51,976 bases of DNA from Acidobacteriota bacterium (GTDB lineage: Bacteria > Acidobacteriota > Terriglobia > Terriglobales > Acidobacteriaceae): contig JAJXZT010000056.1 in the NCBI GenBank assembly GCA_021779935.1, positions 1 through 51,976 on the forward strand, read 5' to 3'. Shown here one piece after another: positions 1-51,976 of this stretch (position 1 is its first letter; each line of letters starts with the position of its first letter). Under the pieces are notes generated by a model. That model was not told the DNA's origin and searched no databases. It saw only the letters and a program-made list of their open reading frames with translations. Both the position numbers and the translations under genes were made by a program.

Positions 1-35
1 GAGTTGAGCACTCGTCGTCGCGGTTGTGGGAAAGT

Positions 36-75
36 GGAAAACGCAAGCGTTTTCCAAGGCGGCTCCGCCGCCGCC
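36..75. repeat. Two adjacent short hairpins at the window edge
   Basis: Positions 36-44 and 47-55 form a perfect 9-base inverted repeat (GGAAAACGC with GCGTTTTCC). It is followed by a GC-only hairpin, GGCGGC-TCC-GCCGCC, at about 58-72. No coding frame is convincing here. It may be the tail of an intergenic repeat or of a gene to the left of the window. Confidence 0.4.
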
Positions 76-120
76 TTTTCCATAACCCCACTGATTACGC
101 TTGACAAACCAGACAGTCGC

Positions 121-158
121 TACCCTTGTCGCGTGTTGTTCGCGACAGGGTGGGGTAG
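121..158 (-). repeat. REP palindrome, copy A (inverted, upstream of RAYT)
   Basis: Read on the minus strand this 38-base block matches the REP copy at 839-883 with only about four differences. It begins CTACCCCACCCTGTCGCG and ends with an AAGGGTA arm. It lies upstream of the RAYT gene in opposite orientation to the two downstream copies, the usual arrangement of REP elements around their transposase. Confidence 0.8.
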
Positions 159-167
159 TTGAACTCT

Positions 168-198
168 CGGCGTGGAAGTACTTTGCAGTTCCACGCCG
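168..198 (+). promoter_or_regulatory. Hairpin in the RAYT leader
   Basis: A perfect 10-base inverted repeat (CGGCGTGGAA at 168-177 and TTCCACGCCG at 189-198) encloses an 11-base loop, 58 bases before the chosen RAYT start. It could be a second repeat type or an RNA hairpin limiting transposase expression. Only the structure is seen; the function is inferred. Confidence 0.4.
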
Positions 199-255
199 GG
201 AATATCCCTCCGCAATACCTTCCGCGCCGACCTAGACGGAATGTACCCTCTACAC

Positions 256-819
256 ATGCCCTGGAGCCTGCATCGGTTTCACAAGACCTGCGATCCGCAT
301 TTCATTACCTTCAGTTGTTATCGACGGCAGCCGCTCCTGCGCGATCCGCACGCCTGCCAAGCGCTCGAAGCTGCGCTGGAAGGCGTTCGCGGCTGTTACG
401 GCATGCATGTCTTCGGCTACGTCGTCATGCCCGAACACGTTCACCTGCTGGTGACGGAGCCAGAGCGCTCGACCCTGGCGGTCGCCATGCAGATGCTGAA
501 GCAGAAGACCGGACAGAAACTTGCCTCGCCCCACGGCACGCCGTTCTGGCAGCGACGGTACTATGACCGCAACATTCACTCGTACAAGGAGCACATCGCA
601 GCCCTGCGGTATATCCATCGCAATCCGGTGAAGCGGGGGCTGGTCGAGCTGCCGGAACAATGGCGGTGGAGCAGTTTCCTGCACTATGCGACCGGAGCGG
701 AAGGAGTGGTCGAAATCGAATCGGAATGGACGGCGCGTAAGCGGGAACAGATGGGAGTCGTGCCGACCGTCAAATACAAACTACCCTATCCTCTCGCGAA
801 AAACGCGCGAGAAGGGTAG
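256..819 (+). CDS. REP-associated tyrosine transposase (RAYT, IS200/Y1 family)
   Basis: A 187-residue Y1 transposase domain protein. It has the HUH metal-binding motif in MPEHVHLLV (about residues 58-66), an N-terminal HFITFSCYRRQPLL block and the C-terminal YIHRNPVKRGL signature followed by the WRWSSF block typical of RAYTs. Such proteins nick and rejoin single-stranded REP palindromes and are usually single-copy and non-mobile. The start at 256 (MPWSLHRF) fits the family N terminus; the frame is open back to 172 but that part is not family-like. REP copies flank the gene on both sides, and the TAG stop (817-819) lies inside the downstream REP at 781-825, so the last residues are encoded by the repeat. 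There is no terminal inverted repeat of a classic insertion sequence, which argues for a domesticated enzyme. Confidence 0.93.
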   Translation: MPWSLHRFHKTCDPHFITFSCYRRQPLLRDPHACQALEAALEGVRGCYGMHVFGYVVMPEHVHLLVTEPERSTLAVAMQMLKQKTGQKLASPHGTPFWQRRYYDRNIHSYKEHIAALRYIHRNPVKRGLVELPEQWRWSSFLHYATGAEGVVEIESEWTARKREQMGVVPTVKYKLPYPLAKNAREG

Positions 820-825
820 GGCACA
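781..825 (+). repeat. REP palindrome, copy B (overlaps RAYT stop)
   Basis: An imperfect palindrome whose arms are CTACCCTATCCTCTCGCG and CGCGCGAGAAGGGTAG, followed by GGCACA. It shares its right half exactly with copy C. It supplies the stop codon of the RAYT gene. Confidence 0.8.
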
Positions 826-838
826 AGTCAAGAGTCAA

Positions 839-883
839 CTACCCCACCCTGTCGCGAACAGCGCGCGAGAAGGGTAGGGCACA
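839..883 (+). repeat. REP palindrome, copy C
   Basis: Direct repeat of copy B, 13 bases downstream of it (unit length 45, starts 58 bases apart). The left half reads CTACCCCACCCTGTCGCG and matches inverted copy A. Two REPs in direct orientation plus one inverted form a BIME-like cluster between the RAYT gene and the convergent transporter gene. Confidence 0.8.
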
Positions 884-916
884 AAGCCTGTGTTCTCGAC
901 ACTCGAAACTGTCTTC

Positions 917-2248
917 TTACCCTCTCATCGCCTGCACCAGCAGCCATGCGTTGAGTACGGCGATGAGGATGGCGACGCTCCACGCCAATATTTTGAGCCA
1001 GGGAGCGTTGACGAACTCGCCCATCTTTTTCTTGTCGCTGGTGAACATGACTAGCGGGAAGACCGCGAAGCTCAATTGCATGGAGAGCACGACCTGGCTG
1101 AAGACCAGCAGGCGGGCGGTGCCGCTTTCGCCGGCGAGTGCCGTGACGATCACCGTGGGCACGATGGCCAGCAGGCGGGTGATCAGGCGGCGCATCCATG
1201 GCTTGACGTGTATGTGGACGAAGCCCTCCATCACGATCTGTCCGGCGAGCGTTCCGGTCAGCGTCGAGTTCTGTCCAGAAGCCAGCAGTGCGAGGGCAAA
1301 AATCGTGCTTGCGCCGGTGACGCCGAGCAGCGGCGTCATCAGTTTGTAGGCGTCCTGGATTTCCGCGATCTGGTGGTTGCCGCTGCGGTAGAAGACCGAC
1401 GCCGCGACGATGAGGATGGCCGCGTTGACAAAGAGCGCAATCGTCAGCGCCACGGCCGAATCGATGTTGCAATACTTGATGGCTTCGCGCTTGCCCTCGG
1501 GCGTGCGCTCGAAGTCGCGCGTCTGCACGATGGCCGAGTGCAGGTAGAGGTTGTGCGGCATCACGGTGGCGCCCAGGATGCCGATGGCGATGTAGAGCAT
1601 CATGGGGTCGTGAAGGAGCAGTGGGCTGGGGACGAAGAATCCCTTGGCCAGTCCCGCCATCGCCGGACGCGAGAAGAAGATTTCCAGTCCGAAGCAGATG
1701 GAGATGGTGGCGGTCAGAGTGACCACCACGGCTTCGATATAGCGGAAGCCCTTGTTTTCCAGGAAGAGGATGAGCAGCACATCGAGCGCCGTGATGCAGA
1801 CGCCGATGAGCAGCGGAATGTGGAAGAGCAGGTTGAGCGCGATGGCCGAACCGATGACTTCGGCGAGGTCGCAGGCGGCAATGGCGATTTCGGCGAGGAT
1901 CCAGTGGAAGATCACCACCGGCTTGCTGTAGGAGTCGTGGCAGGCCTGCGCGAGATCGCGTCCGCTGACGATGCCGAGCTTGAGGCTGAGGCTTTGCAGC
2001 AGGATCGCCATCAGGTTCGAGAGCATGATGACGAACAGCAGGTCGTAGTTGTACTTGGAACCGGCGGCGAGGTCGGTGGCCCAGTTGCCCGGGTCCATGT
2101 AGCCGACGGCCACGAGGAATCCCGGCCCGGCGAAGGCGATCAGTTTGTTGAGGAATCGAGGCGACTTGGGGATGGGGAGACTGCTGTGAATCTCCGGGAG
2201 GCTCGGTGTGTGTGCCTCTTTCCGCCAGCCGTTTGCGCCAGTATTCAT
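917..2248 (-). CDS. mntH: Nramp family divalent metal (Mn2+/Fe2+)-proton symporter
   Basis: A 443-residue polytopic inner-membrane protein of the Nramp family, importing Mn2+ or Fe2+ with protons. The TM1 metal-binding motif DPGNW is at residues 52-56 and the TM6 motif MPHN is present in GATVMPHNLYLHSA; both are needed for transport. Hydrophobic segments suggest 11 helices. The ATG at 2248 was chosen because family members start shortly before the conserved PRFLNKLIAFAGPG region. The frame is open further upstream but that part is not protein-like, and no strong Shine-Dalgarno sequence is visible. It is divergent from ruvB across about 170 bases. Metal specificity is not proven by sequence, and no recognisable manganese riboswitch was seen upstream. 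Confidence 0.93.
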   Translation of the reverse strand: MNTGANGWRKEAHTPSLPEIHSSLPIPKSPRFLNKLIAFAGPGFLVAVGYMDPGNWATDLAAGSKYNYDLLFVIMLSNLMAILLQSLSLKLGIVSGRDLAQACHDSYSKPVVIFHWILAEIAIAACDLAEVIGSAIALNLLFHIPLLIGVCITALDVLLILFLENKGFRYIEAVVVTLTATISICFGLEIFFSRPAMAGLAKGFFVPSPLLLHDPMMLYIAIGILGATVMPHNLYLHSAIVQTRDFERTPEGKREAIKYCNIDSAVALTIALFVNAAILIVAASVFYRSGNHQIAEIQDAYKLMTPLLGVTGASTIFALALLASGQNSTLTGTLAGQIVMEGFVHIHVKPWMRRLITRLLAIVPTVIVTALAGESGTARLLVFSQVVLSMQLSFAVFPLVMFTSDKKKMGEFVNAPWLKILAWSVAILIAVLNAWLLVQAMRG

Positions 2249-2420
2249 GGTTTTCGAGTGTCGCCGTCCAACACGACCCCAAGTTATTACCCTAGCACGG
2301 ACGGCGTAATTTTCCGATGGTCTGCAAGAGGCGGATTTTTTCCGCCCTGCCGGAGGTATCTTCGCGAAACTCGCTTCCCCGATTGCCACCGGAATTGTTT
2401 CTATTTACCATCGCGGAAGA

Positions 2421-3464
2421 GTGCCTGGTCCCCGAGACAATCCGGATATGCGCGAACGCATCGTTTCCGCCGCGCCGGTGGAAGACGATGCGACGTTTGA
2501 ACTGAAGCTGCGTCCGCAGCGCTTGCAGGAGTTTATTGGCCAGAACAAGGTCAAGGAAAACCTGGCCGTTGCGATTACCGCGGCACGTTCGCGCGGAGAA
2601 GCGCTGGACCACATCCTGCTCTACGGCCCGCCGGGACTGGGCAAGACGACGCTGGCGACGATCATCGCCAACGAACTTGGCGTCAGCTTCCAGCAGACAA
2701 GCGGCCCGACCTTGCAGATCAAGGGCGACCTGACGGCCATCCTGACGAACGTGCAGGACAGGCAGGTGCTCTTCATCGACGAAGTGCATCGCGTGCAGCC
2801 GGCCATCGAGGAGCTGTTCTATTCGGCGCTGGAGGATTACAAGCTCGACATCATGATCGGGCAGGGGCCGTCGGCGCGCACGCATACGTTCGACATCAAG
2901 CCGTTTACGTTTATCGGAGCCACCACGCGCATCGGACTGCTCTCGGCGCCGCTGCGCTCGCGGCTTGGGCTGGTGTTGCGGCTGGAGTTCTATACCCACG
3001 CCGATCTCAAGATCATCATCACGCGCTCGGCGCAGATCCTGAACGTGGGCATCGACGATGACGCGGCCATGGAGATCGCCATGCGTTGCCGCGGGACACC
3101 GCGCATCGCGAACCGGCTGCTGCGGCGCGTGCGCGATTATGCGCAGGTGCGCGGCACGGGGCACATCGACAAGAAGACGGCGCAGGCGGCGCTGGAGATG
3201 CTGGAGGTCGATCAGCACGGCTTCGATGAAGTCGACCGCCGGTTGCTGATGACGATCATCGAGAAGTACCAGGGTGGACCCGTGGGCGTGAACACGCTGG
3301 CCGCTGCGCTGGCCGAGGAGCCGGACGCGATTGAAGAAATCTACGAACCGTTCCTGATTCAGATTGGGTTCCTCGACCGCACGCCGCGCGGACGCGTGGC
3401 GACGCAACTCGCGTATAACCACTTCGGCATTGAACCGCCGAAGAAACAAAACACGCTGTTTTAA
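2421..3464 (+). CDS. ruvB: Holliday junction branch migration helicase RuvB
   Basis: A 347-residue AAA+ motor of the RuvAB complex, which drives branch migration of Holliday junctions in recombinational repair. Walker A GPPGLGKT is at residues 69-76, Walker B DEVH at about 120-123, sensor/arginine-finger block [16 protein letters not shown] follows, and the C-terminal winged helix ends [20 protein letters not shown]. The annotated start is a GTG at 2421 with GGAAGA immediately in front, which is too close for a good Shine-Dalgarno site. The ATG at 2448 (MRERIV) is an equally possible start. Neither ruvA nor ruvC is adjacent. The stop is 25 bases from ispE, so the two are probably co-transcribed. 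Confidence 0.96.
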
Positions 3465-3489
3465 AGGCCGCGTTACAATCCTCTTTCTT

Positions 3490-4455
3490 ATGTCCGTCTC
3501 GGTTCGTTCGTTTGCCAAGATCAATATCGGGCTGGCGATTGGCGCAAAGCGCGCCGATGGCTTTCATGCGCTGCGCACCGTCTACCAGACGGTGGCGATT
3601 CACGATGTCATTCATGTCGATGTTGTCGCGGGCGAGGGCATTGAGATTCGCTGCAAGGATGCGCGGGTTCCGACCGATGCGACGAACACGTGTTATCGCG
3701 TGGCCGAGCGGGTGATGCGGACGCTGCGGCGTCTGGAGAAAGTCATTATAGAGATCGAGAAGAACCTGCCGGTGCAGGGAGGCATTGGCGGCGGCTCATC
3801 GAACGCGGTCACGACGCTGTTTGCGCTGGAGCGCGCGCTGGGTGTCACCCTCGATCCGCACGAGAAACTGCGCATTGCCGCCGAAGTTGGCTCCGACCTT
3901 CCGCTCTTCCTGCTGGGAGGACTTGTGCTGGGCCATGGACGCGGCGAGGAGATTTATCCGTTGCCGGATCTGCCGCCGCTGCCGATTGTGATCGTGACGC
4001 CGGCCGTGCCGGTTTCCACGCCGCAGGCCTTTCGCGACTGGGATGCGCTGGCGGAGGCTGAATTGACGCAGGGTAGGCCCTCCGATACAATCAATACGTT
4101 CAGCCGTGGTGTGTTTGCCTGGCTGAGTGGTATAGCCCCAACCGGTGTTCCCACGAGTGGTGGGGACCGGGCCGAGACACTGCTTCTCGACCTCGTCCGA
4201 GCCGGGATTGTGAACGACTTCGAACGCGTAGTCTTTCCGCAGAATCCCGAACTTCGAGACGTGAAGTGTGTGTTAGAGCGCGAAGGTGCGGTGTATGCTT
4301 CGCTCTCAGGCTCCGGGTCCACGCTTTACGGCTTGTTTTCTTCCGCGCAAGAAGCGGAGAAAGCGGCCACAAAGTTAAACACCCAGGGAGTTCCGGCCGT
4401 GGCCACGGTTACGTTGCCTCGTGCGGCATATCGCGAGCAGATGTTCATAAGGTAA
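3490..4455 (+). CDS. ispE: 4-diphosphocytidyl-2-C-methyl-D-erythritol kinase
   Basis: A 321-residue GHMP kinase of the non-mevalonate (MEP) isoprenoid pathway; it phosphorylates CDP-ME at the 2-hydroxyl. The N-terminal FAKINIGL carries the catalytic lysine (Lys10), the ATP-binding glycine loop is GGIGGGSSNA (about 97-106), and the catalytic aspartate lies in VGSDLPLFLLGG. The C-terminal GHMP motif SLSGSGSTLYGLF is intact. The ATG at 3490 fits the family N terminus (SVRSFAKIN); the frame is open upstream through the end of ruvB. The loop has Asn where most IspE proteins have Asp (GGSSDA). The order ispE, tRNA-Gln, prs, L25, pth is a frequent bacterial arrangement. Confidence 0.95.
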   Translation: MSVSVRSFAKINIGLAIGAKRADGFHALRTVYQTVAIHDVIHVDVVAGEGIEIRCKDARVPTDATNTCYRVAERVMRTLRRLEKVIIEIEKNLPVQGGIGGGSSNAVTTLFALERALGVTLDPHEKLRIAAEVGSDLPLFLLGGLVLGHGRGEEIYPLPDLPPLPIVIVTPAVPVSTPQAFRDWDALAEAELTQGRPSDTINTFSRGVFAWLSGIAPTGVPTSGGDRAETLLLDLVRAGIVNDFERVVFPQNPELRDVKCVLEREGAVYASLSGSGSTLYGLFSSAQEAEKAATKLNTQGVPAVATVTLPRAAYREQMFIR

Positions 4456-4495
4456 CGGGCGCAAGCAGTGAGCCGTAGCGACCTGCTACCGAAGT

Positions 4496-4569
4496 TGGGC
4501 GGTCGACTAATGGTAGGTCAAGTGCCTTTGGAGCACTTTGTCTAGGTTCGAATCCTAGCCGCCCAGCCA
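4496..4569 (+). tRNA. tRNA-Gln (anticodon TTG)
   Basis: The acceptor stem TGGGCGG (4496-4502) pairs with CCGCCCA (4559-4565); discriminator G and encoded CCA follow (4566-4569). The anticodon stem AGTGC/GCACT encloses the loop CTTTGGA, giving anticodon TTG for glutamine. The T arm reads TAGG-TTCGAAT-CCTA. U1-A72 as first pair is usual for bacterial tRNA-Gln. It lies between ispE and prs and is likely part of the same transcript. Confidence 0.96.
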
Positions 4570-4620
4570 ACATTCACCACCGAATCCCGGGAACAAATCG
4601 TCCTGGAGGCGACAAAGTCG

Positions 4621-5691
4621 ATGGATGACGCAGCAAAAAACAGTGCAGCGCAACCAATGACCGCAACCGTGGAGCTTGCTCCACAGCACGCGTCCGGAGG
4701 GTCGGACGCAACCGCCACGAAGGCCGAGCGTAAGCAGGCGCGCGCTCGACAGGATGAAAAGTTCAAGGTTTTCTGCGGCACGTCGAACCCGGCGCTGGCG
4801 CAGGAAGTATGTGATTTTCTCGGATTGCCGATGGGGCAGACGCACCTGACGCAGTTCTCCGATGGCGAAATTTACTGCCAGATTCTGGAGAACGTACGCG
4901 GCGCGGATGTCTTCATTGTGCAGCCGACGTGTGACCCGGTGGCGCACAACCTGATGCAGCTTCTGCTGATGATTGACGCGCTCAAGCGCGCTTCGGCACG
5001 CCGCATCACGGTGGTGATTCCGTATTTCGGCTATGCCCGGCAGGACCGCAAGGACAAGCCGCGCGTTCCGATCAGCTCCAAGCTGGTTGCCGACCTGCTG
5101 ACGACGGCGGGCGCCGACCGTGCGCTGGTTGTGGATCTGCACGCGCCGCAGATCCAGGGCTTTTTCAATATCCCGGTGGATCACCTGTTTGCTTCGCCGG
5201 TGCTGGTGGATTACTTCCGCAAGATGGAGCTGCCGGATCTGACGGTGGTTTCACCCGATGCGGGCGGCGTGGAGCGAGCGCGCTTCTTCGCCAAGAAGAT
5301 GAATTCGGCGCTGGCCATTGTGGACAAGCGCCGTACGGACATCAACGTAACCGAGGTGATGAACGTGATCGGCGACGTTCGCGATCGTACGTGCGTCATT
5401 CTCGACGACATCATCGACACGGCCGGCACGCTGGTAAAAACCGTGCAGGCTCTGCTCGATGCCGGTGCGCGACAGGTGTATGCCTGCGCCACCCATGCCG
5501 TGCTCTCGGGGCCGGCGATTGATCGCATTTCGAATTCGTCGCTTACCCAACTGGTAGTGACCAATACGATCCCGCTGACGGCGGCTGGACGGAACGAGCC
5601 CAAGATCAAGGTGCTCTCGATTGCCGGGCTGATTGCCCGCGCCATCCAGTCGATTCACGAAGAAACGTCGGTCAGCAAACTTTTCAGTTAA
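4621..5691 (+). CDS. prs: Ribose-phosphate pyrophosphokinase (PRPP synthetase)
   Basis: A 356-residue cytosolic enzyme making PRPP from ribose 5-phosphate and ATP for purine, pyrimidine, His, Trp and NAD synthesis. Seen motifs are the flexible FSDGEIYCQI block, the DLHAPQIQGFF divalent-metal/ATP block, VSPDAGGVERA and the PRPP-binding loop CVILDDIIDTAGT. The family core begins at KFKVFCGTSNPALA (about residue 47), so there is an extra Ala/Gln/Lys-rich N-terminal segment of roughly 45 residues. The ATG at 4621 has GGAGG about a dozen bases upstream. Internal starts such as the ATG at 4657 would shorten but not remove the extension. tRNA-Gln precedes it and the L25 gene follows 33 bases later. 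Confidence 0.96.
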   Translation: MDDAAKNSAAQPMTATVELAPQHASGGSDATATKAERKQARARQDEKFKVFCGTSNPALAQEVCDFLGLPMGQTHLTQFSDGEIYCQILENVRGADVFIVQPTCDPVAHNLMQLLLMIDALKRASARRITVVIPYFGYARQDRKDKPRVPISSKLVADLLTTAGADRALVVDLHAPQIQGFFNIPVDHLFASPVLVDYFRKMELPDLTVVSPDAGGVERARFFAKKMNSALAIVDKRRTDINVTEVMNVIGDVRDRTCVILDDIIDTAGTLVKTVQALLDAGARQVYACATHAVLSGPAIDRISNSSLTQLVVTNTIPLTAAGRNEPKIKVLSIAGLIARAIQSIHEETSVSKLFS

Positions 5692-5724
5692 TGGCCTCCG
5701 CGTTGGAGGTCTAGAAGGAAGATT

Positions 5725-6435
5725 ATGGCAACCGCAACTGCACCCAACCTGGTAGAAGCGAAGCCGCGCGAGGCATCCGACAAGAATGCCGCCCGTCGTC
5801 TGCGCACCACCGGACTGATTCCGGCGGTGCTCTATGGCGCCGGCAAGGAGCCGCGGCCGATCGCTGTCGATCCGAAGCAGATCCAGAGGATCCTGTACTC
5901 GGATTCCGGCCACAACACGATTTTCGATGTCACCGTCGAAGGCGAGCAGGCCAAGGCGATGATCGTCGACTGGCAGTACGAGCCCATCAAGGGCAGCCTG
6001 CTTCACGTTGACCTCAAGCGTATCGCCATGGACAAGAAGATGCGTGTCCGTGTGCCCATTCAGGTGAAGGGCGAAGCGCCGGGCGTCAAGACGGAAGGCG
6101 GCATTCTCGATATCGTCATGCGCGAGCTCGAGATCGAGTGCCTCCCGGCCGACATTCCGAGCCACGTTATTGTCGACATCAGCAGCCTCGCCTTTGGCGA
6201 GCCGATTCGCGTCTCCGATCTTCCGAAATCGGACAAGGTCAAGATTCTCTCGGACGCCGATCTCACGGTTGTGCACGTCACTTCCGTGAAGGAAGAGGTT
6301 GCGCCAGTGGTGGAGGAAGTCGCCGCTGTTGCCGGAGCCACTCCGGCCGAGCCCGAGGTCATCAAGAAGGGCAAGCAGGAAACCGAGGGCGCCGAAGCCG
6401 AGAAGTCGGAAAAGAAGCCCGAGAAGAAGAAGTAG
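5725..6435 (+). CDS. rplY: 50S ribosomal protein L25 (general stress protein Ctc form)
   Basis: A 236-residue two-domain (TL5/Ctc-type) L25 that binds 5S rRNA. The N-terminal L25 fold has KNAARRLRTTGLIPAVLYG and the long C-terminal beta domain has the conserved block LEIECLPADIPSHV. The tail after about residue 190 is Ala/Glu/Lys-rich and ends in a lysine run, a common low-complexity extension. AAGGAAG sits just before the ATG at 5725. It is 33 bases behind prs and in front of pth, the classic prs-ctc-pth order. Confidence 0.95.
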   Translation: MATATAPNLVEAKPREASDKNAARRLRTTGLIPAVLYGAGKEPRPIAVDPKQIQRILYSDSGHNTIFDVTVEGEQAKAMIVDWQYEPIKGSLLHVDLKRIAMDKKMRVRVPIQVKGEAPGVKTEGGILDIVMRELEIECLPADIPSHVIVDISSLAFGEPIRVSDLPKSDKVKILSDADLTVVHVTSVKEEVAPVVEEVAAVAGATPAEPEVIKKGKQETEGAEAEKSEKKPEKKK

Positions 6436-6542
6436 CCAGATCCGGTGCGCTCGCCGTTTTTGCCTTCGGGCGCGGCGAGCCTCCACTGGCGGACGCGGCC
6501 TGAGTATGGCCGCGAAGGCACGGCGAAGGCCGAGGGGGCAGG

Positions 6543-7127
6543 GTGAAACTGATCGTCGGGCTCGGAAATCCGGGCATCGAATACCAGTTCACACCGCACA
6601 ACATGGGGTTTCTGGCGGTCGACCGCATTGCCGGTCAGTGCGGAGTGAAAGTTGGCAACCGGCACTGCCGGGCCGTAACTGCCCGGGTCAACATTGCCGG
6701 GCACGATGCGGTGCTGGCCAAGCCGGAGACCTACATGAACCTGAGTGGCGTGGCGATTCGCGAGCTGGTTGGCGAATACAACGTCGCTCCCGAGCAGGAC
6801 CTGGTCGTCATTTATGACGAACTGGATCTGCCCTTCGGAACCATTCGCATCCGCGAGCGCGGACGGTCGGCGGGACACAACGGTATCCAGTCGATCATCG
6901 ACGCGCTGGGAACCCAGGAGTTCCTGCGGATTCGGCTGGGCATCGCACCGGAGCACGCGATTTCCAGCGGTAAGGATTACGTGCTCTCGCAGCTCAGGAA
7001 GTCACAGTATGCGGCCGTGGACCAGGTACTGGATGCCGCCGCTGAAGCAGTCAACATCATTCTGACGCAGGGTGCGTCAGTCGCCATGAACCGCTTCAAT
7101 CGTAAGGCGGAAAACGGCGGAGAGTAA
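6543..7127 (+). CDS. pth: Peptidyl-tRNA hydrolase
   Basis: A 194-residue cytosolic esterase that recycles peptidyl-tRNAs dropped by stalled ribosomes. The N-terminal GLGNPG and TPHNMGF blocks hold the catalytic Asn10 and His20 equivalents, YMNLSG is present, and DELDLPFG holds the active-site Asp. The start is GTG at 6543 with a purine-rich GAGGGGGCAGG directly upstream. The 107 bases between L25 and pth contain GC-rich inverted repeats (for example GCTCGCCG/CGGCGAGC) without a T run, so readthrough from the L25 gene is likely. Confidence 0.96.
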   Translation: MKLIVGLGNPGIEYQFTPHNMGFLAVDRIAGQCGVKVGNRHCRAVTARVNIAGHDAVLAKPETYMNLSGVAIRELVGEYNVAPEQDLVVIYDELDLPFGTIRIRERGRSAGHNGIQSIIDALGTQEFLRIRLGIAPEHAISSGKDYVLSQLRKSQYAAVDQVLDAAAEAVNIILTQGASVAMNRFNRKAENGGE

Positions 7128-7133
7128 GGAAGA

Positions 7134-7271
7134 GCAGGCCCCGGCGGCAAGACAGTTGCGCCGGACCTGCATAACTCCCCCGAGGGGGAGCGGTTCACGC
7201 GGCCAAGGTTCGCGGAACCAGGAAGAATTCGAACAGGGACGCAACGGTCATGCGAACACCCCATTGCGGGG
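7134..7271 (+). promoter_or_regulatory. Structured leader upstream of rpsF
   Basis: The 178 bases between pth and rpsF contain three inverted repeats. The first is an extended stem with arms GCAGG..CCGGCG (7134-7146) and CGCCGG..CCTGC (7159-7170). The second is CTCCCCC/GGGGGAG (7175-7190). The third is CCCC-ATTGC-GGGG (7259-7271), just before the rpsF ribosome site. Many bacteria regulate rpsF operons through a leader bound by the S6:S18 complex. I cannot match its conserved bulge with confidence, so only a structured leader is claimed. Confidence 0.35.
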
Positions 7272-7305
7272 ATTTCGAAGCCGGTGAAGCCCCAGGAGAA
7301 GACAG

Positions 7306-7740
7306 ATGCGTAAATACGAAGTCATGTTCATTGTTCGTCCCGACATCGCCGACGAGGATCTGGATCGCCTCATTTCGACGCTGGAGACGAACATCACCAC
7401 CGCGGGCGGAACCCTTACCGGCACCGAGCGCATGGGCAAGCGGCGTCTTGCCTACCCGGTCCGCCGCTTTGCGGATGGCAACTATATCCTGCTTCGGGTG
7501 GAAGGCCAGGGCGGATTGATCAAGGAAATCGAGCGCCGGTTGCGCGTCGCCGAACAGGTGATCAAGTTCATCACCGTTCGTACCGACGAGGAAGAGCAGC
7601 GCCTCGAGAAGATCAAGAAGATCCGCGAAGCCCACGCCAAGGGCAAGGGCACGCGCGCACAGGAAGCCGCTGCTGAAGCGGCGGCCAACGCCGAGCAGGC
7701 TCAGGCCCAGGCTCCCGCGCCAACCGCGCCAACCGTGTAA
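7306..7740 (+). CDS. rpsF: 30S ribosomal protein S6
   Basis: A 144-residue S6, which pairs with S18 on the 30S platform. The N terminus MRKYEVMFIVRPD and the GKRRLAYPVRRFADGNYILL block are characteristic. The core ends near residue 105; the remaining tail is Ala/Gln-rich low complexity. AGGAGAAGACAG precedes the ATG at 7306. It is followed by rpsR and rplI; the ssb gene that commonly sits between rpsF and rpsR is absent. Confidence 0.96.
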   Translation: MRKYEVMFIVRPDIADEDLDRLISTLETNITTAGGTLTGTERMGKRRLAYPVRRFADGNYILLRVEGQGGLIKEIERRLRVAEQVIKFITVRTDEEEQRLEKIKKIREAHAKGKGTRAQEAAAEAAANAEQAQAQAPAPTAPTV

Positions 7741-7910
7741 ACCGTATCCTCGGCCGCTCCGGCTATTGGCTGGCCTTGCGCCAGCGGTGCCGGACCCGAG
7801 ATGGTGGGGCGCAAGCCCCGTGAGTCATCCCCGAGCCGTCAGGCGTGGCCCGGTGGAATGAAAAGTTTTTTGCGGCGTGCGGGCCATGCCCGTCGCCCAC
7901 AAGGAGAGTT

Positions 7911-8267
7911 ATGGCAGACGAAAACAACAACCAGGGTGGTTCGGAGAGTTCTTCCGCCCCTGCGGAAACGCAACGCTCATCGCGTCCTGCGGGTGGTCCG
8001 CGCCAGGGTGGCCGTCCCGGCGGCGGCGGATCCCGCGAAGGCGGACGCAAGTTCTTCCGGCGCAAGAAGGTATGCAAGTTCTGCACCGAGAAGATTGACA
8101 GCATCAATTACAAGGACGTTCGTCTGCTCTCGCAGTTCGTGGCCGAGAGCGGCAAGATCGTTCCCCGTCGCCTGACCGGCGTTTGTACGCCGCACCAGCG
8201 CCAGTTGAGCGAGGCCATCAAGCAGGCCCGCAATATCGCGCTGCTGCCGTTTGCGGCCGGCCGCTGA
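7911..8267 (+). CDS. rpsR: 30S ribosomal protein S18
   Basis: A 118-residue S18, partner of S6. The conserved core starts at [11 protein letters not shown] and runs through [21 protein letters not shown] and the [20 protein letters not shown] end block. It keeps the CKFC cysteine pair. The first 40-odd residues form a Ser/Gly/Pro/Arg-rich N-terminal extension. The ATG at 7911 has a textbook AAGGAGAG seven bases upstream and is preferred over an in-frame ATG at 7845. The 170-base gap behind rpsF holds no gene. Confidence 0.96.
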
Positions 8268-8363
8268 GTGACCCCGCGCGCCGCCCAGGCGGCGTGCCGC
8301 GGCAGTTTCGTCTCCGCCTGAGCGTGGAGCGGACGCCGAAAAATTATTGAGGGAGTTATCGCA

Positions 8364-8828
8364 ATGGAAGTCATTCTCAAGGAAGATGTGCCCAAGCTGG
8401 GACATCGCGGCGACGTAATAAAGGTGGCCGAAGGTTACGGCCGCAATTTCCTGTTGCCCAAGAAACTCGCCATCGAGGCGACGCCCGCCAACAAGGCCGT
8501 CATCGATCAGATGAAGGCATCCTCCGTCCGCCGCATGGCCAAGGAGCAGAGCGATGCCGAGCTGCTGGCAAAGCAGTTCGACGGCGTCAGCCTGACGTTT
8601 GCCCGCCGTTCCGGCGAGAACGATACGCTCTTCGGTTCGGTCACCAGCGCGGACATCGTGCGCGAACTCGAAGGCCGTGGTTTCAACATCGACCGCCGCA
8701 AGATCGAACTCGAGCTGCCGCTGAAGTCGCTGGGTGAATTCACCGTGCCAATCAAGCTGCATCGCGCCGTGACCACCAGCATCAAGGTCACCGTCGTGAA
8801 GGAAGCCGAAGAAGTCACGGAAGCCTAA
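8364..8828 (+). CDS. rplI: 50S ribosomal protein L9
   Basis: A 154-residue L9 with the N-terminal 23S rRNA-binding domain (MEVILKEDVPKLG, VAEGYGRNFLLPKKLA), a connecting helix and a C-terminal domain containing LFGSVTSADI and the LPLKSLGEF block. The length is standard. It closes the S6-S18-L9 group. A GC-rich hairpin (GCCGCC-CA-GGCGGC, near 8279-8292) lies in the 96-base gap before it, and GAGGGAG provides the ribosome site. Confidence 0.96.
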   Translation: MEVILKEDVPKLGHRGDVIKVAEGYGRNFLLPKKLAIEATPANKAVIDQMKASSVRRMAKEQSDAELLAKQFDGVSLTFARRSGENDTLFGSVTSADIVRELEGRGFNIDRRKIELELPLKSLGEFTVPIKLHRAVTTSIKVTVVKEAEEVTEA

Positions 8829-9332
8829 CCGGGGCGGATTCGCCACCAAGCCGCGAATCCTACCCGCGGCGCAATTTTCTCGCGAGCGGGCCGTTCCCAG
8901 GGGGCGGCCCATTCGCCGTTTCTTTCCCTTACCTCTCCTTCCCGCGTCTCGTTCGTGCCATTCCTGCACGGCGCTCATAGATTGGCATGTGTTAATCGAT
9001 TGATTGCGTGAGACTTGCCGCATATCACCGAAAGTGTGCATTTTGCTGGGATTTTTTGTTCCTGCCAGAACAGTCTTCTATAATGCCCCTGCTAACGGAA
9101 CCCGCCGAACCTCGTCCAAATGATTGCAGGGACAAGCGGTTCAGTCCGGACTGGTCACGTGTCCAGGAGTGAACGCCCTGCGATTCCAAGGTCGGCTCCG
9201 GCCGCGCAAGTTGTCGGCTGTGGGCGCTCAGGGTGCGCGGTGATGCCAGCGCAGACGGTAGCGGTCCCGATTTCGATGGGCACTCGAGCAATGGGTCGAA
9301 GCGGTTCAAAGGACACTTCCCCCTGGGGTCTT
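8829..9332. other. Intergenic region between L9 and the sigma factor
   Basis: About 500 bases without a convincing gene. An inverted repeat GGGCCG/CGGCCC at 8888-8910, followed by a pyrimidine-rich stretch, may terminate the L9 transcript. The promoter at 9056-9084 lies in the middle. The frame of the sigma factor stays open leftwards to 9120, so part of 9120-9332 could be coding if an upstream start (9243, 9276 or 9291) is used. Confidence 0.6.
9056..9084 (+). promoter_or_regulatory. Sigma-70-type promoter of the sigma/anti-sigma operon
   Basis: TTGTTC (9056-9061) and a perfect TATAAT (9079-9084) are separated by 17 bases. Transcription would start near 9091, leaving a leader of about 240 bases if translation begins at 9333. 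It is the best promoter-like sequence ahead of the sigma factor operon and suggests housekeeping expression rather than only autoregulation. Confidence 0.65.
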
Positions 9333-9929
9333 ATGGTTGGGCAAAGCCCGAACCGGATCAACGACGCTGACTTGATTCGCGAGGCGCAACACGGCAATCG
9401 TGCTGCGTTCGAAGAATTGGTTCGTCAGTATGATCAGGCCGTGCTTCGCCTGGCGCTTCACCTGACCGGGTCCGAGCAGGACGCCAAGGATGTCTACCAG
9501 GACGCATTTCTCAAGGCTTATCGAAACCTCGGCAGTTTCCGCTTTGAGTGTTCGTTCTATACCTGGATCTACCGAATCGTGACCAATTTGTGCCTCGACC
9601 ATCTGCGCCGGCGGCAGGTGCGCAAGGAAGATGCGCCCGTCGTCTACGACGAGAACGGCGTGGAGTTCAGCATCCTCGACCAGGTGGCCGATACGCGCGC
9701 CGGGGCCAGTCCGGAACGCGACTTGATGCGCCGCGAACTGGGAGCACGCATCGCGCGCGCCCTGCAGAAATTGACGCCGCGCGAGCGCATGGTCTTTGAG
9801 ATGAAGCATTACCAGGGACTCAAGCTGAGGACCATCGGCGAGGCCCTGAATACGACGGAAGAGACGGCCAAGAACACTCTCTTCCGCGCGACGCAGAAAT
9901 TGCGCGCCGCGCTGGCCGATATGCGATGA
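9333..9929 (+). CDS. ECF-type RNA polymerase sigma factor (RpoE-like)
   Basis: A 198-residue sigma-70 family protein with only regions 2 and 4. Region 2 includes FEELVRQYDQAVLRLALHL, DVYQDAFLKAYRNL and the -10 recognition block FYTWIYRIVTNLCLDHLRR. Region 4 includes LTPRERMVFEMKHYQGL and the helix-turn-helix TIGEALNTTEETAKNTLFRA. It should direct RNA polymerase to a stress regulon. No start has a strong Shine-Dalgarno sequence. The ATG at 9333 is closest to the sigma domain; upstream starts would add up to 70 residues of poor complexity. The next gene is a zinc-finger anti-sigma factor, 55 bases away, so the pair is very probably a regulator and its antagonist. Confidence 0.9.
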   Translation: MVGQSPNRINDADLIREAQHGNRAAFEELVRQYDQAVLRLALHLTGSEQDAKDVYQDAFLKAYRNLGSFRFECSFYTWIYRIVTNLCLDHLRRRQVRKEDAPVVYDENGVEFSILDQVADTRAGASPERDLMRRELGARIARALQKLTPRERMVFEMKHYQGLKLRTIGEALNTTEETAKNTLFRATQKLRAALADMR

Positions 9930-9984
9930 AGCAAGTCCCGGCGGAGAAGACCGGGAAAAGATTTGGGCCGAAAGAAGGCTTGTT

Positions 9985-10911
9985 ATGAACTGCGAATGGG
10001 TACGGCAAAACGTAGCGCTGTATCTCTACGGCGAACTGCCGGACGATCAGCGCCATGAATTCGAGCAGCACGCCAACCGTTGCGGCGCCTGCGCCTCGGA
10101 AGTCGCCGAGATGCGCCGCTTCCACGAGGAAATGAGCGTGCTCCCGGTGGCGGAAGTCTCGCCCAGCCTGCTGGCCGCCGCGCGCATGCAATTGCAGGAA
10201 GCGCTGGAGACGGCGGAGCAGACGCGCGGATGGCGGCGTTTCGTTTTCGATCCCATGAGTTACCTGCGCTCGGCGCGCTTCTCGCCTGCCCTGGCCGCGG
10301 CCCTGCTGATCGTCGGCTTTGCCGGCGGAGTCGGCACCACCTACCAGATTGCCCGCACCGGCATGATCGTCACTCCCGAGCGCCACACCACCGCCGAGGC
10401 ATCCATCGCCGGCGTGCGCAACATCATCCAGGAACCCGGCAGCGACAAGGTAAAGATCCAGTACGACCGCATGTTGCCGGAGACGGTGCAGGGTTCCATC
10501 AACGATCCCAATATCCAGAACCTGCTGATCATGGCCGCGCGCAGCAATTACAACTCGGGCGTGCGCATGGATTCCGTCGACCTGCTGAAGCAGAAGCCCG
10601 ACGATGCCCGGGTTCGCGAGAGCCTGATTTTTTCGCTGCGTTATGACAGCAACCCCGGCGTCCGGTTGAAGGCGCTGGAAGCGCTCGGCGGATACGTGAA
10701 GCAGGACATCCGCGTGCGCAATGCCATGCTGGAAGCGCTGCTCAACGACAACAACCCCGGCGTCCGCGCCGGAGCCCTGCGCGCCCTGGAACAGGTGCGT
10801 GGCGATACCAGTGTCCGCCAGGCTTTGCAGATGCTGGCCAAGGAAGATCCGAACGAGTACATCCGCAACGAATCGCGGCGCGTGCTCGCCTCCATGCCGC
10901 AGATCGACTAA
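9985..10911 (+). CDS. Membrane anti-sigma factor: zf-HC2 domain, TM helix, C-terminal HEAT repeats
   Basis: A 308-residue protein. The N terminus is a zinc anti-sigma domain with His29-x3-Cys33-x2-Cys36 (HANRCGAC) and Cys3 as likely fourth ligand, facing the cytoplasm and expected to hold the upstream sigma factor. A single hydrophobic helix lies at about 98-122 (ALAAALLIVGFAGG). The outer part, about residues 170-305, contains four HEAT-like helical repeats (for example NPGVRLKALEALG and NPGVRAGALRALE). HEAT repeats on the periplasmic side are unusual for this family and look like a protein-binding sensor. It sits between the sigma gene and two exported-protein genes. The domain order is seen; the signalling role is inferred. 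Confidence 0.88.
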   Translation: MNCEWVRQNVALYLYGELPDDQRHEFEQHANRCGACASEVAEMRRFHEEMSVLPVAEVSPSLLAAARMQLQEALETAEQTRGWRRFVFDPMSYLRSARFSPALAAALLIVGFAGGVGTTYQIARTGMIVTPERHTTAEASIAGVRNIIQEPGSDKVKIQYDRMLPETVQGSINDPNIQNLLIMAARSNYNSGVRMDSVDLLKQKPDDARVRESLIFSLRYDSNPGVRLKALEALGGYVKQDIRVRNAMLEALLNDNNPGVRAGALRALEQVRGDTSVRQALQMLAKEDPNEYIRNESRRVLASMPQID

Positions 10912-10946
10912 GGCGGTTGGAAGATAAACAGGCAGTCTGGGAGAAG

Positions 10947-12185
10947 ATGTTGAAGATCACGGTACAACCCGAAGGCGCTCAGTCCGGCTGGAACCCGCGC
11001 GGGGTGGCACGCTCCATGGGGCTGCTTCTGGCCTTCGCCATGGCGATTCCCGCCTGGGCGCAGCAGACGCGAACCTATCGCGAAGGCAACTCCTGGGTGG
11101 AAGAGATTACCGGCACTCTGCCTCCGGCGCCCGTGTTCCGCGTCGACACCGCCATCGGCAACATCTCGGTTGAAACCGGCGGACAGGAAATCCGCTACAC
11201 CGTGCGCATGCGTTCCAGCCGCGACAATGAGCAGGAAGCGCGCCGCGCCCTCTCTGCCTTGCGGGTCAGCGCCCGCCGCGTCGGCCAGTTCTCCACGCTG
11301 GAAGCCGTGTGGACCGATCGCCAGTACGTGCGCCGCTTCAGCGCGGATTTCACACTGCAGGTTCCTCCCGGAGTTGGATTTATACATATCGATACAATGG
11401 GCGGCAGCATCACGGTCAGCGGAGCTTCCGCGCGGCTTGACCTCGGAACCATGGCCGGCAACATCACCGTCGGAACGGCGCAAGGATCGGTCAATGCCCA
11501 CACCCTCGGCGGCATCGTCAACATCGGCAACGCCGAATCCGGCCTGTTGATCAAGAGCGGCGGCGGAGATATCACGGTGGGCAACGCTGGCAAGCGCGTT
11601 GAAATCTACACTCCCGGCGGCAATGTCAACGTCAACAGCATGGGCTCGGGATACATCCAGACCGGCGCGGGCAGTGTGAGGGTCAACCATTCCTCCGGCG
11701 ACATCAACGTCAAGACGGCCGGCGGCTTCGTGAATCTTGGCGACATGCAGGGAAGGGTTGCCATTGAGAACGGCGGCGGCAACATCCGCATCGGCAGTTG
11801 CCGCGGCAACGTTTCCGCCTCCACTACCGGTGGAAATATCGATCTTTGGAAACTCTACCGCGGAGCGCAGGTGCAGACCGGCACCGGCTCCATCACCATT
11901 GAATTTCTCGGCGGGCGCGGCTCGTTTGGCGAGTCCTACGTCCGCACCGCCGCCGGCGACGTGGTTGTCTATCTCAACGGCGCCACTCCCGTCACCGTCC
12001 ACGCCGTAAGTGAAATGGCGTCCGGACACGGCATTAAATCGGATTTCCCGCAACTCCGCATTTCAACGCAGGGCGGGGATTTTGGGCCCAAGACAGTCTA
12101 TGCAGACGGTACTTTGAACGGCGGCGGACCAGCACTTCAGGTCCGCACCACGATCGGGCAGATTGAATTCCGTCGAGCACGATAG
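10947..12185 (+). CDS. Exported DUF4097 family beta-repeat protein
   Basis: A protein of about 412 residues with an N-terminal signal sequence (GLLLAFAMAIPAWAQ, cleavage after AWA). The rest is a DUF4097-type repeat of short beta strands separated by GG turns, such as AGNITVG, GGDITVG, GGNVNVN, SGDINVK and GGNIRIG, expected to fold into a beta solenoid. No catalytic motif is visible. The ATG at 10947 has GGGAG just upstream; a TTG at 10917 would add 10 residues. It begins right behind the anti-sigma gene and ends 10 bases before the PDZ gene, so all four genes look like one operon. Bacterial DUF4097 genes often sit near envelope-stress regulators; a role in sensing or surface protection is only inference. 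Confidence 0.82.
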   Translation: MLKITVQPEGAQSGWNPRGVARSMGLLLAFAMAIPAWAQQTRTYREGNSWVEEITGTLPPAPVFRVDTAIGNISVETGGQEIRYTVRMRSSRDNEQEARRALSALRVSARRVGQFSTLEAVWTDRQYVRRFSADFTLQVPPGVGFIHIDTMGGSITVSGASARLDLGTMAGNITVGTAQGSVNAHTLGGIVNIGNAESGLLIKSGGGDITVGNAGKRVEIYTPGGNVNVNSMGSGYIQTGAGSVRVNHSSGDINVKTAGGFVNLGDMQGRVAIENGGGNIRIGSCRGNVSASTTGGNIDLWKLYRGAQVQTGTGSITIEFLGGRGSFGESYVRTAAGDVVVYLNGATPVTVHAVSEMASGHGIKSDFPQLRISTQGGDFGPKTVYADGTLNGGGPALQVRTTIGQIEFRRAR

Positions 12186-12195
12186 GAGAACGGTC

Positions 12196-13461
12196 ATGAT
12201 TCGAAGAATTCTAGTTTGCTTGGTTCTGGTGGCCGGTGCGACGGCAGGAACCGCCCTCGCCGCGGACGCGGCTGCCTATCCGCAGCAGGAACCGGGAGCG
12301 AGTTGGGTTGTGATGGGCCCGCAGCACGGCGCCTATCTCGGCGTCTACACCCGCGACGTTACCGCCGCAAGTGTTTCTGCCCTCAAGTTAAAGGAAGACA
12401 CTGGCGTCGAAATCACCATGGTCGACCAGGACGCCCCGGCCGGCAAGGCCGGTCTGCGCGAACACGACGTCATCCTGAGCTACAACGGCGACCGCGTGGA
12501 AGGCGAAGAGGAACTTCGCCGCATGGTCCGCGAAACTCCTCCGGGACGCACCGTGACGCTCGGCATCAGCCGTGATGGCGCACCGCTTACCGTACACGTC
12601 ACTCTCGGTGACCGCGCCGAACTGGCCAAGCTCATGATCAAGAAGGGCATGCGTTTTGAAGAGCCAGCCATGGCAATGCCGCCGATGGCTCCCATGGCCC
12701 CCATGCCCCCGATGGCCCTCGACGTTCCCGGCTTCAACGTCGTGGTCAACAGCTCCGACCGCAGCGGACTGCTGGTTGAAAACCTCACGCCGCAGTTGGC
12801 CGAATACTTCGGTGTCAAGGGTGGCGCCGGCGGAATCCTTGTTCGCTCCGTCCAGCGTGGCAGCCCCGCCGAAACCGCGGGCTTCAAGGCCGGCGACGTT
12901 GTTATCAGCCTCGCCAAGGAAAAGGTCGCGGATATCAACGACTGGATTCGCATCGCCCGTCGCCATTCCGGGGAAGTGCCGGTCAGCGTTGTTCGCGCCA
13001 AGCGCGTACACGTCCTCAAGCTCAAACTCCCGGATCACACCCGCGGAGAAATGATCACTCCCGAAGAGCTGCGCATGGAAATGGAGAAGCTCGGTCCTCA
13101 GTTCCAGATGATCGCCCAGCAGATGCAGGCACAGCGGGCGAATCTGGAGCACGCACGGCTGGAGGCTCTCAACGCCGTGCGCGCCAACGAGGAACAGATT
13201 CACCGTGCCATGGAGCTCGATCAGCAGAAGCTCAGCCAGCAGGTGGACAAGCAGACGGCGGAGAAGATCAAGGCGGAAATGAAGGCGCATAAAGCCGAAC
13301 TCGACCAGGCGCGGCAGGAAGCTCTCAACCAGGTGCGTGCCAACCAGGCTGAAATCCAGCGCGCCATGAAGCTCAACAGCGAAAAGATGCGTCGGGAAAT
13401 GGAAAAGCAGATGAAGGAATTGAATAAAGCTCTGAAAGAGATCCGTTACGACGAGAACTAG
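12196..13461 (+). CDS. Exported protein with two PDZ domains and a duplicated C-terminal coiled coil
   Basis: A 421-residue secreted or periplasmic protein. The signal peptide is MIRRILVCLVLVAGATAG..ALAA. PDZ1 is at about 45-140 (GAYLGVYTRD, DAPAGKAGLREHDVILSYNGDRV). A Met/Pro/Ala linker (MPPMAPMAPMPPMA) follows. PDZ2 is at about 195-275 (GGILVRSVQRGSPAETAGFKAGDVV). The end, about 295-421, is a charged coiled coil built from a duplicated 34-residue unit (EALNAVRANEEQIHRAM and EALNQVRANQAEIQRAM). No trypsin-like protease domain is present, so it is not a DegS/HtrA protease; it may be an adaptor recognising C termini of misfolded proteins. ATAGGAGAA precedes the ATG at 12196. Last gene of the sigma operon, with a terminator 20 bases downstream. 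Confidence 0.88.
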   Translation: MIRRILVCLVLVAGATAGTALAADAAAYPQQEPGASWVVMGPQHGAYLGVYTRDVTAASVSALKLKEDTGVEITMVDQDAPAGKAGLREHDVILSYNGDRVEGEEELRRMVRETPPGRTVTLGISRDGAPLTVHVTLGDRAELAKLMIKKGMRFEEPAMAMPPMAPMAPMPPMALDVPGFNVVVNSSDRSGLLVENLTPQLAEYFGVKGGAGGILVRSVQRGSPAETAGFKAGDVVISLAKEKVADINDWIRIARRHSGEVPVSVVRAKRVHVLKLKLPDHTRGEMITPEELRMEMEKLGPQFQMIAQQMQAQRANLEHARLEALNAVRANEEQIHRAMELDQQKLSQQVDKQTAEKIKAEMKAHKAELDQARQEALNQVRANQAEIQRAMKLNSEKMRREMEKQMKELNKALKEIRYDEN

Positions 13462-13481
13462 GTAGTACTCTGGATCGACGG

Positions 13482-13506
13482 CGCGGCCACGGGGTCGCGT
13501 CTTTTT
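13482..13506 (+). terminator. Rho-independent terminator of the sigma/PDZ operon
   Basis: Stem CGCGGCC (13482-13488) and GGTCGCG (13493-13499) with one G-T pair and loop ACGG, followed by TCTTTTT. It lies between the convergent PDZ and diguanylate cyclase genes. Confidence 0.7.
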
Positions 13507-13507
13507 A

Positions 13508-14989
13508 TTATTGCTCCGAAACCACGGAGGCTGTCCCCGAGGCGCATTCCACGCGGTTCCGGCCAGACTGCTTCGCCGCGTAGAGAGCGTCGTCCGCAGC
13601 CTGCACCAGCAGGTCGCGCGTGCGGCCATTTGTCGGGAATTCCGACACTCCTATGCTGATCGTGATCGACCGCGGCACTTCCGGGAACTGGTGTGCCTCC
13701 ACCGCGCGTAGCAGCTTGGTAGCCACCGCCGCCGCGCTTGGCAATTGCGTCGCCGGCAGAATGATTGCGAACTCCTCGCCGCCATACCGGCACACCACGT
13801 CCACTTTGCGCAGTTGGCGCATGAACACCGACGACACCTGGCGCAGCACTTCGTCTCCTGACATGTGGCCAAATTCGTCGTTCACGTTCTTGAAGTGGTC
13901 GATGTCGATCATCAACATCGACACCATGCCGCCATAGCGCGATGCGCGCGTGATCTCCTCGATCAGCCTCGACTCGAAATACCGCCGGTTGAAGATGCCC
14001 GTCAATCCATCGAGATAGGCCAGTTGCCGCACGCGGTCGACGAATTGAGTGTTCTGTACGGCCGTCGCCAGGATGTCCGCCACTGACTCCAGTACCTGCA
14101 CGTCATTCGGTGGAAATGCGTTGATCTCGTCGCTGACGCACACCATCATGCCGAGATTCAGCCCGAAGGAAACCAGCGGCAGGCAGACCTCCGATTGCGC
14201 ACCGGCGAAACACGGTGAAGGGCACTCTATTGGACCATACTGCAATTTGCCCCCGGCGGAAGTGGTATACCCGCAGCGTCCCGCACCGGCCAGCAATTCG
14301 TCTTCTTCCAGCTTTCCAGTGAGTGTCCCGTGTTGCGCGCGCAGCACCAGGTTGCCGTCTGCGTCGCGCAGGAACACGGCCACATGCCGCGCCGGGAATG
14401 AGTGGGGAATTTGCTGGCAGAATTCCTGCAACAGCTCGCGCACGTCCTTCTCGACGGTCGTCTGCTTGGCGATTGCGTTCAGCGCCTCCAGTTGCGCCGC
14501 TCGCCGCTGCACCAGCGAATATAACTTTGCGTTCTGGATGCCGATCGAGGCCTGCGCCGCAAACAGCGTCAGCAGATCGATCGTTTCCTCCTCGAAGGAA
14601 TTCGTTTCGTCGATCTGGAAATCCAACACCCCGACGACCTTGTCCTGCGCCATCAGCGGGATCGCCAGTTCGCTCTTTGTCCCCGCCACGCCGGGAATGT
14701 AACGCGCATCCTTCTCCACGTCCGGAACGTAAACCGGACGCTTCAGCCGAGCGGCTGTTCCGGTAATTCCTTGTCCAAAGGGAATGGTATGTCGCGTTCC
14801 GCTGTCGCGCGGTCCAAAGTAAGAACGCACCTTGAGCTCGCGGGTAGCGTCATCCAGCAGCAGGATGGAGCCGTTGCGCAGGCGGAAGTAGTCGCGTGCA
14901 ATCGCCAGGATCTGGTTCAGGACCTCGTCCAGATCGAATGTCGACAGCACCGCGTTACACGCATCGTAAAGTATTGCGATTCGTTGCAT
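13508..14989 (-). CDS. Diguanylate cyclase with two GAF domains
   Basis: A 493-residue cytosolic protein making the second messenger c-di-GMP from two GTP. An N-terminal GAF domain spans about 20-160 (LRNGSILLLDD, PFGQGITGTAARLKRPVYVPDV, LAIPLMAQDKVVGVLDFQ). A second GAF domain lies at about 180-320. The GGDEF domain, about 330-485, has an intact active site GGEEF at 403-407. The inhibitory I-site RKVD lies five residues before GGEEF, so product feedback is expected. DGLTGIFNRRYFE marks the domain start. No EAL domain. The ligand of the GAF domains is unknown. It is convergent with the sigma operon and 45 bases downstream of a small membrane protein gene on the same strand. Confidence 0.94.
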   Translation of the reverse strand: MQRIAILYDACNAVLSTFDLDEVLNQILAIARDYFRLRNGSILLLDDATRELKVRSYFGPRDSGTRHTIPFGQGITGTAARLKRPVYVPDVEKDARYIPGVAGTKSELAIPLMAQDKVVGVLDFQIDETNSFEEETIDLLTLFAAQASIGIQNAKLYSLVQRRAAQLEALNAIAKQTTVEKDVRELLQEFCQQIPHSFPARHVAVFLRDADGNLVLRAQHGTLTGKLEEDELLAGAGRCGYTTSAGGKLQYGPIECPSPCFAGAQSEVCLPLVSFGLNLGMMVCVSDEINAFPPNDVQVLESVADILATAVQNTQFVDRVRQLAYLDGLTGIFNRRYFESRLIEEITRASRYGGMVSMLMIDIDHFKNVNDEFGHMSGDEVLRQVSSVFMRQLRKVDVVCRYGGEEFAIILPATQLPSAAAVATKLLRAVEAHQFPEVPRSITISIGVSEFPTNGRTRDLLVQAADDALYAAKQSGRNRVECASGTASVVSEQ

Positions 14990-15034
14990 GGCGCCTTTTC
15001 ACGAACCCCGCCACCCTGTGGAAAGTAGTCTATC

Positions 15035-15265
15035 TCAAGAGCGCGTTCGTCCTCGATTCTTCCACCATAGGGCCAAGTGAAGCATACCGTAAACCACAAG
15101 GCACATCCATAGATCGATAATGAGTCCGAGGTCGAAGTGAAAAGGCTGGTGCCGCCCTGCCCGCGGCAGCCAGGGCGTCAGAACCAGGAAATACAGCGCG
15201 TTTCCCAGCCCAACGGCAATCAGCGATTTGGAAAGGTTTCTGAGCACTACTATTTCAAAACCCAT
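15035..15265 (-). CDS. Small two-helix membrane protein, unknown function
   Basis: A 76-residue protein starting MGFEIVVLRNLSKS at 15265. Two hydrophobic segments are visible, about 12-31 (SLIAVGLGNALYFLVL) and 48-68 (LGLIIDLWMCLVVYGMLHLAL), followed by a basic end KNRGRTRS. No known domain is recognised. The composition is that of a real membrane protein and unlike the shadow frames around it. It is divergent from recG (89 bases between starts) and upstream of the diguanylate cyclase gene on the same strand. Role unknown. Confidence 0.68.
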   Translation of the reverse strand: MGFEIVVLRNLSKSLIAVGLGNALYFLVLTPWLPRAGRHQPFHFDLGLIIDLWMCLVVYGMLHLALWWKNRGRTRS

Positions 15266-15354
15266 CGTTCTAGAAAAGTTACCCGCAACTTTAGTGAGCG
15301 CCCCCGGCGAGCCGGGGTTGGTGCAATCCTCCGCGTCTTGTACCATCTCTTTCG

Positions 15355-17487
15355 ATGCTGCAACTCGGCACGCAAGTCCAATACGTCAAGGGAGTCGGTC
15401 CGCGCATCGCGGAGATGCTGGCGGTCAAGGGCATTGCCACCGTCGAAGACCTGCTCTATTACCTGCCCTTTCGCTACGAGGATCGCAACAACCCTCGCAC
15501 CATCGCCGAGTTACGTCCCGGAGAGATGGCCTGCGTCATTGCCGAGGTCCGCACCTCCATGCTCATGCGAACCCGCCGCATGCCCATCTTCGAGATGACT
15601 GCCGGGCACGGACGTGCCGCGCTGAAGTGCCTCTGGTTCCATGGCGCCTACCTGGAGGGTCGCTTCCAGCCCGGCCAGATGGTGGCTCTCTACGGCAAGG
15701 TGGAGGCCAACGCCCATGGACGCGGCGGTCTCCAGATGATCCAGCCGCAGTTTGAAATCCTGGGCGAAGCCGAGCCCGGCGAAGAACCCGGCGAATATCA
15801 CTCGCTGGAGATTGGCCGCATCGTGCCCATCTACGAAGCCACCGGCAAGCTCACCTCGCGCTGGTTTCGCCGCATTATTTATCGCGCGCTCCAGGACCTT
15901 GCACCGGAAATTCCAGAAGCCCTGCCCGACGCCGTGCTCGGACACATGAGCCTCATCGGACGCCGCGAATCCTTTCTCGCCGCACATTTTCCCGACCCCG
16001 GCGAGTCTTTCGCCGATCTCCAGGCGCAACGCACGCCCGCGCATCTTCGCCTCATCTTCGAAGAGCTGTTCTTCCTCGAACTCGGTCTCGAACTTAAGCG
16101 CCGCAAGGCGCGCGGCCGTCCCGGCATCGCCTTTGTGATCGGCGATCGCATCCGCTCGGCCATCAAGCGCATTCTGCCGTTCCATCCCACCGCCGCGCAG
16201 AAGCGCGTCCTGCGTGAGATTGTCGACGACATGCGCCATCCGTCGCCGATGCGCCGCCTCTTGCAGGGCGATGTCGGCTCCGGCAAGACCATCGTTGCCT
16301 TTGAAGCCGCCATCATCGCCATTGAAAACGGCTTCCAGGTGGCGCTCATGGCACCTACGGAAATTCTCGCCACGCAGCACTATCTCTCCGCTCGCCGCAT
16401 TCTGGAATCCGCCGGTTATCGCATCGTGCTGCTCACCGGATCGGTGGAAGCCGCGCAGAAGCGTGAGATTCACCGCCACATCGCGCAGGGCAACGCCCAA
16501 CTCGTCATCGGCACCCACGCTCTCTTGCAGGAGAAAGTCGAGTTCGCGGATATTGGATTGGTAATCGTCGATGAACAGCATCGCTTCGGCGTGATGCAGC
16601 GCATGAAGCTGATGAGAAAGAACACGGGCGTTGAACCCGATGTGCTGGTCATGACCGCCACGCCCATTCCGCGCACCCTCGCGCTCACTCTCTATGGCGA
16701 TCTCGACGTCAGCGTCATCGACGAGCTTCCCCCCGGACGCACGCCCATCGTCACTCGCCGCGTCCCCGACGAGCGCTCCACGGAGGTATGGGAGTTCCTG
16801 CGCAAAATCGTTGCCGCCGGTAACCAGGCCTACGTCGTCTATCCCGTCATTGAAGAGAGCGAGACCGACACCGAACTCAAGGCCGCCATCAAGATGTACG
16901 ACGAGTTACGGAAGAAGATCCTTTCCGGCCTTCGCATCGGGCTGCTTCACGGACGCATGGCCGCCGACGACAAGGACGCCGTCATGCGCCGCTTCCAGAA
17001 GCGTGAGCTCGATGTCCTTGTCTCCACCACCGTCATCGAAGTCGGCGTCGATGTTCCCAACGCTTCGCTCATGGTCATCGAGCACGCCGAGCGCTTTGGC
17101 CTTTCGCAGCTTCACCAGTTGCGCGGACGCATCGGGCGCGGCAGCGCAAAATCGTATTGCATTCTCATGACCGGCAAAAAAATCACGCCCGAAGCCGATC
17201 AGCGTCTCGACACCATGGTGCAGACCAGTGACGGATTCGTCGTCGCCGAGCGCGATCTCGAACTGCGCGGCCCCGGCGAATTCTTCGGCACACGGCAGGC
17301 CGGCATGCCCGATCTGCGCGTCGCCAACATCATTCGCGACCGTAAAATCCTTGAAGCCGCCAAACGCGAAGCCGTCTTCGTCCTGCAAGGCCCCAACGAG
17401 CAAATCTCCCAGGAAGAGCAGACGCGCGCGCTGCGCCACCTGCAATCCCACTGGAACCGCCGCTACGGACTCGTCGAAGTCGGCTGA
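15355..17487 (+). CDS. recG: ATP-dependent DNA helicase RecG
   Basis: A 710-residue branched-DNA helicase that reverses stalled replication forks. The N-terminal wedge/OB domain (VKGVGPRIAEML, RYEDR..) covers about 1-230. Walker A GDVGSGKT is at 305-312 and motif II DEQHRFG at 406-412. Further motifs are MTATPIPRTLALTLYGDLDVS, VSTTVIEVGVDVPNAS and HQLRGRIGRG. The length is typical. The ATG at 15355 begins MLQLGTQVQYVKGVGP, the usual first helix-hairpin motif. It is followed 55 bases later by selA. Confidence 0.96.
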   Translation: MLQLGTQVQYVKGVGPRIAEMLAVKGIATVEDLLYYLPFRYEDRNNPRTIAELRPGEMACVIAEVRTSMLMRTRRMPIFEMTAGHGRAALKCLWFHGAYLEGRFQPGQMVALYGKVEANAHGRGGLQMIQPQFEILGEAEPGEEPGEYHSLEIGRIVPIYEATGKLTSRWFRRIIYRALQDLAPEIPEALPDAVLGHMSLIGRRESFLAAHFPDPGESFADLQAQRTPAHLRLIFEELFFLELGLELKRRKARGRPGIAFVIGDRIRSAIKRILPFHPTAAQKRVLREIVDDMRHPSPMRRLLQGDVGSGKTIVAFEAAIIAIENGFQVALMAPTEILATQHYLSARRILESAGYRIVLLTGSVEAAQKREIHRHIAQGNAQLVIGTHALLQEKVEFADIGLVIVDEQHRFGVMQRMKLMRKNTGVEPDVLVMTATPIPRTLALTLYGDLDVSVIDELPPGRTPIVTRRVPDERSTEVWEFLRKIVAAGNQAYVVYPVIEESETDTELKAAIKMYDELRKKILSGLRIGLLHGRMAADDKDAVMRRFQKRELDVLVSTTVIEVGVDVPNASLMVIEHAERFGLSQLHQLRGRIGRGSAKSYCILMTGKKITPEADQRLDTMVQTSDGFVVAERDLELRGPGEFFGTRQAGMPDLRVANIIRDRKILEAAKREAVFVLQGPNEQISQEEQTRALRHLQSHWNRRYGLVEVG

Positions 17488-17542
17488 TGTTATTCAACTC
17501 TTCACTTGCCATGGATGCTTTCCCCGAAGAAACTACTTGCAG

Positions 17543-18967
17543 GTGAGTTCCTCTTCCATCTCGTCTCTCTACCGGATGCTGCCATCCGTCGACGAACTGT
17601 TGCGCCATCGCGAAGTTCTCCCGCTCGTGGAGTGCGAAGGCCGCCCGGTGGTCACGGAAGCCGCGCGTCGCGTGCTCGATCGCCTTCGCCAGCAGATCGC
17701 CGATGGACTTCTGGACGAGGATCGCCTCGGGCTTGCGCTGGCCAACGTTGCCGCCGCCATCGAGCGCCAGCTTCGCGAAGACCTGACTTTTTCGCTCGTG
17801 CCGGTCATCAACGCCACCGGCGTCGTTCTTCACACCAACCTCGGCCGCGCCCCCCTGCCAGAGGCTGCCATCGAGCGTCTTCGCCAGGTTGCCACGGGTT
17901 ATTCAAACCTTGAATTCGACATCGCATCCGGCGAACGCGGCAAGCGCGACATCCACGCCGACCGGCTTTTCCGGCGTCTGTTTCAGTCGCTTGCCGAACC
18001 GGTTTCTACCGTTGTCGTCAATAACAATGCGGCTGCCGTGCTGCTCCTGCTCAATACCCTGGGAGAGGGTGGCGAGGTGATCGTCTCGCGCGGCGAACTC
18101 GTCGAGATTGGCGGCTCGTTCCGCATTCCCGACGTGATGAGTAAATCCGGCGCCACGTTGCGCGAGGTCGGCACCACCAACCGCACACGCATCGCCGACT
18201 ACGAACGCGCCATCAATGAACGCACACGCCTGCTGTTGCGCGTTCATCGTTCCAACTTCGAAATTGTCGGCTTCACCGAGCAACCTTCGCTCAGCGACCT
18301 TGTTGACTTGGGACGCGCCCACGGCATCCCCGTCGTCGAAGACCTCGGCAGCGGAGCGCTCTTCGATCTCCATCAGATCGGCATCTCCGGCGAAACCACC
18401 GTCCACGACTCGCTGCGCTCCGGCGCAGGCGTGGTTACGTACAGCGGAGACAAACTGCTCGGCGGCCCGCAGGCCGGCATCCTCACCGGGCACCCCGATC
18501 TCATTGCCCGCGTCCGCGCCAACCCGCTCTTCCGCGCCCTGCGCGTCGACAAGCTCACCTATGGAGTGCTTGAAGCCACGTTGCTCGCATATATCTCGCA
18601 GCAATATGACAACATTCCCGCTGTGCGCATGATGCGTCTCTCGCCGCTGGACATTGCCGCCCGCGCCGAGGCCCTTGCCGGGTCCGTTCGCCGGCAGGCT
18701 CCGCGCATCGCCGTCGAGGTTGTCGCCGTCTCGTCCGTTGTTGGAGGAGGCTCCGCCCCCGGCGCCACGCTGCCGAGCTTTGCCCTGGCGCTTACTTGCG
18801 AAGGCATCTCTGCCGGCGATTTCTCGCGCCGCTTGCGTCAGGTTGAGCCGCCCATCGTTGCCCGTGTCGAGGAAGGCCGCGTCCTGCTCGATCTACGCAC
18901 GGTCTTCCCCGAGCAGGATCAACTCATCCTGCAAGCCCTCGCGCGCATCTCGTCTGCATCGAGTTGA
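17543..18967 (+). CDS. selA: L-seryl-tRNA(Sec) selenium transferase
   Basis: A 474-residue PLP enzyme converting Ser-tRNA(Sec) to Sec-tRNA(Sec) with selenophosphate. The family N terminus SLYRMLPSVDELL, the block VINATGVVLHTNLGRAPLP and the PLP-lysine motif SGDKLLGGPQAG (Lys304) are present, as is VVEDLGSGAL. The start is uncertain: GTG 17543 retains the conserved SLYRxLP segment; TTG 17537 and ATG 17576 are alternatives. It implies that the genome makes selenoproteins, but selB, selD and tRNA-Sec are not in this window. It follows recG closely and precedes a DUF488 gene. Confidence 0.94.
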   Translation: MSSSSISSLYRMLPSVDELLRHREVLPLVECEGRPVVTEAARRVLDRLRQQIADGLLDEDRLGLALANVAAAIERQLREDLTFSLVPVINATGVVLHTNLGRAPLPEAAIERLRQVATGYSNLEFDIASGERGKRDIHADRLFRRLFQSLAEPVSTVVVNNNAAAVLLLLNTLGEGGEVIVSRGELVEIGGSFRIPDVMSKSGATLREVGTTNRTRIADYERAINERTRLLLRVHRSNFEIVGFTEQPSLSDLVDLGRAHGIPVVEDLGSGALFDLHQIGISGETTVHDSLRSGAGVVTYSGDKLLGGPQAGILTGHPDLIARVRANPLFRALRVDKLTYGVLEATLLAYISQQYDNIPAVRMMRLSPLDIAARAEALAGSVRRQAPRIAVEVVAVSSVVGGGSAPGATLPSFALALTCEGISAGDFSRRLRQVEPPIVARVEEGRVLLDLRTVFPEQDQLILQALARISSASS

Positions 18968-18973
18968 ATCTGG

Positions 18974-19006
18974 GTGCCCGATCCTGAGCGAAGCGAAGGG
19001 TGGGTA
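18974..19006 (+). repeat. Short intergenic repeat-like sequence
   Basis: The gap between selA and the DUF488 gene contains GCCCGATCCTGAGCGAAGCG followed by AAGGGTGGGTAGC. Read on the minus strand it starts CTACCCACCCTTCGC, close to the left arm of the REP elements at 839-883. Possibly a degenerate relative of the same family; low confidence. Confidence 0.35.
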
Positions 19007-19017
19007 GCAAAACCTTC

Positions 19018-19548
19018 ATGGCCACCATTTACACCATCGGACACTCCACCCGCACCATTGAGGAACTGATCGACGCGCTGCACGCGCACGGCATCGCCAC
19101 TCTCGTGGACATCCGCTCCTTTCCCGCCTCACGACGCATGCCGTGGTTCCATCGCGATGAGATGGAGAAATCGTTGCCTGCCGCGGGGATTCGCTATCTA
19201 TGGGAGAAGCGTCTCGGCGGACGCCGCCGCAAGATTCGCGACGACTCGCCCAACACCGGCCTGCGCAACGATTCCTTTCGCAACTACGCCGACTACATGC
19301 TGACTCCCGAGTTCCAATCCGGTGCTGCTGCGGTTTTGGAACTTGCCGTGGGCGAGCGGACGGCCATCATGTGCGCCGAGCGAATGTACTTCCAATGTCA
19401 TCGCATGCTGGTCTCCGACTACTTCACCGCGCACGGGCACGAAGTCCTGCACATCGTGGATGCGTCTCCCGTCCGCCCGCATCGTCTTACCCGCGAGGCG
19501 CATCTTGTCGACGGGGAACTCCTCTACAACGCCGGTGAATTGTTCTGA
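19018..19548 (+). CDS. DUF488 domain-containing protein
   Basis: A 176-residue DUF488 protein. Typical blocks are IYTIGHSTRTIEELIDAL at the N terminus, LVDIRSFPASRRMPWFHRD, and CAERMYFQCHRMLVSDYF with conserved Cys and His residues. The biochemical role of the family is not established. The ATG at 19018 was chosen because the fold starts immediately after it. It sits between selA and acpS. A second, distinct DUF488 protein of the YeaO type is encoded at 45821. Confidence 0.88.
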   Translation: MATIYTIGHSTRTIEELIDALHAHGIATLVDIRSFPASRRMPWFHRDEMEKSLPAAGIRYLWEKRLGGRRRKIRDDSPNTGLRNDSFRNYADYMLTPEFQSGAAAVLELAVGERTAIMCAERMYFQCHRMLVSDYFTAHGHEVLHIVDASPVRPHRLTREAHLVDGELLYNAGELF

Positions 19549-19664
19549 TGCGGTGCGAAATCCGCTGTGGCGGTGTAGGCTAGTACACAACCGCCGTCCG
19601 CAGATTGTGCTCGCGACCGCTCTATCTTGTCTGAGTGTTCCAGGCTGACGGCTATTCTGCGCCC

Positions 19665-20042
19665 ATGATCGTCGGAATCGGATTGGACATCGCCGAAGTT
19701 GTACGCATCGACGCAGCTATCGCCCGTCATGGCGAGCGCTTTCTCGATCGCATCTATACGCCCGCCGAGCGCCGTTATTGCGACTCCAAGCCCAATCGCA
19801 TGGAGCGCTATGCCGGCCGCTTCGCCGCCAAAGAGGCCGCCATGAAGGCCATCGGCACCGGTTGGAAACGCGGCGTTGCCTGGCGCGACTTTGAAGTTTC
19901 GCGCCTGCCCTCGGGCCAGCCCGTCATCGAATTCCACGGCAAGGCGGCGGAGTTTGCCGCTGCGCTGGGCGTTCGTCACGCGCTCGTCACCATCTCTCAC
20001 ACCGCCGAGCAAGCCATCGCACAGGTCATACTTGAGAACTGA
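19665..20042 (+). CDS. acpS: Holo-[acyl-carrier-protein] synthase
   Basis: A 125-residue 4'-phosphopantetheinyl transferase that activates acyl carrier protein with CoA for fatty acid synthesis. The metal-binding GIGLDIAEVVRI at the N terminus and RFAAKEAAMKAIGTG carry the catalytic Asp and Glu; VTISHTAEQAIAQVIL closes the fold. The length is standard. The ATG at 19665 fits the family (MIVGIGLD). The stop is 12 bases from the next gene, suggesting coupled translation with the membrane aminopropyltransferase-like protein. Confidence 0.95.
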   Translation: MIVGIGLDIAEVVRIDAAIARHGERFLDRIYTPAERRYCDSKPNRMERYAGRFAAKEAAMKAIGTGWKRGVAWRDFEVSRLPSGQPVIEFHGKAAEFAAALGVRHALVTISHTAEQAIAQVILEN

Positions 20043-20054
20043 GGGGTCCTTCAT

Positions 20055-22466
20055 TTGAGCAACTGGAACGCGCCTTCCGTAGCTGCTGCTGGTTATCTCG
20101 GTGACTCCACGTCGCCCCATACACTCGACTTCGGCATCGCGCTTGTCAGTTTCGCGGCTCTCCTGTTTGAACTCACGCTCCCGCGGCTTTATGCCGTCGT
20201 TCTCTACTACCACTTCTCGTTTCTCGCCATCGCCGTCGCACTGCTCGGCCTCGGAACCGGCGGAGTCGTCGCTTACCTGATGCGCTGGCAGCTTCGCGCG
20301 ATGTCGCTGCGCAGCCTGGCCGCATGGCTCAGCCTGCTGGCCTCGTTGCTCACCGCAGTCTCGCTCGTCGTCATTCTGCGCGAGTCTTTCAGTCTCGACC
20401 TGAACTGGCACACCTTCGGACACCTGCTTCTCATCTATCTCTTCTCGGCTTTTCCCTTTGCGGCCGTGGGGCTTTTTCTTTCAGTCGTCTTTTCGCGGCA
20501 AGCGCCGCGCAAGCAGCGTCTTTACTCGGCGGACCTCGCGGGAGGCGCGCTCGCCTGTCTCGTCGTCGTTCCGCTGGTAAATGCCATCGGCGCTCCCAAT
20601 GCCGTGCTTCTCAGCGCGCTGGTGCTTGCGCTCGCCGCCGCCATCTGGAGCGACACCCTCTCTTTCCGTGTGCTGGCCGTTGTGCTTGTCGCGCTCCTCG
20701 CCGTCCTTGCCGTGGCCAACCACGGCGGGCGCCTCTTCGATATCGCCTCGCACAATGCCCTGCGCGCGGATCGTGGGGTCAGCGAGCATGTCCGCTGGAA
20801 CGCTCTCTCCCGCGTCGAGATCGATCACGACTTTCATGGCCATCGGACCATTGTCCTTGACGCCAATGCCGCTTCGGCCATGCCCGACGCCGATCCCTTT
20901 GCCGCGCCTGTTCCGCCCGCCGCTCCCACCAGCACTGCTTCGCTGGTCAACATCCTGCGCCCCAACGGAGCCTATGCCATCATCGGCCCCGGAGGCGGCA
21001 ACGACGTGCTGCGTGCCGTTCGCGCCGGTAGTCCCAGCGTAAGCCTCATCGAGCCCAATCCCGTCGTTGCGCATATGTTGCGTTCGCGCTACGCCGCGGA
21101 TACTCATCGACTGTTCCTTCTGCCGCAGGTGCACGTCGATACCTCCGACATCCGCGTTTTCCTGCGGCGCAGTCCCAGCCAGTTCGATGTCATCCAGTTG
21201 CCGCTGATCGCCACTGCTCCAGCCGTCGTCCATGGCGCCTACGATCTGCATGAGAGCACGCTCTTTACCGTGGAGGCTTTCCGCCGGTACTTCTCGCACC
21301 TCAAGCCAGACGGCATCCTCTCCGTCGCGCAGTGGGAGTTCCAGTACCCGCGCCAGGCCCTGCGCACCGTTGCCACCGCCATCGACGCGCTGCACTCGCT
21401 CGGTGTTGCCGACCCCAGCTACAACATCATCGTCATCTCGCAGGGCCACCTCACCGAGGACGGACGCGCCGTCTATGTCCTTGCGCGCCGCACCGCGTTT
21501 ACTCGCGACGAAGAGCAGAGTGTGTTTGATTTTCTGCGCCAGCGTCCCGACCTCGCGCTTATTTTTTCTCCGCATGACCGCGCCGAAGCTACCGGCATGC
21601 AACCCGCCGATCCCTCCATTCGCTGGAACCCGTTTACCAGCCTGCTCGTCAGCAACGATCCCGCGGGCTTCGTTCGCCGTTATGCGTATAACGTTGCGCC
21701 GGTACATGACGCTGCGCCGTTTTTCTTTTTCACGCAGAAGCCGTTGCAGCTTTTCGGTTCGTCGCCGCTTCGCCCCGGCATCCAGTGGAGCTCGAACTTT
21801 GGCTTTGCCGTGCTGCTGATGACGCTTGCCATCTCCGTCATTGCCGTCGCCGGATGCCTCATCATTCCGCTGGTGGTGCTGCTGCCCGCGCGTCGAGTGC
21901 CGTTGCCGCGAATGATGTACTTCGCGCTGACCGGTCTTGGTTTTGCGCTGGTGGAAGTGGCTTTCCTGGAGCGTTTCATTTCTTTCCTGGGGAACCCCAC
22001 GGACGCATTCACTGTGTTGATCTTCCTGGTGGTGCTGGCCAGCGGCTTTGGGAACCTGGCCTCCTGGCAGTGGTTGCAGGACGCGCGCGGGGTGCTGAAC
22101 ATCACCATTCTGGTCGCCGTCATGGCGGCTCTTTCCGCCGGGGGAGTATCTTTGGTCTTACGGACTTGCGTTTCATGGCCCTTTCCGGCCAAACTGGTGG
22201 CAAGTTTTCTGGTCCTGGCGCCGCTCGCCTTTGCCTCCGGCTTTGCGTTTCCCGCCGGACTGCGTGAAATTGCCCTGCGCAACGCCTCCGGTGACGCTGC
22301 CGTGGAGTGGGCCTGGGCGTTGAACGCCGGGGCTGGAGTGCTCGGCGCCGTTCTGGCCATGGTGCTTGTGCTGACCTGTGGTCCGGTCGTTACCGTGTTC
22401 TGTGGAGCCGTCGTTTATGCCGTCGCTGGCGTTTGCAGCCGCTGTTTCCCTTTGCGGCTTGCATGA
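20055..22466 (+). CDS. Multi-pass membrane protein with spermidine synthase-like methyltransferase-fold domain
   Basis: An 803-residue fusion. About seven hydrophobic segments at the N terminus (residues 22-230) are followed by a soluble domain of the polyamine aminopropyltransferase fold (about 240-560) with the nucleotide loop IIGPGGGNDVLRA (about 308-320) and the acidic LIEPNP. About seven more transmembrane segments lie at 575-800 (for example ALVEVAFLERFISFLG). The substrate is unknown; I do not see enough of the putrescine-binding residues to call spermidine synthesis. The start is TTG at 20055 with GAGGGG about ten bases upstream. It follows acpS by 12 bases. Confidence 0.82.
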   Translation: MSNWNAPSVAAAGYLGDSTSPHTLDFGIALVSFAALLFELTLPRLYAVVLYYHFSFLAIAVALLGLGTGGVVAYLMRWQLRAMSLRSLAAWLSLLASLLTAVSLVVILRESFSLDLNWHTFGHLLLIYLFSAFPFAAVGLFLSVVFSRQAPRKQRLYSADLAGGALACLVVVPLVNAIGAPNAVLLSALVLALAAAIWSDTLSFRVLAVVLVALLAVLAVANHGGRLFDIASHNALRADRGVSEHVRWNALSRVEIDHDFHGHRTIVLDANAASAMPDADPFAAPVPPAAPTSTASLVNILRPNGAYAIIGPGGGNDVLRAVRAGSPSVSLIEPNPVVAHMLRSRYAADTHRLFLLPQVHVDTSDIRVFLRRSPSQFDVIQLPLIATAPAVVHGAYDLHESTLFTVEAFRRYFSHLKPDGILSVAQWEFQYPRQALRTVATAIDALHSLGVADPSYNIIVISQGHLTEDGRAVYVLARRTAFTRDEEQSVFDFLRQRPDLALIFSPHDRAEATGMQPADPSIRWNPFTSLLVSNDPAGFVRRYAYNVAPVHDAAPFFFFTQKPLQLFGSSPLRPGIQWSSNFGFAVLLMTLAISVIAVAGCLIIPLVVLLPARRVPLPRMMYFALTGLGFALVEVAFLERFISFLGNPTDAFTVLIFLVVLASGFGNLASWQWLQDARGVLNITILVAVMAALSAGGVSLVLRTCVSWPFPAKLVASFLVLAPLAFASGFAFPAGLREIALRNASGDAAVEWAWALNAGAGVLGAVLAMVLVLTCGPVVTVFCGAVVYAVAGVCSRCFPLRLA

Positions 22467-22551
22467 CACCATGCGGCTACACTATCGTTCTTAACGTCGC
22501 TGTGGATGTGTACTTACCGTCCCGGCGCTTGCTCTGTGCTTTGGGGGAACG

Positions 22552-23628
22552 GTGCCAAGCCAACAACAGGTACGCTGGTCTCAGCTCCGCGTAGGTATCA
22601 CGGTCATCTTCGCCAGCATCACGCTGGCCATCCTCATCTTCCTGATGACCAACACCACCGGAATCTTCACCAAGAAGATCACCCTCTACGCTTACATCGA
22701 CAACGCGGGTGGCCTGCGCACTGGCGCCCCCGTGCGTCTGCAGGGTGTCGACCTCGGCAACGTCACCGCCATCAAGGTGGTTCCCCACGGCGATACGCCG
22801 GTGCAGATCGAGATGAAGCTCAGCACCAAGAACCACTACAACCGGTTCATCAAGAAGGACACCATGGTCACGTTGAGCACCGCCGGAGTGCTCGGTGAAA
22901 CCTTCGTCGATCTCGACAGCACCCAAGCCACTGGAGCACCCGTGCAAAACGACGACACTCTCCCGGCGCAGGCCGTGCCCGATCTCACCGATGTCGTTCG
23001 TTCCTCGCAGGGAACCCTGCAAAATGTCGATATTCTCGTGAAGCGTGCCAACCGCATCATGAGCGCCGTTGAAAGCGCGCAGGGTTCCGTCGGAAAGCTG
23101 ATCTACGACAAGCAGCTCTATACAAATCTGAACAGCTCCGTGAACGAAGTTCAGACCATGCTCAACGACATCAACAACGGCAAGGGGAGCATCGGCAAGC
23201 TGCTCAAGGACGACGATCTCTACAACCGTGCCAACGACGCCATCACCCGCCTCGACAAGATGATGGATGACATCGATGCCGGAAAGGGAACTCTCGGCAA
23301 GTTCGTCAAGGATCCTTCTCTCTACGACAACGCCAACCAGACTCTCGCCAAGGCCAACCGGTTGATGGACGACATCAATAATGGCCAGGGCGCGCTCGGC
23401 AAACTCGCCAAGGACCCTGTCCTTGCACAGAAACTTGACGACATCGTGACAAAGCTTTCAGCAATAACCAACCGTCTCGACGCGGGCGAGGGTACCGCCG
23501 GCCGCCTGCTCAAGGATCCTTCTCTCTACACCAATGCCGACCAGATGCTGGTGGAGAGTCGCGAGCTTGTTAAGGCCGTTCGCCAGAATCCCAAGAAGTA
23601 CCTGACAATTCGCCTGAAGATTTTCTAG
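22552..23628 (+). CDS. MCE/MlaD family protein with five C-terminal repeats
   Basis: A 358-residue protein anchored by one N-terminal helix (about 12-33). The MCE domain at 38-118 (LYAYIDNAGGLRTGAPVRLQ..GVDLGNVTAI, TLSTAGVLGETFVDL) is the lipid-carrying module of Mla-type transport between inner and outer membrane. From about 177 to 345 there are five repeats of about 35 residues, each with G-x-G-K/R-L followed by a D-x-x-LY segment and an amphipathic helix (KGSIGKLLKDDDLY, KGTLGKFVKDPSLY, EGTAGRLLKDPSLY). The start is GTG 22552 behind GGGGGAACG. MlaE permease and MlaF ATPase genes are not nearby, so its partners must be elsewhere. Lipid transport is inferred from the domain. Confidence 0.9.
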   Translation: MPSQQQVRWSQLRVGITVIFASITLAILIFLMTNTTGIFTKKITLYAYIDNAGGLRTGAPVRLQGVDLGNVTAIKVVPHGDTPVQIEMKLSTKNHYNRFIKKDTMVTLSTAGVLGETFVDLDSTQATGAPVQNDDTLPAQAVPDLTDVVRSSQGTLQNVDILVKRANRIMSAVESAQGSVGKLIYDKQLYTNLNSSVNEVQTMLNDINNGKGSIGKLLKDDDLYNRANDAITRLDKMMDDIDAGKGTLGKFVKDPSLYDNANQTLAKANRLMDDINNGQGALGKLAKDPVLAQKLDDIVTKLSAITNRLDAGEGTAGRLLKDPSLYTNADQMLVESRELVKAVRQNPKKYLTIRLKIF

Positions 23629-23895
23629 CCCTTCGTGCGATAGTTTCAGCGGTGTTTTTTAAGGTTGTATTCAGCTTGGCACGGCAGTTGCCGTAGCTGT
23701 GTCATTTTTTCCGCGAACCTTTTCGATTGCCTGCATTCTCCGCTTACCATTTCGCTGCTGATTTGCTAACCTTTCCGGCGCTGCAGCGTCTTACTCTGCT
23801 CCTGCCGAAATAAGGTCTCCGTGTGTTCGTCATAGAGAGAGGCCTCAAGTCAGTGGAGTGTCGTCTGTAGGTTTCCCAAGAAAACGAGGAGAATT

Positions 23896-25947
23896 ATGCG
23901 CACTATCAGGCTCATTGTTGTGCTGCTGTTCGCATCCTTGGTTGCGGTCGCGCAAACCAAGCCCGCGCCGACTCCAATGCCGAAGGCCCCTGTCAGCTTC
24001 GATAAGGCTGCCATGGACACTTCCGTAAATCCGTGCCAGGACTTTTACCAGTACGCCTGCGGTGGATGGCGTGCAGCTCATCCCATTCCGCCCGACCAGT
24101 CCCGTTACGGGCGCTTCAACGAACTGCTCGATTACAACCTTGACGTCCTCCATGCCATCCTCGAAAAGGCTGCGGTCGCCAAGAATCGCACCCCGGTCGA
24201 ACAGAAGGTTGGCGACTTCTACTCCGCCTGCATGGATGAGTCGAAGATCGACGCGCTTGGCGCCAAGCCGATCGAGCCTGAACTGGCCCGCATCGCCAAG
24301 ATCACCAACCGCAAGCAGTTGATCGAAGAGATTGCTCATCTTCGCGCCACCGGTTCCGGCGCGCTCTTCGGCTTCTACATCAGCCCCGATCTTCACAACG
24401 CCGCCATCAACATCGCCGGCGTCGACCAGGGCGGCACCTCGCTTCCCGACCGCGACTACTATCTCAAGGACACACCGAAGATGGTGGAGACGCGCGCCAA
24501 GTACGTCGAGCACATGACTAATATGTTCAAGCTGCTCGGCGAGCCTGCCGACAAGGCGGAAGCCGATGCCAAGACCGTTCTCGGCATTGAGACCGATCTT
24601 GCCAAGGCGCAGATGGATCGCGTCGAGCGGCGCGATGCCCGCAACCGCGATCACAAGATGACCGTGGCACAGCTCAACGAAATCGCTCCCAACTTCGATT
24701 TCAACGCGTACTTCCCGGCCACCGGCGCCGGGCATTTCACCGAGCTCAACGTCGGCAACCCCGAGTTCTTCAAGCAGGTCAATGGACTGCTCGAATCCGA
24801 GTCCATCGACAACTGGAAGACCTATCTCCGCTGGCATGTTCTTGAATCGCATGCCGCCGTTCTCTCCAAGCCCTTCGTCGAGGAGAGCTTCAACTTCGAG
24901 GGCAAGTACATGCGTGGCGCCAAGGAGATGGAGCCTCGCTGGAAGCGCTGTACCCGCAGCACCGATCGTGCCCTCGGCGAAGCTCTTGGCCAGCTCTATG
25001 TCGCCAAGACCTTTGGTCCTGACGGCAAGGCCCGCATGTTGAAGCTCGTTGCCGAAATCGAAAAAGAGATGGGCAACGACATCAACGAGAACGACTGGAT
25101 GAGCGCCGAGACCAAGACACAGGCCCTGGCCAAACTGAAAGACGTCCAGAACAAGATCGGCTATCCCGACAAGTGGAAGGACTACAGCAGCGTTGTCATT
25201 AAGCCCAACGACTTTTACGGCGACGTCCAGCGCGCCCAGCTCTTCGAGCTGAAGCGCAATCTCGACAAGCTTGGCAAGCCGGTGGACAAGAGCGAGTGGG
25301 GCATGACTCCTCCCACCGTCAACGCCTACTACAGCCCGTCGCAGAACAACATCAACTTCCCGGCCGGCATTCTTCAGCCGCCGTTCTTCAGTCGCACCAT
25401 TGACGATCCCGTCAACTTTGGTGGCATCGGTGTCGTCATCGGCCACGAACTCACCCACGGCTTTGACGATTCCGGGCGCCGCTTCGACGGCAACGGCAAT
25501 CTTCGCGACTGGTGGACTCCCGCCGACGGCAAGGCATTCGACGAACGTGCCTCCTGCATCGCCAATGAGTACAGCGGCTTCGTCTCCGTGAAGGATCCCC
25601 AGGGCGGCGACGTGCATCTTAACGGCAAGCTGACGCTCGGCGAAAACGTGGCCGACAACGGCGGTCTTCGTCTTGCCTACGCGGCCGTAAAGGACCTGAT
25701 GGGCCCGGCGTGGAACAAGCCGATCGACGGCTTCACTCCCGCGCAGCGTTTCTTCCTTGGATTTGCCCAGGTGTGGTGTGAAAACGTGACTCCCCAGGCG
25801 GCTCGCCAACTGGCTCTCACCGATCCCCACTCTCCGGGCCGTTTCCGCGTCATCGGCGTTGTCTCGAACTCACCGGAATTCGCCTCGGCCTTCGGCTGCA
25901 AGAAGGGCGACCCCATGGTTCGCGAAAACGCTTGCCGCGTGTGGTAA
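23896..25947 (+). CDS. M13 family metallopeptidase (neprilysin/PepO-like), first copy
   Basis: A 683-residue secreted zinc endopeptidase. The signal peptide MRTIRLIVVLLFASLVAVAQ is cleaved near residue 20. The N-terminal M13 region (NPCQDFYQYACGGW) is followed by the catalytic domain with zinc motif HELTH at 517-521, the third-ligand block GENVADNGG, NAYYSPSQNNINFPAGIL, and the C terminus ENACRVW. Members cleave peptides of up to about 40 residues. ACGAGGAGAATT lies before the ATG at 23896. The next gene is a close paralogue with the same architecture, and each has its own terminator. The preceding 267 bases contain no gene. Confidence 0.95.
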   Translation: MRTIRLIVVLLFASLVAVAQTKPAPTPMPKAPVSFDKAAMDTSVNPCQDFYQYACGGWRAAHPIPPDQSRYGRFNELLDYNLDVLHAILEKAAVAKNRTPVEQKVGDFYSACMDESKIDALGAKPIEPELARIAKITNRKQLIEEIAHLRATGSGALFGFYISPDLHNAAINIAGVDQGGTSLPDRDYYLKDTPKMVETRAKYVEHMTNMFKLLGEPADKAEADAKTVLGIETDLAKAQMDRVERRDARNRDHKMTVAQLNEIAPNFDFNAYFPATGAGHFTELNVGNPEFFKQVNGLLESESIDNWKTYLRWHVLESHAAVLSKPFVEESFNFEGKYMRGAKEMEPRWKRCTRSTDRALGEALGQLYVAKTFGPDGKARMLKLVAEIEKEMGNDINENDWMSAETKTQALAKLKDVQNKIGYPDKWKDYSSVVIKPNDFYGDVQRAQLFELKRNLDKLGKPVDKSEWGMTPPTVNAYYSPSQNNINFPAGILQPPFFSRTIDDPVNFGGIGVVIGHELTHGFDDSGRRFDGNGNLRDWWTPADGKAFDERASCIANEYSGFVSVKDPQGGDVHLNGKLTLGENVADNGGLRLAYAAVKDLMGPAWNKPIDGFTPAQRFFLGFAQVWCENVTPQAARQLALTDPHSPGRFRVIGVVSNSPEFASAFGCKKGDPMVRENACRVW

Positions 25948-25959
25948 CGTAGTTGCCTG

Positions 25960-25992
25960 ACCGGAGGCTCGGCTCCCGGGCCTCCGGTTTTC
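25960..25992 (+). terminator. Terminator of the first M13 peptidase gene
   Basis: Stem CCGGAGGC (25961-25968) pairs with GCCTCCGG (25980-25987), followed by TTTTC. It lies 13 bases behind the stop. Confidence 0.85.
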
Positions 25993-26083
25993 TATTATCT
26001 ATGCGTCATTTGGTCCTAACCTGTAGTTCCCCAAACTCCATAGCCCTTGGGTGGGCGCTATACCAACCGAGAAAGAGGTCTGC

Positions 26084-28129
26084 ATGCGTCGTTTTGTCTT
26101 GATTCCCCTGTTGCTGCTGTTGGCCACGGCGTTTGCCATGGCTCAATCCAAGTCCGAACCAAAGAAAGAAGAGCAGCCGAAGCCCATCAGGGCTTTGGAT
26201 CTTTCCGCCCTCGACAAGACCGCCAACCCCTGCACTGACTTTTATCAGTACGCCTGTGGTGGTTGGATCGCGGAAAATCCCATCCCCGCCGATCAACCCG
26301 CATGGGGACGCTTCAACGAGTTGAGCGACAACAACCTCCTCGTCCTTCGCGACATCCTTGAGAAGGCCGAGATTGTCAAGCCGGGCCGCAGCGCCCTCGA
26401 CCAGAAGATCGGCGACTTCTACGCCTCCTGCATGGATGAGAAGGCCATCGACGCCAAGGGCCTCGCGCCGCTTGAACCTGAACTCAAGAAGATCGACGCC
26501 ATCACGAGCAAGACCGAGCTGCCCGCCTTTCTCGCCCAATCCCACATCGACGGTGTCAATTCGTTCTTCAACTTCGGCGCCGAGCCGGATGCCAAGAACG
26601 CTTCCATGACGATCGCCGGCACCGATCAGGGCGGTCTCGGCCTTCCCGATCGCGACTACTACCTCAAGACCGATCCCAAGTCCGTGCAACTGCGCACCGA
26701 GTACCAGGCGCACGTGCAGAAGATGCTCGAGCTCGCCGGCGTCAAGCCGGAAGTAGCCGCTGCCGACGCCAAGGCCGTCATGGCCATTGAGACCGAGCTG
26801 GCCAAGGCGTCCATGAGCCGCGTTGACCGTCGCGTGCCCAGCAACACCTATCACAAGATGACCGTGAAGGAACTCCAGGCCCTTAGCCCGGACTTCAACT
26901 GGAACGAGTACATCGTTGGACTCCACACCCCGGCCTTCGACTCGCTCAATGTCTCCGTTCCGGGATTCGTCAAGGGCTTCAACACTGTCCTTGCCGATAA
27001 TTCGCTCAGCGACATCAAGGCCTATCTCACCTGGCACGCCATCCATAACGCCGCGGGCATGTTGCCCACCGCCTTCGTCAACGAGACCTTCAACTTCTAC
27101 GGCAAGGAACTCACCGGCGCCAAGCAGTTGCGTCCGCGCTGGAAGCGTTGCGTCGGCGCCACCGATGGAGCCCTTGGCGAGGATCTCGGCCAGGCGTTCG
27201 TCGCCAGGACCTTCGGGCCTGACGGCAAGGCCCGTATGCTCGACATGGTGAAGCGCCTTGAAGCCGCTCTTCATCAGGACATCCAGACCCTTCCATGGAT
27301 GACCGAAACCACCAAGAAGCAGGCGCTCATCAAGCTCGCCGCCATCCAGAACAAGATCGGCTATCCCGATCACTGGCGCGACTACAGCGCACTGAAAATC
27401 GTCCGTGGCGATGCCCTTGGCAACACCACCCGTGCCGCCATCTTCGAGGCGCATCGCGAACTCAACAAGATCGGCAAGCCGGTCAACAAGAACGAGTGGG
27501 GCATGACTCCTCCCACCGTCAACGCCTACTACAACCCGCTCGAAAACAACATCAACTTCCCGGCCGGAATCCTCCAGCCTCCGTTCTTCGATAAGAACGC
27601 CAGTGACGCCTCCAACTTCGGCGGCATCGGCGCCGTCATCGGACACGAGCTTACCCACGGCTTCGACGACGAAGGCCGTCACTACGATGCCCAGGGCAAT
27701 CTCAAGGATTGGTGGACCGAGAAGGACTCCAAGGCGTTCGACGAGCGCACCGCCTGCCTGGTGAACGAATACGATGGCTTCAGCCCCATCCCCGGCGTTC
27801 ACCTCAACGGCAAACTGACGCTCGGCGAAAACACCGCCGATAACGGCGGCGTTCGCATCGCTCTCAAGGCCCTGGAAACCAAGGATGGCACGGGCGGCAA
27901 GAAGATCGACGGCTTCACCCCCGAACAGCAGTTCTTCCTCGGATGGGCGCAGGTCTGGTGCCAGAGCACCCGGCCGGAGTTCTCCCGGATGCTCGCGAAT
28001 GTCGATCCGCACTCGCCCGGTCAGTTCCGCGTCAACGGCGTCCTTGGCAACATGACCGAGTTCCAGAAAGCCTGGGGCTGCAAGGTTGGCCAACCCATGG
28101 TTCGCGCCAACGCCTGCCGCGTCTGGTAA
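26084..28129 (+). CDS. M13 family metallopeptidase (neprilysin/PepO-like), second copy
   Basis: A 681-residue secreted zinc peptidase paralogous to the gene just upstream. The signal peptide MRRFVLIPLLLLLATAFAMA is followed by a Lys/Glu-rich spacer and NPCTDFYQYACGGW. The zinc motif HELTH is at 521-525, GENTADNGG follows, and the end is NACRVW. Strings such as EWGMTPPTVNAYY and NNINFPAGILQPPFF are identical in the two copies, pointing to an old tandem duplication. The ATG at 26084 has AAAGAGG seven bases upstream; the frame stays open to 26051. Different peptide specificities are likely but cannot be read from the sequence. Confidence 0.95.
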   Translation: MRRFVLIPLLLLLATAFAMAQSKSEPKKEEQPKPIRALDLSALDKTANPCTDFYQYACGGWIAENPIPADQPAWGRFNELSDNNLLVLRDILEKAEIVKPGRSALDQKIGDFYASCMDEKAIDAKGLAPLEPELKKIDAITSKTELPAFLAQSHIDGVNSFFNFGAEPDAKNASMTIAGTDQGGLGLPDRDYYLKTDPKSVQLRTEYQAHVQKMLELAGVKPEVAAADAKAVMAIETELAKASMSRVDRRVPSNTYHKMTVKELQALSPDFNWNEYIVGLHTPAFDSLNVSVPGFVKGFNTVLADNSLSDIKAYLTWHAIHNAAGMLPTAFVNETFNFYGKELTGAKQLRPRWKRCVGATDGALGEDLGQAFVARTFGPDGKARMLDMVKRLEAALHQDIQTLPWMTETTKKQALIKLAAIQNKIGYPDHWRDYSALKIVRGDALGNTTRAAIFEAHRELNKIGKPVNKNEWGMTPPTVNAYYNPLENNINFPAGILQPPFFDKNASDASNFGGIGAVIGHELTHGFDDEGRHYDAQGNLKDWWTEKDSKAFDERTACLVNEYDGFSPIPGVHLNGKLTLGENTADNGGVRIALKALETKDGTGGKKIDGFTPEQQFFLGWAQVWCQSTRPEFSRMLANVDPHSPGQFRVNGVLGNMTEFQKAWGCKVGQPMVRANACRVW

Positions 28130-28154
28130 AAAATTAACCTGACTGTAAACACCA

Positions 28155-28184
28155 AGCCCCGGCAATTCCCGCCGGGGCTTTTCT
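28155..28184 (+). terminator. Terminator of the second M13 peptidase gene
   Basis: Stem AGCCCCGGC (28155-28163) and GCCGGGGCT (28171-28179) with a 7-base loop, then TTTTC. A strong intrinsic terminator. Confidence 0.9.
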
Positions 28185-28247
28185 CTTGTCTTCGTCTTCT
28201 GCCTTTGTTCTTGCCTTACCTAACAGCTAGCACCTAACGCCTGGCAC

Positions 28248-28610
28248 CTACTTCTGGAACCACATCTTTATCGCCGCCAGGAACATAAACGCCGCAAACC
28301 CCTTGCGCAGTCCCGTCGAGGACACCTGCTGCGCCCATCCGCCGCCCACCCATCCGCCGATCAGCAATCCCACCACGATCAGCACCGACATCGTCAGGTC
28401 CACGTGTCCGGCCTTGTAGTAGCGCCAGAATGCGAACAATCCCGTCGGCGGCAGCAGCACCGCCAGCGATGTTCCCTGCGCCGTGTGTTGATCCATGTGG
28501 AAGAAGTACACCAGTGCGGGCACGATGATGATCCCGCCTCCCACGCCCACCAGACCAGCCAGTATGCCTGCCGCCAAACCGATTGCGAGACCGCCAAGTA
28601 TGATCTTCAA
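28248..28610 (-). CDS. Small TauE/SafE family membrane transporter
   Basis: A 120-residue protein equal to one half of a TauE/SafE (DUF81) anion exporter. It begins MKIILGGLAIGLAAGILAGLVGVGGGIIIVPAL, the family's glycine-rich first repeat, and has three to four helices. One-repeat proteins of this size occur in the family and probably dimerise. It is divergent from a full-length two-repeat homologue at 28769. The substrate (sulfite, sulfoacetate or other organosulfur anions in known members) is not determined. Confidence 0.85.
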   Translation of the reverse strand: MKIILGGLAIGLAAGILAGLVGVGGGIIIVPALVYFFHMDQHTAQGTSLAVLLPPTGLFAFWRYYKAGHVDLTMSVLIVVGLLIGGWVGGGWAQQVSSTGLRKGFAAFMFLAAIKMWFQK

Positions 28611-28768
28611 GTCTCCTCCAGAGGCTTCTGCCGGAACGTAACTACCCGGAACCGGCCACTGCGGAATAGTGCCGCTCTATTTATAATCGTTTGTACTCTG
28701 TATTTCGATATTGCGTTGACGCGCTACTCCCGCGACGATGGCCTGTCGCTGTTGTTCTCAAGGACTCC

Positions 28769-29662
28769 ATGACTTACACCTATCACTTCATCCTCTTTCT
28801 CTTCGGAGGCGCCTGTTTTGCCGGCTTTTTCGGAGCGCTTCTGGGCATTGGAGGCGGTGTCTTCATCGTCCCCATCATGGTGTTGATGTTCCATCTCCCC
28901 ATGAAAGTCGCGGTGGCGGCCAGCCTCGTTTCGGTCATCGCCACTTCCAATGCCGGCGGGTCAAAATACGTCGATCAGCGCATCACCAACCTCAAGCTCG
29001 CCATGTTCCTTGAAGTCTTCACCACCATCGGCGCGCTTTCCGGAACCGTGCTCGCCCTCTATCTCCATGAGGGCACCATGTCGCTGATCTTTGCCGCGCT
29101 GCTTGGCTACATGGCGTATGCCTCGTACGCCACCCGCAACTTCGATGACCAACGCATCGCCGCCGGAACATTCGTCAACTGCAAGCAGGATCGCCTCTCG
29201 CACGCTTTGGCCCTGCACGGCAGCTATCACGATCTTGCAGCCGGCCGCAACGTCGACTACGTCGTCACCGGTTCCTGGATCGGCGGCGCCATCGCCTATC
29301 TCGCCGGCATCGCATCCGGCTTGCTCGGCGTCGGCGGAGGCGTGCTCAAGGTCTCGGCCATGAACCGCTACATGAACGTGCCGATGAAGGTCGCCGTCGG
29401 CACCAGCAAGCTGATGATCGGCGTCACCGCCGCTGTCGGTTCCATTCTTTTCTTCATGGCCGGACTGATCCACTTCGTCGTTGTCGGTCCCGTCGCCATC
29501 GGAACCACCGTGGGAGCCACCATCGGCACCAAGGTCATGAACCACCTGCACAGCCGCTCGCTCAAGTGGCTCTTCACCGCGATGATGCTCTACCTGGCCT
29601 ATGGCATGTTGGCAAAAGGGCTCCAGGTACAGTTCCACATCCACATCCCCACCATTGGATAG
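28769..29662 (+). CDS. TauE/SafE family sulfite exporter-like permease
   Basis: A 297-residue integral membrane protein with both TauE/SafE repeats: GGACFAGFFGALLGIGGGVFIVPIM at the start and AIYLAGIASGLLGVGGGVLKV-like sequence near residue 180. A soluble loop of about 45 residues containing CKQDRLSHAL separates the halves. AAGGA precedes the ATG at 28769. A DUF1634 membrane protein gene starts 14 bases after the stop; this pair recurs in many genomes and probably works as one transport complex. A TATAAT at 28682-28687 lies upstream, without a good -35. Confidence 0.9.
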   Translation: MTYTYHFILFLFGGACFAGFFGALLGIGGGVFIVPIMVLMFHLPMKVAVAASLVSVIATSNAGGSKYVDQRITNLKLAMFLEVFTTIGALSGTVLALYLHEGTMSLIFAALLGYMAYASYATRNFDDQRIAAGTFVNCKQDRLSHALALHGSYHDLAAGRNVDYVVTGSWIGGAIAYLAGIASGLLGVGGGVLKVSAMNRYMNVPMKVAVGTSKLMIGVTAAVGSILFFMAGLIHFVVVGPVAIGTTVGATIGTKVMNHLHSRSLKWLFTAMMLYLAYGMLAKGLQVQFHIHIPTIG

Positions 29663-29676
29663 GCGAGAGGCAGACC

Positions 29677-30087
29677 ATGGCAAACAATCAAATGAATGAG
29701 AAAGAAAGAGCACGGACGGCAACCGCGGAAGAGAATGTGTACGCCGGCGTCTACCACGTCCTGCTCGTCGGCATGTACATCAGCACCGCACTCTTCGCCC
29801 TCGGCATCATCCGCGCCATGATGCATCCCGAGTTTTACCCGCTCACCGCCTCGTGGGTCCGCGACCACTACCACTGGAGCCTTGTCCTCCACGGCCTCGT
29901 CACCTTCGATCCCATGACGCTGATGATGGTCGCCACGCTGCTGCTCATCCTGACTCCGGTGGTGCGCGTCATCGTCTCCATCCACGCCTTTGCCGTCGAT
30001 CACGACTACAAGTTCGTCGTTGTCACGTCGATTGTTTTGCTCGTGATGATTCTCACCTGCCTCCTTGGCCTGATGGGATTGCACTAG
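29677..30087 (+). CDS. DUF1634 family membrane protein
   Basis: A 136-residue protein with a charged N terminus and three hydrophobic helices (VYHVLLVGMYISTALFALG, MTLMMVATLLLILTPVVRV, FVVVTSIVLLVMILTCLLG). It matches the DUF1634 pattern, a family regularly encoded directly after TauE/SafE permeases. It is presumably an accessory subunit; the role is unknown. GAGAGG precedes the ATG at 29677, 14 bases behind the permease stop. Confidence 0.85.
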   Translation: MANNQMNEKERARTATAEENVYAGVYHVLLVGMYISTALFALGIIRAMMHPEFYPLTASWVRDHYHWSLVLHGLVTFDPMTLMMVATLLLILTPVVRVIVSIHAFAVDHDYKFVVVTSIVLLVMILTCLLGLMGLH

Positions 30088-30099
30088 GCGAACGCGAAG

Positions 30100-30122
30100 C
30101 CGGGGAGAAAATTTCCCCGGCC
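30100..30122 (+). terminator. Hairpin behind the TauE/DUF1634 pair
   Basis: CCGGGGA and TCCCCGG arms around an A/T-rich loop, shortly after the DUF1634 stop. No long T run follows, so termination may be partial. Coordinates are approximate to a base or two. Confidence 0.4.
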
Positions 30123-30192
30123 CAAGTTGCTTTGGCTCGCGACTCGTGACCCCGTGACTCGCAACTCCACTCCTCGCGATACAATTCCTCTC

Positions 30193-30906
30193 GTGACTGA
30201 ATCCCCACAGGCTGGCCCTCGCGCCGTTCCCGAAGGCGAATTCACAATTCGCCAGCGCATCTCTCTCTGGTTCATCTCCGCGCTCGGTTATCTCGCCATC
30301 CGCCTTATCTGCGCCACCATGCGCTTCAGCGTCTCCACGGAAACCGACACCGGCACGCCGCCCGAGCAAATGCCGCCACCCGGCTCCATTGCGCCCTTCT
30401 GGCATCGCTGCGTATTTTCCGCCACGTACTTTTTCCGTCGTCGCGGCATCTCCGTCATGACCAGCCGCAGCTTCGACGGCGAATACATCGCGCGCATCAT
30501 CGGACGCTTCGGCTTCGATCCCGTTCGTGGCTCCAGTTCTCGCGGAGGCATGCGCGCCTTGCTCGGCATGCACACCGTCATCGAGCGCGGAGGCGTTGCG
30601 GCCTTCACCATCGACGGCCCGCGCGGTCCGGTCTACGTCGCCAAGCCCGGCCCCGTCCTGCTCGCGCGCAACACCGCCGCTCCCATCTATTGTTTTTATG
30701 TCGCCGTCGATCGCGCCTGGGTCCTGCACTCGTGGGATCGCTTCATGATTCCCAGGCCCTTTGCCCGCGCACACATCCGCTGGTCCGCGCCCATCGTTGT
30801 CCCGCGCGAATCCGGCTCGCCGGAGATGGCGATTCTCCACGATGCCATGCAGCAAGCCCTCGAACGCGTCCGCCTCTACGCCGAATCCGAAGTCGCTTCC
30901 CGCTAA
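30193..30906 (+). CDS. Lysophospholipid acyltransferase family protein (DUF374)
   Basis: A 237-residue DUF374/LPLAT-like protein with an N-terminal membrane helix (ISLWFISALGYLAIRLICATM). The conserved blocks SRSFDGEYIARIIGRFGF, RGSSSRGGMRAL and FTIDGPRGPVYVAKPGPVLLAR are typical of this family, which resembles Kdo2-lipid A acyltransferases. It is probably an inner-membrane acyl transfer enzyme in envelope lipid synthesis; the exact acceptor is unknown. The start is GTG at 30193; the frame is open from 30127 but that part lies in an intergenic repeat. It is convergent with polA, 34 bases apart. Confidence 0.85.
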   Translation: MTESPQAGPRAVPEGEFTIRQRISLWFISALGYLAIRLICATMRFSVSTETDTGTPPEQMPPPGSIAPFWHRCVFSATYFFRRRGISVMTSRSFDGEYIARIIGRFGFDPVRGSSSRGGMRALLGMHTVIERGGVAAFTIDGPRGPVYVAKPGPVLLARNTAAPIYCFYVAVDRAWVLHSWDRFMIPRPFARAHIRWSAPIVVPRESGSPEMAILHDAMQQALERVRLYAESEVASR

Positions 30907-30940
30907 TGTGAATTTTCTGGATGGTTTGTCTCGTCCCGCC

Positions 30941-33661
30941 TCAGTCCATGTCGCGCCAGTTCGGCCCCACGCCGATTTCCACGATCAGGGGCACACGCAA
31001 CTCGCAAGCGTGCTCCATCTTGTCCTTTACCAGTTCGCGTACCTCTTCCACCTCGCGCTCGGGACACTCAAAGACCAATTCATCGTGGACTTGTAGCAAC
31101 ATTTTTGTTTGCAATTTGCGCGCACTGAGTTCGCGATCAATCTGGATCATCGCGACTTTGATGAGGTCCGCGGCCGTTCCTTGCAGGGGAGTGTTGACGG
31201 CCGTGCGCTCGGCGAAGCCGCGAAGGTTCGCGTTCTTGCCGAGGATGTCCGGGATGGGGCGTATGCGTCCGAAGAGATTCGTCACGCGCCCGTCGCGGCG
31301 CGCGGCCTCCAGTGTCGCGTCGATAAAGGCTCGTACCCCGACATATTTTGCGAAGTAAGCGTCGATGAACTTCTTCGCTTCCTTCGGATCGATGCCGAGT
31401 TGTTGCGAGAGTCCGAAGGCGGAGAGGCCGTAGACGATGCCGAAGTTGACTGCCTTGGCGCGGCGTCGATGCTCGGCGTCGATCAACATCGGCGGCACAC
31501 CGAAGACCTCCGCGGCGGTCAGCGTGTGTATGTCGTCGCCGCGTCGATAGGCTTCCACGAGTAACGGGTCGCCCGAGTAATGCGCCAGCAGTCGCAACTC
31601 AATCTGCGAGTAGTCAGCGGCCAGCAGCAGGTTGCCGGGTTCGGCGATAAACGCGGCGCGGATTTCCCGCCCAATCTCGCTGCGGATCGGGATGTTCTGC
31701 AGGTTCGGATTCGTCGACGAGAGCCGTCCCGTGGCGGTGGCTGCCTGGTTGAAGCTGGTATGTACGCGTCCCGTTGCCGGGCGTATCAGCGCCGGAAGCG
31801 CATCGACATATGTCGATTTAAGTTTCGAGAGCTGGCGGTATTCCAGCACCAGGCGCGGCGCCTCATGTGTCGCGGCCAGCCCTTCCAGCACATCCTGCGC
31901 CGTGGAGATCGTCTTTCCCTTTCCGCGCTTGACGGGCGCAGGCAGGTTGAGCCGATTGAACAGCACATCGCCAAGCTGCTTTGGCGAGTTGATGTTGAAC
32001 TCCACTCCGGCCAGTTCGTAGATGCGGCGCGCGCTGGCATCGCACGCGGCGGCCAGTCGCTGCGACATCTCCGCCAGTACCGCCACGTCGAGCTTTACTC
32101 CCGCGTCTTCCATGCGGCAGAGCACGGGCACCAGCGGCAAGTCGATCTCGTCGTAGAGCTTCTTCAGTCCGGCGCGTTCCACTTCCGCTGCCAGGCTCGA
32201 CGCAAGCCGCCCGGTAACGTCGGCGGCCTCGGCCAGATCGCCGCTGAGCCTGAGGTTCAGCCGCCGCATGGCAACGTCCTTGAACGCATGCGAAGAGTGC
32301 GTCGTGTCAAGCAGGTAGGAGTAGAGCATCGAGTCGTGTTCCACGCCCGCCAGCGTGAGCCCCGCGCTGGAGAGCGCGTGCATGGCCGTTTTGGCGTCGT
32401 GCACTGACTTCGGAATCTTTGCGTCGCTGAGCAACGCGGCGAGCTTATCGCGCAGCGGCCCGGCAATTTCCGCGCTCCACGCCTCGCCTGTTTTCGCCGA
32501 GAGCGCAATCGCCCGCGACGTCGGCGGCTCGGGCGCCGCGGAGCCGAGCGCCAGCGACGATTGCTGTTCTTCGTCCGCGGCCCCTTCTTCATCCTGATTG
32601 GAAACTGTCACCGTGGCTGCGGCGTCAACTGCGATGGCGACCGGCGAAGTCGCCAACTCGGTGAGCGCGGCTTCCGTCAGCGGCTGGTAATTCGTCTCGC
32701 CGAGTTCTACACCTTCGGTGAGAAACTCCTTCACCAGCGAGTTGAACTCCAGCTCGGAGAAGAGATTTCGTGCGGCCTCCGAGTCGGGCAATTGCGACCG
32801 CATTTTCTCAGGCTCAAACGCGATATCCACATTGGCGTCGATGGTGGCGAGTTGCCGGCTCAGCAGCACGCGCTCGCGATTATTCAGCAGCGATTCGCGA
32901 TAAACCTTGCGCTGCACTTCTTCTGCATGTTCCAGCAGATTATCGAGCGTGCCGAATTGCTGGATGAGTTCTACCGAGCCTTTATCGCCGATGCCCGGAG
33001 CGCCGGGAATGTTATCGACCGCATCGCCGCGCAGCGCCATCACGTCGATGACGCGCTCCGGCGGGACGCCAAGCAGCTCTTCGACCTTCGCGCGATCGGC
33101 AATCAGGTTGTCCTTTGGCGGATTGAGCACGCGAACCTTGTCATCCACCAGTTGCAGCATGTCCTTGTCGCTGGAGACCACGTAGACATCGAACGACTCT
33201 GCCGCCGCCTTTCGCGCCAGCGTGCCGATCACGTCATCGGCCTCGTAACCCGGCGCTTCAAGTATCGGAATACGATATACATCGAGCGCGCGCCGAATAT
33301 ACGGGAGCTGCTGTGCCAGGTCTTCCGGCATGGCCGCGCGATTGGCCTTGTAGCCCGTGTACTCCACTTCCACGATCGCGCCCGTTTCCTTGTCGAGTTT
33401 GCGCAGCGCCGGCATGGCTTCCGCCTGCTGGTCGCGGAAGGTGGGCGCCGAGACGTCGAAGGCGGCGGCGATATACTCCGGCGAAAAATCCTTCCGCAGC
33501 TTGTTGATCATGTTGACGAAGACGTACGTGGCTCCCGTCGGCACGCCGTCGCGGTTGGACATGGGACGCGTGCGCGCCATGGCGTGATAGGCGCGGAAGA
33601 TGAATGACATGGCGTCGATGAGAAAGACGCGGCCCTTGGCGGATTGGGAATTTGTCGGCAC
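30941..33661 (-). CDS. polA: DNA polymerase I
   Basis: A 906-residue repair and Okazaki-fragment polymerase. The 5'-3' exonuclease domain (about 1-300) has VFLIDAMSFIFRAYHA, YEADDVIGTLA, SSDKDMLQLV and GVPGIGDK-like GAPGIGDKGSVELI. The polymerase domain (about 510-906) has DYSQIELRLLAHYSGD, RRRAKAVNFGIVYG and LLQVHDELVFECP. The middle 3'-5' exonuclease region lacks the DxE and other acidic metal ligands (the expected first motif reads AIAVDAAATVTV) and is interrupted by a Glu/Gln/Ser-rich stretch, so proofreading is probably lost. The start is GTG 33661. It follows queA on the same strand with a 59-base gap. Confidence 0.95.
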   Translation of the reverse strand: MPTNSQSAKGRVFLIDAMSFIFRAYHAMARTRPMSNRDGVPTGATYVFVNMINKLRKDFSPEYIAAAFDVSAPTFRDQQAEAMPALRKLDKETGAIVEVEYTGYKANRAAMPEDLAQQLPYIRRALDVYRIPILEAPGYEADDVIGTLARKAAAESFDVYVVSSDKDMLQLVDDKVRVLNPPKDNLIADRAKVEELLGVPPERVIDVMALRGDAVDNIPGAPGIGDKGSVELIQQFGTLDNLLEHAEEVQRKVYRESLLNNRERVLLSRQLATIDANVDIAFEPEKMRSQLPDSEAARNLFSELEFNSLVKEFLTEGVELGETNYQPLTEAALTELATSPVAIAVDAAATVTVSNQDEEGAADEEQQSSLALGSAAPEPPTSRAIALSAKTGEAWSAEIAGPLRDKLAALLSDAKIPKSVHDAKTAMHALSSAGLTLAGVEHDSMLYSYLLDTTHSSHAFKDVAMRRLNLRLSGDLAEAADVTGRLASSLAAEVERAGLKKLYDEIDLPLVPVLCRMEDAGVKLDVAVLAEMSQRLAAACDASARRIYELAGVEFNINSPKQLGDVLFNRLNLPAPVKRGKGKTISTAQDVLEGLAATHEAPRLVLEYRQLSKLKSTYVDALPALIRPATGRVHTSFNQAATATGRLSSTNPNLQNIPIRSEIGREIRAAFIAEPGNLLLAADYSQIELRLLAHYSGDPLLVEAYRRGDDIHTLTAAEVFGVPPMLIDAEHRRRAKAVNFGIVYGLSAFGLSQQLGIDPKEAKKFIDAYFAKYVGVRAFIDATLEAARRDGRVTNLFGRIRPIPDILGKNANLRGFAERTAVNTPLQGTAADLIKVAMIQIDRELSARKLQTKMLLQVHDELVFECPEREVEEVRELVKDKMEHACELRVPLIVEIGVGPNWRDMD

Positions 33662-33720
33662 AGGTGAATCGTAATGGAAGTGGTCGCGACTTTCGAGTCT
33701 CGAGTTTCGCCCCTGCGCGA

Positions 33721-34818
33721 TTACTCGATGAACATGCAGTCGCCGTAGGAGAAGAAGCGGTAGCGCTCGCCGACGGCGTGTTCATAGGCACGCAGAATGT
33801 GCTCGCGTCCGGCGAAGGCCGCCACCAGCATCAGCAGCGTTGACTTCGGGAGATGGAAATTCGTCAGCATGGCGTTGACCACGCGGAAGCCAAATCCGGG
33901 GTAGATGAAGATATCGGCTTCGCCCGTCTGCGGCGCAATCGCGCCATCCGGCGAGAGCGACGCCGCGTATTCCAGCGTGCGTACCGTTGTGGTGCCCACG
34001 GCGACGATGCGGCGACCCTCGTTGCGGGCGCGTTCAATCAGCGTTGCGTTTTCCGCCGTGATCTCGTAGCGCTCAGTGTGGAGCCTGTTCTGCTCCACCA
34101 CTTCTTCGCGCACCGGCTGGAAGGTTCCGAGGCCGACGTGCAAGGTTACTTCCGCAATCTCGACACCGCGCCCTGCGATGCGTTGCAATATCTCCGGGGT
34201 AAAGTGCAGGCCGGCCGTGGGCGCCGCGACCGAGCCGCGATGCCGGGCATAGACCGTCTGGTAAGTGTCGCGGTCGGAGGTTGTGTCCGGCCGGTGAATG
34301 TACGGCGGCAGCGGGACATGTCCGAGCTTTTCAAGCCTCGCGTAGAAATCCGGCACGGGCGCAAAGCGCACCGTTCGTTCGCCAAACTCGCCGCGCGCCA
34401 CCACTTCGGCCTGAAGCGCAAGTTCGGCTTCTCCGAAGTGAAGGTGCTCTCCGATGCCGATCTTGCGTCCGGGACGGACCAACGCTTCCCAGGTCTGTGG
34501 CTCAGTGCCGAGCTGTTTCGTGAGAAGCACTTCGATTTTTCCACGGAGAAAATTTTGCATTGCCGGATTGTGCGGACTCAGAGGTTGACTGCGAAGTCCT
34601 CCGCGGCATCCAAACAGACGAGCGGGAATCACCCGTGTATTGTTGCGAACCAGCAGGTCTCCGGGACGGAGGAGATCCGGGAATTTCAGGAAAAACGAGT
34701 CGGCGAATTCGCCATTGTTCCGCTCAAGGTGCAACATCCGGGCGGAACTGCGTTCCGGGAGCGGTTGCTGGGCAATGAGTTCCTCGGGAAGGTGAAAATC
34801 GAAGTCGCGAACCAGCAC
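33721..34818 (-). CDS. queA: S-adenosylmethionine:tRNA ribosyltransferase-isomerase
   Basis: A 365-residue enzyme that transfers ribose from SAM to preQ1 in tRNA, giving epoxyqueuosine. The N-terminal [16 protein letters not shown], the [11 protein letters not shown] block, [13 protein letters not shown] and the C-terminal [18 protein letters not shown] are all diagnostic. The start is GTG at 34818 (MLVRDFDF), with no clear Shine-Dalgarno. Other queuosine genes are not nearby. It is upstream of polA in a probable two-gene unit and divergent from the aldolase gene. Confidence 0.95.
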
Positions 34819-34953
34819 ACCGCAATTATAGTGGCGTCCGGCCGCATTTTCCGCGCCGCGCGCGCCAGAATGTCGTTGGCGAAACGCTTTCGGCTAGGGT
34901 AACATACGCGAACTGAATAAACTTTAGTGGAACTTTACGGTTGTGGGCCTGTC

Positions 34954-35619
34954 ATGAGTGATCTTGAGAACCGCCAGGAAATCGTACGAATCGGCAAGTT
35001 GCTGCATGAGAAGGGGTTTATCGCGGCGACGGACGGGAATATCTCCGTCCGGCTCAACGATTACACCGTGCTGGCGACGCCCACATGCATGAGCAAGGGC
35101 ATGATGACCGAGGAAGATATGGTCACCGTGGACATGCATGGGAACAAGCTTGGCGGCTATCGCGAAGTGTCGAGCGAGGTCGCCATGCACCTGATGATCT
35201 ACACCATGCGCCCCGATATTGGTGCAATCGTCCATGCCCATCCGCCAACCGCCACCGGATTTGCCGCCGCCGGAATGGCGCTCGACAAGGCGCTCGTCTC
35301 CGAGGTGGTGTTGGCGCTGGGAACCGTGCCGCTGGCGCACTATGGAACGCCTGGCACCCAGGAACTGTCGAATTCGCTGCGTCCCTATGTCATGGATCAC
35401 AATGCGGTGCTCATGGCCAACCACGGCGTCGTCGCCTATGGCGAAGACCTGCTGTCGGCTTACATGAACATGGAAACCGTGGAACATTTTGCCAAGATCG
35501 CGCTGGTCACTCATCAACTCGGCCAGCATCGCGTGCTCAATGACGAACAGGTGGACCGCCTGCTTGAGCTGCGAAAGAAGTTCCAGGCCGTCAAACTGCA
35601 ATTGCAGAAGCGGGCGTAG
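34954..35619 (+). CDS. Class II aldolase/adducin family protein
   Basis: A 221-residue zinc-dependent class II aldolase, in the L-fuculose/L-ribulose phosphate aldolase-epimerase family. Seen are FIAATDGNISVR, the zinc ligands HAH in GAIVHAHPPTATGFA, the catalytic glutamate region REVSSEVAMHL and the third ligand in LMANHGVVAYG. The substrate cannot be assigned; no sugar kinase or isomerase is adjacent. The ATG at 34954 was chosen over the GTG at 34927. It is followed by a strong terminator shared with the convergent TonB receptor gene. Confidence 0.9.
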   Translation: MSDLENRQEIVRIGKLLHEKGFIAATDGNISVRLNDYTVLATPTCMSKGMMTEEDMVTVDMHGNKLGGYREVSSEVAMHLMIYTMRPDIGAIVHAHPPTATGFAAAGMALDKALVSEVVLALGTVPLAHYGTPGTQELSNSLRPYVMDHNAVLMANHGVVAYGEDLLSAYMNMETVEHFAKIALVTHQLGQHRVLNDEQVDRLLELRKKFQAVKLQLQKRA

Positions 35620-35658
35620 AAGAAAGTTTCAGGTTTCCAGTTTCGAGATAAAACAAGA

Positions 35659-35688
35659 ACCGGTGCTCACGAGGAGCACCGGTTTTTT
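35659..35688. terminator. Bidirectional terminator between the aldolase and TonB-receptor genes
   Basis: Perfect 10-base stem ACCGGTGCTC (35659-35668) and GAGCACCGGT (35674-35683) with a 5-base loop, followed by a T run on the plus strand. On the minus strand a T-rich tract also follows, so it can serve both convergent genes. Confidence 0.9.
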
Positions 35689-35711
35689 CGTGCGCGTAAT
35701 GCTTCGTCGTC

Positions 35712-37913
35712 TCAGTCGCCGCCGAAGCGGAAGCGGAGTCCTGCCCGGAAGTTGGCCTTCAATGCCGGATAGCCCACAACTTCCTGGTAGCGATGATTGA
35801 GCAGGTTATTGATCGACGCATAGGCCGTGACGTGATGGTTGATGGCCTTCCATGCCGTCGCGTCGAAGCGTGCATAGCCCGCAGCCGAATAGATCGGAGG
35901 AATCGCCCCGAACAGAAAATCCGAGTCCGGGCGGCGTCCCACAAAGGTTCCGCTCAGGCTCGCTCCCCAGCGGGTTTTCGAATATGTCAGCAACAAATCC
36001 CCGAAGTGCTTGGGACGGCGGAGCAGCGGTTGTCCGGTAGCGGTGCAGCCCGTGCCCGGCGTGCACAGCGGCGCGCTCAGTGCTTGCGTTGAGGTGTACG
36101 TATATCCACCGCTCAGCGCGAGGCCGGGACGAAGCTGCGCGTGCAGCGCGACTTCCGCTCCATGGGCCAGCGCGCGATTGATGTTGATGTACTGGCTGAC
36201 GAATGTCACCGGATCGAACTTGTAATCGATCTGGTTGGTGAAGCGGTTGTTGAAGTACACCGCCGAGAGCGAGTACCGTCCGCCAACAAAGCTCTGTAGA
36301 AATCCAGCTTCGAGCGATCTCGCCTGCTCTGGCTGGAGATCCGGATTGGCGACGGTCGGATACGATCCGGTGATGCCGAACGATTCCTCGAAGGTTGGCG
36401 CCTTGATGCCCTCTGAATAGCTGGCGCGCAGCCGCGTGCCGGAGAAAACGTGCCCTCCGCGCAGCAGCAGATACGTCATCGCAGCGCGCGGCACGGCCTT
36501 GTCGCCAAAGCTTTCGTTGTGTTCGTAGCGCAGTCCGGCAATCAGCGTGGCGCGACCGAGGGCGAGGAACTGTTCGCCGTAAACCGCCTGGTTGCGGCGC
36601 AGTCCGTGGGTAAGCGAGCTGCCCGGAAATCCGTAGGAGACGTAGTTGTCGGCGATGAATCCGTTCTCGTCTTCGAAGTGATAGCCGAAGACGCTGCGCG
36701 CCCACGAGCGTTCCGTGTAGTCGGATTGGTAGTCGAAGCCGGCGCGATTGAAATTCGTGCGGCTGTCGAACGGATCGTCATAGGGACGATTGTCATTGAT
36801 GTGATCGGTGTTGCGCCGCACGTGGTTGTACTCGAATCCGCTGAAGCGCTGCTGCCAGCGGCTGCTGGTGGCGACCGTCAGGTCCAGGCTGGCCAGGAAG
36901 TCGTTCTGCCGCGCGTACTGGTCGGAGTCCGGCGGAATAATGCCCGTGCTGTAGTCCCATGCGCCTTGCACACCGCTGCGGCTGTTGGAGTGGCGCAGAC
37001 GCAGGCGAAGCATCATCGCGTCGGAGAGCCGCGCGCCGAGGTTCGCACCCTGTAGAGAATTTTCGTATGTGTCGTTGATGCCCTGTCCCTGCGTGTGGAA
37101 CTCGTCGCCGAAGACGTTGTAGTCAAAGCGGCCATTGGCGCCGGAGAGCGAAGCGTTGCCGTGTGCCGTGGCGAAAGTGCCGCCATCCGAGCCGAAGCGC
37201 AATTCCGGCACGCGCGTCTTGCCCGGAGCGGTCCATATCTGCACCACGCTGGTCATGGCGTCGGAGCCGTAGAGCGTGCTGTCCGCCCCGCGCACCAGTT
37301 CAATGCGGTCCACCTGGTCCGAGGGCACAACGCCGAAGTTGAACGTCCCTCCGGCATCGTTCACCGGAACTCCATCGACGATCACTTTGTTGTAATTCGA
37401 TTCGCCGCCGCGAACAAACAGCGTGGTGAGGCCGCCTTCGTGGCCCGAGTCCGCCAGATATGCGCCGGGAAGCAACCGCAGCAGGTCGGAGACCGAAGGC
37501 TGGTCGAGAAGTCGTATGGAATCTGCGTCGAGTGCGGAAACCGAGGCGCCGGATTTGTCCTCGGCGATCGGCGTGGCGGCGGCCGTCACCACAACGCTCT
37601 CGGGCGCCGAGGCCACCGTGAGCTTTACCGTGTGGACCGCGGTCGATGGGAGTTGCAGGGAAGTGTCGCTCTCGCGGAAGCCGGGTGCGAGGATCTGGAG
37701 CCGGTAACTGCCGTCGGGAATATTCTTCACCAGCGCTGTACCGTCGCCGGCCGTGGTGGTTACGGCCACGGCGTGTGAGTCGAGTGTGAAGACCGACACG
37801 CGAGCGCCGGGCACAACCGCGGACTGGGGATCGACGACGCGGACCGTGAGGTCCGTGGCTAGTAGTGGAAGCGAAAAGAAAAGAACAGCGGAAATGAGGC
37901 GAACAAGTCGCAC
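35712..37913 (-). CDS. TonB-dependent outer-membrane receptor, probably vitamin B12 (BtuB-like)
   Basis: A 733-residue outer-membrane receptor. Signal peptide VRLVRLISAVLFFSLPLLAT, then a carboxypeptidase-regulatory-like Ig domain (about 22-100), a TonB-box-like ESVVVTA, the plug domain (about 115-220, SVSDLLRLLPGAYL, TTLFVRGGESNYNKVIVDG) and a 22-strand barrel ending GLRFRF plus GGD. The GTG start at 37913 has AAAGGAGG seven bases upstream, a strong choice over the longer open frame. The cobalamin riboswitch immediately upstream indicates that the substrate is cobalamin or a related corrinoid. No BtuCDF or TonB genes are adjacent. Confidence 0.93.
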   Translation of the reverse strand: MRLVRLISAVLFFSLPLLATDLTVRVVDPQSAVVPGARVSVFTLDSHAVAVTTTAGDGTALVKNIPDGSYRLQILAPGFRESDTSLQLPSTAVHTVKLTVASAPESVVVTAAATPIAEDKSGASVSALDADSIRLLDQPSVSDLLRLLPGAYLADSGHEGGLTTLFVRGGESNYNKVIVDGVPVNDAGGTFNFGVVPSDQVDRIELVRGADSTLYGSDAMTSVVQIWTAPGKTRVPELRFGSDGGTFATAHGNASLSGANGRFDYNVFGDEFHTQGQGINDTYENSLQGANLGARLSDAMMLRLRLRHSNSRSGVQGAWDYSTGIIPPDSDQYARQNDFLASLDLTVATSSRWQQRFSGFEYNHVRRNTDHINDNRPYDDPFDSRTNFNRAGFDYQSDYTERSWARSVFGYHFEDENGFIADNYVSYGFPGSSLTHGLRRNQAVYGEQFLALGRATLIAGLRYEHNESFGDKAVPRAAMTYLLLRGGHVFSGTRLRASYSEGIKAPTFEESFGITGSYPTVANPDLQPEQARSLEAGFLQSFVGGRYSLSAVYFNNRFTNQIDYKFDPVTFVSQYININRALAHGAEVALHAQLRPGLALSGGYTYTSTQALSAPLCTPGTGCTATGQPLLRRPKHFGDLLLTYSKTRWGASLSGTFVGRRPDSDFLFGAIPPIYSAAGYARFDATAWKAINHHVTAYASINNLLNHRYQEVVGYPALKANFRAGLRFRFGGD

Positions 37914-37950
37914 ACAATCCTCCTTTACACGCGAAAGGGGTGGTTGTCTG

Positions 37951-38121
37951 CGTTCACGCCGGTCTCCTGGCTCGGCGAGTTGGTCTTGCGACCGACAGCG
38001 CTGGCGGCCTTCCCATGCCAAGGGGCACAGTGGCCGACAGCCATGCTCGCTTACAGTTGCGCGGCAGCGCGGGATTCTCACCCGCTTCCCAGCTTCGGAC
38101 GAGCGTCCGAAGCGCGTGAAC
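37951..38121 (-). ncRNA. Cobalamin (B12) riboswitch
   Basis: Read on the minus strand, the region contains GGTGAGAATCCCGCGCTGCC, then CGCAACTGTAA, and ends with the B12 box GCCAGGAGACCGGC (37959-37973). Closing helix P1 is formed by GTTCACGC (38121-38114) and GCGTGAAC (37959-37952). These are the hallmark elements in the right order. It lies about 38 bases upstream of the receptor GTG, so B12 binding probably blocks the ribosome site (translational control). Confidence 0.93.
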
Positions 38122-38161
38122 GGTAGATTGGAAAGAACCATTGCCCAATAGGCAAGAACCG

Positions 38162-38191
38162 ACTGTACGGGACAGGAGGCCGGAGTGTCAA
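38162..38191 (-). promoter_or_regulatory. Sigma-70 promoter of the B12 riboswitch/receptor transcript
   Basis: On the minus strand a consensus TTGACA (38191-38186) and TACAGT (38167-38162) are 18 bases apart. Transcription would start near 38155, about 35 bases before riboswitch helix P1. Confidence 0.8.
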
Positions 38192-38272
38192 TCGGCGGCG
38201 GAGGGCAGCTCTTGGCGACGAGCTGTTAGCGATTAACAAAAGCCATTCCACACGGATGCGTCGCCTTTGCCT

Positions 38273-38422
38273 TCAATCCTTCTCACGCTCACGCCACAGC
38301 CTGCGGTCTCGTGCATTCCGCAGACGCCGTAATCGCAGCCGCTTCTTCAGCAGTACGTGATAGACGAACCACGCCAGCGTCGCGGCAATTCCCGCATAGA
38401 GAAGAACTACGATTGTGTCCAC
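38273..38422 (-). CDS. Putative 49-residue single-helix membrane micro-protein
   Basis: A GTG-started frame of 49 codons with a TGA stop. It reads VDTIVVLLYAGIAATLAW, then FVYHVLLKKRLRLRRLRN, and ends in a charged Arg/Glu stretch. One hydrophobic helix (about residues 3-24) followed by a strongly basic tail fits a small inner-membrane protein with the tail in the cytoplasm. An in-frame TGA three codons upstream limits the start to this GTG. No strong Shine-Dalgarno sequence is visible. It lies 122 bases downstream of glmM on the same strand and upstream of the riboswitch promoter. Function unknown. Confidence 0.5.
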   Translation of the reverse strand: MDTIVVLLYAGIAATLAWFVYHVLLKKRLRLRRLRNARDRRLWREREKD

Positions 38423-38544
38423 AAATCATCCATCGGCTACGTCGAAACAGGATGCCCGTTCAGTCCTTCGTTTGGCCTGATGGGGATCGTTATTCTTCAG
38501 CTTGCGGCTTGCCGCTTACGGCTGAATGCTGAATGCTGTTTTTC

Positions 38545-39912
38545 TCACACCCCGATTGCCGCCTGCAGCGCTCCGGCAATGGCATCGACGTGTTTCCGCA
38601 TCAGCGTCTCCGACTCCGCCTCGATCATCACTCGCGCCAGTTTTTCCGTGCCCGAGTAGCGAACCACCACGCGTCCGTTGCCGTCCAATTCTTTTTCCGC
38701 GGTTTCAATCGTCAACTTCACCGACGGCATCTGCTCCATCGGCAGCTTCTCGCGGACGCGCACGTTATGAATGATCTGCGGAAACATCTTCAGGTCCGCC
38801 ACCAGTTCTTCGAGATGTTTGCCCGTTCGCGCCATCACGTCCAGCACCCGCAGCGACGTCAGCAATCCGTCGCCTGTCGTCGCGTCGCCGTCCATGAACA
38901 GGATGTGTCCCGACTGTTCTCCGCCCAGCGTCGCGCCGTGTGCCTGCATCTGTTCCAGCACATACTTGTCGCCCACGTTCGCCCGCAGCATTTGGATGCC
39001 CGACTCCCGCAGCGCTTTTTCCAGGCCCATGTTTGACATCGTGGTGGCCACCACCTGGTCGCCGTGCAGCGTATTTCTCGACTTCATGTCGCGCGCCGCC
39101 AGCAGCAGCACCGCGTCGCCGTTTACCACTTTGCCGGTGTGATCGCAGAACAGCGCGCGGTCCGCGTCGCCGTCATACGTCATGCCGAGGTGAAATTTCC
39201 CCTGCGACTCCCGAATGCTTTCGCCCACGTAATGCGGATACAGTGCCCCGCACTTGTCGTTGATGTTGCGTCCATCGGGCGAGACGTGCACAAACTCGCA
39301 TTCGATTCCCAGCTTCTGGAACAGTGCCGGCCCAACTGAGCTGGCCGCGCCGTTCGCGCAATCCGCCAGGATCGGCTCGCGCCGCAACCGCGTCAGATCC
39401 ACCTGCGACGCCAGCCAATTCACGTAATCGTCGCGCAGTTGCTGTTCGCCCGGCAGAATCTCCGCCGAGAGCGATATGTGTTCCGGGTCTGCCGCCAGCT
39501 CTTCCAGGTGAGCGAAGATGTCCTGTTCGATCTCGTGTTCAATCGCGTCCGCCAGCTTCATTCCGTCGGAACCAAACAGTTTGATTCCGTTATCCATCCA
39601 TGGATTGTGCGACGCTGAAATCACGATCCCCACATGGAAGCCGTGGGTGCGCGCCAGGAACGCCACGCCCGGAGTCGTAATCACCCCCGCGCTGCGGAAC
39701 TTCGCTCCCGAAACGTGCAGTCCGCGCGCCAGTGTTTCGGCAATCCACCCGCTCGACTCCCGTGTGTCCAGCCCGATGATCACTCTTGGTTCCGCGTGCC
39801 TGTCGCGCAGTCGCTTCCCGAGCGCGCGTCCAATTGCAAACACGGTTCTTCGATCGAGCGGATATTCGCCCGCGACCCCACGTATGCCGTCCGTTCCGAA
39901 TAACTGTCTCAT
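38545..39912 (-). CDS. glmM: Phosphoglucosamine mutase
   Basis: A 455-residue alpha-D-phosphohexomutase that converts glucosamine 6-phosphate to glucosamine 1-phosphate for UDP-GlcNAc, the precursor of peptidoglycan and LPS. The N terminus MRQLFGTDGIRGVAG, the catalytic serine in ISASHNP (Ser101), the metal loop YDGDADRA, the sugar-binding GEQSGHI and the phosphate-binding RYSGTEKLARVM are intact. The length is standard. It is the third gene of cdaA-cdaR-glmM, 22 bases behind cdaR. Confidence 0.96.
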   Translation of the reverse strand: MRQLFGTDGIRGVAGEYPLDRRTVFAIGRALGKRLRDRHAEPRVIIGLDTRESSGWIAETLARGLHVSGAKFRSAGVITTPGVAFLARTHGFHVGIVISASHNPWMDNGIKLFGSDGMKLADAIEHEIEQDIFAHLEELAADPEHISLSAEILPGEQQLRDDYVNWLASQVDLTRLRREPILADCANGAASSVGPALFQKLGIECEFVHVSPDGRNINDKCGALYPHYVGESIRESQGKFHLGMTYDGDADRALFCDHTGKVVNGDAVLLLAARDMKSRNTLHGDQVVATTMSNMGLEKALRESGIQMLRANVGDKYVLEQMQAHGATLGGEQSGHILFMDGDATTGDGLLTSLRVLDVMARTGKHLEELVADLKMFPQIIHNVRVREKLPMEQMPSVKLTIETAEKELDGNGRVVVRYSGTEKLARVMIEAESETLMRKHVDAIAGALQAAIGV

Positions 39913-39934
39913 GTCGATTTAGCTTGCCATCCGT

Positions 39935-40612
39935 TCAAGGTAACGCGGTTGTAGAGGAGGATTTTTCCGTGACGACCGTGACGCGTATTGGAACAGGGTT
40001 TACCACTCTCACCAGCGGGTCGGCGATGTAGGCGGTCGTCGTGAACGTTGCGCGTCCAATCACGCCCGTCGCGTCCACCGGGTCCGTAATCGCGCTGTCG
40101 ATCAGCTTCACGCGCTGTTCCGGCCCCACGATTTCCAGCGTCGGCGGGTCCACCTGCGTGTAGGAAATTCTGTATCCTGCCGCGAACGTCCCGATCACCC
40201 GCGCCCGCACTTCCACTTCTTTTGTCGCCCGCCGGTCGAAGCTTACGCGCAGTTGTGTCGGAATAATCTGCATGACTTCGGCGTTGCTCGGCAGGTTGAT
40301 TTGTTTCGGCGTCAGGTTGTAGGTGCGTTCTCCCGGCTTTGCGCCCGTCATGTCGATCACCGGATGCACGCCCGACTGCGCAATCTGCCGCAGCACTCTC
40401 GCCGGCGCGCTGATCCGTATCTGCGCCTGCGGAATCATCTCGCTGCTGATTTCCAGGTTCGGCGGCACGCCATGGAACTCGATCGGCACGTTCAGCGCGA
40501 TTTCCGCCACCGGATCGCGCGCCACGCCCCACCACATTGCCAGCGCTATCGCCACCGACAGCACTTTCAGTCCGAAGTTCCGGAACACGAGTTCAGAAGC
40601 ACGCTTCCACAT
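39935..40612 (-). CDS. cdaR: YbbR-domain protein, c-di-AMP synthase regulator
   Basis: A 225-residue protein with one N-terminal membrane helix (FGLKVLSVAIALAMWWGV) and YbbR repeats facing outward (PIEFHGVPPNLEIS, RISAPARVLRQI, VRVIGTFAAGY-like). In Firmicutes CdaR binds and tunes CdaA. Firmicute homologues are longer with four YbbR units; this one has room for about two. It starts two bases after the cdaA stop and is followed by glmM, the conserved order. Confidence 0.9.
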   Translation of the reverse strand: MWKRASELVFRNFGLKVLSVAIALAMWWGVARDPVAEIALNVPIEFHGVPPNLEISSEMIPQAQIRISAPARVLRQIAQSGVHPVIDMTGAKPGERTYNLTPKQINLPSNAEVMQIIPTQLRVSFDRRATKEVEVRARVIGTFAAGYRISYTQVDPPTLEIVGPEQRVKLIDSAITDPVDATGVIGRATFTTTAYIADPLVRVVNPVPIRVTVVTEKSSSTTALP

Positions 40613-40614
40613 CT

Positions 40615-41481
40615 TCAGCGTTCCGCCTTTCTCGTGCCGCTCTCGCCGGCAAACTGTCCGTTGTCCATCGCCGCCGATTCAATCGAACTCGGCACCGAAG
40701 GTTGCGCCACGTACCGCCGCGTCAGTTCGCTCAGCCGCTGGCGCAGTTTTTCCGGCGTAATGTCGCGTTCGATGGCGCCGCTCACCGCCAGGCTGATCGC
40801 GCCCGTCTCTTCCGAAACGATCACCGAGATCGCGTCCGTCTCTTCCGTGATGCCGATACCTGCCCGGTGCCGCGTTCCCAGCTGTGTCGAGAGCAGCGGA
40901 TTCATCGAGAGCGGCAGGAAGCACGCCGCCGCTGCGATCCGGTCTTTCTGCAGGATCACTGCTCCATCGTGCAGCGGAGCGCTTGGACGGAAGATCGTCG
41001 CCAGCAGGTCGTAACTCAGCCGCGCGTCCATTGCCACGCCGCTCTCGATGTAGGTCCGCAGCCCGATCTCGCGTTCAATCACAATCAGCGCGCCCGTCTG
41101 GTTCTGCGAAAACAAATTCGCCGCCAGCACAATGTCGTCATACGCGTCGCTCACGTTGCTGGGCATGCCACGTGAAAATGTCAGCTTCCGCCCCAGCCGC
41201 GCCAGCGCGTGCCGTATCTCTATCTGGAAGATAACGATCAGTGCGAAGATGCTGTACGGCAGCATCGTCCCCACCAGCCAGTCCAGCGTCCGCAGGTTGG
41301 AGACGTGCGCAATGTAAAACGCCACCGCCAGCGCGCCCACGCCCATCAGCATGGGAGCCGCGCGCGTGCCGCGAATCAGCAATAAAATCTGGTAGATCAG
41401 CGCCGCCACCAGCGCTATGTCGACGATCGATCCCCAGCTCGACTGGGTTACTTGCGCGAAATGTCGCAAAAACTCAAGCAT
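40615..41481 (-). CDS. cdaA: Membrane diadenylate cyclase CdaA
   Basis: A 288-residue enzyme making c-di-AMP from two ATP. Three N-terminal helices span about 18-88 (IVDIALVAALIYQILLLI, MLMGVGALAVAFYIAHV, YSIFALIVIFQIEI). The DAC domain has the catalytic DGA at 172-174 (PLHDGAVIL) and RHR at 204-206 (LGTRHRAGIGI). The C-terminal extension after about 250 is short. Encoded directly upstream of cdaR and glmM; c-di-AMP typically controls potassium and osmolyte balance and cell-wall homeostasis. Confidence 0.95.
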   Translation of the reverse strand: MLEFLRHFAQVTQSSWGSIVDIALVAALIYQILLLIRGTRAAPMLMGVGALAVAFYIAHVSNLRTLDWLVGTMLPYSIFALIVIFQIEIRHALARLGRKLTFSRGMPSNVSDAYDDIVLAANLFSQNQTGALIVIEREIGLRTYIESGVAMDARLSYDLLATIFRPSAPLHDGAVILQKDRIAAAACFLPLSMNPLLSTQLGTRHRAGIGITEETDAISVIVSEETGAISLAVSGAIERDITPEKLRQRLSELTRRYVAQPSVPSSIESAAMDNGQFAGESGTRKAER

Positions 41482-41683
41482 GAGCAGACCGGGCTACCGA
41501 ACCCTCCATTGTAATGCAGCCACCCCAACCTATTTACTGGAGAATCCGCCGCCGTACCCCCCGCGTCACCTCAGCCAGTGGTGGGTGTTCACTCTTGATT
41601 TTTGGTGGAAGCCGTTGCAGATGCCTCGCGCAGGCCATTTTTGGCCTTCGCTTGTGGCTTGGTGCTTGTAGCTGGCGCCTCGC

Positions 41684-42586
41684 TTACTTCTTCGTGCTCT
41701 CCGCCTGCTCGTGGGCGTGGTAGCTCGACCGCACCAGTGGCCCCGACTCCACGTGCTTGAAGCCCATCTTCATGGCTTCTTCCTTCATGAAGCGGAACTC
41801 ATCCGGCGTGTACATCCGCTTGACCGGCAGATGGTTTTTCGATGGAGCCAGGTATTGTCCGATCGTCAGGATGTCCACTTTGCGCGCTGCCAGGTCGTGG
41901 AAGACCTGCAACAGTTCGCTCATCTCTTCGCCAATCCCCACCATCACTCCGGTCTTCGTCACCATCTTCGGGTCCAGCTCTTTCGCATGGCTCAGCAGGT
42001 TCAGCGTGCGTTCGTAGCGAGCGCCCGAACGCGCCACGCGATACAGTCGCGGCACTGTTTCCGTGTTGTGGTTCAGGATGTCCGGCTTGGCGTCGACCAC
42101 GATCTTCAGCGGTTCTTCCAATCCCTGGAAATCCGGGATCAGCACTTCCACGCTGCATCCCGGCTGCATCTCGCGAACCTGCCGGATCGTCTCGGCAAAA
42201 ACCTTTGCGCCACCCACGTTGTCGTCGTCGCGATTTACGCTGGTCACCACCGCGAACTTCAGTCCCAGTGCCTGCACTGCTTCAGCCACCCGTCGCGGTT
42301 CGTCGTAGTCAATCGGTTCGGGACGTCCCTTGGGCACCGCGCAGAAACCGCAGCGCCGCGTGCACAGGTTCCCCAGCAGCATGAACGTCGCCGTCTTGTG
42401 GTTCCAGCACTCGCCAATGTTCGGACACTGTGCCGACTCACACACCGTATGCAGGCTCAGCCCGCGTGCCAGCTTTTTCAGGTCGTGATAGTTGTCGCCC
42501 ATCGGGGCGCGCGCCTTCAGCCACTCCGGCTTCGGAGCGGGCCTACGCGGCGCAAGATCGATCTGTATGAGTTCGGTCGTAGCCAT
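41684..42586 (-). CDS. lipA: Lipoyl synthase
   Basis: A 300-residue radical SAM enzyme that inserts two sulfur atoms into octanoylated lipoyl domains. Auxiliary [4Fe-4S] ligands Cys49, Cys54 and Cys60 ([12 protein letters not shown]) and the radical SAM cluster motif Cys75-x3-Cys79-x2-Cys82 (CTRRCGFC) are present. The C-terminal [16 protein letters not shown] contains the RSSY serine that ligates the auxiliary cluster. The ATG at 42586 gives a standard length. lipB is not adjacent. The 202 bases between it and cdaA hold no recognisable gene. Confidence 0.96.
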
Positions 42587-42876
42587 GGAATCTATTTACC
42601 ATTCTATGATGATCCGGCCCGTTCCCGCGACTCCGAAAGGTTTACGCGTTACTCTTGCGACTTCCCCCGCCGGGTATTGCTCGTAGCTTCTTCACTCGCA
42701 AGGGTTTCCACGTGTTTTCCGCGATTTCTCCCACTTCCGTACACATCCAGTAACGTGTGCCACATTATCGTGATTTTCCACGCTGGATGTGACCAGCGTC
42801 ACTTATACAACCCCTCCCCGCATATACTCTTCGTCAACGATTGCGGTACTGAATATTTAAGGTTTTGTGTGCAGGT

Positions 42877-45135
42877 ATGAACCAGGTTCTTCAGAATCTC
42901 CCAGAGGTCGTCCTCGTCGGCGTCCTTGTCACGATCTTCCTCTGGCTTGCAAATCGCGATCGGACGCCGCGCATGCAGCTCTGGCTGGCCGCCTGGGTTG
43001 CCGTGCTTCTGCACTTCGTCGTCCTCATGGTCGACGGACACATCCCGGATGCGCTCTCCTCGTTTCTTTCCGTCGCAACGCTCCTGCTCGCTGGCGTTCT
43101 CTTTCTCGTCTCGCTCACTTCCTTTGTTGAGGACTTCCGTCTCAGCGTCGCGATGTTTCTCGTCTGTGGCCTTCCCGTCATTGTCTATGCCGCGGCGTGG
43201 GCCTTGGATGACTCCTCTCGTACACTCTATCTGGCCGCTGTCCTGACGTTCTTCCTGGGCAGGTTTGCGCTGACCAGTTCTCTTGCGAACCGGCGGAAAT
43301 CCCTCGAAGTGCTCCTATGGGAGACGCCATTCCTGCTCTGGGCGTTCTACGCCGTCCTCCACCACGATTTCGATGGCGGCATCAATGCCATTCTCGCGGC
43401 CATATTCATGGTTTGCGGTTTCCTCTTTGTCCGGCGCATTCCGCGCATCTCCCCTGGAGTGATCGCCGCTTCCGGCGGTTTCATCGCCTGGGGACTGGTG
43501 TTTCCCGTTTCGTACCTGCTTGATGTTTACGCCCCCGGCGTACATGTTCCCGGAAGCATCTGGAACGTTCCCAAGATCATCGTCGCCCTCGGCATGATCA
43601 TGACTCTCTTCGAAGACGAATCTCGCCGCGCGCTCGCCGCCGCCAAGCGGCACAGAGATCTCTTCGACCACAACCTCGCCGGCGTCTTCCGCTCCACGCT
43701 TGACGGCCGCATCCTTGAGTGCAATGACGCTTTCGTGCACATGTTCGGATGCGGCTCGCTCGAAGAGACGCTCAATATCAACGCCACCGAGATGTACACG
43801 GATACCGACGGCCGCACCGGCCTTCTGCGGAAATTGCAGCAGCAGGGATACCTGCGCAATCACGAGGGCCAGTTCCGCCGCAAGAATGGAGAGTCTTTCT
43901 GGGCGCTCGAAAACGTCTCCCTGGTGGACGACGGCTCCGGCGGCAAAATTATCGAGGGCACTCTCTTCGATGTCAGCGACCGCAAGCTGCTGGAAACCCA
44001 GCTTCGCGAAGCGCAGAAGATGGAAGCCGTTGGCCAACTCGCCGGTGGCGTTGCCCACGACTTCAACAACGTGCTGATGATCATTTCCAGTTACGCCGAA
44101 CTGCTCGGCGAACGCATCGGAGGTTCCCCCGAACTCAGCCGCTACACCACGGAAATCCAGCGCGGCACGGAGCGCGCCGCCGCCCTTACGCGGCACCTGC
44201 TGGCCTTCAGCCGTCGCCAGGTATTGGAGCCCAAGGTTATCGACCTGAACGCCGTTCTTCTCGATGTGAGCAACATTCTCCCGCGCCTCATCGGCGAAGA
44301 TATCGAGTTCTCGCTCAACCTCGCCCCTGACCTCTGGACCGTCAAGGCCGATGCGGTGCAAATCGAGCAGGTCATCATGAACCTCGCAAACAATGCCCGC
44401 GACGCCATGCCCAATGGCGGCCTTCTGCGCGTTGAAAGTCAGAACCTCACGGTCGGCATAGGCTCCACCGTCCTGACAGGCCTTGCCCCCGGCGACTACG
44501 TTCTTCTCTCCGTCTCCGATAACGGGCAGGGAATCCCCGCGGATGTTCTCCCCCACATCTTTGAACCCTTCTTTACCACCAAGGAACTCGGCAAGGGAAC
44601 CGGCCTTGGTCTCTCCAGCGTCTATGGCATCGTCAAGCAGAGCGGCGGAGACATCAGGGTCGATAGCAAACCGGGCGTGGGAACCACCTTCCACATCTTC
44701 CTGCCGCGCTCCACGGAAGCCCTCCCTCCGCTCGCCGGTGAATCTGCTTCCACTGTTCCGTCCGGCGCCCGCGAAACTATCCTTCTCGTCGAAGACCAAA
44801 GCGAGATTCGCGACTTTCTGAGCAGCGCGTTCCAGTCTCTCGGATACAACGTTCTCAGCGCATCGGACGCGAATGTGGCCATCGAAGTCTTTCGTCAGCA
44901 TGAGGACGAGATCGATCTTCTCCTCACCGATGTCATCATGCCCGGCATGAACGGCTACGAATTGGCCTCTCTGCTGGTCAATGCCAACCCCTCGTTGCAG
45001 GTCATTTACATGACCGGCTACGCCGATCCCGAATCCATCTCCGAGGATGCCGCCACCGGTCACGCCATCCTTCACAAACCATTCACTTTGCAAGCCGCCG
45101 CCGAATACATCCGCAACGCCCTGCATGGCAAGTGA
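42877..45135 (+). CDS. Membrane hybrid sensor histidine kinase (7TM-like, PAS, HisKA, HATPase, REC)
   Basis: A 752-residue protein. About seven N-terminal hydrophobic helices span residues 8-240. A PAS domain (about 255-375, [22 protein letters not shown]) is followed by the phosphoacceptor His394 in [12 protein letters not shown]. The ATPase domain has [33 protein letters not shown] and [14 protein letters not shown]. The C-terminal receiver domain has Asp685 in [15 protein letters not shown]. The phosphate probably passes from His394 to Asp685 and on to an unknown regulator, since no response regulator gene is adjacent. The ATG at 42877 was chosen over the TTG at 42865. The signal sensed is unknown. 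Confidence 0.93.
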
Positions 45136-45187
45136 TTGTCCTGTGAATGTGTAGTGACGAAGATTTCGTCCAAGAGGGTGGGAACTT

Positions 45188-45393
45188 CGCGATTCGTGTC
45201 TCGCGACTGACTCGGGGTAATTGCTTTTGCAGTTGTAGTTGCTTTTGTTGTTCTTGCCTTTAGTCCCAATTTGTCCGTGTAAATCCGTGCTCATCCGTGG
45301 CTATTTTCTTTTTGCTTTTGGCCTGATCCTATCCGCGTTCATCCGCGTAATCCGCGGCTGCTCTCGCGACTCGTGACTCGTGACTCGCGACTG
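45188..45393. repeat. Patch of simple intergenic repeats
   Basis: Between the kinase and cytochrome genes are reiterated GACTCGTGACTCGCGACT-type units (45188-45214 and 45362-45393) and reiterated ATCCGTG/ATCCGCG units (about 45271-45303 and 45331-45357). The first type also occurs at about 30136-30166, before the DUF374 gene, and a degenerate form lies near 33690 before polA. No coding potential. Dispersed intergenic repeat families are the likely explanation. Confidence 0.6.
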
Positions 45394-45397
45394 CTTC

Positions 45398-45790
45398 TCA
45401 CAACGTCTTCAGGTACGCCAGCAAATCCTGCAACTGCTGTTCCGTCAGTTTTCCGTTGAATGACGGCATCTTCGCCTTGCCCATGATGATCACGTCCGTG
45501 ATCCGTTCATCGTTGGCTGGCATTCCGCTCGGCAGGTATTGTTTCTTGTAAAGTCCTTCCAGTCCCGGCCCTTCCTTGCCGCGTGTCGAATACGGTTCGT
45601 GGCAGCGGTAGCAGTCCTGGTCGTAAACGCGCCGTCCGCGCGACTGTTGCGCGTTCAATCCCAACTGCGCGTCCGTCTTGCGGAGCTCCACGTGGCATCC
45701 GATCAATGCCGCGCTCGCCGCCAAAATCATTCCTATTGCCAGCCACTGTGTCAACGCTCGTCCACGCCTTCTCAATAGCAGTTGCACCAA
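45398..45790 (-). CDS. Cytochrome c, class I-like, lipoprotein candidate
   Basis: A 130-residue single-haem c-type cytochrome. The N-terminal hydrophobic segment ends ASAALIGC, a possible lipobox with Cys32, so the protein is either membrane-anchored or lipidated on the periplasmic side. The haem site CYRCH is at 60-64 and the likely axial Met lies in KAKMPSFNG (about 108). The end LTEQQLQDLLAYLKTL is the usual last helix. The start is TTG 45790 or GTG 45787 behind AGGAG. It probably moves electrons in respiration; its partner is unknown. It is divergent from the YeaO-type gene, 30 bases apart. Confidence 0.88.
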   Translation of the reverse strand: MVQLLLRRRGRALTQWLAIGMILAASAALIGCHVELRKTDAQLGLNAQQSRGRRVYDQDCYRCHEPYSTRGKEGPGLEGLYKKQYLPSGMPANDERITDVIIMGKAKMPSFNGKLTEQQLQDLLAYLKTL

Positions 45791-45820
45791 GGTTCGCTCC
45801 TGGAGTTAACATCTTAACGT

Positions 45821-46249
45821 ATGCGCATTCGTCTCAAGCGTGTTTACGAAGCTCCCGCTCGCGGCGACGGTGCGCGCATTCTTGTCGACCGCCTCTGGCC
45901 CCGCGGTCTTAGTAAGGACTCCGCGGCCCTCACCGAGTGGATGCGCGATCTCGCGCCCTCCAACGAATTGCGCCGCTGGTTCCATGCCCATCCCGTGCAG
46001 TGGCCCGCCTTCCGCAAACGATACATCGAGGAGCTCGCCTCGCCCGCCGCCAGCGCCGCGCTCGAACGCCTGCACGATATCGCCGCGCGCCGCGCCACCG
46101 TGACCTTGCTATTCGCCTCGCGCAACGTCGAACAAAACAACGCTGTCGTTCTTAAGGATTTGCTCGAAGGCGAACGCAAGCCGCCCACTGGCACGGGCCC
46201 CGTTCGCGCCGTGTCCTCGGGCCGTTCGCGCGCCGCCCGTAGAGGTTGA
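45821..46249 (+). CDS. DUF488 family protein, YeaO type
   Basis: A 142-residue DUF488 protein of the YeaO branch, shown by RIRLKRVYEAP at the N terminus, ILVDRLWPRGLSKDSAAL, WMRDLAPSNELRRWF and LLFASRNVEQNNAVVL. About 20 extra residues at the end are low-complexity and basic. Function unknown. It is followed 27 bases later by the DUF3891 gene on the same strand. Confidence 0.88.
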   Translation: MRIRLKRVYEAPARGDGARILVDRLWPRGLSKDSAALTEWMRDLAPSNELRRWFHAHPVQWPAFRKRYIEELASPAASAALERLHDIAARRATVTLLFASRNVEQNNAVVLKDLLEGERKPPTGTGPVRAVSSGRSRAARRG

Positions 46250-46276
46250 AATCATCTTGATTGGAAAGGTTTATCC

Positions 46277-47122
46277 ATGATTTTCCGGCGCGGCACTGAC
46301 GAACCCCTTCCGCTTACTCCTCCCGTGGATCGTCCCATCCCTGCCTGGGATGCCATTGCCGCAACGCAGCAGAACCGTACGCCTTCCGACTGGTTCATCC
46401 CGCAGTCCGATCACGCGCATATCTCCGGTGCTCTGGCCGCCGCCTTTGACCGCGAACTCTTTCCCGGCCTCACGCCGGAAATTCTCGAAGCCATCCGCCT
46501 CCACGACGAAGGCTGGGTCCCTTGCGATGGCGTCGCCGAATCGCCCCGGTCGCCTGCTGTCGCCGACAGTGGCCGTGCGCTTTCGTTCTTCCAAATGGCC
46601 CCCGCCGTTTTTCTCCGCGCCTGGCAGCGCTCCATCGACTCCGCCATCGCCATCGGCCCTGCCGCCGGACACATCGTCAGCAGCCATTTCCGTCTTCTCG
46701 CCGGCCACCGCCTCCGCTCCTCGGCGGATACCTCCGAGGACACGCACGCCATTGAGAGTTTCTCCGCCTTTGAACTCCTCCGCGAAGCCTCACTCGCACC
46801 CGCCTCCGGGTTCACTTCCGAGCAGCTTTCCCGTTTCCTCACCGTTCTTCAATTTTGCGATGTCCTATCGCTCTATCTGTGCAGCAATCCCGGCGTCCCT
46901 GTCGTCTTCACGCACAACTTCGACCGTGGCTTGCTCTCCGCGCCGAACCCGGCCCCGGCGTCGTCCACGTCCGCCCCCGTCTCTTCGCCGAACCCTTCTC
47001 CGTGGCCATCTCCTGCGTCCGCTTTTCCGGCGACGTCCACCACACTCGTTCCGAACACATTCAGCTCGACTGAGCCCGCCTGCCACTCGGTAACGTCGTC
47101 ATGCATAACGGAGGTACCATGA
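46277..47122 (+). CDS. DUF3891 family protein, probably frameshifted near its C terminus
   Basis: A frame of 281 codons. The first 215 residues fit the DUF3891 family: SDWFIPQSDHAHISGALAAAF, IRLHDEGWVPCDG, AGHIVSSHFRLLAGH and FCDVLSLYLCSNPG. From about residue 216 the frame turns into Ser/Pro/Thr-rich sequence that is not family-like, while another forward frame reads VRPRLFAEPFSVAISCVRFSGD and stops at 47073. This suggests a single-base loss around 46930-46970 in the genome or the assembly. The intact protein would be about 265 residues. Biochemical function unknown. Confidence 0.7.
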   Translation: MIFRRGTDEPLPLTPPVDRPIPAWDAIAATQQNRTPSDWFIPQSDHAHISGALAAAFDRELFPGLTPEILEAIRLHDEGWVPCDGVAESPRSPAVADSGRALSFFQMAPAVFLRAWQRSIDSAIAIGPAAGHIVSSHFRLLAGHRLRSSADTSEDTHAIESFSAFELLREASLAPASGFTSEQLSRFLTVLQFCDVLSLYLCSNPGVPVVFTHNFDRGLLSAPNPAPASSTSAPVSSPNPSPWPSPASAFPATSTTLVPNTFSSTEPACHSVTSSCITEVP

Positions 47123-47189
47123 CCCTATCTCCAGCTTGCATGGCGCCCCTCTTCGTGCTGGAATACTCATCACTTCCCCGTACGACGCC

Positions 47190-47582
47190 ATGACAAAGCG
47201 AGATGCTCCATCACCCCGCGCATTGCAGGAATATCTTGAGGCGCTCGCTCGCAGTGCCGAGGAGCCCGCCTCTCGCTCCCGCACCTTGGATCTTCTTCGC
47301 TCCTATGCCGAGGTCTGTTTCCAGGTCCGTGGAGGCTCGAATTGCGCCACCTGCCGTACCCATGTCCGTCACGTCCTGTCCGTCATCTCCGAGCGCGCCA
47401 ATGGCGACGTTCATGAGTTCCCCTGCCTCTGCACCCGTTGTTTTGAAGCCGAACGCTCCATCTCCCGGCGCATCACCATCTGCCTCGGCAACACCGCCGT
47501 CGAATATCCATGCAAGGACAGCATCGACGACAGCGTACCTCTTCCGCCGCCCATCCCTCGCCACCGCGGCATGGGTTTCTAG
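47190..47582 (+). CDS. Cys-rich conserved hypothetical protein
   Basis: A 130-residue soluble protein of unrecognised family. An N-terminal helical part (ALQEYLEALARSAEEPASR) is followed by a probable metal site: Cys-x2-Cys in CATCRTHVRH, two nearby histidines, then CLCTRCFEAE with three cysteines. The spacing resembles a treble-clef-like zinc domain, but I cannot name one. It follows the DUF3891 gene and precedes convergent dacB. The ATG at 47190 was chosen because the helical part starts there. Codon use fits a real gene better than the opposing frames. Confidence 0.65.
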   Translation: MTKRDAPSPRALQEYLEALARSAEEPASRSRTLDLLRSYAEVCFQVRGGSNCATCRTHVRHVLSVISERANGDVHEFPCLCTRCFEAERSISRRITICLGNTAVEYPCKDSIDDSVPLPPPIPRHRGMGF

Positions 47583-47599
47583 CCGTCCTTTTCGCGCAA

Positions 47600-47624
47600 T
47601 AGAAAACCGGAGCTTTCGCCCCGG
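47600..47624 (-). terminator. Terminator of dacB
   Basis: On the minus strand, stem CCGGGGC and GCTCCGG (one G-T pair) closes a GAAA tetraloop (47624-47607) and is followed by TTTTCT. It lies 40 bases behind the dacB stop. Confidence 0.65.
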
Positions 47625-47662
47625 CGCTTCTACTTTCCGACTTTCAGACCTTCCGACCTGCT

Positions 47663-49228
47663 TTACTTCTTTCCTTCCACCACGTCAGTCACAATCTGGT
47701 CGATCACGTCATGCGCCTGTTTTCCCGTCAGCATGTGGTTGTTCGTCAGGATTGAGAACACGATGCGCTGGCCTTTTAGCGTCGTTGTGAACCCGGAGAG
47801 TGCGTTGACGTGTCCCAGCGATCCGGTCTTCGCGTGCACCCGGCCCAGCATCACTGCGCTTTTGAAGCGGTCTGCCAGTGTGCCGTCCACTCCGCCCACC
47901 GGGAAGGCGTCGATGTACGTCTGTCCCCATGGCTGTTTTGACGCGTAGGTCAGCAGCTTTACGATCGCATGCGGCGTCACTAGGTTCTGCCGCGAGAGTC
48001 CCGACCCGTCGTAGAACACGTATTCATCCGGACGTATATCGGCCTGCGTCAGCCATCCCCGCTCCACTTCCAGTCCGCCTTCTATGCTGCCGCTCGTCCC
48101 TTTTATTTTTCCCAGCAGACGCAGCATCAGCTCCGCGTGCAGGTTCTGGCTCACCTTGTTGGTCACCTTCACGTCGTCCGCCAGCGGCATCGACACGTGT
48201 TCTGCCAGCACCGTCGGTTGCGGCGCCATCGGCTTCCGAGCCTCCTGTCCGCCGCCCGCTGAAGCCACCGTCGTCACGCTGAATGTAGAGAGCGACGACG
48301 GGTCCGTATGCTTCGTCACCGGCTTGCCGTAGATCGCGATGCCTCTCTGCTCCAGCAGTTGATACATCAGTTCCGCCGCGAACTTCGCCGGATTATCAAT
48401 CGCCAGCATTTGCGACGCTCCCGGGTCGTCCACCGGAATCGTCCCATACAGCGTCAGCGTCTCCGATCCCGGTTGCCGGCTCGCGTAGAGTTTCCTTGGC
48501 CCCGTGCCCGCCGGAGTAGTCGTTATCCGGTTGTCGATCTTGTAATACTCCGGAAACGGCGTGATGTTGATGAACGCCTTGTCGCCCACGTTCGCTCCCG
48601 GCAGAATGCTGACGAAAATCACGTTGTCGTTGATCGTCAGTGCCGACACTGGCGCGCCCCAATCGAACACCAGGTCATCCTGCGACCAGCCTTCTCCGTA
48701 GCGCTCGTAGACGTAGTAGCTGTCGTCTCCCACAATGTTGCCGTCGATCACCTTCACGCCGCGCGCCGCCACCTGGTCCGCCATGTCTTCCAGTATCTTC
48801 GTTGCCGGCAGCGTCCGTTCTGTCTTCACGCTGTAGGGAAGCACTCTTCCGCTCAGGTTCGGATCGCCTCGTCCCACCAGCACCAGGTCGCCGTTCAGCC
48901 GCCCATATTTGTCGATCGTCCCGTTCGACTCCATCGTCGTCCGGAAGCGGTAATCCGGTCCGATCAGCGCCAGCGCTGCCGCCGTCGTAAACAGCTTGGT
49001 GTTTGACGCCGGTGTAAACAACTTCTCCGCGTCGTGTGAGTACACCGTCCGGCCCGTGTCCAGGTCGACGATCTCTATGCCCCAGAACCCCCGCGATACA
49101 TCGGGCTGTTCCAGCAGCGCATCGATCCGCCCGGCCAGGCCCTTTTCTTTTTCCTTCGGTCCGGCGAAGGCAGGAACGCTCAACACCACGATCAATACGG
49201 CAGCGAATAATAAACGTAGGCGTCGCAT
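47663..49228 (-). CDS. dacB: D-alanyl-D-alanine carboxypeptidase/endopeptidase (PBP4, DacB family)
   Basis: A 521-residue periplasmic penicillin-binding protein of peptidase family S13 that trims peptidoglycan peptides and cross-links. The signal peptide is MRRLRLLFAAVLIVVLSVPAFA. The catalytic SxxK is SNTK at 75-78 (FTPASNTKLF), SxN lies in YDGSGLSRQN, and KTG is in HAKTGSLGHVNALSG. The typical insertion between SxxK and SxN (VIDGNIVGDDSYY, NDNVIFVSILPG) is present. It is divergent from folP, with 93 bases between the starts. Confidence 0.94.
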   Translation of the reverse strand: MRRLRLLFAAVLIVVLSVPAFAGPKEKEKGLAGRIDALLEQPDVSRGFWGIEIVDLDTGRTVYSHDAEKLFTPASNTKLFTTAAALALIGPDYRFRTTMESNGTIDKYGRLNGDLVLVGRGDPNLSGRVLPYSVKTERTLPATKILEDMADQVAARGVKVIDGNIVGDDSYYVYERYGEGWSQDDLVFDWGAPVSALTINDNVIFVSILPGANVGDKAFINITPFPEYYKIDNRITTTPAGTGPRKLYASRQPGSETLTLYGTIPVDDPGASQMLAIDNPAKFAAELMYQLLEQRGIAIYGKPVTKHTDPSSLSTFSVTTVASAGGGQEARKPMAPQPTVLAEHVSMPLADDVKVTNKVSQNLHAELMLRLLGKIKGTSGSIEGGLEVERGWLTQADIRPDEYVFYDGSGLSRQNLVTPHAIVKLLTYASKQPWGQTYIDAFPVGGVDGTLADRFKSAVMLGRVHAKTGSLGHVNALSGFTTTLKGQRIVFSILTNNHMLTGKQAHDVIDQIVTDVVEGKK

Positions 49229-49321
49229 GGGAATGCTTGGATTCTAGCTGATTTCCCGCCTTCGCACGTTGTTTTCGCCCCCTACAGCCATTTCTCCCCG
49301 CCTCCGTTAGAATCGGAACCG

Positions 49322-50245
49322 ATGCGTCCGCGCTATTCGTGGAATCTCGGAGCCCGTACCCTTGCCCTCGGCGAGCGCACTCTCGTCATGGGCATCGTCA
49401 ACGTCACGCCCGACTCTTTCTCTGACGGCGGCATGTTTGGCTCCTCCGCCCAGGCCGTCGACTACGCTCTAGACCTTCTCGCCCAGGGTGCCGATATTCT
49501 CGACATCGGCGGCGAATCCACCCGCCCCGGAGCCAGCGTTCTTCCCGGTTCCGGTCCTTCACTCGCTGGAGCCGTCTCTGCCGCCGAGGAGCTATCGCGC
49601 GTTCTGCCTGTCATACAGGGCGTCAAGCGCGCGTGTCCCCACGCCATCGTCTCCATTGACACCTATAAGGCCGAGGTCGCCCGCGCCGCCGTCGCCGCCG
49701 GAGCCGAAATCGTCAACGACGTCAGCGGGTTCCAGTGGGACTCCGCCATGTCTTCCACTCTCGCCTCGCTCGCCTGCGGAGCCATCCTCATGCATATGCG
49801 AGGACGCCCTGAGCAGTGGCGCACGCTCGCGCCCGAGCCCCAAATCGTCTCGCTTGTCTGGAGCGAACTCGCCGCCGCAGCCGATGCGGCCCTCGCCGCC
49901 GGCATCAGTCGCGACCGTCTCGTCCTCGATCCCGGCTTTGGCTTCGGCAAAAATTTTGACGAGAACTACCCGCTCCTCGCTCACTTCGACCAGTTTGCCT
50001 CGCTCGGATTCCCGCTCCTCGCCGCCACCTCGCGCAAATCGTTCCTCGGACGCACCGCCGGACGCCGCATTGCCGAACTCACCGGCCATGAGCCTGTCGA
50101 TCTCTCCCCGCAGCAGCGTCTTTCGCCCACCCTCGCCAGCACCGTCGGCGCCGTCCTTCGCGGAGCACACATCATCCGCGTGCATGATGTCCGCCCCGCC
50201 GTCGAAGCCGTTGCCATCGTTGACGCCATTCTCGCCGCAGGATAA
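49322..50245 (+). CDS. folP: Dihydropteroate synthase
   Basis: A 307-residue TIM-barrel enzyme joining p-aminobenzoate to dihydropterin diphosphate in folate synthesis, the target of sulfonamides. Motifs are MGIVNVTPDSFSDGG, DIGGESTRPGAS, VSIDTYKAEVARAA, DPGFGFGKNFDENYPLL and ATSRKSFLG. A short insertion (VLPGSGPSLAGAVSA) follows the second loop. ATG 49322 is preferred. The gene is not next to cdaA or glmM here, as it often is in other phyla. It is followed by the photolyase gene 56 bases later. Confidence 0.95.
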   Translation: MRPRYSWNLGARTLALGERTLVMGIVNVTPDSFSDGGMFGSSAQAVDYALDLLAQGADILDIGGESTRPGASVLPGSGPSLAGAVSAAEELSRVLPVIQGVKRACPHAIVSIDTYKAEVARAAVAAGAEIVNDVSGFQWDSAMSSTLASLACGAILMHMRGRPEQWRTLAPEPQIVSLVWSELAAAADAALAAGISRDRLVLDPGFGFGKNFDENYPLLAHFDQFASLGFPLLAATSRKSFLGRTAGRRIAELTGHEPVDLSPQQRLSPTLASTVGAVLRGAHIIRVHDVRPAVEAVAIVDAILAAG

Positions 50246-50301
50246 AACCTGGTTCGTTTTTTGAACCGTAGTCCATCGTTCCCTCCCGAATCCCGTTTAC
50301 C

Positions 50302-51726
50302 GTGCGTCGTGTGCGCCGCCCGTGGCATCGAATACCTGTGGACCGCCTCAACTCTATCTTTGCCCGTTATGGCGATCGTGTAACCGTTCGCCGCACCGGT
50401 GCGCTCGATCCCAATGCCCATTGCGTCGTTTACTGGGTGCTGCACGCCCAGCGAGCTTTCGACAATCCCGCGCTCGACCTCGCCGTCGATATCGCCAACT
50501 CCCTCGGTCTCCCTGTCGTTGCCTTCTTCGGTCTCGTGCCCTACTACCCCAAGGCGAATCTGCGCCACTTCCGTTTCGTCCAGCAGGGCATCCCCGACAT
50601 CGCGGCCGATTGCGCGCGTCGCAACATCGGCTTCGTCCTCCGCCGCTATCCCGAAGAGAGCCTCATCAACTTCTGCATTGAGACCAGCGCTGCGCTTGTC
50701 GTCGGCGATGAAGATCCACTGCGCGAAACCGAAGCGTGGCGCGACAAGGCCGCAAAAAAGCTGCGCATCCCGCTCATCACCGTCGATGCCGATGTCATCG
50801 TTCCCACGCGTCTTCTGCTCAAGGAGCAGTACTCCGCGCGCATCATTCGTCCGCGTCTTCGCCGGCACTTCGAGCAATATCTCGTCGCGCCCGCCAATCC
50901 CATGGCCCGTGTGCCGTGGAATCCGCCGCCAGCGCTGCACTCACTCTCGCCGGATTTCGACATCACCGCCAACTGGCGCGATCTCGACACTTCCGTACAG
51001 CCGGTCGATACTTTTCGCGGTGGCACACACGAGGCTCTGCGCCTCCTGCGCGAATTCGTCACTACCAAGCTTGCGCTGTATCCTCGGCGCCACAATCGCC
51101 CCGAGTACGATGGCACCAGCCGCCTCTCGCCTTATCTGAATCGCGGTCAGATCGGCCCGCACACCGTCGCTCTCGCCGTCCAGCAGGCCGACGCGCCGCA
51201 ATCCGCCAAGGACGATTTTCTCGACCAGCTCATCACCTGGCGCGAACTCGCCATCAACTTCGTCCACTTCAACCCGCTCTACGACTCCATCGAGTGCGCG
51301 CCCAACTGGGCCCACCGCACCCTCGCCACCCACTCTCGCGACCGTCGCCCTGTCGTCTATTCGCGCGACCAGCTTGAACAGGCCGAGACGCACGATGCCC
51401 TCTGGAACGCCGCGCAGCGCCAGGGAATCCACGCTGGGTGGATGCACAACTACATGCGAATGTATTGGGCTAAAAAGATTCTCGAATGGTCGCCGAGCCC
51501 CGCCGTCGCCTACCAGACAGCCGTTTATCTCAACGACAAGTACTTCCTCGATGGCGGAGATCCAAACGGATATGCGGGCATTGCCTGGTCCATCGCCGGC
51601 AAGTTCGACCGCCCCTGGTTTGACCGGCCCGTCTTCGGCACCGTGCGCTACATGTCAGGCCCGGCCGCGGAAAAGAAGTTCGACACTCATCGATATATCG
51701 AACAGGTCAGCTCCCTGATGGAGTAG
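50302..51726 (+). CDS. phr: Deoxyribodipyrimidine photolyase, class II CPD type
   Basis: A 474-residue flavoprotein that uses light to split cyclobutane pyrimidine dimers. The N-terminal YWVLHAQRAFDNPALDLAVD and FFGLVPYYPKANLRHFRFVQ match the class II alpha/beta domain. The C-terminal FAD domain has HAGWMHNYMRMYWAKKILEW, NDKYFLDGGDPNGYAGIAW and FGTVRYMSG, the class II signature. The start is GTG at 50302. Class II enzymes are less common in bacteria than class I but are known in acidobacteria and myxobacteria. Repair in sunlit soil is the likely setting. Confidence 0.94.
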   Translation: MRRVRRPWHRIPVDRLNSIFARYGDRVTVRRTGALDPNAHCVVYWVLHAQRAFDNPALDLAVDIANSLGLPVVAFFGLVPYYPKANLRHFRFVQQGIPDIAADCARRNIGFVLRRYPEESLINFCIETSAALVVGDEDPLRETEAWRDKAAKKLRIPLITVDADVIVPTRLLLKEQYSARIIRPRLRRHFEQYLVAPANPMARVPWNPPPALHSLSPDFDITANWRDLDTSVQPVDTFRGGTHEALRLLREFVTTKLALYPRRHNRPEYDGTSRLSPYLNRGQIGPHTVALAVQQADAPQSAKDDFLDQLITWRELAINFVHFNPLYDSIECAPNWAHRTLATHSRDRRPVVYSRDQLEQAETHDALWNAAQRQGIHAGWMHNYMRMYWAKKILEWSPSPAVAYQTAVYLNDKYFLDGGDPNGYAGIAWSIAGKFDRPWFDRPVFGTVRYMSGPAAEKKFDTHRYIEQVSSLME

Positions 51727-51738
51727 CCGCTCCCGCCC

Positions 51739-51811
51739 CTGCGGGTGCCCCATCGTTCGCGCCCATCTGTTGGGCGATAACGTGGGGAGCCACATGCTCT
51801 GCGGGTGCCCC
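51739..51811 (+). repeat. REP-like element with a 13-base direct repeat
   Basis: CTGCGGGTGCCCC occurs at 51739-51751 and again at 51799-51811. Between them lies an imperfect palindrome (CGCCCA and TGGGCG arms around 51760-51775, extended by CCCCA..TGGGG). It resembles the GTGCCC-type intergenic repeats typical of acidobacterial genomes. The region from 51727 to the end holds no gene I can support. Confidence 0.5.
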
Positions 51812-51852
51812 TCGATAAGGGCGAAGGCATTGTCAAGGACAAACGATTTCTG

Positions 51853-51878
51853 AGCGGTGCGTGAGCACCGCTTGTTTT
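51853..51878 (+). terminator. Intrinsic terminator downstream of the photolyase gene
   Basis: Perfect 8-base stem AGCGGTGC (51853-51860) and GCACCGCT (51865-51872) with loop GTGA, followed by TGTTTTG. It lies about 125 bases behind the stop. Confidence 0.7.
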
Positions 51879-51976
51879 GTGCTTCGGCGGAAGAGGTGTT
51901 GTGGAAGGGACGCTGGAACTCTCACGCTGAATCACTCTGCGGTGGACCTGAGAACCGTTCCACCAACCATCGATAC

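Follow-up and report, generated by a model that had tools for sequence, protein, structure and literature searches.

How could the product of an ECF sigma gene be set free when its neighbour encodes an anti-sigma factor with HEAT repeats outside the membrane, followed by two exported proteins? The question is raised by four co-directional genes on the forward strand of our window (the whole stretch of 51,976 nucleotides that was analysed), where ORF calls and Pfam scans confirm the genes and the close order of the original prediction. We consider it reasonably probable that the locus works as an autoregulated sigma switch for envelope stress: the exported partners would dock on the HEAT domain, and proteases already resident in the cell would probably finish the release of sigma. 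Many soils are rich in Acidobacteriota, which are difficult to grow in culture (PMC3174227), and among the papers listed in our literature searches none dealt with a sigma system for envelope stress in this phylum.

The first gene encodes an ECF sigma factor, as had been proposed: Pfam recognises Sigma70_r2 (8.7e-20) and r4_2 (7.3e-13), and the protein scores 127.4 bits against TIGR02937 (cut-off 42.9). With regions 2 and 4 and the ECF profile it belongs to group 4, and among the 25 of 121 entries listed no equivalog model reaches its cut-off. Orthologues at loci L032-L055 are 74-87% identical. The ATG listed in Table 1 is probably the true start, since many relatives also have an MPA-type start in frame; given this recurrence, we thought starts at 9120 or 9333 less likely.

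The second gene encodes the predicted zf-HC2 anti-sigma factor with a transmembrane helix and HEAT repeats: zf-HC2 matches at residues 3-37 (1e-8, over its cut-off) and HEAT_2 at 217-302 (2.1e-16). The protein has the HxxxCxxC motif and fourth ligand that define a ZASD in the accessible part of PMC4598750; the ligands C3, H29, C33 and C36 are invariant in 27 of 27 aligned sequences, and zinc binding is predicted. In profile searches, positions 12-60 match PDB 3hug (E 8.3e-4), and the protein also matches alphaRep HEAT structures. The AlphaFold2 model (pLDDT 81.4) has a helix at 101-125, strands at 140-149 and 156-163, and eight helices over 175-302; sequence and modelled helix together point to a single transmembrane helix, and the 50 fold-search matches listed are mostly to HEAT- or ARM-type repeats. 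Just past this helix, the linker 125-136 is variable in the alignment and of low confidence in the model. The C-terminus reads [EQDN]-[IMFLV]-[DNEQY] in 94 of 112 distinct sequences, with proline fourth from the end in 89 (in all tail counts, read-through-stop sequences were dropped and repeats merged).

The DUF4097 assignment of the third protein stands as a profile match (1.6e-4), but at 21.6 bits it falls just under the Pfam gathering cut-off of 22.9. A profile search also retrieves PDB 4qrk (E 0.0099), a named Toastrack example (PMC11237479), which makes a right-handed beta-helix of the DUF4097 type the candidate fold. An alternative start for this gene exists at TTG 10917. In the last protein, Pfam confirms the two PDZ stretches that had been predicted (3.4e-23), and neither Pfam nor the HtrA profile finds a protease domain: the latter matches only over 236-332 and 239-428, its PDZ part, and the trypsin-like domain that precedes PDZ in HtrA/Deg proteins is absent. 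The model (pLDDT 83.0) comprises two PDZ domains and helices, one of them spanning 289-420, with Foldseek matches to DegQ, DegP and MucD. The sequence presents a sigma factor adjoining a membrane anti-sigma factor, with intact zinc ligands inside, a beta-hairpin and HEAT scaffold outside, and exported partners next.

Table 1. Features of the sigma/anti-sigma locus (coordinates in the window)
Feature	Position	Strand	Remarks
Sigma-70-type basal promoter	9056..9084	+	TTGTTC 9056-9061, 17-base spacer, TATAAT 9079-9084; read directly
Putative autoregulatory ECF promoter	9090..9118	+	-35 TGCTAAC 9090-9096, 16-base spacer, -10 CGTCCA 9113-9118
ECF sigma factor	9243..9929	+	conserved from about 9333 on; 9243-9332 encode an N-terminal extension, MPAQTVAV...
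Anti-sigma factor	9985..10911	+	zinc domain, one transmembrane helix, beta-hairpin, HEAT repeats, short conserved tail (PQID here)
Exported DUF4097 (Toastrack) repeat protein	10947..12185	+	signal peptide by eye, probably ending near AWA/QQ
Exported tandem-PDZ protein	12196..13461	+	two PDZ domains, long C-terminal helix; signal peptide by eye
Terminator-like hairpin and T run	13480..13501	+	9 pairs, 7 of them G-C; tail TTTTTATTAT; 3' of the PDZ stop codon

Are these genes one unit, or neighbours by chance, each independently regulated? The co-occurrence across Terriglobia that had been suggested as a check was found: the four families are neighbours, in the order sigma, HEAT anti-sigma, DUF4097 and PDZ, in all 74 named loci with enough flank. 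These derive from the closest 80 of 122 Terriglobia relatives, of which 6 are cut by contig ends, and the set was built from eight close sequences, all four-gene, which biases it towards the window's kind. The PDZ-only kind is absent from the 74 complete loci. A further 49 genomes have an anti-sigma match, and loci were taken from 45 of them (weak matches in G002, G037, G038 and G056 were left out; L060 is cut by a contig end and L075 is doubtful). The same order recurs in 31 of these 45 loci; the window's family accounts for 34 of the 45, and 24 of its loci have the order. This distribution of sequences indicates that the four-gene order is ancient, not local. A scan for ECF-like sites found no internal promoter in any of the 74 loci, a simple rule placed a terminator in a gap in one of them, and the window has no forward-strand terminator-like site in the gaps between its four genes. 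The predicted single unit is thus borne out by the sequences. The moderate gaps in relatives (medians 76, 73 and 52 bases) make co-translation not obvious, which is what favours chance neighbours; the kept order and the scarcity of internal signals contradict that explanation, which we find hardly credible.

The terminator originally read at the end of the operon corresponds to a terminator-like hairpin after the PDZ gene in the window, but such a site is rare in relatives. The simple rule finds one within 150 bases of the PDZ gene in only 8 of 68 named loci, so this end is not a conserved feature. Terminator-like sites give a weak signal in any case, with 12 in 7 kb against 6.1 in shuffles.

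Chance neighbours are further contradicted by a tree of 52 of the 57 available rows (L037, L060, L072, L075 and L076 left out; root chosen by us), on which the architecture changes three times, against 18.4 in shuffles; DUF4097 changes once. Deep relatives carry DUF4097 without PDZ, another clade has PDZ without DUF4097 at the locus, and the genome of L056 has neither there. With the chosen root, DUF4097 alone would have come first, PDZ would have been gained once, and one clade would then have lost DUF4097 and kept PDZ. We rejected the notion that this clade is wholly devoid of DUF4097, as family relatives occur away from the locus in 9 of 10 genomes. Because PDZ, DUF4097 or both are absent at relatives' loci, neither exported protein can be considered indispensable, and the deep relatives speak against any mechanism that always needs PDZ. 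Judged from these loci, the switch is old and found mainly in Terriglobia, where relatives kept the sigma/anti-sigma core and gained or lost exported parts.

What, then, drives the operon? Direct reading recovers the TTGTTC-17-TATAAT promoter of the original prediction, which a consensus promoter scan did not flag (TTGTTC agrees with TTGACA at three of six positions). An ECF-type promoter, overlooked at first and the main control element, follows TATAAT after a gap of 5 bases. Of 118 upstream regions of the sigma gene, 108 contain its motif, TGCTHAC-N16/17-CGTCYA, with no mismatch (89 regions) or a single one, against 0.35 in shuffles and 0 on the opposite strand, which makes it very likely that the operon is autoregulated by its own sigma. 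The 118 regions include some repeats, named and G-handle loci being partly from the same genomes, and the spacer is 16 in 105 of the 108. An 'AAC' occurs in the -35 element of two thirds of ECF examples in the accessible part of PMC4598750. In 81 of 108 regions a TATAAT is found no more than 16 bases upstream of the ECF -35 element, against 0 of 2318 control windows. TTGTTC/TATAAT as the sole promoter was rejected, since the adjoining ECF promoter is conserved. The motif is weaker in the clade lacking DUF4097 at the locus (1 to 4 mismatches across ten loci), and the window site is one of three exact matches in the 4.49 Mb genome, where a reversed-pattern control gives four.

The shared motif sought by the original prediction also turned up upstream of genes for exported proteins, and it recurrently precedes exported-protein and PadR regulator genes. 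Among 41 exact sites outside the operon (genome family f2, that is G038, G039, G045, G047 and G048, excluded), 11 stand before genes of a single small secreted family (one of these genes was recognised later by family search), 4 before PadR genes, 3 DUF2911, 2 LolA-like and 2 one further family. When the small secreted family was re-tested, 12 of 23 genes had a site with two mismatches or fewer; shuffles gave 1.0 and the other strand 0 (23 of 25 matches were used, L246 and L256 being left out). Family f1 has 38 exact sites outside the operon, only a modest excess over the 26 given by the reversed pattern. Any single target may therefore be a chance match, and only the recurrent target families can be called safe predictions. 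The targets fit an envelope regulon, and a shared promoter before both its own sigma gene and target genes, the mark of ECF autoregulation, is found at the level of sequence. The sequences strongly support a circuit in which the sigma-70-type -10 box probably keeps the operon at a low basal level, the adjoining promoter, read by the operon's own sigma, would provide amplification, and the same motif would drive the exported-protein genes.

Could DUF4097 and PDZ themselves be outputs, envelope chaperones or scaffolds co-transcribed with their own sigma, while HEAT senses something else directly? We regard this as possible, if somewhat doubtful. Each partner is dispensable in evolution, and a weakly DUF4097-like exported protein (19 bits against the cut-off of 22.9) stands behind a motif site elsewhere (L120), as an output would; the invariant order and the way in which the partners track the HEAT region argue the other way. 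Order and tracking are also compatible with feedback outputs.

In the switch that we favour, DUF4097 and/or the tandem-PDZ protein would sit on the HEAT scaffold of the resting cell, much as RseB does on its anti-sigma factor. Envelope proteins that are unfolded or not yet assembled would fill the PDZ domains or the solenoid and expose the anti-sigma factor, which would probably be cut at its variable juxtamembrane stalk by an HtrA-type protease and then by RseP, freeing sigma. Since they are made from the same autoregulated operon, the partners would increase together with sigma and so return the switch to its resting state. Binding of HEAT to DUF4097 or PDZ, as originally predicted, finds suggestive backing in co-varying distances: in a mirror-tree comparison covering operon-encoded regions, with no exported control from outside the operon, the HEAT region gives a partial r of 0.33 with DUF4097 and 0.32 with PDZ2, against 0.19 with its own cytoplasmic domain. 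However, an unexplained pair, the PDZ tail and the transmembrane linker, scores as high (0.34), and DUF4097 with PDZ2 reaches 0.35; these values show that contact is not needed for such a score.

Release without a DegS-type protease, as first proposed, is not supported. The genome encodes an RseP homologue that passes the curated cut-off, together with two proteases of HtrA type, of which one passes it, and the premise that no such protease is available was rejected. Because both families match in all 14 control genomes (HtrA over cut-off in 4 of them, RseP in 9), their presence removes this premise and goes no further. The RseP and HtrA genes are unlinked to the operon. We therefore find unlikely the original scheme, in which clients bound by the PDZ protein or solenoid on HEAT would trigger a protease-free, conformational release across the membrane: besides the proteases, the variable, low-confidence stalk looks cleavable, and purely conformational signalling is difficult with one transmembrane helix. 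The scheme would agree with the missing protease domain of the PDZ protein, the HEAT distances that track DUF4097 and PDZ2, and the conserved anti-sigma tail as a possible ligand.

A second tail deserves attention. Of 100 distinct PDZ proteins, 52 end in [DE][IF] (18 of the 52 clusters formed at 60% identity), against at most 5 of 100 (3 of 52) at shifts of 1 to 15 from the end. The wider pattern [DE][IFLMVY] closes 56 of 100 (20 of 52), and its highest count away from the end, at shift 14, is 23 of 100 (6 of 52). This enrichment at the very end, preceded by widely different residues, would suit a C-terminal-tail device, in which the protein's own [DE]-[IF]-COOH occupies its PDZ domains or activates HtrA once clients displace it. 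The window's protein ends in YDEN, its close relative L032 in QQMQ, and the tail is short or absent in several lineages, which leaves this device decidedly improbable. A wider proposal, to which we give a low probability, sees HEAT as a scaffold whose exported subunits can be exchanged: the solenoid would be the ancestral sensor, a PDZ client-trap would have joined it a single time, and one lineage would later have dropped the solenoid. The trap would read C-terminal tails, with its own [DE]-[IF]-COOH, where present, as a built-in competitor, and would signal via HEAT, not through a protease of its own.

The operon, its promoter motif and the candidate targets are open to immediate testing. 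If the partners prove to be sensors, the locus would show how sensory subunits can change while the sigma/anti-sigma pair stays constant, and would provide a PDZ sensor that is not part of a protease. How does this compare with known systems? The Pseudomonas AlgU-MucA-MucB-MucC-MucD operon likewise holds a sigma factor, an anti-sigma factor and an exported regulator, with a PDZ protein last, and over 96 columns our PDZ model matches 8k2y, a structure of MucD. Whereas MucD is an HtrA protease, the last protein here has only PDZ domains and helices. SigW-RsiW of B. subtilis is not known to include a HEAT domain or an exported partner of the DUF4097 or PDZ kind. RsiW resembles our anti-sigma factor as a transmembrane zinc protein and is subject to regulated proteolysis (PMC4598750, accessible part). 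LiaFSR/PSP-type operons also set Toastrack/DUF4097 beside a transcriptional switch; Toastrack has been argued to be intracellular (PMC11237479, with no match to PDZ or anti-sigma in its main text), whereas the DUF4097 protein here seems to be exported and is encoded next to a HEAT anti-sigma factor. Searches at E 0.1 found no RseA or MucB/RseB Pfam domain in the four proteins. Yet E. coli RpoE-RseA-RseB/DegS/RseP, as modelled in the accessible text of PMC8103513, shares with our locus an autoregulated ECF sigma, a membrane anti-sigma factor, an exported operon partner and PDZ-based sensing. Unlike RseA, the anti-sigma factor here combines a zinc domain with HEAT repeats; unlike RseB, the partners are Toastrack-type and tandem-PDZ proteins; and unlike DegS, the PDZ protein lacks a protease domain. 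With partner binding and sigma release as we infer them, the locus is probably an RseA/RseB-like module built from different parts.

The predicted four-gene sigma/anti-sigma set was confirmed by coordinates and domain matches: the genes lie co-directionally at 9243-13461, separated by gaps of 55, 35 and 10 bases with the DUF4097 and PDZ starts adopted in the table. The anti-sigma factor has intact zinc ligands, a membrane anchor and a HEAT ectodomain. Its AlphaFold2 model (pLDDT 81.4) shows a helical zinc domain, a helix at 60-87 and another at 101-125, taken as the transmembrane helix; after these come a beta-hairpin (within 140-163), the eight helices of the HEAT region, which run to residue 302, and a short tail. 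Both partner proteins have signal-peptide-like ends. The PDZ protein (AlphaFold2 pLDDT 83.0) consists of two PDZ domains and a single helix at 289-420, and profile searches found no protease domain in it. The N-terminal extension of the sigma factor (window 9243-9332), which is also in frame in many relatives, opens with MPA[QDE].

Features of the operon, its promoter and related loci (C28, C57 and C3 are contigs of the window's own genome; L080 is a fetched locus)
Feature	Position	Strand	Remark
ECF promoter -35, TGCTAAC	9090-9096	+	motif in window
ECF promoter -10, CGTCCA	9113-9118	+	motif in window
ECF sigma factor	starts 9243	+	first gene
Anti-sigma factor		+	second gene; zinc domain, one transmembrane helix, HEAT repeats
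DUF4097 protein, exported	start taken as ATG 10947	+	match slightly below Pfam cut-off
Tandem-PDZ protein, exported	start taken as ATG 12196, end 13461	+	fourth gene
Terminator-like site	13480	+	downstream of PDZ gene
RseP homologue	C28:224609		own genome; above cut-off
DegP-type protease	C28:264227		own genome; above cut-off
Shorter HtrA	C57:49580		own genome
110-residue secreted protein	L080:4190-4519		own genome, C3; most recurrent regulon family

The four families also co-occur elsewhere, a check that the original prediction called for. They stand in order in 31 of 45 fetched loci, 24 of them from the window's family and 7 from others, and in 74 of 74 named Terriglobia loci with enough flank. 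The named loci, 80 in all, were found by the anti-sigma factor alone and are the best 80 of 122, a choice biased towards the window's kind; six are cut at contig ends and none contradicts the order. Among the 45 fetched loci, nine have sigma, anti-sigma and PDZ genes with no DUF4097 at the locus, two have DUF4097 without PDZ, and one (L056, in genome G017 of the DUF4097-less clade) has neither exported gene after the anti-sigma gene; one more is cut after the anti-sigma gene and one is doubtful. At 1e-5, 50 genomes have an anti-sigma match, in some cases a short one; the 61 searched include the genome of the window. In the phylum sample the anti-sigma factor is far from universal, with matches at 1e-12 in 25 of 119 genomes and in 11 of 11 of the window's family.

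The sigma switch is a real, ancient system. On a tree built from sigma and anti-sigma together (52 rows), three changes account for the architectures, against a mean of 18.4 in shuffles, none of 200 shuffles reaching so low a value; taken singly, DUF4097 requires one change and PDZ two. It is a quick tree, with 18 of 49 inner branches open and the placement of L068, L268 and L270 unsure. We placed its root by choice on the most diverged rows, L272-L274 (genome families f34 and f49), so the direction of this history rests on that choice. Given this root, sigma - anti-sigma - DUF4097 reads as the oldest arrangement, and PDZ would have been gained after DUF4097; no PDZ gene was found in the roughly 3-4 kb downstream examined at L269-L274. 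Taken as one side of a branch, the DUF4097-only group has support of 45. In a clade of 13 rows (support 100) DUF4097 is missing from the locus, and in one row PDZ is missing too; DUF4097 relatives are still present elsewhere in 9 of 10 of the clade's genomes.

Upstream of the sigma gene, relatives share TGCTHAC-N16-CGTCYA, present with at most one mismatch in 108 of 118 upstream regions (89 exact) against 0.35 in shuffles and 0 on the opposite strand, and with a spacer of 16 in 105 of the 108. An 'AAC' -35 element is reported for two thirds of ECF promoters (PMC4598750). TATAAT lies at most 16 bases ahead of the motif in 81 of 108 regions versus 0 of 2318 other windows. We read this as a basal promoter adjoining an autoregulated one, and the operon is very probably autoregulated. 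The DUF4097-less clade has a weaker form of the motif, with 1 to 4 mismatches across its ten loci. Internal promoters and terminators were named beforehand as evidence against a single unit: a copy of the ECF motif occurs between sigma and PDZ in 0 of 74 loci and a gap terminator in 1 of 74, and the window's three gaps hold no terminator-like site on the + strand. A terminator-like site closes the operon in the window, as predicted; in relatives a simple rule finds one after the PDZ gene in just 8 of 68 loci. By eye, ribosomal protein genes of rpsF-rpsR-rplI type lie upstream of the operon, and downstream there is a convergently oriented gene (13508-14989, - strand) whose product has a GGDEF-like domain.

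A shared motif upstream of envelope genes was likewise found. The 4.49 Mb genome holds three exact copies of the motif: one at the operon, one ahead of a gene for an M1-type aminopeptidase with signal peptide, and one ahead of the gene of the 110-residue secreted protein. Since a reversed-pattern control gives four sites, nothing can be concluded from such counts by themselves. The 37 genomes of family f1 contain 57 exact sites versus 26 in the control; 19 of the 57 lie at the operon. Of 41 non-operon sites examined, 22 precede five recurrent families: small secreted (11), PadR (4), DUF2911 (3), LolA-like (2) and a probably exported family (2). PadR, DUF2911 and peptidase S55 have Pfam matches above cut-off for one member each, a DUF4097-like protein at a motif site matches below cut-off, and the names LolA-like, M1, M13, M16 and MacB-like come from reading the sequences. 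When small-secreted genes were re-tested, 12 of 23 had a site at 0-2 mismatches (shuffles 1.0, other strand none); the five exact sites among them were already known from the motif scan and so give no independent evidence, while the six one-mismatch sites do (shuffle expectation 0.05). In this family promoter-site start and matched gene start lie 155-513 bases apart. The small secreted family shows weak DUF2911 and CsgH similarity, below cut-off, and has no match at 1e-6 in G008, G012, G016, G017, G019 and G020, six genomes that belong to the DUF4097-less clade. Recurrence of gene families behind these predicted sites is not chance, and a putative envelope regulon is strongly supported. PadR-type regulators and a MacB-like permease (by eye) soon follow exact sites at L111, L113, L132, L134 and L119, hinting that the regulon has a PadR/permease branch. 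Another exact site precedes a different ECF-like sigma gene (L130, genome G022), making a sigma cascade possible.

Do the exported partners contact the anti-sigma factor? We infer that they bind its HEAT domain and that proteolysis of the anti-sigma factor releases sigma. HEAT distances correlate with those of DUF4097, PDZ2 and PDZ1 (partial r 0.33, 0.32 and 0.26; 74 rows, 2414 pairs) and more weakly, at 0.19, with the anti-sigma factor's own cytoplasmic part; the latter gives lower values, 0.11, 0.17 and -0.11, against the same partners. Exported domains might share rates, and the PDZ tail and transmembrane linker score 0.34 for no evident reason; the contact signal is therefore weak. In favour of proteolysis, the window's own genome encodes the RseP homologue, the DegP-type protease and the shorter HtrA listed in the table; both families are common, and 14 of 14 control genomes also gave matches. 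Alternatively, the end of the PDZ protein or of the anti-sigma factor could itself be a PDZ ligand. Of 100 distinct PDZ proteins (52 clusters), 52 (18 clusters) end in [DE][IF] versus at most 5 (3 clusters) at shifts of 1 to 15, and 56 (20 clusters) end in the wider [DE][IFLMVY] versus at most 23 (6 clusters); the window's own protein, however, ends YDEN, and we therefore keep the tail ligand as a rival. Anti-sigma factors end in [EQDN]-[IMFLV]-[DNEQY] in 94 of 112 cases. In the related loci L161, L166, L176 and L189 the anti-sigma factor ends NIY, and the last residue of three of the four PDZ proteins is aromatic (EY or EF); the tails of the two proteins may be matched.

Our literature search found no report joining DUF4097, an anti-sigma factor and PDZ; for HEAT repeats, anti-sigma factor and extracytoplasmic function it returned one genome paper, which in the portion available does not describe this system. 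An ECF group that covers this sigma factor may already exist in the ECF reclassification. Among the published ideas we met, the nearest is a Toastrack context to which a sigma factor is linked (PMC11237479).
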